A DNA stretch of 36,224 nt. Origin: an uncultured Acidobacteriota bacterium (GTDB taxonomy: Bacteria; Acidobacteriota; Thermoanaerobaculia; Multivoradales; SZUA-115). How positions within the stretch are numbered: position 1 is the stretch's first letter; each line of letters opens with the position of its first letter. Below, one piece after another: positions 1-36,224 of the stretch. The notes under the pieces are model-generated. The model did no database searches, had not been told where the DNA came from, and was given only the letters and a program-made list of their open reading frames with translations. Both the position numbers and the translations under genes were made by a program. The DNA is taken from assembly GCA_937867335.1 (NCBI GenBank), contig CALMKX010000085.1, forward strand, positions 1 to 36,224, in the 5' to 3' direction.

Positions 1-328
1 CGACGAGCGCGGCCTGGGTCGCCGCCGAAGGCAGGACGCCAGCGGCGGCCACCGTGAGCACAGCGCCCTGCGTGGCGGCGACCACCTTGCGCCACCGGCG
101 CGGAGGCAGCGGTGCGCGCAGCCACGGCACCAGCCATCCCGCCGCGAGGAACACATAGCGGGCCGCACCGATCGCGAGCACCCACGCCCCCGCCGAGCGG
201 GCGACGTCGACGCTCAGCACGAGGATCAGGAAGGCGTCGACCTCGCCGTCGAAGCGCGCGCCCCAGGCCGTCGCCGTGGCAGTGCGCCGCGCGACCCAGC
301 CGTCGAGCGCGAAGTAGACCCGCTGGTC
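1..328 (-). pseudogene. CDP-alcohol phosphatidyltransferase fragment (actinobacterial-like), cut at both ends
   Basis: Reading the minus strand from 328 to 1 gives an open frame with the CDP-alcohol phosphotransferase signature DGxxARx8GxxxDxxxD, seen as DGWVARR, then G-ARF-D-GEV-D, followed by hydrophobic helices (AFLILVLSVDVA, WVLAIGAARYVFLAAGWLV). The family transfers a phospho-alcohol from a CDP-alcohol in the membrane during phospholipid synthesis. The frame meets a stop (TGA, 338-340) just upstream, so the N-terminal helix and start codon are absent, and the first Asp of the extended signature (DxxDG) is replaced by Phe. The C-terminus runs off the window. From memory, the helix region most resembles actinobacterial homologues, unlike the rest of the window. 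It is a fragment, either a decayed gene or a piece joined in by misassembly. Confidence 0.7.
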
Positions 329-649
329 ACCACATCTTCAGCCGCACACTACCTTGACCCGGATCCTCGAACGGTCCCGCCGACGGACCCGCCGGGTTTC
401 TCTTCCGGCCCACGTAATCCTGGTCGATTACGACACGCGACCCATCCGCGTTCTCGTACGCACAATCCGAGGTCTTGGCGCGACCCAGCCGTTCTGTATC
501 GACCAGTTGGGCCGCCGGGTTTCCGAGCCGTTCTGAGCCGCGCGCCGCCGCGCGGAGCGCGCACGTTTCGGCGCGAGGCGGTTTTTTCGTGACTCGATCG
601 CCGGTCGCGTTGTAGACTGGAGGGCACTAACCAATCAGAAGGAAGCACC
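329..649. other. Unassigned stretch between the two broken genes
   Basis: No gene can be called with confidence. A minus-strand frame without a start codon is open from 626 to its stop at 327-329 and reads protein-like near its end (DQDYVGRKRNP, then RLKMW-stop). The exactly antisense plus frame (354-536) is equally open. Third-position GC in both frames is visibly lower than in genes elsewhere in the window. The stretch also holds a GC-rich hairpin followed by a T-run and a possible promoter and ribosome site leading into position 650. It could be the end of a foreign gene, or non-coding. Confidence 0.3.
538..587 (+). terminator. GC-rich hairpin followed by T6
   Basis: A 7-bp perfect stem (538-544 with 549-555, four-base loop) is followed by a second GC-rich arm region and then six T at 582-587. 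This is the layout of an intrinsic terminator on the plus strand. No convincing plus-strand gene ends just upstream, so what it would terminate is unclear. Confidence 0.4.
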
Positions 650-1543
650 GTGAAGAAGAGCAGTCGCCGCCGTCCGTGCAGTCAGCGGAAGATTTCCATC
701 ATCAACCTCGACCTCGAATTCGTCGAGGTGGGCTTCGACGCCGCCGGGCGTACCGACTCGGCGGCCCTTGCAGCCGCCGTGGATGGCGACACTCTCTGTG
801 TGGCGGTGCAATCCCCGAACTACTTCGGCGTCGTCGAGCCCTGGGCGCCGGTGGCCGAGGCCGCGCACCGGCACGGAGCCCTCGCCGTGGGCGTAGTGAC
901 CGAAGCCCTGTCCCTCGCCCTGCTGGCGAGCCCGGGCGAGGCGGGAATGGACATCGTCTGCGGCGAGGCCCGTTCTTTCGGGCTGGCGCTCGCCTACGGC
1001 GGGCCCTACTTGGGCTTCTTCGCCTGCCGGGACGAGTACAAGCGGGCGATGCCCGGCCGGCTGGTGGGCGAGACGGTGGACGTCGACGGCCGCCGTGCCT
1101 GGGTGCTCACACTCTCCACCCGCGAGCAGCACATCCGGCGCGAGAAGGCCACCTCGAACATCTGCACCAACGTGGCCCTCTGCGCCACGGCCGCCACCAT
1201 GTACCTCGCCCTCCACGGCAAGCGGGGCCTGCGCCGCCTGGCGGAGATCAACCTCCAGCGTACGGCGGCCTTGCTCGCGCGACTCGAGGGCAGCGGCCTC
1301 TCCCGGCGCTTCGCCTCGCCGTTCTTCAACGAAGTGGCGCTGCGCTCGAGCCGGCCGGTGGCATCGCTGCTTTCCGGTTTCGAGGCCCAGGGCGTGCTCG
1401 CCGGCGTGCCGCTTGGGCCGGACTACCCCGAGTTCGCCGACAGCTTCCTGGTGGCGGTGACCGAAACCAACCCGGTCGAAGAGCTCGACCACTTTGCCGT
1501 CGCCGCCAAGAGCCTCGCTTCCGGCTCCGCCCCCATCGCCTGA
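650..1543 (+). pseudogene. gcvPA: Glycine dehydrogenase (decarboxylating) alpha subunit, N-terminal third missing
   Basis: This is the P-protein alpha half of the glycine cleavage system, which with GcvPB decarboxylates glycine and passes the aminomethyl group to lipoyl-GcvH. The frame (297 aa) matches the family from about residue 20 onward: QSPNYFGVVEP, then SLALLASPGEAGMDIV, FGLALAYGGPYLGFFACR, MPGRLVGETVD and REQHIRREKATSNICTN. Normal GcvPA is about 440-450 aa, so roughly the first 150 residues are gone. In their place is a short basic leader (MKKSSRRRPC...) with no resemblance to the family, starting at GTG 650 behind a GGAAG-type ribosome site. Family similarity begins near 705, which is the likely joint. 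It lies 9 bp upstream of gcvPB, so the operon arrangement is normal. The product is unlikely to be active if the sequence is right; more probably the true 5' part was lost at a chimeric contig end. Confidence 0.85.
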
Positions 1544-1552
1544 GGACCCGCC

Positions 1553-3043
<1,491 letters not shown>

Positions 3044-3101
3044 AGGCCGAAACAAGGACACCTGCGGCCGCCCCGGCAACCGCCCAACAGGGCCTCAGGC
3101 T

Positions 3102-3173
3102 GTAGGGGCGTAGCAGGCTGCGCCCTCGGCCCGGCGGCCTCGGCATCCCGGGCGCAGCCTGCTGCGCCCCTAC
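3102..3173. repeat. Long imperfect palindrome between convergent genes
   Basis: Two 24-base arms (3102-3125 and 3150-3173) are reverse complements with a single mismatch and enclose 24 bases. The arms begin GTAGGGGCG and end CGCCCCTAC. The element lies in the 205-bp gap between the converging gcvPB and dppC-like genes. It could serve as a two-way terminator, although it lacks a T-run, or be a dispersed REP-like element. GTAGGGGCG...CGCCCCTAC palindromes recur in several environmental genomes as far as I recall. Confidence 0.75.
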
Positions 3174-3248
3174 GGCCGATCGGGCAGGCCGGTGCCTGAG
3201 CCGGCCGACGATTTCGTGGGGGCGGCCCACCGTGGCCGCCCTCTTCTC

Positions 3249-4238
3249 CTACTCCGACGACTGCGAGCGCTGGCGGGGGTCGAGGCGTTGTTTCAGGCCC
3301 TCGCCCAGCAGGTTCCAGCCGATCACCGCCAGGGCGATCGCCACACCCGGCAGGAGCGACACCCACCAGGCCTGGGGCAGTGAATCCCGGCCGTCGTTGA
3401 TGATGGTGCCCCAGCTCGCCTGGGGCGGCTGGATCCCCATGCCCAGGAACGACAGGGCGGATTCGGCGAGGATGATGTTGCCCACCAGGATCGGCCCCAT
3501 CGCCAGCACTGGGGCGAGCGAGTTGGGCAGCAGGTGCCCCACCACGATCCGCCAGCTGGGCAGGCCGGCGGCCTCGGCGGCGAGAATGAAATCCCGCGCC
3601 GCTACGTCCTTGATTTCCGCCCGCACCAGCCGGCTCACCTCCATCCAGCCAGTGCCGCCCAGGACCAGCACCAGAAGGCCATTGCCGGGGCGGAAGAGGG
3701 CGGAGAGGGCCAGGATCAGCACCAGGCTCGGCACCGCCAGCAGGGCGTCCACCAGCCGCATGAGCGCGTGGTCGAGCCAGGGCCGGGCGGTGCCGGCGAT
3801 CGAGCCCACCCCAACTCCCAGAGAGAGGGCGAGCAACACCGAGACCAGCGACAGCGTCATCGAGACCCGCGCGCCGTAGAGCAGCCGGGAATAGAGGTCG
3901 CGGGCGTAGCGGTCCGTGCCGAGGGGGAAGCGGAGCCGATGCGGCTGCCCGCTCGGGCCGGCTGCGAGGTCATCGGCCGCCACTTCACGCCACTCCCCCT
4001 GGCGCTCGAGCCGGAAGCCGCCCAGCGCGAGAGGCTCGCAGCGATCCCCGCAGAGCCGGCGCCCGTCGGCGAGCTCGAGGCAGGTCATCCGGGTGGCGGG
4101 AGGGCGGTCGCCGGCAGCGAGGGGATCGTGCTGCTCGTTGGGGGGATGGGGCGCCAGCCACGGCGCGAGCGCACCCAGGGCGAAGAACAGGCCCACCAGC
4201 GTGGCGCCGGCTGCGAGAGCTCGCTTGCCCCCTGCCAT
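3249..4238 (-). CDS. Peptide/nickel-type ABC transporter inner-membrane permease, DppC family
   Basis: This is one of the two membrane subunits of a family-5 (oligopeptide/dipeptide/nickel) ABC importer, 329 aa. One helix near the N-terminus (about 10-30) is followed by a periplasmic segment. The LGTDRYARDLYSRLLYGAR motif and five or so helices come next, with the ATPase-contact EAA loop at EAAGLPSWRIVVGHLLPNS. The C-terminus shows the usual SLLPGVAIALAVIGWNLLGEGL. Between about residues 40 and 104 there is an extra segment that ordinary DppC proteins lack, with three cysteines (53, 63, 67). The start at 4238 follows a GGAAGGGAGAG ribosome site. It is the third gene of SBP-dppB-dppC, 19 bp after dppB. 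Substrate is unknown; di/oligopeptides are the default guess. Confidence 0.93.
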   Translation of the reverse strand: MAGGKRALAAGATLVGLFFALGALAPWLAPHPPNEQHDPLAAGDRPPATRMTCLELADGRRLCGDRCEPLALGGFRLERQGEWREVAADDLAAGPSGQPHRLRFPLGTDRYARDLYSRLLYGARVSMTLSLVSVLLALSLGVGVGSIAGTARPWLDHALMRLVDALLAVPSLVLILALSALFRPGNGLLVLVLGGTGWMEVSRLVRAEIKDVAARDFILAAEAAGLPSWRIVVGHLLPNSLAPVLAMGPILVGNIILAESALSFLGMGIQPPQASWGTIINDGRDSLPQAWWVSLLPGVAIALAVIGWNLLGEGLKQRLDPRQRSQSSE

Positions 4239-4257
4239 CCGCCGCTCTCCCTTCCTC

Positions 4258-5226
4258 TCAGGCGAGAGCCGGCCGCAGGCGAGGGTTCAGGGCCAGCTGG
4301 GCGAGGTCGGCGCCGAGCGTTCCCGCCACCACCAGCACCCCCGACAGCACGGTGCCGCCCAGGACCAGCGGATAGTCGAAGCTCTGGATGCCGATGAAGA
4401 GGGCCTGGCCCACGCCGGGCCACGAGAACAGGGTCTCGATCAACAGCGAACCGTTGAGCAGCCCCGGCAGGGTGTAGCCCAGCACTTGCACCAGCGGCGT
4501 GAGCGAGTTGCGCAGGGCATGGACCAGCAGCACGCGGGCTTCGGAGGCTCCCTTGGCCCGGGCGGTGCGGATGTAGTCCTGCGAGAGAGCCTCGAGCAGG
4601 CTGGCCCGTAGCAGCCTCACCGTACCGCCGAAGCCGCTCAGGCCGAGCACGGTCGCAGGCAGGACCAGGTGACGCAGGAAGTCCGCCACGGCCGGCCAGC
4701 CGCGCACGCTGGCGGCGTCCGGCGAGCGCATATGCCCGGCCGGAAGCCAGGGCAGCCAGCCGCTGAAGGTGAGAATCGCCACCAGGCCCAGCCAGAAGAC
4801 GGGCAGGGAGTTGAGCACCAGGGCACTTGCCTGCACCAGGCGGTCGGCGCCCTGGCCCGCCCGCCGCACGCTCCACAGCGCCCCGCCCAGGGCGAGTGCG
4901 AGGTGGATCAGGATGGCGGCGGTGGAGAGCGCCAGGGTGGCCGGGAAGGCGTCGGCGAGCACTCGCAGGACCGGCCGATGGAAGGTGAAGGAGGTCCCCC
5001 AGTCCAGGCGCAGGAGAGCGCTTCGGAGCCAGCGGCCGTACTGCTCGTAGAGCGGCCGGTCGAGGCCCCAGAGCTGGATCAGCCGTTCGCGTTGTTCCGG
5101 GTTCTGGTTCTTGAGCAGCGCCGTCGGCTCACCGGGTACCGCATGCATCAGCACGAAGACCACGGTCACCAACAGGAAGACCAGCAGCAGGGCTCCTGCG
5201 ATCCGGCGGAGCAGGTACGCTGCCAT
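4258..5226 (-). CDS. Peptide/nickel-type ABC transporter inner-membrane permease, DppB family
   Basis: This is the second membrane subunit of the importer, 322 aa and of normal length. It starts MAAYLLRRIAGALLLVFLLVTVVFVLMHAVPGEP, typical of DppB: one helix, then a periplasmic stretch (LWGLDRPLYEQYGRWL). The EAA loop is visible as RTARAKGASEARVLLVHALRNSLTPLVQVLG, and the C-terminal half has LLNGSLLIETLFSWPGVGQALFIGIQSFDYPLV. Its ATG lies only 6 bp after the stop of the binding protein, so translation is likely coupled. It pairs with the DppC-type subunit downstream; the ATPase subunits are not in the window and must be encoded elsewhere. Confidence 0.95.
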   Translation of the reverse strand: MAAYLLRRIAGALLLVFLLVTVVFVLMHAVPGEPTALLKNQNPEQRERLIQLWGLDRPLYEQYGRWLRSALLRLDWGTSFTFHRPVLRVLADAFPATLALSTAAILIHLALALGGALWSVRRAGQGADRLVQASALVLNSLPVFWLGLVAILTFSGWLPWLPAGHMRSPDAASVRGWPAVADFLRHLVLPATVLGLSGFGGTVRLLRASLLEALSQDYIRTARAKGASEARVLLVHALRNSLTPLVQVLGYTLPGLLNGSLLIETLFSWPGVGQALFIGIQSFDYPLVLGGTVLSGVLVVAGTLGADLAQLALNPRLRPALA

Positions 5227-5232
5227 GGCCGC

Positions 5233-6897
5233 CTACGGGGATCGCCACCAGTCTTCGATTTGCCAGAAGCGACGCAGCGCGTTCGGCTGCAGGCCGTGGA
5301 CGCGCCGGTGATAGGCCCCGAGGTCGTGGGCCTCGTAGAGCAAGGTCAGCGGCAGATCCTGGTGCACCAGCTGCTGCACCTCGAGCAGACCCTGGTGGAA
5401 CTCTTCCAGGGTGGCCGCGTTGCGGGTCTTCTCGAGCAGGCGATCCATCTGGGGGCTCGAGTAGCCGAAGATGTTCTGCGCTCGGCCGATCGACTCGGTG
5501 GCGAGAGCGAAGGAGAGGTCGAGGTCGGTGGGCATGGTCCAGCGCGCCAGCAGCGCATCGAACTCGCCCCGATCGGCCTGCTCCATCAGCGGGTTGAAAG
5601 CCACGAAACGCAGCTGGGCGTCGACGCCCACCTTGCGCAGCTGCTGCTGGATGAGGATCAGGGCGTCCTGGCGCTGGGGATTGCCCGAGTTGGTGGCGAG
5701 CTCGAAGCGGAAGGGCTTGCCGCCGCGATCCAGGATGCCGTCGCCGTCAATGTCCCGGAAGCCCTCGGCGGCGAGGATCTCGCGCGCCTTGGCCGGATCG
5801 TAGGGCCAGGGCTTGAGGCTGCGGTCGTAGGCCCAGACGTCGGAGATGATCAGTGAGTTGCTGAGCTTGCCGTAGCGGCCGTAGATCGCCTCCACCAGAG
5901 ACTCGCGATCGATCGCCAGGGTCAAGGCCCGGCGTGCCGCGGGGGAGTGGAACAGTTCGCGGCGAGTGTTCCAGGCCACGAACGCGAAGCTCCTCGACAG
6001 CCAGGAGACGACGCCGAGGGAGGGCTGGGCTTCGATCCGCTTGACGTCGCTGGGAGTGATGCCGAACACCACATCGAGGTTGTCGGCCAGAAACTCGGCG
6101 ACCAGGCTGCTGACTTCCGGCACCACTCGGATCACCACTTTGTCGAGGTAGGGCGGGTGGGGGGAGCGGAAGTGCGGGTTGGGGGCAAGCACCAGCTCCT
6201 GCTGCCGGGCCCAGCTCTCCACGGTGTAGGGGCCGCTGGTCGCCAGGTGCTCGACGAACCAGTCGTCGTTGCTATGCCAGCGGGCGAACGGCAGCTGGCT
6301 CCAGAGATGGCGGGGGAGGATCTGCCCTTCGTTGATCTGCAGCAAAGGGTTCGCCGTCCGCCGGCTCAGGTGGAACTTCACCGTGGCCTTGTCCACCACC
6401 TCGACGTCGCGGATGAAGCGCTTGAATTGCGAGGAGTCCCAGGCCACCTCGGGGTTGGTCTGCGCCTGCCAGGTGTAGCGGATATCCTCGGCGTCGATCG
6501 GCGTTCCATCGCTCCAGAGAGCGTCCTTCTGCAGATGGAAGGTCACCGTCAGGCCGTCGGGGGAGATCTCCCAGCTCTCGGCGAGGTCTGGGCCGAAAGT
6601 GGGTGGGTGATCGGTGTAGTCGGGGTTCTCCCGCAGCAGCTGGCGGAAGAGCACCGAGGCGATCTCCTGGGTCACGGTGGTGCTCAAGGTGCTGTAGGGG
6701 TTGATGCTGCCGATGTCGGCGGTGACCCCGACCACCACCCTCCCGCCGGCGACCGGATTCTCTGCCGCCGGAGCCGGCACCGGGGTGGGTGCCGCCGGTG
6801 CGGATCCGCCGCCACAGGCGGCGAGCAGCAGCCAGGCGAACCCCAGGACCCCGCCGCTGAGGGCGGCGATCGGGCGCTTCCAAGCTGCTTGCTTCAT
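5233..6897 (-). CDS. Family-5 extracellular solute-binding lipoprotein of a peptide ABC importer
   Basis: This 554-aa protein captures the substrate outside the inner membrane for the DppB/DppC channel. The N-terminus is a lipoprotein signal with lipobox LAAC (Cys28), followed by a Pro/Ala linker. The mature part has the SBP_bac_5 pattern: VAGGRVVVGVTADIGSINPY, FGPDLAESWEISPDGLTVTFHLQKDALWSDGTPIDAEDIRYTW, the mid-domain AFVAWNTRRELFHSPAARRALTLAIDRESLVEAIYG, and a D-rich loop (DIDGDGILDRGG) inserted in lobe II. Such calcium-like DxDGDG loops recur in family 5 proteins. It is the first gene of the minus-strand operon and is divergent from the MarR gene. A weak GATAAC -10-like element (6909-6914, minus) sits close to the start. 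Confidence 0.94.
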   Translation of the reverse strand: MKQAAWKRPIAALSGGVLGFAWLLLAACGGGSAPAAPTPVPAPAAENPVAGGRVVVGVTADIGSINPYSTLSTTVTQEIASVLFRQLLRENPDYTDHPPTFGPDLAESWEISPDGLTVTFHLQKDALWSDGTPIDAEDIRYTWQAQTNPEVAWDSSQFKRFIRDVEVVDKATVKFHLSRRTANPLLQINEGQILPRHLWSQLPFARWHSNDDWFVEHLATSGPYTVESWARQQELVLAPNPHFRSPHPPYLDKVVIRVVPEVSSLVAEFLADNLDVVFGITPSDVKRIEAQPSLGVVSWLSRSFAFVAWNTRRELFHSPAARRALTLAIDRESLVEAIYGRYGKLSNSLIISDVWAYDRSLKPWPYDPAKAREILAAEGFRDIDGDGILDRGGKPFRFELATNSGNPQRQDALILIQQQLRKVGVDAQLRFVAFNPLMEQADRGEFDALLARWTMPTDLDLSFALATESIGRAQNIFGYSSPQMDRLLEKTRNAATLEEFHQGLLEVQQLVHQDLPLTLLYEAHDLGAYHRRVHGLQPNALRRFWQIEDWWRSP

Positions 6898-6987
6898 AGC
6901 TCTTCGAGGTTATCACGGGCGATTGCCGCGCCGGATCGGCGGTCGCTACGGCGAAGCGGTGATTTCCGCCACTTTCGAGGCCGCGCC

Positions 6988-7016
6988 TTGCCTGTGGCGG
7001 CAAGATCCTGTATAGT
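6988..7016 (+). promoter_or_regulatory. Sigma-70-type promoter of the MarR gene
   Basis: The -35 box TTGCCT (6988-6993) and -10 box TATAGT (7011-7016) are separated by exactly 17 bp. The -10 overlaps the left end of the palindrome at 7015-7029. The expected start of transcription is only about 6-8 bases before the ATG at 7031, leaving no room for a Shine-Dalgarno site, so the mRNA would be nearly leaderless. Confidence 0.65.
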
Positions 7017-7029
7017 TGTGACTACCAAC
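7015..7029. promoter_or_regulatory. Operator palindrome O1, probably bound by the adjacent MarR protein
   Basis: The 15-mer GTTGTGACTACCAAC is an inverted repeat (GTTG...CAAC; 5+5 bases when the flanking A/T are counted). It covers the edge of the -10 box and the predicted transcription start of the MarR gene, an ideal site for autorepression. A second copy lies at 7558-7572. Confidence 0.65.
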
Positions 7030-7030
7030 T

Positions 7031-7540
7031 ATGACGCCCTCCACCGCCAATTCGGATCCCGGCCTCGAGGCCGATGCCCAGGAGCTCCACGCCGCTCTTT
7101 CCGAGCTGGTGCGGGTCTACCAGTTCCGGGATCGGGATCGCATCTGCTGCCACGACGTTTCGGTGACACAGTGCCATGCCCTCGAAGCTCTGCTCGAGCG
7201 CGGACCGCTCACCTTGAGCGCCCTGGCGGGCGAGCTCTTCCTGGACAAAAGCACCGCCAGCCGCGTGGTGGCCACCCTCGAGCGCAAGGGCTACGCCGCG
7301 AGGGCCACGCATCCGGAGGATTCCCGGGCCGTGCTGCTGACGGCGACCGCCGCCGGGCGGGAGCTCTGCCGCCGCATCGAGCACCAGCTTGTGCTCGAGG
7401 AGCGAGAGCTCGTCGCAGACCTCGAGCCGGAAGTGCGGCGAGGGGCGGCCCTGCTGCTGCGCCGTCTGGCCAGGGCCGCGCGCAGGCGCTCGGGCCTCGG
7501 CGGCGAGCAAGGCGAGCCAGCGTGTTGCTGCGAGAGTTGA
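7031..7540 (+). CDS. MarR-family winged-helix regulator with clustered cysteines
   Basis: This 169-aa dimeric DNA-binding repressor is of the MarR type. The winged helix is clear: SVTQCHALEALLERGPLTLSALAGELFLDKSTASRVVATLERKGYAARATHPEDSRAVLLTATAAGREL, with recognition helix DKSTASRVVATLERKG and wing HPEDSRA. Unusual features are an N-terminal pair Cys39-Cys40, Cys48, and a CCC run at 165-167 near the end, which together suggest soft-metal, metalloid or thiol-oxidant sensing. The ATG at 7031 sits directly after the operator, so the message is close to leaderless. An internal start is possible but would cut into helix 1. The gene is followed 46 bp later by a flavoprotein with a cysteine-rich tail and the same operator. 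The natural inducer is unknown. Confidence 0.93.
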   Translation: MTPSTANSDPGLEADAQELHAALSELVRVYQFRDRDRICCHDVSVTQCHALEALLERGPLTLSALAGELFLDKSTASRVVATLERKGYAARATHPEDSRAVLLTATAAGRELCRRIEHQLVLEERELVADLEPEVRRGAALLLRRLARAARRRSGLGGEQGEPACCCES

Positions 7541-7557
7541 GTTTTTTTGCCGTGATC

Positions 7558-7572
7558 GTTGCTAGTGACAAC
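7558..7572. promoter_or_regulatory. Operator palindrome O2 in front of the flavoprotein gene
   Basis: GTTGCTAGTGACAAC, read on the minus strand, gives GTTGTCACTAGCAAC. This matches O1 (GTTGTGACTACCAAC) at 13 of 15 positions; the two differences are a symmetric pair. It lies 14 bp before the flavoprotein ATG and just upstream of the AAAGGAG ribosome site (7574-7580). A weak promoter TTGAGT (7537-7542)-17-TGCTAG (7560-7565) overlaps it. Confidence 0.65.
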
Positions 7573-7586
7573 CAAAGGAGTCTGCC

Positions 7587-8900
7587 ATGAGCCATAGCGA
7601 TCTTCCCGTCGTCGTACTCGGAGCCGGTCCAGTGGGGTTGGCTGCCGCGGCGCACTTGCTCGAGCGAGCGCTCGAGCCCCTGGTCCTCGAAGCTGGAGAC
7701 CGCGTGGGAGCGAGTGTTCTCGAGTGGGGGCAGGTGCGGATGTTCTCGCCCTGGAGATTCGTCGTCGACCGTGCCGCTGGGGTGCTGCTGGCCCGTCATG
7801 GCTGGACGCCACCCGAGGGCGAGGGCTTCCCGACCGGCCGGGACCTGGTGGAGCGCTACCTCGAGCCTCTGGCCGCCCTGCCAGAGCTGGCGAGCCGCGT
7901 CCGCCTGCGTACCCGAGCCCTGGCCGTGTCGAGGAGCGGCTTCGACCTGCTCAAGACCCGCGGTCGCGAGGCGGCGCCGTTCGTGGTGCGGGCCGAGACC
8001 GCAGAGGGCGAGATCGAGCTGGCGGCCCAGGCCGTGGTGGACGCCTCCGGCACCTGGCGTAACCCCAACCCGCTGGGGGCGAGCGGCCTGCCTGCCTTCG
8101 GCGAGGGGGCGGCCCGCGAGCGCATCTTCTACGGCATTCCGGACGTTCTGGGCGCCGAGCGTGAGCGCTACGCCGGCAAGCGGGTGCTGGTGGTGGGTAG
8201 CGGCCACTCGGCCCTGAATGCGCTGCTCGATCTCGCCGGCCTGGCCGAGCAGGCGCCGGCCACGCGGATCTACTGGGCGCTCCGCCGGGAGCGGTTGGGC
8301 AACCTCTTCGGGGGCGGCCGGCGGGATGGGCTGGCGGAGCGGGGGCGGCTGGGCGAGCGCGCCGAAGCGTTGCTTTCGAGCGGCGGCATCGAGCTCGTGA
8401 CCGGCTTCAGCCTCGAGCGGCTCCGGCTCCACGAGGACGGGCTTCTGGCCGAGGGGGGCGGGCGGGTGATCGGCCCGCTGGACGAGATCATCGCCACCAC
8501 CGGCTTCCGGCCGGATCTCGGCCTCACCCGCGAGCTGCGCCTGGAGCTCGATCCGGTGACGGAAGCCCCGGTGCGCCTGGCCGGGCTGATCGACCCGAAC
8601 GTGCACAGCTGCGGCACGGTGCCCCCTCACGGCGCGGTGGAGCTCGGCCACCCGGAGCCCGGCTACTTCGCCGTGGGCATGAAGAGCTACGGCCGGGCTC
8701 CCACCTTCCTGTTGCTCACCGGCTACGAGCAGGCGAGGTCCGTGGCGGCCGCCCTGGCGGGAGACTGGGAGGCCGCCCGCCGGGTGGAGCTCCAGCTGCC
8801 GGAGACCGGGGTCTGCGTCACGGATGCACTGGCCGCGGCTTGCTGCAACGGCGAGTGCGCCCGCCCGGCGGCCGAGCGGGCCGGGGGGTGCTGCTCGTGA
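7587..8900 (+). CDS. FAD/NAD(P)-dependent flavoprotein with cysteine-rich C-terminal tail
   Basis: This 437-aa two-dinucleotide-domain flavoprotein is in the broad thioredoxin-reductase/flavin-monooxygenase class. The FAD-binding Rossmann motif is GAGPVGLAAAAHLL (about residues 10-23), and the NADPH motif is VLVVGSGHSALNAL (GxGxxA, about 200-214). ATTGFRPDLG is the conserved ATG motif that closes the FAD site. The last 30 residues hold seven cysteines (410, 419, 420, 424, 435, 436 and the first in GVCVTD), including CC pairs. Similar flavoproteins, as far as I recall, occur beside arsenic-resistance regulators (ArsO-like), so a role with metalloids or thiols is plausible but not shown. AAAGGAG precedes the ATG at good spacing. 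It is probably repressed by the upstream MarR protein through O2. Confidence 0.9.
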   Translation: MSHSDLPVVVLGAGPVGLAAAAHLLERALEPLVLEAGDRVGASVLEWGQVRMFSPWRFVVDRAAGVLLARHGWTPPEGEGFPTGRDLVERYLEPLAALPELASRVRLRTRALAVSRSGFDLLKTRGREAAPFVVRAETAEGEIELAAQAVVDASGTWRNPNPLGASGLPAFGEGAARERIFYGIPDVLGAERERYAGKRVLVVGSGHSALNALLDLAGLAEQAPATRIYWALRRERLGNLFGGGRRDGLAERGRLGERAEALLSSGGIELVTGFSLERLRLHEDGLLAEGGGRVIGPLDEIIATTGFRPDLGLTRELRLELDPVTEAPVRLAGLIDPNVHSCGTVPPHGAVELGHPEPGYFAVGMKSYGRAPTFLLLTGYEQARSVAAALAGDWEAARRVELQLPETGVCVTDALAAACCNGECARPAAERAGGCCS

Positions 8901-8918
8901 GCCTCGCCGGTCCTGGCC

Positions 8919-11096
8919 TCAGGGCTTGAGCCAGCGGTCGAAGAACTCGGTCATCCGCTGGTAGAAGTGGCGTTCGTTCTTGCCGGCGATGGCGTGGGTC
9001 GAGCCGGGGTAGATCGCTTCCTCGAACGGGATGCCTTCCTCGATCAGAGCCTGGCTCAGGTTGAGGGTGTTCTGCGGGTGGACGTTGTCGTCCGCCGTGC
9101 CGTGCACCAGGAGCAGGTGATCCTTGAGGTTCTTGGCGTAGGTGATGGGCGAAGAGGCCTTGTAGCCGTCCGGGTTCCCGTCGGGGCTGTCGAGGTAGCG
9201 CTCGGTCCAGATCGAATCGTAGAGGTGCCAGTCGGTGACCGGCGCGCCGGCCACTGCCGCCTTCCACACCCCGGGGCGGGTCAGGAGAGCCATCAGCGTG
9301 TTGCTGCCGCCGCCGGACCAGCCCCAGAGGCCGATGCGGTCCGGGTCCACGTAGGTCTGGGTCTTCAAGAACTCCACCGCGGCCAGCTGGGCGTCGGTGT
9401 TGAAGCTGCCGAAGGCGCGGTGCACCTGGTCCTCGCCCTTCTTGCCGAAGCAGGCGGTGGTGGCGTTGTCCACGCTCAGCACCACGTAGCCACGCTGGGC
9501 CATCATGCGATGCCAGAGGTCCCGGGAGTTGCCCTCCCAGCGGTTCACCACCACCTGCGAGCCGGGCCCGCCGTAGTGGTAGACGATCACCGGATAGCGC
9601 TTGTTGGCGTCGAACGGCACCGGCCTCAGGATCCGCGCCGGCAGCCGCGTGCCATCGAGGCCCCAGAGGGTGAGGAACTCCCAGCTCGGCAGCATGGAAG
9701 CCGAGAAGGCCGGCTCCGGGCCGGTGGGCAGGCTCGAGAGGCGAGTGCCGTCGGCGCGCACCACGGTGCGTTTGGGAACCTGGGAGGCCGAGCTGGCGGT
9801 GTGCAGCCAGTACCGGGCGCCGGGGGCCACCAGAGCCTCGTTCCAGCCGTGCTCGGGAGTGATCGGCTGGGACTGCGTGCCATCGATCTTCACCCGGTAG
9901 ACCCGGCGGTGAATGCCACCCGAGGCCGGTGAGGAGAAGCCGGTGAAATACACCCAGCCACTGGCTTCGTCCACGGCGTCCACCGAGGTGACCGCCCAGT
10001 TGCCGGCGGTGAGCTGGCGCACCAGCTTGCCGTCCGGGCCGAGCAGGCTGAGGTGGCGAAAGCCGGTCTGCTCCGAGCTCCAGAGCAGGTTGCCGTCCTT
10101 GAGGAATTGGTTGTCGTCCGAGAGGTTGATCCAGGTGGGATAGCTCTCGGTGACCGGAATGGCGCAGCGCCCCTTCTGCGTGTCGCAGACCAGCAGATCG
10201 AGGTGGTTCTGCTCCCGGTTCAAGCGCTCGATCGCCAGGCGGTCGCCCTGGGGCAGCCAGTAGATGCGGGCGAGGTAGGCGTCCGGCACGGTGCCGGTAT
10301 CGACCTTGACGCTCTTGCCGGAGGCGACGTCCGCCACCCGGATTTCCACCTTCGGGTTGGCGCGGCCGGCCTTGGGGTACTTCTGCCAGCGCACGGCAGG
10401 GTAGAGCGGCTGGTAGTCGGTGAGCGCGTAGGTCTCCACTCCGGCCTCGTCGAAGCGGTAGTAGGCGAGGCGCTTGCCGTCCGGGCTCCACCAGAAAGCC
10501 GCAGGATGGCGGTTCCAGATCTCCTCCCAGTAGATCCAGTCGCAGACGCCGTTCAACACCGAGTCCTTCTTGCCATCGCGAGTGAGGGCTTTCTCCTTGC
10601 CGCTCGCGAGGTCGAGCACCCAGAGGTTGGCGTCGCGGGAGTAGGCGAGGCGGCTGCCGTCCGGCGAGAAAGTCGGACCTTGCTCCACCTTGCCGAGGCC
10701 GGGCAGGGGCTTCAAGGCGCGCGTCGAGGGGTCCCACAGCAGGTAGTTGTCGCCACTCGTAACCAGGAGGCGGTCTCCCTTGGGCGACCACTGGTAGGAG
10801 TCGAGCTTGGCTTCCGGGAGGTCTTTGGCGGAGATCAGGGCCTGAGGCTGGCCAGTCTCGGCCGCGAAGCTCCAGAGGGTGAGGGTACCTTCGGCATCGG
10901 GAAGCAGATAGCTGAGGCGGTCGCCGTCCGGGTGCCAGGCGATCTGCTTGGGCCAGCTTCCGGGGCGGTTCTCCGCGAAGATTTGATCGAAGCTCAGTAC
11001 CTCGCTACCGGCCTGGGCTGCGGGGGTGGGCTGGGCGCTGAGCATCAGGGGCAGGCCCAGCAGGGAGAGGGCCAGGCTTTGCAGGGTCTTGGGCAT
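8919..11096 (-). CDS. Secreted S9B-family dipeptidyl peptidase (DPP IV-like)
   Basis: This 725-aa serine exopeptidase removes N-terminal dipeptides, usually X-Pro or X-Ala. It has a signal peptide of about 26 residues (ending AQPTPAAQA), then an eight-bladed DPPIV N-terminal propeller with repeats such as SPDGSRLAYSRDANLWVLDLASG. The double-Glu anchor is present in DWIYWEEIWNR, followed by the alpha/beta-hydrolase domain. The catalytic triad is visible: Ser594 in GLWGWSGGGS, Asp669 in HGTADDNVHP, His701 in STHAIAG. I chose the ATG at 11096 rather than the upstream one at 11207 because GAGGAGGAG lies just before it and the signal peptide begins there. It would supply di- and tripeptides, which fits the importer upstream, though the two are not one operon. 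Confidence 0.95.
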   Translation of the reverse strand: MPKTLQSLALSLLGLPLMLSAQPTPAAQAGSEVLSFDQIFAENRPGSWPKQIAWHPDGDRLSYLLPDAEGTLTLWSFAAETGQPQALISAKDLPEAKLDSYQWSPKGDRLLVTSGDNYLLWDPSTRALKPLPGLGKVEQGPTFSPDGSRLAYSRDANLWVLDLASGKEKALTRDGKKDSVLNGVCDWIYWEEIWNRHPAAFWWSPDGKRLAYYRFDEAGVETYALTDYQPLYPAVRWQKYPKAGRANPKVEIRVADVASGKSVKVDTGTVPDAYLARIYWLPQGDRLAIERLNREQNHLDLLVCDTQKGRCAIPVTESYPTWINLSDDNQFLKDGNLLWSSEQTGFRHLSLLGPDGKLVRQLTAGNWAVTSVDAVDEASGWVYFTGFSSPASGGIHRRVYRVKIDGTQSQPITPEHGWNEALVAPGARYWLHTASSASQVPKRTVVRADGTRLSSLPTGPEPAFSASMLPSWEFLTLWGLDGTRLPARILRPVPFDANKRYPVIVYHYGGPGSQVVVNRWEGNSRDLWHRMMAQRGYVVLSVDNATTACFGKKGEDQVHRAFGSFNTDAQLAAVEFLKTQTYVDPDRIGLWGWSGGGSNTLMALLTRPGVWKAAVAGAPVTDWHLYDSIWTERYLDSPDGNPDGYKASSPITYAKNLKDHLLLVHGTADDNVHPQNTLNLSQALIEEGIPFEEAIYPGSTHAIAGKNERHFYQRMTEFFDRWLKP

Positions 11097-11245
11097 CGAC
11101 TCCTCCTCGCGCGCAAGTCTACTTGCTCCAGGGAAAGCGGACTCCGGCAAGAGTCCCCTGCCGGTTTGGCAGCTGGCCTCGCGGCGATGCGAAACTTTTG
11201 CCGACAAGGGTGCGTAGGGTCAGCTCGACATCAGGAAGGAGAACC

Positions 11246-12448
11246 ATGATGAGAAAGCTCACCCTTTTCGCCGGCGCGCTGGGCCTCACCCTCGCCGTAG
11301 CCGCCTCGCCCGCGAGCGCCGCCAGCGATCGCAGTTTCACCAAGACCTTCCCCGTTCCCGCCGATGCCACCCTGCGCCTGGCCAACCTGGCCGGCCGCAT
11401 CGAGCTCAGCCAGGCCCCGGGCTCCGAGCTCAAGGTGGAAGCCCACGTTTTCGCCGAAGGCAAGGATGCCGCCGAGACCCGCCGCCTGCTCGACCAGATG
11501 AGCTGGGTGGAGGGGCGCGACAAGAAGGGCAACCCGGAGTGGGCCCTCTCCTACCCGGTGAACGACTACCGTGGCTTTGCTTACCCCGGCAGCGGCCGGG
11601 GCGAGCGCCACGACGAGCCGGGCGTGCTCGAGCGGCTGCTCGAGAGCTTCAACCTCGGCAATCAATCGACCGGCACGTACCTCGGCAAGCGGGTGTCGGT
11701 CTACGGCTCGCCGGGAGCCTCGGTGCCGGTGCTCTACGCGGACCTGAAGATCGCCCTGCCAGCCACCGGCAAGGTACGGGTGCGCAACCTGATCGGCCCG
11801 GTCGATGGCGGCGACCTCGCCGGGGATCTGGTGGTGGATACCGGCAGCGGCGCCGTCAAGATCGACGGCTTCACCGGCAACCTCTACGTGGACACCGGCT
11901 CCGGCTCGGTGAAGCTGGGGCGGGCCCGCGGCGAGACCAAGGTGGATACCGGCTCCGGCGGCATCCGGGTGGCCGAGCTGGTGGGCAACGGCGACCTCGA
12001 CACCGGCTCGGGCAGCGTTCAGGTGGAGAAAGTGGCCGCCGGCAAGCTGCGGATCGACACCGGCTCGGGCAGCGTCTCGGTGCAGAACGGCCAGGTGGGT
12101 ACCCTGACCGCCGACACCGGCTCGGGGAGCATCCACGTCATCGACGTCGAGGTGGAGACCTTCTCCGGCGATACCGGCTCGGGCAGCGTCACCCTGCAGA
12201 GCTCGCTCGCCGGCGCCCGGGATGTGCACATCGACACCGGCTCGGGCAGCGTCACCATCGTGGCCGGTGCCAACGCCTCCTTCGACCTGGTGGCCGATCA
12301 AGGCAGCGGCCGGCTCTCGGTGGGCTACGACGACGCCGTGCTCAAGAAGGAAGGCAACCGCGTGGTGGGAGCCCAGCGCGGCAGCAAGCAGACCCGCATC
12401 GTGATCGAGACCGGCAGCGGCGGTTGCAGCATCTCGCCCAAGACCTGA
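11246..12448 (+). CDS. Exported DUF4097-type beta-helix protein with ten DTGSGS repeats
   Basis: This 400-aa protein has a signal peptide (MMRKLTLFAGALGLTLAVAASPASA). A first domain (about 28-190) resembles the DUF4097 putative-adhesin head (FPVPADATLRLANLAGRIELSQAPGSELKVEAHVFAEG). From Asp198 the rest is ten copies of an 18-21-residue unit starting DTGSGSV or a close variant (DTGSGAV, DTGSGGI, DQGSGRL, ETGSGGC), which should form a right-handed parallel beta-helix. DUF4097 proteins are often under envelope-stress control. A GAAACTT (11191-11197) resembling an ECF-sigma -35 lies upstream, but I see no clear -10. AGGAAGGAG precedes the ATG; the second ATG three bases later is an equal candidate. 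It converges on trmH with a 5-bp gap. Exact function is unknown. Confidence 0.9.
   Translation: MMRKLTLFAGALGLTLAVAASPASAASDRSFTKTFPVPADATLRLANLAGRIELSQAPGSELKVEAHVFAEGKDAAETRRLLDQMSWVEGRDKKGNPEWALSYPVNDYRGFAYPGSGRGERHDEPGVLERLLESFNLGNQSTGTYLGKRVSVYGSPGASVPVLYADLKIALPATGKVRVRNLIGPVDGGDLAGDLVVDTGSGAVKIDGFTGNLYVDTGSGSVKLGRARGETKVDTGSGGIRVAELVGNGDLDTGSGSVQVEKVAAGKLRIDTGSGSVSVQNGQVGTLTADTGSGSIHVIDVEVETFSGDTGSGSVTLQSSLAGARDVHIDTGSGSVTIVAGANASFDLVADQGSGRLSVGYDDAVLKKEGNRVVGAQRGSKQTRIVIETGSGGCSISPKT
11837..12433 (+). repeat. In-frame DTGSGS-coding repeat array, ten units of 54-63 bp
   Basis: Ten units each begin with a nearly fixed codon string for Asp-Thr-Gly-Ser-Gly-Ser-Val (GAC/GAT ACC GGC TCS GGC AGC GT), followed by a divergent remainder of 11-14 codons. 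The array is part of the coding sequence and corresponds to turns of the predicted beta-helix. Confidence 0.9.
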
Positions 12449-12453
12449 GGCCC

Positions 12454-13113
12454 CTAGCGGGGAACCGGATCGATCAGCTCGCCGTCCGGCGACAGGCGGG
12501 GATAGGCCACTCCCTTGGTCTGGCAGTAGGCGGCGAGCTCCGGGTAGGTCCACTCGAAAAGCAAGCGCTCCGAAAGCCCCGGCTCGAGCCGGGGCTGGTC
12601 GTAGAGGCCGGCCTCGCGCCGCTGGCGCTCGGCTTCGTAGAGCAGCAGCGCCGCCGCCACCGACACATTGAGCGAGCCGGCCAGGCCCATCATCGGAATC
12701 ATCACCTTGCCGTCACAGCAGGCGAGGGCCTCTGCAGTGACCCCCAGCTTCTCCTGGCCGAGGAGCAGGGCCGTCGGGCGGCAGAAGTCCACCTCGCGGA
12801 AGGGCCGGGCGCCGTCCTCGGGATGGGCCGCGAGCACCTGGAAGCCACGGCTCTGGAGCTCGCGGATGGCCGCGCCGATCTCTTCGTGGAAGCTCACCTT
12901 CACCCACTTCGAGGCGCCTGCGGAAGGGTGGTGGAGCCGCGCCGAGGGTCGAGCGGCGGTGACGGCATGGGCTTCGAGCACCCCCACGGCGTCGCAGGTG
13001 CGCAGCACCGCCGCCAAGTTGTGCGGCTTGTGCACCTGCTCGAGCAGCACCGTCAGGTCCGGCTGGCGGCGCGCCAATACTTCGCGGAAGCGCTCGATTC
13101 TCAGCCGGCTCAT
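12454..13113 (-). CDS. trmH: tRNA (guanosine-2'-O-)-methyltransferase, SpoU/TrmH family
   Basis: This 219-aa SPOUT methyltransferase 2'-O-methylates G18 in the tRNA D-loop using SAM. It follows E. coli TrmH closely along its length: the N-terminal VLARRQPDLTVLLEQVHKPHNLAAVLRTCDAVGV, with the catalytic Arg in AVLRTCDAVG. Next come AGASKWVKV and the trefoil-knot SAM motifs LLLGQEKLGVT, MIPMMGLAGSLNVSVAAALLLYEAERQR. The C-terminal tail (CQTKGVAYPRLSPDGEL) is also TrmH-like. It is transcribed alone on the minus strand, divergent from the 13277 gene and convergent with the DTGSGS protein. Confidence 0.95.
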   Translation of the reverse strand: MSRLRIERFREVLARRQPDLTVLLEQVHKPHNLAAVLRTCDAVGVLEAHAVTAARPSARLHHPSAGASKWVKVSFHEEIGAAIRELQSRGFQVLAAHPEDGARPFREVDFCRPTALLLGQEKLGVTAEALACCDGKVMIPMMGLAGSLNVSVAAALLLYEAERQRREAGLYDQPRLEPGLSERLLFEWTYPELAAYCQTKGVAYPRLSPDGELIDPVPR

Positions 13114-13191
13114 CGGCTGGGCACCTTAGAGGAATCGGCAGGCGCCTTGCAACGTCGGACCGGCACCGGTCGATTCGGCGCCTCGCTCCGG

Positions 13192-13197
13192 CATAAT
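13192..13197 (+). promoter_or_regulatory. -10 element CATAAT of the 13277-17652 operon
   Basis: CATAAT fits the sigma-70 -10 box at 5 of 6 bases. No good -35 lies 16-18 bp upstream. Transcription would begin near 13204, downstream of the ATG at 13196, so that ATG cannot be the start of the next gene; this supports GTG 13277. Confidence 0.4.
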
Positions 13198-13276
13198 GAA
13201 GAGCGAGGCAGGAAAGCGAGAGCGAGTGGATCGCAGGCGAGCGGGAGCGCCCGTCTCCCGAGGAAGGGATCTTGAG

Positions 13277-13744
13277 GTGCTGAGAGCAGCGAGTCTTCTT
13301 TCTCTGATGGTCTTCTTCGCGGTGAGCCCGACACGAGCGGCGGTCGAGCAGTACGGGGCCGGCGTGACGCTCGCGGAGTCCACATCGCTCGCCCGGTTGA
13401 TGGCGGCGCCCGAGCAGTTCGAGGGCAAGCAGGTCCGGGTGGAAGGCTCGGTCCTCGATGTCTGCCCCAAGAAGGGCTGCTGGTTGAAGCTGGGCGCCGA
13501 GGGCTCGTCGGTGCGGGTGAAGGTGGAGGACGACGTGATCGTCTTCCCCCGCTCGGCCAAGGGCCAGAAGGCGGTGGTGGAGGGGACGGTCAAGATCGTT
13601 CGCCTGAGCCGCGAGGAATTCAGCGCCTGGCTCGCCCACCAGGCCGAGGAGAGGGGCGAGCGTTTCGACCCGGCGAGCGTGGGTGAAGGCCCCTATCGGA
13701 TCATCGAGATCGCTGGTTCGGGAGCGCGGATCGGCGAGCCATGA
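13277..13744 (+). CDS. DUF4920-like exported protein
   Basis: This 155-aa protein has an N-terminal signal peptide (VLRAASLLSLMVFFAVSPTRA) and one small beta-barrel-like domain: FEGKQVRVEGSVLDVCPKKGCWLKLGAEGSSVRVKVEDDVIVFP, then KGQKAVVEGTVKI. The CPKKGCW motif with two cysteines and the OB-like layout match DUF4920/DUF4873-type periplasmic proteins of unknown function; a redox or metal role for the Cys pair is a guess. The GTG at 13277 is chosen because AGGAAGG (13261-13267) lies 9 bases upstream and the signal peptide starts there. Its stop overlaps the ATG of the NUDIX gene (ATGA), so the two are translationally coupled. Confidence 0.8.
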   Translation: MLRAASLLSLMVFFAVSPTRAAVEQYGAGVTLAESTSLARLMAAPEQFEGKQVRVEGSVLDVCPKKGCWLKLGAEGSSVRVKVEDDVIVFPRSAKGQKAVVEGTVKIVRLSREEFSAWLAHQAEERGERFDPASVGEGPYRIIEIAGSGARIGEP

Positions 13745-14355
13745 GCGGCTCTATCAACTCTCAAGCCGGGGGGCGGGCCAAGAGGCTCGAGCGCCGCACC
13801 CTCTACCGCGGTTCCTTCCTCGAGATGACCCAGGAGCGCGTGGAGCTGCCCAACCAGGTGACGGTGGACCTCGAGCTGGTGCGCCACCCGGGAGCCGCGG
13901 CGGTGGTGCCCCTCGGAGCGGATGGGCAGGTAGTGCTGCTGCGCCAGTACCGCCACGCCACCGACGGCTGGCTGGTGGAGGTCCCGGCCGGCAAGCTCGA
14001 TGCCGGCGAGGCTCCGGACGTCTGCGCCCGTCGCGAGCTCGCCGAGGAGGCCGGCCTCGCCGCCGACGATCTGGTGCCCCTCGGACCCTTCTGGGCGAGC
14101 CCCGGCTTCACCGACGAAGTGATTCACCTCTTTCTCGCTCGCGGCCTCAATCCCACCGAGCAGCAACTGGAAGCCGACGAGTTGCTCCACACGTTCAAGC
14201 TGCCCCTCGCCGAGGCCGTGGCTCTCGCCGCCCGCGGCGAGATCGCCGACGGCAAATCGGCCTGTGCCTTGCTGCGGGCCGCCTGGTTCCTGGGCCTCCC
14301 TCCCGAGCCCGCCAGCCCCTCCTCCAACCCTTCCCAGAAGTCGAGGCAACCATGA
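13741..14355 (+). CDS. NUDIX hydrolase, ADP-ribose pyrophosphatase type
   Basis: This 204-aa enzyme would hydrolyse ADP-ribose or a related NDP-sugar to a sugar phosphate and AMP. The complete Nudix box Gx5Ex7REUxEExGU reads GKLDAGEAPDVCARRELAEEAGL (about 84-106), preceded by the NudF-type VVLLRQYRHATDGWLVEVPAGKL. It is followed by SPGFTDEVIHLFLARGL, which marks the ADPRase subgroup. The N-terminus (RRTLYRGSFLEMTQERVELPNQ) is also typical. It is coupled by ATGA overlaps to the genes on both sides. Confidence 0.93.
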   Translation: MSGSINSQAGGRAKRLERRTLYRGSFLEMTQERVELPNQVTVDLELVRHPGAAAVVPLGADGQVVLLRQYRHATDGWLVEVPAGKLDAGEAPDVCARRELAEEAGLAADDLVPLGPFWASPGFTDEVIHLFLARGLNPTEQQLEADELLHTFKLPLAEAVALAARGEIADGKSACALLRAAWFLGLPPEPASPSSNPSQKSRQP

Positions 14356-15134
14356 ACGAGAACCCTGAGCTCGTCCCCGAGGAGTCCACCGAGGTGGCGG
14401 AAGCGGCGGCAGAGGCACCAGCCGAGGAGCCCGTGGAGGCCAAGGGCTCCGGCGGCTCCACCCTCTGGCGGGAATGGGTCAAGCCGCTCCTGATGGTGCT
14501 CGCCGTGATGGTCTGCGTGCGTTCGGCGCTCGCCGACTGGAACGACGTGCCGACCGGCTCGATGAAGCCGACCATCGTCGAGGGGGACCGCATCTTCGTC
14601 AACAAGGCCGCCTACGACCTGCGGGTGCCGCTCACCCGCATCCGGCTGGCGAAGTGGGCCGACCCTGCGCGCGGAGACATCGTGGTGCTGTTCTCGCCGG
14701 ACGACGGCAAGCGCCTGGTCAAGCGTGTGGTGGGGATTCCGGGCGACACGGTGGAGGTGCAGCGAGGCCGGCTGCTGATCAACGGTGAGGCCTTGCCCTA
14801 TCAGCCGGCGGCCGAGGACGTGGCCGTCGACCTCGACCCCCACGACCGCGTGGGGGCGCGATTCGAGAGCGAGACCCTCGGAGCCGCCACCCACCCGATC
14901 ATGCTCTTGCCGGGTGTGCCCTTCCTCGACAATTACGGGCCGATCGTGGTGCCCGAGGGGCGCTACTTCGTGATGGGGGACAATCGCTCGCAGAGCCGAG
15001 ACTCCCGCTTCTTCGGCTTCGTCGAGCGGGGCGCGATCGTGGGCAAGGCGGTCACCGTGGTCTTCTCTCTCGACCACCATCGCCGTTTGCTGCCTTCGTT
15101 CCGGCTCGATCGCTTTTTCCACTCTCTCGGCTAG
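14352..15134 (+). CDS. lepB: Signal peptidase I
   Basis: This 260-aa inner-membrane S26 protease cleaves signal peptides of exported proteins. After an acidic, Ala/Glu-rich cytoplasmic tail (2-33) comes one membrane helix (about 40-58). The catalytic Ser70 lies in PTGSMKPTI, and the general base Lys124 in KRLVKRVVGIPGDTVEV. The box-E motif YFVMGDNRSQSRDSRFFGFV is intact. A loop between these (AAEDVAVDLDPHDRVGARFESETLG) is longer than in small LepB proteins but normal for E. coli-like ones. The ATG overlaps the NUDIX stop by four bases. Confidence 0.96.
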   Translation: MNENPELVPEESTEVAEAAAEAPAEEPVEAKGSGGSTLWREWVKPLLMVLAVMVCVRSALADWNDVPTGSMKPTIVEGDRIFVNKAAYDLRVPLTRIRLAKWADPARGDIVVLFSPDDGKRLVKRVVGIPGDTVEVQRGRLLINGEALPYQPAAEDVAVDLDPHDRVGARFESETLGAATHPIMLLPGVPFLDNYGPIVVPEGRYFVMGDNRSQSRDSRFFGFVERGAIVGKAVTVVFSLDHHRRLLPSFRLDRFFHSLG

Positions 15135-15166
15135 GCCGCGGGGCTCTCGGCTCTTCGGGAGGGCGG

Positions 15167-15850
15167 ATGCCACGGCATGAGAGCGAGAGCTGGGGTCAGT
15201 ACCTCGGCCCGGGAGCAGTCTCCTCCTGGGCCATCGCCATGGCCAGCTCGATCTTCACCCTCGGCCTGCCGGTGTGGTTCCGGCTTGCCCAGGTGGTGAA
15301 GACCGCCCGGGTCGACGAGGTCGAGCCGGCAGACGCCATCCTGGTGCTTGGCCGTAGCCTCAAGAACGACCATCCCACCGAAGTGTTCCTCGAGCGCCTC
15401 CGCCACGGCCACGGCCTGTGGCGGCAGCGGATCGCTCCGCGGGTGGTGGTGGCCGGCGGCCTGACCGGCAACGCCCGCCGCACCGAGGCCGAAGCCGGCA
15501 AGGAAGTGCTGCTCGGTCTCGGCATGCCCGAGGAGGCGGTGATCTGCGAGGACCGCAGCCGTCACACCCTGGAGAACCTGGCCCATACCCGTGAGGCGAT
15601 GCGGGAAGCCGGCTGGCAGAAGCTGGTGGTGGTCTCGGACCCCTTGCACCTCGCCCGGGTGGCGGCCTACGCTCGTGGCTTCGGCCTCGAGGCCGCTTTC
15701 TCGCCGGCGAGCAAAGCGCCGCCTCGAACGGGCTCCGCCGCCTGGTGGCTGCGGGCCGTGAAGGAGGCCTACCTGGTGCACTGGTACCACTCGGGCGTGG
15801 CCTACAGCCGCGCGATCCGCTCGCGGAAGCTGCTGTCGAGGGTGGAATGA
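15167..15850 (+). CDS. YdcF-like (DUF218) membrane-associated protein
   Basis: This 227-aa DUF218/YdcF-family protein has the conserved pattern ADAILVLGRSL, then RVVVAGGLTG, EAEAGKEVLLGLGMPEEAVICEDRSRHTLENLAHTREAMREAGWQKLVVVSDPLHLARV. This is the SanA/YdcF Rossmann-like fold, linked in some species to envelope metabolism, with unknown chemistry. A hydrophobic segment at about residues 18-38 probably anchors it in the inner membrane. A GGAGGGCGG ribosome site immediately precedes the ATG. Its stop overlaps the start of the SulP gene (ATGA). Confidence 0.9.
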   Translation: MPRHESESWGQYLGPGAVSSWAIAMASSIFTLGLPVWFRLAQVVKTARVDEVEPADAILVLGRSLKNDHPTEVFLERLRHGHGLWRQRIAPRVVVAGGLTGNARRTEAEAGKEVLLGLGMPEEAVICEDRSRHTLENLAHTREAMREAGWQKLVVVSDPLHLARVAAYARGFGLEAAFSPASKAPPRTGSAAWWLRAVKEAYLVHWYHSGVAYSRAIRSRKLLSRVE

Positions 15851-17652
15851 AATCCACGGCCCCCGACGAGGGGGCGGCCGGGCCCCGGCGGCGACCAGCC
15901 ACGAAAGGTGCTGGCCCGCGCGGCTTCGTGCCGCCGCAGCCGGGCATCGCCCTGCGACGGGTGCTTTCCCGTGGCTACGGTGCGGCCGACCTGCGCGCCG
16001 ATCTCCTCGCCGGGGCGGTGGTGGGGGTGGTGGCCCTGCCGCTCTCGATGGCGCTCGCCATCGCCGTGGGGGCACCTCCCCAGCACGGGCTCTACACCGC
16101 GATCGTCGCCGGGGCAGTGATCGCCCTCGCCGGCGGCTCGCGGGTCCAGGTCTCGGGTCCCACCGCGGCTTTCGTGGCCATCCTGGCTCCCGTGGTGGCA
16201 AGGTACGGGCTGGGCGGCCTGCTGCTCGCGACTTCGATGGCCGGGGTGCTGCTGGTGGGCTTCGGCCTCGCCCGGCTGGGGCGGTTGATCGAGTTCGTGC
16301 CGGAGCCGGTGACTCGCGGCTTTACGGCCGGCATCGCGGTCGTGATCGCGACGCTCCAGCTCAAGGACTTCCTCGGCCTCTCGGTGGCCCACCTGCCCGA
16401 ACACTACCTGGACCGCGTGGCGGCTCTCGCCGGCGCCCTGCCCACCCTGCGCTGGCAGGACACGGCCGTGGGCTTCTTGACCCTCGGACTCCTGATCCTC
16501 GTGCCCCGATGGACCAAACGCGTACCGGCGCCGCTGGTGGCGCTGACGGTGGCCACCCTTGGCGCTCTGCTCGCCACCAGGCTGCTTTCGGGCTTCAGCG
16601 TGGAGACTATCGAGAGCCGGTTTTCCTATGAGCTCGGCGGCGAGACCCTGCGCGGCATCCCGCGTTTGCCACCCCTGCTGCACTGGCCCTGGACCTTCCC
16701 GGGCGCCGATGGCGCACCCCTGGTGCTCTCCCTCGAGCTGGTCCGCGAGCTGATTCCGGCGGCTTTCGCCATCGCTGTGCTGGGGGCGATCGAATCCCTG
16801 CTCTCCGCGGTGGTGGCCGATGCCATGGTGAGCGGCAAGCACGATCCGGACGAGGAGCTCATGGCCCAGGGCCTGGGCAACCTGGTGGTGCCCTTCTTCG
16901 GCGGCTTCGCGGCCACCGGGGCGATCGCCAGGACGGCCACCAATGTGCGGGCCGGGGCCCGTTCGCCACTCGCCGCGGTGTTCCACGCCGTGACCGTGCT
17001 CCTGGCGGTGTTGCTCTTCGCCCCGGCGCTCGGCTACTTGCCGATGGCCTCGCTCGCGGCCCTCCTGCTGGTGGTGGCCTGGAACATGAGCGAAGCCCAC
17101 CATGCCCTGCGCTCCCTCTCGCGTGCGCCCAAGAGCGACACCGCGGTGCTCTTGACCTGCCTGGTGCTGACGGTGGTGTTCGACATGGTGGTGGCGGTGG
17201 TGGTGGGTTTCGTGCTCGCCGCGCTGCTGTTCATGCGGCGGATGGCGGAGGTCTCGGGCATCGAGATGGTGCCGGAAACCGAGCGACTGGACCGCGCCCA
17301 TCTACCGCCTGGAGTGCTGGTCTACGAGGTGGCCGGGCCGCTCTTCTTCGGGGCCGCGGTGAAGGCGATGTCGGTGCTCGAACGGGTACCGAGTGATGTC
17401 CAGGCGGTGCTGCTCGACCTGCGGGCCGCTCCCGCCCTGGACGCCACCGCCATCAGCAGCCTCGATCTCGCCGTCGACCGGTTGCGCCGCCGGGGGATCA
17501 AAGTGGTCCTGGCCGGGCTCCAGCCCCAGCCTTTCCGGGCCCTGGTCAAGGCCGGCTGGCGCAACCGGCCGGGAGAGGTGCTGCTCCGGCGCTCCTACTC
17601 CCGGGCTCTCGAGGCCCTCGCCACCTCCCGGGAGCGTCCCCCTTCCAGCTGA
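15847..17652 (+). CDS. SulP-family inorganic anion transporter with C-terminal STAS domain
   Basis: This 601-aa transporter of sulfate, bicarbonate or related anions begins, after a basic tail, with the SulP signature DLLAGAVVGVVALPLSMALAIAVGAPPQHGLYTAIVAG. The family motif GSRVQVSGPTAAFVAIL follows, with about 10-14 helices running to near residue 465. The C-terminal STAS domain (from about 480; VLVYEVAGPLFFGAA, then VLLDLRAAPALDATAISSLDLAVDRLRRRGIKVVLAG) is the usual regulatory module. The ATG overlaps the YdcF stop; it is the last gene of the coupled run. Substrate cannot be read from the sequence. Confidence 0.95.
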   Translation: MKSTAPDEGAAGPRRRPATKGAGPRGFVPPQPGIALRRVLSRGYGAADLRADLLAGAVVGVVALPLSMALAIAVGAPPQHGLYTAIVAGAVIALAGGSRVQVSGPTAAFVAILAPVVARYGLGGLLLATSMAGVLLVGFGLARLGRLIEFVPEPVTRGFTAGIAVVIATLQLKDFLGLSVAHLPEHYLDRVAALAGALPTLRWQDTAVGFLTLGLLILVPRWTKRVPAPLVALTVATLGALLATRLLSGFSVETIESRFSYELGGETLRGIPRLPPLLHWPWTFPGADGAPLVLSLELVRELIPAAFAIAVLGAIESLLSAVVADAMVSGKHDPDEELMAQGLGNLVVPFFGGFAATGAIARTATNVRAGARSPLAAVFHAVTVLLAVLLFAPALGYLPMASLAALLLVVAWNMSEAHHALRSLSRAPKSDTAVLLTCLVLTVVFDMVVAVVVGFVLAALLFMRRMAEVSGIEMVPETERLDRAHLPPGVLVYEVAGPLFFGAAVKAMSVLERVPSDVQAVLLDLRAAPALDATAISSLDLAVDRLRRRGIKVVLAGLQPQPFRALVKAGWRNRPGEVLLRRSYSRALEALATSRERPPSS

Positions 17653-17744
17653 GTGGTACCAGCGAAGAGAAGGGGTCTCGAGGTAGGTGCCGAGGTTGCT
17701 TCAAGGCCGGTCGAAGCGAAAATGACCGGTTTTTCCTGGCCCTC

Positions 17745-17773
17745 TTGTCTTTGGTTGTAACAGGCAGTACACT
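17745..17773 (+). promoter_or_regulatory. Sigma-70-type promoter of the first IPTL-CTERM gene
   Basis: TTGTCT (17745-17750) and TACACT (17768-17773) are separated by 17 bp. This predicts a leader of about 50 bases before the ATG at 17829. Confidence 0.55.
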
Positions 17774-17828
17774 GCCGCGCCAGATCATCTGCCCATTGCC
17801 AAATTCCCTTCTGCAGGGGGTTCTTGTG

Positions 17829-20800
17829 ATGAAAGCTCGGCGTGTGTCTTTCGACGCTCTCGTTCGGATAAGTGTGCTCACAGCTCTGCTGGTCGCGTGT
17901 GGCTCCTCGGCCTGGGCGGCCGGCCCGCCGTTGAGCCTGGTGGACATCGGCGGCGGGGGCGAGGTGAAGGGTGGGCCGCCGGCAGACAAGCCGCTCGCCC
18001 CCTACCGCTCCGGCCGAGGGATCTACGCGCCAACCGGCCAAGGCTTCGTTTCCGAGGTGGAGCCCAACAACACCGCGGCCACGGCCACGCCCCTCGGCGG
18101 CACCAACGTAGTGGTGCGAGCCAACATCTTCCCCAACGGCGACATCGACTTCTTCTCGTTCACGGCCGGCGCCGGGGATCGCGTCTACGCCGCCACCATG
18201 ACCAGCTTCTCGGCCAACGCTTCGTCCGACAGCCAGCTGGACGTGATCGCGAGCGACGGTACCACTTCGCTCGAGTTCGACGACGACGACGGCAGCCTGG
18301 GCGGCCTTTCCTCCTCGATCGCCGGCGTGACCATCCCCTCGGCCGGCACCTATTACCTGCGGGTCAAGCACTTCAGCGCCACCAATCAGCTGCGCCCCTA
18401 CGACCTCCACCTTCGGGTGCAGAGCGGCACACCGACCGCGGAGGTGGAGCCCAACAACACGCCGGCCACGGCGACCCCGCTGCCCGCTTCGGGTTGGGTG
18501 AGCGGCAGCGTCAACCCGGCGGCGGACGCGGACTTCTTCAGCCTGACACTCGCGGCGGGCGATACCGTGTACCTCTCCCTCGACATGAACCCCGAGCGCG
18601 ACGCCACCACCTGGAACGGCCGTCTCGGCCTCGCCCTCTTCGGCACGGCCTTGAACCAGATCCTGGTGGTCAACGATGCCAGCACCACATCGCCCAACTC
18701 CGAGGCCTTCTTCTTCACGGTCAAGGATGCCGGCACCTACTTTGCCTACGTCGACGAGCCGGCGGCGGGCGGCGGTGCCGCCTTCACCTACCACCTGAGC
18801 GTGAGCGTCCACCCGAACACGGCGGCCACCGCCAACTGCACCACTTACACTTCGACCGACGTGCCGCAGACGATCCCCACCGGCCCCGGCCAGGTGAACT
18901 CGACCATCGTGGTGCCGGGCAGCCATCGCATCGCCGATCTCGATCTGCGGGTGCAGCTCAACCACACCAACATGCCGGACCTCGACGTCCACCTGATCTC
19001 GCCGCAGGGCAACGACAACGGCGTGTTCACTGACATCGGCGCAGCCGCCCAGACGGCGATGGACACCCTCTTCGACGACGAGGCCGGCATTCCCGCTGGA
19101 GTCTTCACGGTGGTCTCGCCCACCGGCTTCGAGCCGGAGCTCGCCTACCGGCTGGGCTGGTACGACGGCGAGGACGCCGGCGGCACCTGGACACTCGCCA
19201 TCCGTGACGATACGGCGGCCAACGGCGGCACCTTGACCGCCTGGAGCCTCACCGTCTGTGAGCCGCCGCCGCCGCCCGCCTGCCCGCCGGGCTTCGGCGT
19301 GACCACGGTCTACACCAACGACTTCGAGGCCGGAACGGGAGGCTTCACCCACTCCGGGACCCAAGACGAATGGGCCCGCGGTCTGCCGACCTTCGCGCCG
19401 ATCACCACCTGCAACAGCGGCTCGAACTGCTGGAAGACGGACCTCGCCAACACCTACAACGCCTCGAGCAACCAGGATCTGCTCTCGCCCAACATCAATC
19501 TGGCCGGCCTGGTGGCTCCGGTGACCGTCACCTGGGCGCAGCGCTATCAGATGGAGAACACCTCCTTCGACCACTATTCGGTGGACATCCGCCAGGTGGG
19601 AGTGCCCACCAACGCTCAGCGCCTGTACGAGTGGCTCGACGCCACCATGACTGACACCGTGGGCAACCCCACCGTGACCTTGAACGAGAGCGCGGGTTGG
19701 GGCACGTTCAGCAAACAGGCCGACAGCTTCGCGGGCCTCAACACCGAGCTGGTCTTCCACCTGGACAGCGACACCACGGTGCAGCTCGCCGGTGCGGCGG
19801 TGGACGACGTGACTGTCACCGCCTGTCGCCAGCTGATGGCGGACCTTTCGATCACCAAGACCGACGGCGTAACCACCGCGGTGCCGGGCGGCAGCGTGAC
19901 CTACACCATCACGGCCTCGAACGCCGGCCCGGACGCGGCCAACCCGGCCACCGTGGCGGATACCTTCCCGGCCATCCTCACCTGCACCTGGACCTGCGTG
20001 GGAGCGGGCGGTGGCACCTGCACGGCTTCGGGCTCGGGCAACATCAACGACGCCACGGTGAACCTGCCGAGCGGCGGCTCGGTGACCTACACGGCCAGCT
20101 GCACCATCTCGGCTTCGGCCACCGGCTCGCTCTCGAACACGGCGACCGTGTCGAGCTCGATCACGGACCCCGTCCCCGGCAACAACTCGGCGACCGACAC
20201 CGACACACTCACGCCGATGGCCGACCTCTCGATCACCAAGACGGACGGCGTGACCAGCGTGGTGCCCGGAACCAGCACCACCTACACCATCACGGCGTCG
20301 AACGCCGGGCCCTCGAACGCTCCGGGCTCGACGGTGGCGGATACCTTCCCGGCCAACTGCGGCAGCGTGACCTGGACTTGCACGGGAGCCGGCGGCGGCA
20401 CCTGCACGGCCTCCGGCTCCGGCAACATCAACCAGACGGTGAATCTGCCGGTCGGCGGCTCGGTGACCTTCAGTGCGGTCTGCAGCGTTCCGGCCGCGGC
20501 CACCGGTTCTCTGACGAACACCGCTACAGTGACCTCCGGCACGGGCGTGACGGATCCCACTCCGGGCAACAACAGCGCCACGGACTCCGACACCCTTACC
20601 CCGATGGGCGATCTCTCGATCACCAAGACGGACGGCTTGACCACCGCCACTCCGGGCCAGGCCACTACCTACACGATCGTGGTCACCAATCCGGGGCCCT
20701 CGAACGGCGTGGGCCTCTTCGTGAGCGATACCTTCCCCGCAGCCTTCACCAGCCCGACCTGGACCTGCGCGGGGGCGGGCGGTGGCACTTGCACGGCGAG

Positions 20801-21542
20801 CGGCAGCGGCAACATCTCCGATACCGTGAACCTGCCGGCGGGTGCGACGGTGACCTACACCGTCAACGGCACCATCTCGAACGCCTTCACCGGCACGCTC
20901 TCCAACACTGCGACGGTGGCGGTGAGCCCACCGAGCCCGCCGAACGGGAATCCCCCGGGCTTCACGGACCCCAATCTGGCCAACAACACCGCGACCGACA
21001 ATACGGACGTGGTGGCCGCGCCGCCGGTGGTGAGCGGTACCAAGGCGGTAGCCGGCGACTTCCGGCCGGGTGGGGCGATCACCTACACGGTGGTGCTCAG
21101 TAACACGGGCACCGGCGCTCAGGCGGACAACCCGGGCAACGAGTTCACGGACGTGCTGCCGGCCCAGCTGACGCTGGTTTCGGCTTCCGCCACCAGCGGC
21201 ACGGCGGTGGCCACGGTGGCGACCAACACGGTGACCTGGAACGGCTCGATTCCGGCTGGCGGCTCGGTGACCATCACCATCCAGGCGACGATCAACGCCG
21301 ACGCCTCCGGCACCGTCACGAACCAGGGAACTGTGAGCTACGACGCCGATGGCAACGGCACCAACGAGGCCACCGCGCTGACCGACGATCCCAGCGTGGG
21401 CGGCAACCAGGACCCCACGGACCTGGTAGTGGGCATCAACCCCCTCGCGATCCCCACCCTCTCGAGCTGGGGCCTTGCAGCGATGGCGCTGCTGATGGCG
21501 GGCCTGGCGGTGGTGGCACTCGCGCGGAGGCGCCGGGCCTAG
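17829..21542 (+). CDS. Large secreted PPC/P-domain/DUF11 protein with IPTL-CTERM sorting tail
   Basis: This 1237-aa surface or matrix protein has a signal peptide (MKARRVSFDALVRISVLTALLVACGSSAWAA) that contains a possible lipobox LVAC, but a signal peptidase I site after AWAA is equally likely. Two pre-peptidase C-terminal (PPC) domains follow (about 74-195 and 204-324, each opening with EVEPNNT). Next are a proprotein-convertase P domain (about 335-477), a beta-sandwich region (490-667), three DUF11 repeats (about 671-795, 797-927, 927-1060, each with ITKTDG and a TWTC...GGGTCTA cysteine pair) and a fourth DUF11-like unit. The tail is IPTLSSWGLAAMALL plus a helix and ARRRRA, the IPTL-CTERM signal processed by XrtH exosortases. 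No protease domain is present, although P and PPC domains usually accompany proteases. The start at 17829 follows GCAGGGGG. Confidence 0.93.
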   Translation: MKARRVSFDALVRISVLTALLVACGSSAWAAGPPLSLVDIGGGGEVKGGPPADKPLAPYRSGRGIYAPTGQGFVSEVEPNNTAATATPLGGTNVVVRANIFPNGDIDFFSFTAGAGDRVYAATMTSFSANASSDSQLDVIASDGTTSLEFDDDDGSLGGLSSSIAGVTIPSAGTYYLRVKHFSATNQLRPYDLHLRVQSGTPTAEVEPNNTPATATPLPASGWVSGSVNPAADADFFSLTLAAGDTVYLSLDMNPERDATTWNGRLGLALFGTALNQILVVNDASTTSPNSEAFFFTVKDAGTYFAYVDEPAAGGGAAFTYHLSVSVHPNTAATANCTTYTSTDVPQTIPTGPGQVNSTIVVPGSHRIADLDLRVQLNHTNMPDLDVHLISPQGNDNGVFTDIGAAAQTAMDTLFDDEAGIPAGVFTVVSPTGFEPELAYRLGWYDGEDAGGTWTLAIRDDTAANGGTLTAWSLTVCEPPPPPACPPGFGVTTVYTNDFEAGTGGFTHSGTQDEWARGLPTFAPITTCNSGSNCWKTDLANTYNASSNQDLLSPNINLAGLVAPVTVTWAQRYQMENTSFDHYSVDIRQVGVPTNAQRLYEWLDATMTDTVGNPTVTLNESAGWGTFSKQADSFAGLNTELVFHLDSDTTVQLAGAAVDDVTVTACRQLMADLSITKTDGVTTAVPGGSVTYTITASNAGPDAANPATVADTFPAILTCTWTCVGAGGGTCTASGSGNINDATVNLPSGGSVTYTASCTISASATGSLSNTATVSSSITDPVPGNNSATDTDTLTPMADLSITKTDGVTSVVPGTSTTYTITASNAGPSNAPGSTVADTFPANCGSVTWTCTGAGGGTCTASGSGNINQTVNLPVGGSVTFSAVCSVPAAATGSLTNTATVTSGTGVTDPTPGNNSATDSDTLTPMGDLSITKTDGLTTATPGQATTYTIVVTNPGPSNGVGLFVSDTFPAAFTSPTWTCAGAGGGTCTASGSGNISDTVNLPAGATVTYTVNGTISNAFTGTLSNTATVAVSPPSPPNGNPPGFTDPNLANNTATDNTDVVAAPPVVSGTKAVAGDFRPGGAITYTVVLSNTGTGAQADNPGNEFTDVLPAQLTLVSASATSGTAVATVATNTVTWNGSIPAGGSVTITIQATINADASGTVTNQGTVSYDADGNGTNEATALTDDPSVGGNQDPTDLVVGINPLAIPTLSSWGLAAMALLMAGLAVVALARRRRA
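19841..21005 (+). repeat. Three tandem DUF11-coding repeats of about 390 bp
   Basis: Units at roughly 19841-20217, 20218-20607 and 20608-21005 each encode (A/G)DLSITKTDG, TYTI, the TWTC...GGGTCTASGSGNI loop, LSNTATV and (P)GNNSATD. Nucleotide similarity between the units is high, and a fourth copy of the same module lies in the next gene at about 23120-23490. Confidence 0.85.
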
Positions 21543-21571
21543 GGCTCGGCTTGTTCCGAGGAACCACCGAG

Positions 21572-21600
21572 CGGGCGGCCGAGAGGCCGCCCGTTTCGTC
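21572..21600 (+). terminator. Intrinsic terminator after the first IPTL-CTERM gene
   Basis: A perfect 9-bp stem CGGGCGGCC / GGCCGCCCG with a GAGA loop (21572-21593) is followed by TTTCGTC. It lies 30 bp after the stop codon. Confidence 0.75.
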
Positions 21601-21649
21601 GAGGGGAGGGAGCACCTGATTCGGGCGGAGGCGCTGGAAGCTTTCAAGC

Positions 21650-21678
21650 TTGACGATAAGAGTCGGGCAGGTTAAGCT
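21650..21678 (+). promoter_or_regulatory. Promoter of the second IPTL-CTERM gene
   Basis: TTGACG (21650-21655) is a near-consensus -35 box, with TTAAGC/TAAGCT (21672-21678) at 16-17 bp spacing as the -10. Transcription would start near 21685, giving a leader of about 115 bases. Confidence 0.5.
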
Positions 21679-21684
21679 CGCCCG

Positions 21685-21800
21685 TTAGTTTGAGACAGGA
21701 TTATCCGCGGAAAGAAGCGCCCGAAAGGGCGTGAGAATAGGCCCCAACGCGAGGGTTCTTCCCTGGTGCTGGGCTCAGAATGAGAAGTTCAAGGAGGGAG
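21685..21800 (+). promoter_or_regulatory. Long structured 5' leader of the second IPTL-CTERM gene
   Basis: The leader contains a 6-bp hairpin with a GAAA tetraloop (GCGCCC-GAAA-GGGCGT, 21717-21732). It also has a stem-within-stem segment in which GGCCC (about 21740) can pair with GGGCTC (about 21771) around GAGGG/CCCT. GNRA-capped stems are common in riboswitches, but I could not match the segment to any class I know. AAGGAGGG just before ATG 21802 is the ribosome site. Confidence 0.35.
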
Positions 21801-21801
21801 T

Positions 21802-24018
21802 ATGAAGGGTATTCGTCGTCTACCTCAGGGTTGGTGCTTGGTGGCCCTGGCCCTGTGCTCGCTAGCTGCTGCTCCGGCCTGGGCTGGAGTGAAGGAGCAA
21901 AATTACCAGGAGATGATCAGCCTGGCCCGGCAAATGGAAAGTCTGAAGCCGACGATCGCCACGGACTCGGTGGCTGCGGCCCAGTACGCCACGGCCGAGG
22001 CCCGGTACCGGCAGATTTCCGACTCGATGGGCGGCGACGACCCCGGCCACGTGATCGCCCATCGCGGCCAGAGCGCGCGGCATCTGGGCCGGCGGGTGGT
22101 GCGCGTGGTGCCTGCTTCGCCTCCGGGCTGCGGTGCCACCACCACGAACTTCGCCAACAACACACCGGTGGCGATCCCGACGGGCCCCGCCGTGGTGACC
22201 TCGACCATCGTTGTCTCGGGAGCGGGGAGCTACCTCTGGGACTTGGACATGACCACCGGCCTGCAGCACACTTTCGCTGCGGACCTGGACATCACGCTGA
22301 TGTCGCCGGCGGGAACCATTGTCACGATCACCACCGACAACGGTGCGGGCAACGACAACGTGTTCGACGGCACGCTCTGGGATGACGACGCCAACCCGGC
22401 CGGTCAGGTGCCCTACACCGCCAACAATGGCCTGGTGACCGACCAAACCTACGCGAACCTCACCTTGGCGAGCCCGTTGGTGCCGGAAGAGGCGATGGCG
22501 GCGTTCGTGGGCGAGAACCCGAACGGCACCTGGACCCTGACCATCAGCGACGACCTGGCCGGCGATGGCGGCTCCCTCAACTCCTGGAGCCTCGCAGTCA
22601 CCACCTTCCCGAGCGCGCCGATCGTCACCAACGTCAACTTCGCGAACAACACCCCGGTGGCGATTCCCACCGGCCCGGCGGTGGTGACCTCGACCATCGC
22701 GGCGGCCGGCGCGGGCACGGCGATCTGCGATGTCAACCTCACCACCGGCATTCAGCACACCTTCGCGGCCGACCTGGACATGACCCTGCAGTCCCCGGCC
22801 GGCACGGTGGTGACGCTGAGCACGGACAACGGTGCGGGCAACGACAACGTGTTCGACGGCACGGTGTGGGACGACGACGCCAACCCGGCCGGCCAGGTGC
22901 CCTACACCACCAACAACGGCCTGGTGACCGACCACGCCTACGTCAACCTCACGCTGGCGAGCCCGCTGGTGCCGGAGGAGGCGATGGGTGCGTTCCTCGG
23001 TGAGGATCCGAACGGCACCTGGACGATGACGATCAGCGACGACCTGGCGGGCGACGGCGGCAGCCTCAACAGCTGGAGCCTGGCGATCGCCACTTGCACT
23101 TGCGCCATCAACGTGGACGACTCGATCACCAAGACGGACGGCCTGACCACCGCGGCGCCCGGCCAGGCGTCCACCTACACCATCACGGTAAGCAACGCCG
23201 GCCCGAATGCGGATCCGGCGGCGGTGGTGGCGGATACCTTCCCGGCGGGCTTCACGGGTGCTACTTGGACCTGCGTGGGTGCGGGCGGCGGCACCTGCAC
23301 GGCAGCCGGCGCGGGCAACATCAACGACGTGGTGAACTTGCCCTCGGGCGGCTCGGTGACGTACACGGTTTCGGGGACGATCTCGAACGCGTTCGTGGGT
23401 ACGCTGTCGAACACCGCGACGGTGACGGCGAGCGGCGGGGTGACCGATACGAACACGGGGAACAACTCGGCGCAAGACGACACGTCGGTTGTCTCGGCGG
23501 CCAGCCTGGTCGCCAACAAGGCGGTATCCGGGCAGTTCCAGCCGGGCGGGGCGATCACCTACACGGTGGTGATCTTCAACAATTCGAGCGCAGCCCAGCT
23601 GGACAACCCGGGCGATGAGTTCACCGACGTCCTGCCGGCGGACCTCACGCTGGTGAGCGCCTCGGCCACCAGCGGCACGGCGACCACGGCGGGCAACACG
23701 GTCATGTGGAATGGCTCGGTCCCGGGCCTCAGCTCGGTGACGATCACCATCGACGCCACGATCAACAACACGGTGGTGGCCGGTACCACGATCACCAACC
23801 AAGGCATGGTTCATTACGATGCGGACGGCAACGGCACCAACGAGACCACGGGGTCGACCGACGATCCGGCGACGACCGAGGAAGGCGACCCGACCAGCAT
23901 CGTGGTGATCCAGAGCGCCCTCGGCATCCCGACGCTGTCGAGCTGGGGTCTCGGCCTGATGGCCTTGCTGCTCGCCGCCTTCGCGGCGATGACGCTGGCT
24001 CGCCGGCGCCGCGCCTGA
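21802..24018 (+). CDS. Secreted double P-domain/DUF11 protein with IPTL-CTERM sorting tail
   Basis: This 738-aa paralogue of the previous gene begins with a signal peptide (MKGIRRLPQGWCLVALALCSLAAAPAWA). A unique helical segment of about 80 residues follows (NYQEMISLARQMESL, then AAQYATAEARYRQI). Next are two adjacent, nearly identical P-domain-like units (about 109-268 and 273-431; both with NNTPVAIPTGPAVVTSTI, GAGNDNVFDGT and NPNGTWT/DPNGTWT). One DUF11 repeat (about 440-563) and a DUF11-like unit precede the tail IPTLSSWGLGLMALLLAAFAAMTLARRRRA. The tail should be recognised by an exosortase and the protein fixed at or released from the cell surface. It has its own promoter and long leader, and ends at a strong terminator, so it is a single-gene unit. 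Confidence 0.93.
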   Translation: MKGIRRLPQGWCLVALALCSLAAAPAWAGVKEQNYQEMISLARQMESLKPTIATDSVAAAQYATAEARYRQISDSMGGDDPGHVIAHRGQSARHLGRRVVRVVPASPPGCGATTTNFANNTPVAIPTGPAVVTSTIVVSGAGSYLWDLDMTTGLQHTFAADLDITLMSPAGTIVTITTDNGAGNDNVFDGTLWDDDANPAGQVPYTANNGLVTDQTYANLTLASPLVPEEAMAAFVGENPNGTWTLTISDDLAGDGGSLNSWSLAVTTFPSAPIVTNVNFANNTPVAIPTGPAVVTSTIAAAGAGTAICDVNLTTGIQHTFAADLDMTLQSPAGTVVTLSTDNGAGNDNVFDGTVWDDDANPAGQVPYTTNNGLVTDHAYVNLTLASPLVPEEAMGAFLGEDPNGTWTMTISDDLAGDGGSLNSWSLAIATCTCAINVDDSITKTDGLTTAAPGQASTYTITVSNAGPNADPAAVVADTFPAGFTGATWTCVGAGGGTCTAAGAGNINDVVNLPSGGSVTYTVSGTISNAFVGTLSNTATVTASGGVTDTNTGNNSAQDDTSVVSAASLVANKAVSGQFQPGGAITYTVVIFNNSSAAQLDNPGDEFTDVLPADLTLVSASATSGTATTAGNTVMWNGSVPGLSSVTITIDATINNTVVAGTTITNQGMVHYDADGNGTNETTGSTDDPATTEEGDPTSIVVIQSALGIPTLSSWGLGLMALLLAAFAAMTLARRRRA
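22126..23094 (+). repeat. Tandem duplication of a P-domain-coding unit, about 480 bp each
   Basis: Copies at about 22126-22610 and 22620-23094 are highly similar at nucleotide level, including an identical run of more than 30 bases that encodes NGAGNDNVFDG in both copies (near 22340 and 22829). This indicates a recent or conversion-maintained duplication. Confidence 0.85.
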
Positions 24019-24047
24019 TTCGTAGGTTTTCTTCTCTCGCCTTGTTG

Positions 24048-24073
24048 AGGGCGGCCTTCGGGCCGCCCTTTTG
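24048..24073 (+). terminator. Intrinsic terminator after the second IPTL-CTERM gene
   Basis: A 9-bp stem AGGGCGGCC / GGCCGCCCT with a UUCG tetraloop (24048-24069) is followed by TTT. It lies 30 bp after the stop and shares its GGGCGGCC core with the terminator at 21572. Confidence 0.8.
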
Positions 24074-24089
24074 CATTGAGAGGCAGCCC

Positions 24090-24491
24090 ATGGGCAAGGC
24101 ACAAGGCAGGCAGGCGAGAAGGGAAACACGGGGTTTGCTTCGCTACGAGCACCGCAGCCAGCCGGTGGCGAGTCGCCGGGCGTTCTTCCGGCGCGTTGCG
24201 CTGCATGGTGGCGTGACGGTGGCGTGGTTGGGCTTTTCACTCCTGGTGGGGACGATGGGCTACTGCGAAACGGAGTCGATGAGCTGGCTGGACGGGTTGC
24301 TCAATGCGTCGATGATCTTGACCGGCATGGGGCCGGTGAGCCCTCTCCGCACCACGGCAGGAAAGCTGTTTGCCTCAGGCTATGCGCTCTACTCGGGGGT
24401 GGTGTTCGTGGCGAGCGCCGGCCTGCTGGTGGCCCCCTTCCTCCATCGCCTGATGCACAAGGTGCATCTGGACGAAGATGACGTGAGCTAG
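24090..24491 (+). CDS. Small two-helix membrane protein of unknown function
   Basis: This 133-aa protein has a basic cytoplasmic N-terminus (1-38) and a first helix at about 39-58 (VTVAWLGFSLLVGTMGY). A shorter hydrophobic loop follows (WLDGLLNASMILTGMGPV, about 66-83), then a second helix (about 93-117) and an acidic tail (HLDEDDVS). The helix-loop-helix layout with TGMGP in the loop recalls the pore region of two-helix potassium channels, but no TVGYG filter is present. I believe homologues in other Gram-negative bacteria are annotated only as hypothetical. GAGAGG lies 6 bases before the ATG. It starts just 17 bp beyond the upstream terminator and so needs its own promoter or read-through. 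Confidence 0.75.
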   Translation: MGKAQGRQARRETRGLLRYEHRSQPVASRRAFFRRVALHGGVTVAWLGFSLLVGTMGYCETESMSWLDGLLNASMILTGMGPVSPLRTTAGKLFASGYALYSGVVFVASAGLLVAPFLHRLMHKVHLDEDDVS

Positions 24492-24502
24492 CTGCGGCGG
24501 CC

Positions 24503-24583
24503 GCACGGAGGCTCGGGCTTCTGCGGTGCTCGGCCTCGACCCCGTTGGGGTGCCTCCGCTCCTCGTAGCCCGAGCCTCCGTGC
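24503..24583. repeat. 17-bp perfect inverted repeat between convergent genes
   Basis: GCACGGAGGCTCGGGCT (24503-24519) is repeated as its exact reverse complement at 24567-24583, around 47 bases that hold a smaller ACCCC-GTT-GGGGT hairpin. It fills the 122-bp gap between the small membrane protein and the LolA-like gene. It may act as a two-way terminator or protect mRNA ends. Its sequence is unrelated to the palindrome at 3102. Confidence 0.8.
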
Positions 24584-24613
24584 TCTGGTCTGCTCGGGCT
24601 CCTGGGGTTCTTG

Positions 24614-25378
24614 CTAGCCCTTGTCGGGGCCCCTGGGGGCGAAGGCGCTTTCGGGAAGGACGGGGTTGATCTGCACTTCGAGGATGGTGAGCAGGGCGTA
24701 GCGGGCGCCGTACTCTTTCTCGATGCGATGGGGCAGGAGGATCTCGCCGACCTTCTTGAAGTCGGAGAAATAGGCCCGTTGGGCCATGGGATCGGCCTTC
24801 TGGGTCATGTCGTAGACGGTCGAGTCCACGGCCACCTCAAGGTAGGTGGAGGGGTCGAGGTGCCAGGTCTCCACCAGGCCGTCCTTGCGGGTCACCTTGA
24901 GGTCCACGGTGGTCTGGCCGTCGATGGCGCCACGGCCCACCAGCTCCACTTTGTGACCCTTGGCGGCGTAGTCGATCAGCAGGGGCTCGGTTTCCATCTG
25001 CTGGTCGAGCAGGGCCTCCTGAGGCTGGTCCGGCTTGCCGACCTTGCCCTCATCGGCGAAGTGCAGACTCCACCACAGCTCCTTGCCGTCGTGACCGAAA
25101 GCGACCGGGCCGTCGAGGTAGTTGGTCTCGAAGCGGAAGAGGTTCGGCCGCCGCCAGATCAGCCTCATGGGCTGTTCCTGGCTGAAGGTGGTGTAGGTCC
25201 CGGCCATGCGCAGGCTGTTCACCTTCTTCCAGGCTTCGAGACCGCCGCGGGCGGTGACGTAGCGGGAGACCACCTCGTCGGCGGTCTGCGCCACGGCAGC
25301 CTGGGCCATCGGCGGCGACAGGAGGAGGGCCAGCAGAGCCAGGAGGCCGAGCGCGGCAAGGCGAGTGGGAGCGCGCAT
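24614..25378 (-). CDS. LolA-like periplasmic protein
   Basis: This 254-aa protein has a signal peptide (MRAPTRLAALGLLALLALLLSPPMAQA) and the opening TADEVVSRYVTARGGLEAWKKVNSLRMAGTYTTFSQEQPMRLIWRRPNLFRFE. That is the half-barrel pattern of outer-membrane lipoprotein-sorting (LolA/LolB-like) domains. The second half (LKVTRKDGLVETWHLDPSTYLEVAVDSTVYD, then FSDFKKVGEILLPHRIEKEY) is typical of the same superfamily. The ATG at 25378 is preferred over the one at 25393 because GAGGAGAGGA directly precedes it. It starts 11 bp after the propeller gene, so the pair is co-transcribed. A general hydrophobic-ligand carrier role is likely; it is not necessarily the housekeeping LolA. Confidence 0.85.
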   Translation of the reverse strand: MRAPTRLAALGLLALLALLLSPPMAQAAVAQTADEVVSRYVTARGGLEAWKKVNSLRMAGTYTTFSQEQPMRLIWRRPNLFRFETNYLDGPVAFGHDGKELWWSLHFADEGKVGKPDQPQEALLDQQMETEPLLIDYAAKGHKVELVGRGAIDGQTTVDLKVTRKDGLVETWHLDPSTYLEVAVDSTVYDMTQKADPMAQRAYFSDFKKVGEILLPHRIEKEYGARYALLTILEVQINPVLPESAFAPRGPDKG

Positions 25379-25389
25379 GGTTCCTCTCC

Positions 25390-26661
25390 TCATTGGGGGC
25401 TGTTGGCAGCGGTTTCGGCCTCCTGGAGGCCATCGACGCCCGGGCCGATCTCGAGGCAGAGCAACTCGTCCTGGTCGCGCAGGAAGAGGCGGGTTCCGGC
25501 CACCGAGAGAGCGGTCCAGGTACGGCCGGTGAGGGCCTGGAACTGGCCTTTCTCCTGGTAGGCGTCCGGACGGGCTTCCACCAGGGTCAGCAGTCCGTTG
25601 TCCGAGAGCACGAAGAGGAGGCCGTCGGCGGAGATCACAGAGCCCTTGCCGAAGCCTCGATGGGCCCAGGCCTGCTCACCCGTGGCCATCGAGATCGCCT
25701 TCAAGGTGGCGTTGTCGAAGCCGTAGAGGTAGTCGCCCACGGGCACGGCAGCGTGCACGTGGTTGCGCATCAGGCGGTTCTCCCACACCCGTTCGACCTT
25801 CGGCTGGCCGTTTTCCGAGCCGATCCGCAGGAGCTCTCCGCCGACGTCCTCGGAGGTAGAGAGGTAGACCTGGTCCGGCGGCAGGAAGACCGGCATGGAC
25901 AGAACGTAGGGCGGGGCCGGTGACCGCCAGTTCACCTTGCCCTCGGGAGTGAGGGAGACCAGTTCGGGTTCTTTCTGACGGACGGTGAGGATCTGGTGCA
26001 CACCGCCCAGGTTGACGGCGATCGGCGACGAATAGCCGGTTGGAGCCTCGCCGAAGGTCCAGCGAGTCTTGCCGGTGGCACGGTCGAGGGCCACCAGCCC
26101 TTTGCCACCGGGCCCGCCGGCGTCGATCACCACCAGCTCGCCGTCCACCAGGGGCGAAGGGGCGAAGCCGAAGCGGGGCTGCTCGCCACCGAACGTGGCC
26201 AGGAGGTCCACGCTCCAGGCCGCCTTGCCGTCGGCAGCCGACAGCGCCGAGAGCTTGCCGCGGCCGCTCGCCGCGTAGACCACGCCGTCCACCACCGTGG
26301 GTGTGGACCGCGGGCCATCACCGAACTCGCCGGTGAAACGGGGCCCCAGGGGGCTCTTCCACAGCTCCTGGCCGGTGGCGGCGTCGAAGCTGTAGGCCCA
26401 GTCGCTCTCACCCTCGGCGGCCAGGGTGTAGACCCGCCCGTCCGCCACGGCGATCGAGGAGAAGCCCGGGCCGATCGGCCGCTTCCACACCACGAAGGGC
26501 CCCTTGACTGGCCACTGGCGGGCGAGGCCACGGCTGGTGCCCACGCCGTTGCGCGCCGGGCCGCGCATCTGCGGCCAGTCGGTTTCGCCGCCGGAGCTGG
26601 ACACGGCGACCCAGGAGAGAGGCAGAACGAGACCGCAGAGGAGAGCCAGGCGACGTCGCAT
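25390..26661 (-). CDS. Exported PQQ-type beta-propeller protein
   Basis: This 423-aa protein has a signal peptide (MRRRLALLCGLVLPLSWVAVSSSG) and PQQ-like propeller blades. It starts WPQMRGPARNGVGTSRGLARQWPVKGPFVVWKRPIGPGFSSIAVADGRVYTLAAEGESDWAYSFDAATGQELWKSPLG. Further blades are VYAASGRGKLSALSAADGKAAWSVDL and VIDAGGPGGKGLVALDRATGKTRWTFGEA. The WPQMRGPxRNG opening marks the outer-membrane-assembly-like PQQ group common in Acidobacteriota and Planctomycetes. These usually bind no PQQ and act as scaffolds or unknown enzymes. The ATG at 26661 follows GAGGAAAA and begins the signal peptide; an in-frame GTG/ATG upstream is not needed. It is the first gene of the pair with the LolA-like protein. 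Confidence 0.88.
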   Translation of the reverse strand: MRRRLALLCGLVLPLSWVAVSSSGGETDWPQMRGPARNGVGTSRGLARQWPVKGPFVVWKRPIGPGFSSIAVADGRVYTLAAEGESDWAYSFDAATGQELWKSPLGPRFTGEFGDGPRSTPTVVDGVVYAASGRGKLSALSAADGKAAWSVDLLATFGGEQPRFGFAPSPLVDGELVVIDAGGPGGKGLVALDRATGKTRWTFGEAPTGYSSPIAVNLGGVHQILTVRQKEPELVSLTPEGKVNWRSPAPPYVLSMPVFLPPDQVYLSTSEDVGGELLRIGSENGQPKVERVWENRLMRNHVHAAVPVGDYLYGFDNATLKAISMATGEQAWAHRGFGKGSVISADGLLFVLSDNGLLTLVEARPDAYQEKGQFQALTGRTWTALSVAGTRLFLRDQDELLCLEIGPGVDGLQEAETAANSPQ

Positions 26662-26754
26662 GCACGTTTTCCTCGAGCCAGAAGCCAACCAACCGACCAT
26701 GCGCCAAATCGAGCGAATCCGACAGGTATACGTCGTCGGTCGCCCAAGGTTGAT

Positions 26755-26772
26755 GCGGCGGGCTCCCGCCGC
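26755..26772 (-). terminator. Hairpin directly after speA
   Basis: A 7-bp perfect stem GCGGCGG/CCGCCGC with a 4-base loop starts one base after the speA stop (minus strand). No T-run follows, so it may be a weak or Rho-assisted stop. Confidence 0.4.
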
Positions 26773-26773
26773 T

Positions 26774-28687
<1,914 letters not shown>

Positions 28688-28801
28688 GCTGGTCTTTCTC
28701 CTGGAGGCTGTCGACGCCACGGAGAACGCCGCGGGCCGCCGAGCAGCACAAAGGCGAGAAATCTACCAGAGACGGCAGGAGAAGTTGAGGGATCGCGGGC
28801 G

Positions 28802-28807
28802 TACAAT
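28802..28807 (+). promoter_or_regulatory. -10 element TACAAT close to the kinase start
   Basis: TACAAT (with G before it) ends only 9 bases before the kinase ATG at 28817, so the transcript would be almost leaderless; there is no Shine-Dalgarno site. A TTGAGG at 28785 is too close to serve as the -35. Confidence 0.4.
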
Positions 28808-28816
28808 TTCGCGGCG

Positions 28817-30490
28817 ATGAACGGCCCCGCGCTCGACGAGCTCTATCGGCTGCGCCCGTCCCTCTTCGGCCGAGTCCTGGCGGCGGATCTGACTCGCCTG
28901 GCCACGGCGGAAAAGGCGGTCGCTTTCTTCCTCGCCTCGGTGACTTCTTACCTCGAGGCGGATGGAGCCTGGCTCTATCCGGCACGAAGCGCCGCCGAGG
29001 TGGCCCTGCCTCGGCCCCTGATCCACGGCCCCGCCGAGCTCTACGACGAGCGCCTGGCCGGGGCCTTCTGCGCCGAGGAGCGGCCCGAGGTGCCGAGGAG
29101 TACGCTGCTGGCGCCGCTCCGGGCCCATGGCCGCCGGCTGGGAGTGCTGGGACTGGCGCGGGCGGCGGGGGAGTTCGACCTCGGCGCCGGCCGGGTGCTC
29201 AACAAGCTGGTGCCGATCCTGGGCGCCGACCTCGCCCGCCGCGACGACGAGCAGCTGGCCCGGGTGCTCGATCGGATCCGGGAGAAGATCATCGCGCAGC
29301 TGCGCCCTCGGGACCTCGCCTACCAGATTCTCGACGGCCTCGCCCAGCTGGTGCACTACGACCATTCCGCCGCGCTCTTCCTGTTCGATCCGCAAGCCAA
29401 GGTAATGCGGCTGGACGCCGAGAAGGTGGCCTGGACCAAGGCCAAGAGCGGCTTCATCGGCCTCGAGCTGGCCGCGCCGGAAGCGCTGGTGGCGAGCCTG
29501 GCCGAGCCGCCGGCGATCAAGATCCTCACCCCGAGCTCGGCGGAGGATGCCCTCGCCGCACTGTTCCAGCCGTACGAGCGCTACTCCCAGGGCCGGGGCA
29601 TTCCACCGGTTTCGGCCACGCTCTACGCCCCGCTGTGGGTGGGCACCGAGCTTCTCGGGCTGCTCAAGATCGCCGCCTTCGCGCGCGCTCCCTTCGACGC
29701 CCGGGACGCCTCGATCGTCGAACGCTTCCTGCCCGCGGCCGAAGTGGCCCTCGCCAACGTGCAGGCCAATCTGCGGCTTGAGGATCGTGCCGTCGAAGCG
29801 GAAAGCCGCGCCGGCCTGGTGACCCTCGCCCGGGCGGTGGCCCACGATGTCAACCAGGCGGTGGGGACCATCCTTCTGCTCGCCGACCAGGCGCGGGCCG
29901 ACCTCGCGGACGGCCGGGGCGACCCGGTGCAGCTGGCGATGGACCTCGAGGAGATCCTCGAGAAGGCGAGCCTGTGCCGGCGGATCTTCGGCAACATGCT
30001 GCGAGTGGGGACCGAGCGGCTGGGGGCCGGGCCGGTGGATCTCAACCGTCTGGTCGAGGAGCTGGTACCCCTGTTCTCCGCCCAGGTCGGCGGCCGGCCG
30101 ATCGAGCTTAGCTTCGCCCTGGCCGAGTCCCTGCCGGTGGTACGGGCTTCTCGGCCTCACCTGGAGCGCATCCTGTGGAACCTGGTGACCAACGCCATCG
30201 AGGCCCTGGCAGGCCGTTCCGGGCGGATCGAGGTGGCGACCGAGCGGGACGGGGAAGCGGCCGTTCGCCTGGCCGTGGCCGACAACGGACCGGGAATCGA
30301 GGCGGAGATCCTGAACAAGGTGCAGGAGCCGTTCTTCACCACCAAGCCCAATGGCCACGGCCTGGGCCTGTCCATCTGCCGCTCCCTCGCCTGGCAGCTG
30401 GGGGGCTCCCTCCACCTCGACAGCACGCCGGGTGAGGGCACTCGGGCCGAGGTTCGGCTGCCGGTGGTGGCTGCGGAGAACGCCCCATGA
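28817..30490 (+). CDS. GAF-domain sensor histidine kinase
   Basis: This soluble 557-aa kinase has no membrane helices. Two GAF-like sensor regions precede the kinase core: about 20-145 (VTSYLEADGAWLYP, STLLAPLRAHGRRLGVLGLARAAGEFD) and about 160-320 (LAQLVHYDHSAALFLFDP, TLYAPLWVGTELLGLLKIAAFARAPFDARDASIVERFL). The phospho-acceptor box is ARAVAHDVNQAVGTILLLADQAR with His343. The ATPase domain has the N box (NLVTNAIEAL), G1 (VADNGPGIE), F (PFFTTKPNGHG) and G2 (LGLSICRSLA). The downstream response regulator starts inside its stop (ATGA), so the two form a cognate pair. The signal is unknown; a small-molecule or redox cue via GAF is likely. Confidence 0.93.
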   Translation: MNGPALDELYRLRPSLFGRVLAADLTRLATAEKAVAFFLASVTSYLEADGAWLYPARSAAEVALPRPLIHGPAELYDERLAGAFCAEERPEVPRSTLLAPLRAHGRRLGVLGLARAAGEFDLGAGRVLNKLVPILGADLARRDDEQLARVLDRIREKIIAQLRPRDLAYQILDGLAQLVHYDHSAALFLFDPQAKVMRLDAEKVAWTKAKSGFIGLELAAPEALVASLAEPPAIKILTPSSAEDALAALFQPYERYSQGRGIPPVSATLYAPLWVGTELLGLLKIAAFARAPFDARDASIVERFLPAAEVALANVQANLRLEDRAVEAESRAGLVTLARAVAHDVNQAVGTILLLADQARADLADGRGDPVQLAMDLEEILEKASLCRRIFGNMLRVGTERLGAGPVDLNRLVEELVPLFSAQVGGRPIELSFALAESLPVVRASRPHLERILWNLVTNAIEALAGRSGRIEVATERDGEAAVRLAVADNGPGIEAEILNKVQEPFFTTKPNGHGLGLSICRSLAWQLGGSLHLDSTPGEGTRAEVRLPVVAAENAP

Positions 30491-31638
30491 CTCCTCTGCC
30501 GGCCATTCTTCTGGTGGAGGACGATCCCGGCATGCGGCGGGCGGTCGAGCGGGTGCTCGGGCCGTTCTACGCCGTGCAGGCGGCCACCACGGTGCGCGAG
30601 GCCCTGGCCCTGCTCTCCCGGCCCGGCCTCGAGGTGGCGCTGATCGACGTCCAGCTACCGGATGGCGACGGCTACGCCTTGACCCGCACCATCCAGCAGC
30701 GCCAGCCCGAGGTGGACGTCATCCTGATGACCGGCTCGAGCAGCGGCTCGGACGAGAACCTCTACCGGGCGCTCGAGGAGAACGCCTTCTATTTCCTCTA
30801 CAAGCCCTTCGAGCGAAGGGTGCTGCTGGCTCTGGTGGAGCGCTGCCTCCGCCTCAAGCGGGAGCGCCGGGCCAAGGAGGCCTTCTCCCGCCAGGCGCAG
30901 GCGGACCTCGAGCAGGCCCGTCGCTTCCAGCACAGCCTGCTGCCCCGCGGCACCGTATCGGCCCTGGGCTGGAAGGCCGAGGGGCGGTTCCGGCCCTGCG
31001 ATGCGCTGGGCGGAGATTTCTACCAGGTGCACCAGGACTTGCGTGGCTCCCTGGTGTTCTCGCTCTCGGACGTGGTGGGCCACGGCGTCTCTGCGGCGAT
31101 GGTGGCGGGCATGGTGCGCTCCGCCCTCGACGCCGCGCGACGCAAGAACCCGGATCCGGTCCACGTGATCTCCGAGGTCGCCACTGGCGCCGACTTCCTC
31201 TCCGCGCCTCGCTTCGTCACCCTGATCTACGGCCAGCTCTTCGCCGACGGCCGCTGTCGCTACGGTAACGCCGGCCACCCGCCGCTGCTCTGGCTGGGAG
31301 CGCAGCCGGCCCCTCGGGAGCTCTCGGCCACCGGCCCGCTGCTCACCAGCTCGCTTGCGAGCCTCAATCGGCGGGTGGAGGAGGTCCACCTGGCGGTGGG
31401 CGACCGCCTCCTGCTCTACTCGGACGGCCTGTTCGAAGCCCGGGACGCCGCCGACCGCGAGCTCGGCATCCCCGGAGTGGCCGAGCTCTTCGGCGAAACG
31501 CGCGACCTGCCCCTCGGTGAGGCCCTCGATCGGCTGCTCACCGAGCTCGCCCGCCACTGCGGCGGGCGGCCTCTCGAGGACGACGTCACCCTCTTGCTCC
31601 TCGAGCGCACCAGCCAGGCCGAGGAGACGGGCTGCTAG
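30487..31638 (+). CDS. Response regulator with SpoIIE/RsbU-type PP2C phosphatase output
   Basis: This 383-aa protein has an N-terminal receiver (1-120) with acidic pocket Glu11-Asp12-Asp13, phospho-acceptor Asp54 in LIDVQLPDGDG, Thr82 and Lys106 (LYKPF). A coiled linker (ERRAKEAFSRQAQADLEQARRFQHSLLP) leads into a PP2C-type Ser/Thr phosphatase. Metal-binding motifs are DALGGDFYQ, LSDVVGHGVSAAMVAGMVRSAL, FVTLIYGQL, YGNAGHPPLLWL, LLLYSDGLFEA and the closing DDVTLLLLE. Such proteins dephosphorylate anti-sigma-factor antagonists (STAS proteins) in partner switching. No STAS or RsbW-type gene lies next to it, so the target is elsewhere. The ATG overlaps the kinase stop by four bases. Confidence 0.95.
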   Translation: MTPLPAILLVEDDPGMRRAVERVLGPFYAVQAATTVREALALLSRPGLEVALIDVQLPDGDGYALTRTIQQRQPEVDVILMTGSSSGSDENLYRALEENAFYFLYKPFERRVLLALVERCLRLKRERRAKEAFSRQAQADLEQARRFQHSLLPRGTVSALGWKAEGRFRPCDALGGDFYQVHQDLRGSLVFSLSDVVGHGVSAAMVAGMVRSALDAARRKNPDPVHVISEVATGADFLSAPRFVTLIYGQLFADGRCRYGNAGHPPLLWLGAQPAPRELSATGPLLTSSLASLNRRVEEVHLAVGDRLLLYSDGLFEARDAADRELGIPGVAELFGETRDLPLGEALDRLLTELARHCGGRPLEDDVTLLLLERTSQAEETGC

Positions 31639-31679
31639 ACTCTCGGCGCCAACAACAGGACGGCGTGCCGGGAGGCTGT

Positions 31680-32570
31680 GTGCAGAGAACGATCTCGACG
31701 ATCGGAGTACCGATGGACCTCGGCCAGTCGCGGCGGGGTGTCGACATGGGACCGAGCGCGGTCCGCTACGGCGGGCTCGCTCAGCGGCTGCGCGCCCTGG
31801 GATTCGTGGTCAACGACGTGGGAGATGTGCCGGTTCGAGAGCGTGACACCCTGCCCGAGGGTGGCGGAATGCTCTATCTGTCGGCGGCGGTGGAGGCCTG
31901 TCAGGCCGCCTACGAGGAAGGAGTGAGAAGCCTCGAGCACGGCGCGCTGCCGATTTTCCTCGGCGGCGACCATTCCATCGCCGTGGGCACCGTGGCGGCG
32001 GCCTCGAGATCCGGCTCGATCGGCCTCTTGTGGGTGGACGCCCACGGCGACTTCAACACGCCGGAGACTTCGCCGACCGGCAACCTCCACGGCATGCCGC
32101 TCGCCGCCCTGACCGGTCGCGGCCGGCGGGAGCTGGTGGATCTCGGCCACACCGGGCCCAAGGTCGATCCCCGCAACGTGGTGCTGATCGGCGTTCGGGA
32201 CCTCGATCCCGAGGAGCGGGTGATGCTCCGCGACAGCGGCGCCACGGTCTACACCATGCGCTCCATCGACGAACGGGGGATCGGCGCCGTGGTGCACGAG
32301 GCGCTCGGGCGCCTATCGCATCTGGCCGGTCTGCACGTCAGCCTGGACATGGACGCTCTCGACCCGCGCGAGGCTCCCGGGGTGGGCACGCCGGTCCCGG
32401 GCGGCCTGAGCTACCGCGAGGCTCACGTGCTGATGGAAATCGTGGCCGACTCCGGGCTCCTGCGCTCGCTCGATGTGGTGGAGATCAACCCGATCCTCGA
32501 TGCGCACAACCACACCGCGCACGTGGCGATCGAGCTGATTCTCTCGGCGCTCGGCAAGAAGATCTACTGA
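31680..32570 (+). CDS. rocF: Arginase
   Basis: This 296-aa binuclear manganese enzyme hydrolyses arginine to ornithine and urea. It is arginase rather than agmatinase by its opening TISTIGVPMDLGQSRRGVDMGPSAVRYGGL and by SPTGNLHGMPLAALTG. Metal ligands are in FLGGDHSIAVGT, LLWVDAHGDFNTPETS and HVSLDMDALDPREAPG. The C-terminus (EINPILDAHNHTAHVAIELI) is intact. The GTG at 31680 is chosen over GTG 31665 because GGGAGG lies at the right distance. It is 41 bp after the phosphatase gene and may be read with it. It overlaps the convergent batD gene by 7 bp at the stops. Confidence 0.95.
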   Translation: MQRTISTIGVPMDLGQSRRGVDMGPSAVRYGGLAQRLRALGFVVNDVGDVPVRERDTLPEGGGMLYLSAAVEACQAAYEEGVRSLEHGALPIFLGGDHSIAVGTVAAASRSGSIGLLWVDAHGDFNTPETSPTGNLHGMPLAALTGRGRRELVDLGHTGPKVDPRNVVLIGVRDLDPEERVMLRDSGATVYTMRSIDERGIGAVVHEALGRLSHLAGLHVSLDMDALDPREAPGVGTPVPGGLSYREAHVLMEIVADSGLLRSLDVVEINPILDAHNHTAHVAIELILSALGKKIY

Positions 32571-34357
32571 CGGGGAGCGGCGGAGGGCGGGCCGCTGGGC
32601 CCGAGAGCGGCCTCCAGGGTCTCGAGCAACGCCGCCACCGTGGCCGAGGAGCAGGGCTCGAGCCGGCAATCACCGCTGAAGCGGGTGGCTTCCATGGCCT
32701 GGAGAGCCGCCGATACCCTCTCGACGAGAGCCGCGTCGAGGTCCGTGCGAGCGAGCTCCGCCCCCGCCTCTTCGGCGGTCAGGGCAAGCCCGCGGCGCCC
32801 GAGCTTCGCTCCGAGGTACTCGCGCACGATCCGCGAAGCCAGCTCGCACGCCACCTCCAAGCGGCCCTGGGCGCTCGCCCTCTCGAGGTCCGCGAAAGCT
32901 CTCTTGGCCTGGCAGTAGGCGTCGCGACACCGAAGCTGATCCGCCTCGCCCGGCTTCGCGGCGCGGTGGCGGCGGGCCAGCACCAGGCCCACCACGCCGA
33001 GCCCGGCGAGAGCGAGAACCCCGGCGAGGGTGAGGGCGCCTTGTCCCGGAGCGTCGGCGAAGAGCGACCAGCCTTCGGCGTCGTCGCCCGGGGAGGCTTC
33101 GCGATCCACCCGTGGCTGCGCTGCCGGGCCAACGGTCGAAGGCGGCTGCAGGGCTCTCTGCCTGGAGGGCTGGACGGTCAGCGCCAGCGTCGAGGTCTGG
33201 GCGGTGCGGTAGTCGCCGGCCTTGGGGTCGAAGTAGACCAGGTTCACGCCCGGGATCTGGTGCTCGCCGCTCGCCTTGGGCACCAGAGCCCGGCTGAAGA
33301 CGCGCTTGCCGCGGATGCCGTGGTCGTTGTAGGTGAGCGAGGAGACCGACTTGTCCGCGTAGGTCTCGATTTCCTCGAGCTCGGGCAGCGAGGGCTCCGG
33401 AATGAGATCCCCGAAGCTATCGCCCACAACTTCGATCTTCAGCGTGGTGGGGTCGCCCAGGCGGATCTCCCGGCGCGACAGCGAGGTGCTCACCTGGTAT
33501 TGGCCGACCAGGCCCGAGAAGCCCTCGGGGCGGGGAGGCAGCGACTGTACCTGGACCTCGAGGGGCTCTGCCTGAAGCCGCTGGCGGATCCCGGGTACGA
33601 AGCGGATCTGGCTGAGCAAGTCCGACGGGTTCAGCTGGCGGACCAGAGCTGCGAGTTCCACCAAGGGGCCGCGGACGGCGAAGGTTCCGGGGCCTTCGGG
33701 GAACAGCGCCCAGCGAATCTCATCCACGGTGTAGTGGTAGCCGCCGACCTCGGCGCCGTATTCCTTGTTGGCTCCCAGGCTCGCTGCCTGGAAACCCTTG
33801 AAGCCCTGGTCGAGGAAGTTCAGGGCGGTGCTGCGCACCCGCCGGAAGAGCCGCCAGGTGTAGACGATCTGCTGGCCAGCGTAGGGTCGGGCGTCGCTCA
33901 CCTCGCCGGTCGCGAAAAAATCCTCGCCAGCTCGTGCCCCGCGGGGCTGGGGGCGAACCGTGAGCGTCAGAGGCTGGGAGCTGAGGGTCTTGCCGCCGAG
34001 GTCGAGCACGATCGGCGGCAGAGGAAAGGTGCCGACCGCCTGCGGGCGCAGCAGATAGTGGAAGGTGAAGGTCGTGGTGAGCTTGCCCGAACCCCAATCC
34101 TTCGACTTGGTAGAGGCGAGATTGATGACTTCGAAGCCGTCCAGGCTGATCGGCGGAGGACTCACCTCGCTGACGTTCTGCACCTCCACGGAGAGCATCG
34201 CCTGCTCGCCGAGGCAGATCTCGTCGCGGTCCAGGCGGGCCGCGATCCCCTGTGCCTCGGCGATCCGGGCGAGAGCCAGTGCCAGCAGCACCACGGCCGC
34301 TCCGGAGCCAGCGCCGGGCAACGAAATCGAGCTGCGAGAGAACCGCTTCTGTGTCAT
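32564..34357 (-). CDS. batD: BatD (oxygen tolerance family) membrane protein
   Basis: This 597-aa protein has an N-terminal signal (LPGAGSGAAVVLLALALARIAEAQ), several Ig-like beta domains and one late membrane helix (about 445-465, LTLAGVLALAGLGVVGLVLARR). A cytoplasmic helical tail follows. BatD family features include GEQAMLSVEVQNVSE, GFEVINLASTKSKDWGSG, TFHYLLRPQAVGTFPLPPI, QQIVYTWRLFRR and LGDPTTLKIEVVGDSFGDLIPEPSLPE. Bat proteins form an envelope complex with MoxR-type ATPases in stress or aerotolerance. The tail region (YCQAKRAFADLERA, LASRIVREYLGAKLG) is typical of the longer BatD. It lies 17 bp after the TPR gene in the same operon; its stop overlaps arginase by 7 bp. Confidence 0.9.
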   Translation of the reverse strand: MTQKRFSRSSISLPGAGSGAAVVLLALALARIAEAQGIAARLDRDEICLGEQAMLSVEVQNVSEVSPPPISLDGFEVINLASTKSKDWGSGKLTTTFTFHYLLRPQAVGTFPLPPIVLDLGGKTLSSQPLTLTVRPQPRGARAGEDFFATGEVSDARPYAGQQIVYTWRLFRRVRSTALNFLDQGFKGFQAASLGANKEYGAEVGGYHYTVDEIRWALFPEGPGTFAVRGPLVELAALVRQLNPSDLLSQIRFVPGIRQRLQAEPLEVQVQSLPPRPEGFSGLVGQYQVSTSLSRREIRLGDPTTLKIEVVGDSFGDLIPEPSLPELEEIETYADKSVSSLTYNDHGIRGKRVFSRALVPKASGEHQIPGVNLVYFDPKAGDYRTAQTSTLALTVQPSRQRALQPPSTVGPAAQPRVDREASPGDDAEGWSLFADAPGQGALTLAGVLALAGLGVVGLVLARRHRAAKPGEADQLRCRDAYCQAKRAFADLERASAQGRLEVACELASRIVREYLGAKLGRRGLALTAEEAGAELARTDLDAALVERVSAALQAMEATRFSGDCRLEPCSSATVAALLETLEAALGPSGPPSAAPRQ

Positions 34358-34374
34358 CCGAAGGAAGCTCGTGC

Positions 34375-35172
34375 TTACCAGTCCTCACCGGAGGCGGGGC
34401 GTCGGGTTGGCCGTCCTCGTCGCCCTTCCGGCCTGCGCTCCTCGAGGGCTTGCAAAAGCCGCTCCGCCTCGGCGCGGGTGAGGACTCGAGCGGGCTCCGC
34501 GCTGGCTTCTCCGGCACCGCCCTTCCCTCGGGTGCTGTCCGGAGCCTGTTGGGAGACGGGTTTTCCGGCGCTCTCCTGCGTGCTCGGCTCGCCGGCCTGG
34601 GGAGGCGGCGTGGGAGCCTGGCCTGGAGCGCCGTTCCGGTCGCTCCCTCCGCTCGGGCTGGTGGCGGCCTGCCCGCCGTTTTGACCCTGAGCGGGGCTCT
34701 GGGTCGTGCCAGAGCTGCCCTCGGCGGCGCTCGGGCCGGGCGGCTTCGCGCGGTCTCGCTGGGCGAGCCGCCGGCGTACCAGAGCGAGGTTGGCCTGGGC
34801 GTCGGCGTCTTTCGGATCGAGCTCCAGGGCGTTCTCGAAGAAGCGCTCGGCATCGAACAGACGGCCCTGGCGGTAGGCCGCATTGCCGAGGTTGTAGAGG
34901 GCGGCTTCACGCAGCCTCGGTTCGGCTGTCGTAAGCAAGCTGCCCCAGGCCCGCACCGCTTCTTCGATCTCGCCCAGTTGATAACGGGCGCTGCCCAGGG
35001 CGAGGCGGAGAGCGGGGTCCTCGGGTGCCTCCCGGGCCCGTCGCTCGAATTCCTGGGCGGCGGTGGCGAAGTCCCCGGCGCGGTAGCTCGCGAAGGGATC
35101 TCCTTCGCCGGCCAGGGCCGGCGAGGCGAGGGCCAGGGCGAGGGCGGCGCAGGCGAGGGGGCGGCGCTTCAT
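34375..35172 (-). CDS. Bat-operon TPR protein (BatC/BatE-like)
   Basis: This 265-aa protein has a signal peptide (MKRRPLACAALALALASPALA) and about three TPR units (YRAGDFATAAQEFERRAREAPEDPALRLALGSARYQLGEIEEAVRAW, then AALYNLGNAAYRQGRLFDAERFFENALELDPKDADAQANLALV). A low-complexity Gln/Ser/Pro/Gly linker (about 160-230) and a basic tail follow. This is the usual build of BatC/E proteins between batB and batD. Its ATG overlaps the stop of the VWA gene by four bases, showing translational coupling. Confidence 0.87.
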   Translation of the reverse strand: MKRRPLACAALALALASPALAGEGDPFASYRAGDFATAAQEFERRAREAPEDPALRLALGSARYQLGEIEEAVRAWGSLLTTAEPRLREAALYNLGNAAYRQGRLFDAERFFENALELDPKDADAQANLALVRRRLAQRDRAKPPGPSAAEGSSGTTQSPAQGQNGGQAATSPSGGSDRNGAPGQAPTPPPQAGEPSTQESAGKPVSQQAPDSTRGKGGAGEASAEPARVLTRAEAERLLQALEERRPEGRRGRPTRRPASGEDW

Positions 35173-36050
35173 CGGCTCGCCCTCCCGCCGCGCTCGGAGA
35201 TCAGCGGCTCGAGGCCCAGGCAGAGCGCGGCCAAGCCCAGGAACCAGGGAAAGCGTTGATGCCAGCGCCGGCGGCGCTCCACTTCTTGATCCTGCTCCTC
35301 GACGGCCGGGCGGATCGCCTCGAGATAGAGCGCCCGCAGCGCGGACTCGCTGCCGGTGGCGTGGCGGTAAGCACCGCCGGTCCTGCGGGCGATGGCCCTG
35401 AGGCTCGCCTCGTCGAGACGGGAAAGCACCATCTTGCCCTCGGCATCGCGGTGGAAGCCTCCGGTGGGCTCGGGAAGAGGCGCACCCTTGACCTCGCCGA
35501 GGCCCAGGGCGAAGACCTTCACACCGGCTCGCCGAGCTTCCTCGGCAGCGGCCTGAGCCTGGCCTTCGTGATCCTCGCCGTCGGTGACCAGCACGATCGC
35601 CCGGGACGACGTCGGGCTCGAGCGGGCGAAGGCCGAAAGCGCGGTTCGGAGCGCCGCGCCGAGATCGCTGCCCGGCAAGGGCAGCAGATCGGGATCGAGC
35701 ACCGGCAGGAAGCTCTCGAGGGCGCCGTAGTCGAGGGTCAAGGGGCATTCGAGCACCGCCGAGCCGGCGAAGGCCACCAGGCCGATGCGATCGCCTTTGG
35801 CGGCGCGCAGGAGATCGGTCACTTCGCGCCGGGCGCGGTCGAGCCTCGAGGCCGCGGACAGCGATCCGGTGTCCTCGGCGAGCATCGAACGCGAAACGTC
35901 GAAGGCCACCACCAGATCCACCCCCTGGCGGTGGATCTCTTGCCATTCGTAGCCCAGCTGGGGCTCGGCCAGGGCCAGCAGGAGGGCGGCGAGCCCCACG
36001 AGCACCAGGCCGCGCTTGAGCCGGCGCCGGCGAACGCTGACGCTGGCGGC
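35169..36050 (-). CDS. batB: BatB-type VWA-domain membrane protein, N-terminus replaced
   Basis: This is a VWA-domain protein of the Bat operon. From about 36044 downward the reading gives SVSVRRRRLKRGLVLVGLAALLLALAEPQLGYEWQEI, i.e. the second membrane helix and linker of BatB. The VWA domain has the MIDAS motif DVSRSML (DxSxS) and later VTDGEDHEG, and the C-terminal helix is FPWFLGLAALCLGLEPLI. The normal first helix (FAxPWWL-type) and about 40 residues are absent. Instead the frame continues without a stop into a DUF1501-like stretch (36051-36224). The joint lies within 36040-36056. batA and a moxR-type gene are expected upstream of batB but are beyond the window. Confidence 0.85.
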   Translation of the reverse strand, partial: AASVSVRRRRLKRGLVLVGLAALLLALAEPQLGYEWQEIHRQGVDLVVAFDVSRSMLAEDTGSLSAASRLDRARREVTDLLRAAKGDRIGLVAFAGSAVLECPLTLDYGALESFLPVLDPDLLPLPGSDLGAALRTALSAFARSSPTSSRAIVLVTDGEDHEGQAQAAAEEARRAGVKVFALGLGEVKGAPLPEPTGGFHRDAEGKMVLSRLDEASLRAIARRTGGAYRHATGSESALRALYLEAIRPAVEEQDQEVERRRRWHQRFPWFLGLAALCLGLEPLISERGGRASR

Positions 36051-36224
36051 GAGGTGCGGCAGCAGGTCGCTGACCCACTTGCCGCACGCGCCATGCTGCC
36101 TCCAGGCCCAGGGGCTTTGCATGCACGCGCCGGCCTGGCTTTGAAACAGCTCGAGCTTCCCGCCCGGATCGAACGGCTGACCATGGCGGCGAATCAGCTC
36201 GGGCTTGTAGTCGAACGTGTCGCA
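36051..36224 (-). pseudogene. DUF1501 protein fragment, joined in frame to batB
   Basis: Reading inward from the window edge the frame gives CDTFDYKPELIRRHGQPF, GGKLELFQSQAGACMQSPW and CGKWVSDLLPHLA. This is the N-terminal-middle pattern of DUF1501 (sulfatase-fold) proteins: DTFDYKPxLxxxHGQ, GxWVSxLxPHxA. Such proteins are commonest in Planctomycetes, Verrucomicrobia and Acidobacteria and have nothing to do with Bat genes. Only about 58 residues are present before the reading changes to BatB. The gene start lies outside the window. Confidence 0.75.

What the first reader, a model, noticed from the sequence alone, without database searches (positions are those of the whole stretch)
7011..8900. 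A cysteine-rich MarR regulator and a cysteine-tailed flavoprotein sharing one operator: candidate soft-metal or thiol-stress module
Seen: the regulator has Cys39-Cys40, Cys48 and a CCC run at 165-167; the flavoprotein ends with seven cysteines in 27 residues; both promoters carry the same 15-bp palindrome. Known: MarR proteins autoregulate through such palindromes and sense oxidants or ligands through Cys; ArsO-like flavoproteins sit in arsenic loci. Inference: the repressor senses a metalloid, soft metal or electrophile and releases an NADPH-dependent flavoprotein that handles the same agent, with the cysteine tail as delivery or binding site.
Basis: partly seen in the sequence, partly recalled or inferred. 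Interest (0 to 1): 0.72.

Follow-up and report, generated by a model that had tools for sequence, protein, structure and literature searches.

The report
Arsenic-linked MarR switch with cysteine-tailed flavoprotein
A two-gene unit in which a cysteine-bearing MarR-family repressor, not the usual ArsR type, appears to switch on an arsenic-cluster flavoenzyme; relatives of both proteins sit beside arsenic-detoxification and arsenic-antibiotic genes in several bacterial phyla, so it looks like an under-recognised class of arsenic sensor.

Summary
The MarR gene (7031-7540) and flavoprotein gene (7587-8900) each follow a GTTG-N7-CAAC palindrome. The first overlaps the -10 box of a TTGCCT-N17-TATAGT promoter.

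Comparative evidence points to arsenic rather than generic thiol stress. Among 80 flavoprotein homologues, 57 loci carry ars-type genes. MarR homologues found independently of the flavoprotein sit beside arsenic genes (arsM, arsN1/N2, the arsQ-arsL-arsM arsinothricin cluster, arsC) in 14 of 17 loci. In this MarR group Cys48 is invariant and Cys39/Cys40 are at least 90% conserved. An exact operator occurs upstream of marR in 18 of 24 loci and again between marR and the next gene in 12 of 24, against about 0.04 expected. Other relatives of the same flavoprotein have ArsR instead.

Best reading: a MarR-family repressor senses a trivalent arsenical, probably organic, through a Cys39/Cys40/Cys48 thiol site and releases an NADPH/FAD enzyme that converts the agent. 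Ligand and reaction are inferred. The flavoprotein fails the curated ArsO test; ArsV is the likeliest known match but could not be tested. The operator format equals MexR's. New variant of a known kind.

The parts
6988..7016 (+). sigma-70-like promoter of marR: TTGCCT-N17-TATAGT
   Evidence: Only promoter-like site in 6890-9000; 0.1 expected. Same layout, usually with TTGACA/TTGACG, in most homologous loci.
7013..7031 (.). operator O1, TAGTTGTGACTACCAACTA (core GTTG-N7-CAAC at 7015-7029), overlapping the -10 box by 2 bp
   Evidence: conserved upstream of marR homologues.
7031..7540 (+). MarR-family regulator, 169 aa (P0001)
   Evidence: PF01047 49.8 bits, cut-off 24.6; MarR fold by AlphaFold and Foldseek.
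7145..7150 (+). codons of Cys39-Cys40, end of helix 1
   Evidence: At least 90% conserved in A1; helix 10-41 in the model.
7172..7174 (+). codon of Cys48, start of helix 2
   Evidence: Invariant in 24 MarR homologues; helix 45-57 in the model.
7523..7531 (+). codons of Cys165-Cys167, disordered C-terminus
   Evidence: Most homologues have one or more Cys here, often CC, but position and number vary; pLDDT below 50.
7542..7548 (+). T7 tract between marR stop and O2; in some relatives the U-run of a clear terminator hairpin
   Evidence: hairpin weak in the window itself.
7558..7572 (.). operator O2, GTTGCTAGTGACAAC, before the flavoprotein gene
   Evidence: second copy also present in many homologous loci.
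7574..7579 (+). ribosome-binding-site-like AAAGGA
   Evidence: Read from the sequence.
7587..8900 (+). FAD/NAD(P)H two-dinucleotide-domain flavoprotein, 437 aa (P0002)
   Evidence: PF13738 39.9 bits, cut-off 30; model pLDDT 89; 57 of 80 homologue loci carry ars-type genes.
8610..8612 (+). codon of Cys342 (NVHSCGTV motif)
   Evidence: Invariant in 60 homologues.
8808..8894 (+). cysteine tail GVC...CC...C...CC (Cys410, 419, 420, 424, 435, 436)
   Evidence: Cys410 invariant, Cys419-Cys420 at least 90% conserved; variable Cys-rich tails in nearly all relatives; disordered in the model.

Best explanation
This is a self-contained arsenical-inducible unit. The MarR dimer sits on O1, over the -10 box of its own promoter, and on O2 in front of the flavoprotein gene, and keeps both silent. 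A trivalent arsenical binds the Cys39/Cys40/Cys48 thiols at the junction of helices 1 and 2 and releases the repressor. The flavoprotein, an NAD(P)H- and FAD-binding enzyme with a cysteine tail, then detoxifies the same agent, most likely by oxidising a trivalent organoarsenical such as methylarsenite (as reported for ArsV). The tail probably captures or hands over the arsenical. Shown here by sequence: the genes, promoter, operators and their conservation, the cysteine conservation and the arsenic-gene association. Inferred: repressor sign, ligand, binding-site geometry, reaction and tail function.
For: Flavoprotein homologues: 57 of 80 loci carry arsR, arsC, acr3, arsB, arsH, arsD, arsA, arsM or arsN, cluster identities confirmed on representatives against NCBIfam cut-offs, ArsR by Pfam. 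MarR homologues found with P0001 alone: ars genes adjacent in 14 of 17 loci; in seven arsM is the next gene. The two complete regions without ars genes (L115, L116) are also the ones that have lost one Cys of the Cys39-Cys40 pair. Operator: spacing of exactly 7, 18 of 24 upstream and 12 of 24 downstream, about 0.04 and 0.03 expected; absent from 69 flavoprotein loci without this MarR and from three unrelated MarR genes of the same genome. Regulator swap: the same enzyme is next to ArsR in other loci. A Cys pair at the same junction also occurs in much more distant MarRs at ars loci. ArsV oxidises methylarsenite and ArsW exports methylarsenate per a review (PMC10080717); an MFS gene follows the flavoprotein in many loci.
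Against: No expression, binding or enzyme data. The window pair stands alone: no other ars gene recognised in the 36 kb, and no acr3 or arsB detected in the genome. No ArsV sequence was available, so enzyme identity is open. The nearest solved fold is the bacillithiol disulfide reductase Bdr/YpdA, so a reductase is possible. 23 of the 80 flavoprotein loci show no ars gene in the DNA held, some on very short contigs. GTTG-N7-CAAC is also the MexR operator format (PMC9892617), so the operator shows regulation, not the ligand.
Confidence: 0.65

Rival explanations
1. A general thiol-oxidation switch like OhrR or MexR: oxidants or electrophiles modify Cys39/40/48, and the flavoprotein is a disulfide or electrophile reductase.
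For: The nearest solved fold is Bdr/YpdA. MarR proteins with redox cysteines are well known (own knowledge), and the operator format equals MexR's.
Against: Arsenic genes dominate the recognised neighbours of both proteins. The OhrR and YpdA curated cut-offs are not met. The three-Cys set resembles three-thiol arsenic sites of ArsR proteins (PMC11868830).
Confidence: 0.15
2. An inorganic arsenite or antimonite sensor; the flavoprotein acts on As(III) or Sb(III) rather than on organic arsenicals. This is a variant of the best explanation and overlaps with it.
For: Some loci carry arsC, acr3, arsB, arsD and arsA. Three thiols suit As(III). arsV was among the more induced genes under Sb(III) in Achromobacter sp. 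As-55 (PMC11719878).
Against: Immediate partners of this MarR are mostly arsM, arsN1/N2 and the flavoprotein.
Confidence: 0.3
3. A different soft-metal module (Hg, Cu, Cd): the cysteines bind a metal ion and the flavoprotein is a metal-ion reductase similar to mercuric reductase.
For: Cysteine-rich tail and NAD(P)H/FAD domains.
Against: No mer gene was recognised among the common neighbour clusters, and arsenic genes recur.
Confidence: 0.04
4. The window copy is a relic or re-purposed pair, cut off from arsenic metabolism.
For: Housekeeping neighbours on both sides; no acr3 or arsB in the genome.
Against: Both reading frames, all key cysteines, the promoter and both operators are intact.
Confidence: 0.08

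Closest known systems
ArsV (NADPH-dependent flavin monooxygenase, Paracoccus sp. SY) with ArsW (exporter)
   Same: Reported enzyme that oxidises methylarsenite, working with an exporter of methylarsenate (review PMC10080717). Relatives of our protein are often followed by an MFS gene.
   Different: Original papers and sequence are not held, so identity is untested. The window has no MFS gene next to it and uses MarR.
ArsR/SmtB arsenic repressors
   Same: Repressors of ars operons with three-thiol arsenic sites (PMC11868830). They stand next to the same flavoprotein in other genomes.
   Different: The window regulator is MarR, not HTH_5, and has a GTTG-N7-CAAC operator.
NemR (organoarsenical-selective repressor)
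   Same: Named in a review as a repressor selective for trivalent organoarsenicals (PMC10080717).
   Different: TetR family (own knowledge); no sequence relation tested.
MexR of Pseudomonas aeruginosa
   Same: MarR family; its site PII reads TTTAGTTGACCTTATCAACC, i.e. GTTG-N7-CAAC, over promoters (PMC9892617).
   Different: Controls a multidrug pump; only weak sequence similarity (phmmer E about 4e-4).
ArsO flavin monooxygenase (NF040505)
   Same: Two-dinucleotide-domain flavoprotein in ars loci.
   Different: 47 bits against a 425-bit cut-off; a true ArsO is a separate gene in L014 (550 bits).
Bdr/YpdA bacillithiol disulfide reductase
   Same: Best Foldseek match (TM 0.85 by target, 19% identity).
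   Different: Shorter; 37 bits against a 340-bit cut-off.

Membership tests
MarR family | MarR winged-helix domain | tested here: met
   PF01047 49.8 bits, cut-off 24.6; PF12802 49.5, cut-off 27.
MarR family | MarR fold | tested here: met
   AlphaFold pLDDT 86; top Foldseek hits are MarR proteins.
MarR family | inverted-repeat operator overlapping its own promoter | tested here: met
   O1 overlaps the -10 box; conserved in relatives.
MarR family | homodimer binding that operator | not testable with these tools
   Needs protein-DNA work.
ArsR/SmtB family | ArsR HTH_5 domain | tested here: not met
   No HTH_5 match at E 0.001 for P0001; genuine ArsR neighbours do match.
ArsR/SmtB-like arsenic sensing (works like) | three conserved cysteines able to bind As(III) | tested here: inconclusive
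   Cys48 invariant, Cys39/40 at least 90%, close in sequence at the helix 1-2 junction; distances and binding not measured.
ArsO (NF040505) | curated equivalog score of at least 425 bits | tested here: not met
   47.5 bits.
ArsV | sequence orthology to Paracoccus sp. SY ArsV | not tested
   Reference papers and sequence not held.
ArsV | NADPH-dependent oxidation of methylarsenite or Sb(III) | not testable with these tools
   Needs an enzyme assay.
YpdA/Bdr | curated score of at least 339.9 bits (TIGR04018) | tested here: not met
   37.4 bits.
OhrR | curated OhrR score (NF052638, 200 bits) | tested here: not met
   22.7 bits.

The most novel reading that the evidence does not exclude
A class of MarR-family arsenical sensors, separate from ArsR/SmtB, spread over several phyla. 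It carries its own thiol site (Cys39/Cys40/Cys48), often repeats its TAGTTG-N7-CAACTA operator before and after the regulator gene, and controls organoarsenical genes (arsM, arsN1, the flavoprotein and probably arsQ-arsL-arsM), i.e. a regulon for making or resisting arsenic-containing antibiotics.
Probability: 0.45. Interest if true: 0.72.

Novelty: new variant of a known kind. Interest (0 to 1): 0.58.

Why it matters
Arsenic regulation in bacteria is usually described through ArsR repressors. A MarR class with a recognisable operator would expose regulons that ArsR-based surveys miss, would tie arsenic methylation and arsinothricin genes to a shared regulator type, and would give a testable organoarsenical biosensor part. 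The same enzyme under two unrelated regulators is also a clear case of regulator exchange.

Tried and rejected
ArsO membership: rejected by curated score. Selenocysteine in the flavoprotein: three phylum relatives were flagged with an in-frame TGA; two of these look like ordinary stops directly after the terminal CC, the third is ambiguous; not pursued. A wider operator regulon in the own genome: only one further WGTTG-N7-CAACW site besides O1 in 5.5 Mb, about what the backwards control gives. A canonical arsM in the own genome: only partial or weaker methyltransferase matches. A broad sample of the class of the Achromobacter genome added only one genome beyond the query's own, so this MarR group is rare. 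Literature for a MarR arsenic repressor: none found in the open-licence library; subscription papers were not searchable.

Full report
WHAT IS THERE. The two genes are real, intact and in the same direction: a MarR-family regulator at 7031-7540 and a flavoprotein at 7587-8900. The neighbours are ordinary: glycine-cleavage and peptide-ABC-transporter genes on one side, a dipeptidyl-peptidase-like gene on the other (read from the translations). The regulator has Cys39, 40, 48, 113 and 165-167.

OPERATORS. GTTG-N7-CAAC occurs exactly twice in the window, before each gene. Read on opposite strands the two sites agree at 13 of 15 bases. O1 overlaps by 2 bp the -10 box of TTGCCT-N17-TATAGT, the only promoter-like site in the region. 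In 24 distinct homologous marR loci the motif appears at spacing 7 and essentially no other: 18 exact upstream, 12 exact downstream, with 0.04 and 0.03 expected in shuffles. Several of the remaining loci have a one-mismatch copy or an operator that was missed because the start codon was set differently. O1 follows TTGACA-like and TATAGT-like boxes at N17 in most loci. Controls: 0 of 69 flavoprotein loci without this MarR have the motif in the 180 bp before the gene, and three other MarR genes of the same genome have none. The format is that of the MexR site PII (PMC9892617), so it is a known MarR-family design.

CYSTEINES. In 24 MarR homologues Cys48 is invariant and Cys39/Cys40 are at least 90% conserved. 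The model places Cys39/40 at the end of helix 1 and Cys48 at the start of helix 2. The C-terminal cysteines are common but shift in number and place. Much more distant MarRs next to the flavoprotein in Chloroflexi, Roseateles-like bacteria and Bacilli mostly keep a Cys pair at the same junction and often another near the C-terminus, at 19-30% identity. In the flavoprotein, Cys342 and Cys410 are invariant and Cys419-420 at least 90% conserved among 60 homologues; tail length varies but cysteine-rich tails are nearly universal.

ARSENIC LINK. Of 80 flavoprotein loci, 57 carry at least one ars-type gene: ArsR in 44, ArsC 28, ACR3 13, ArsN 12, ArsH 8, ArsB 8, ArsM 5. Cluster labels were checked on representatives with NCBIfam and Pfam. 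To avoid circularity I took MarR homologues found with the MarR protein alone: 14 of 17 have arsenic genes adjacent. In seven arsM is the next gene (L105, L106, L107, L109, L111, L114, L117). Others are marR-arsN1-flavoprotein-MFS (L127), marR-arsN1-flavoprotein-arsDA with a divergent MFS gene (L093), marR-flavoprotein-MFS-arsN (L113), marR-arsN1 (L112), marR-arsN2-arsM (L110), marR beside an arsC/acr3/arsH cluster (L094) and, on a Pseudomonas amygdali plasmid, marR divergent from arsQ-arsL-arsM, the arsinothricin genes (L095). Of the three exceptions, one is at a contig end (L108) and two (L115, L116) lack one Cys of the Cys39-40 pair; that is suggestive, with n = 2. More distant Cys-MarRs are also directly upstream of arsM (L089-L091), and one of those (L089) as well as the Chloroflexi type has GTTG-N7-CAAC sites.

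ENZYME. It has FAD and NAD(P)H domains and a confident model. It is not ArsO by the curated test, and a true ArsO is a separate gene at L014. The nearest solved fold is Bdr/YpdA. ArsV is the best functional candidate: a review reports that it oxidises methylarsenite, with ArsW exporting the product (PMC10080717). The original papers were not held, so this is a lead, not a test.

MECHANISM. Shown: gene order, promoter, operators, conservation, association. Inferred: repression, release by a trivalent arsenical at Cys39/40/48, and oxidation of that arsenical by the flavoprotein with help of its tail. That the same enzyme is found next to ArsR in other genomes, with a different palindrome (of the type ATTCGC...GCGAAT) in one genus of the same phylum, argues that this MarR does the job of ArsR here.

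NOVELTY. I found no paper on a MarR-family arsenic repressor in the searchable library; this is weak evidence because subscription journals are missing. Known arsenic sensors named in the papers read are ArsR types (PMC11868830) and NemR (PMC10080717). I rate it a new variant of a known kind.

LIMITS. Locus gene calls for unannotated contigs came from a simple ORF caller. Homologue samples are not phylogenetically weighted, and the Achromobacter loci are near-duplicates. Counts of neighbours and operators do not speak to the ligand itself. The structure models are single chains, so cysteine distances across the dimer were not measured.

Noticed in passing
window 7541-7549; L014, L016, L019, L025, L093: A T-run lies 10-20 bases before O2 in many loci; in Achromobacter and Pseudomonas it follows a clear hairpin, so marR seems to end in a terminator just before the second operator, which has no obvious -35 box. 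How the second gene starts is unexplained.
   Followed up: partly
L095:1308-6507: The MarR homologue on a Pseudomonas amygdali plasmid is divergent from arsQ-arsL-arsM (arsinothricin genes), with a GTTG-N7-CAAC site between them.
   Followed up: partly
L040, L048, L054, L059, L070 (Bacilli): Cys-MarRs beside the flavoprotein in Bacilli lack the GTTG-N7-CAAC site; some have a TTGCA-rich palindrome instead, e.g. ACTTGCAATTTGCAAGT.
   Followed up: no
L002 and L003, upstream of marR: Three GTTG-N7-CAAC copies in about 110 bp before the Chloroflexi-type marR.
   Followed up: no
L011:5000-5920: An OlsE-like lipid hydroxylase gene lies between marR and the flavoprotein, preceded by O2.
   Followed up: no
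L137 (G023:C6): The flavoprotein tail may be interrupted by an in-frame TGA before AGC; selenocysteine or just a shorter protein, not resolved.
   Followed up: partly
window 17745-21542 and 21802-24018: Two large secreted-looking proteins with repeated SITKTDG-type domains and an IPTLSSWG...RRRRA end, as in IPTL-type sorting signals (own knowledge).
   Followed up: no
L115, L116: MarR homologues without ars neighbours have lost one Cys of the Cys39-40 pair but keep the operator.
   Followed up: partly
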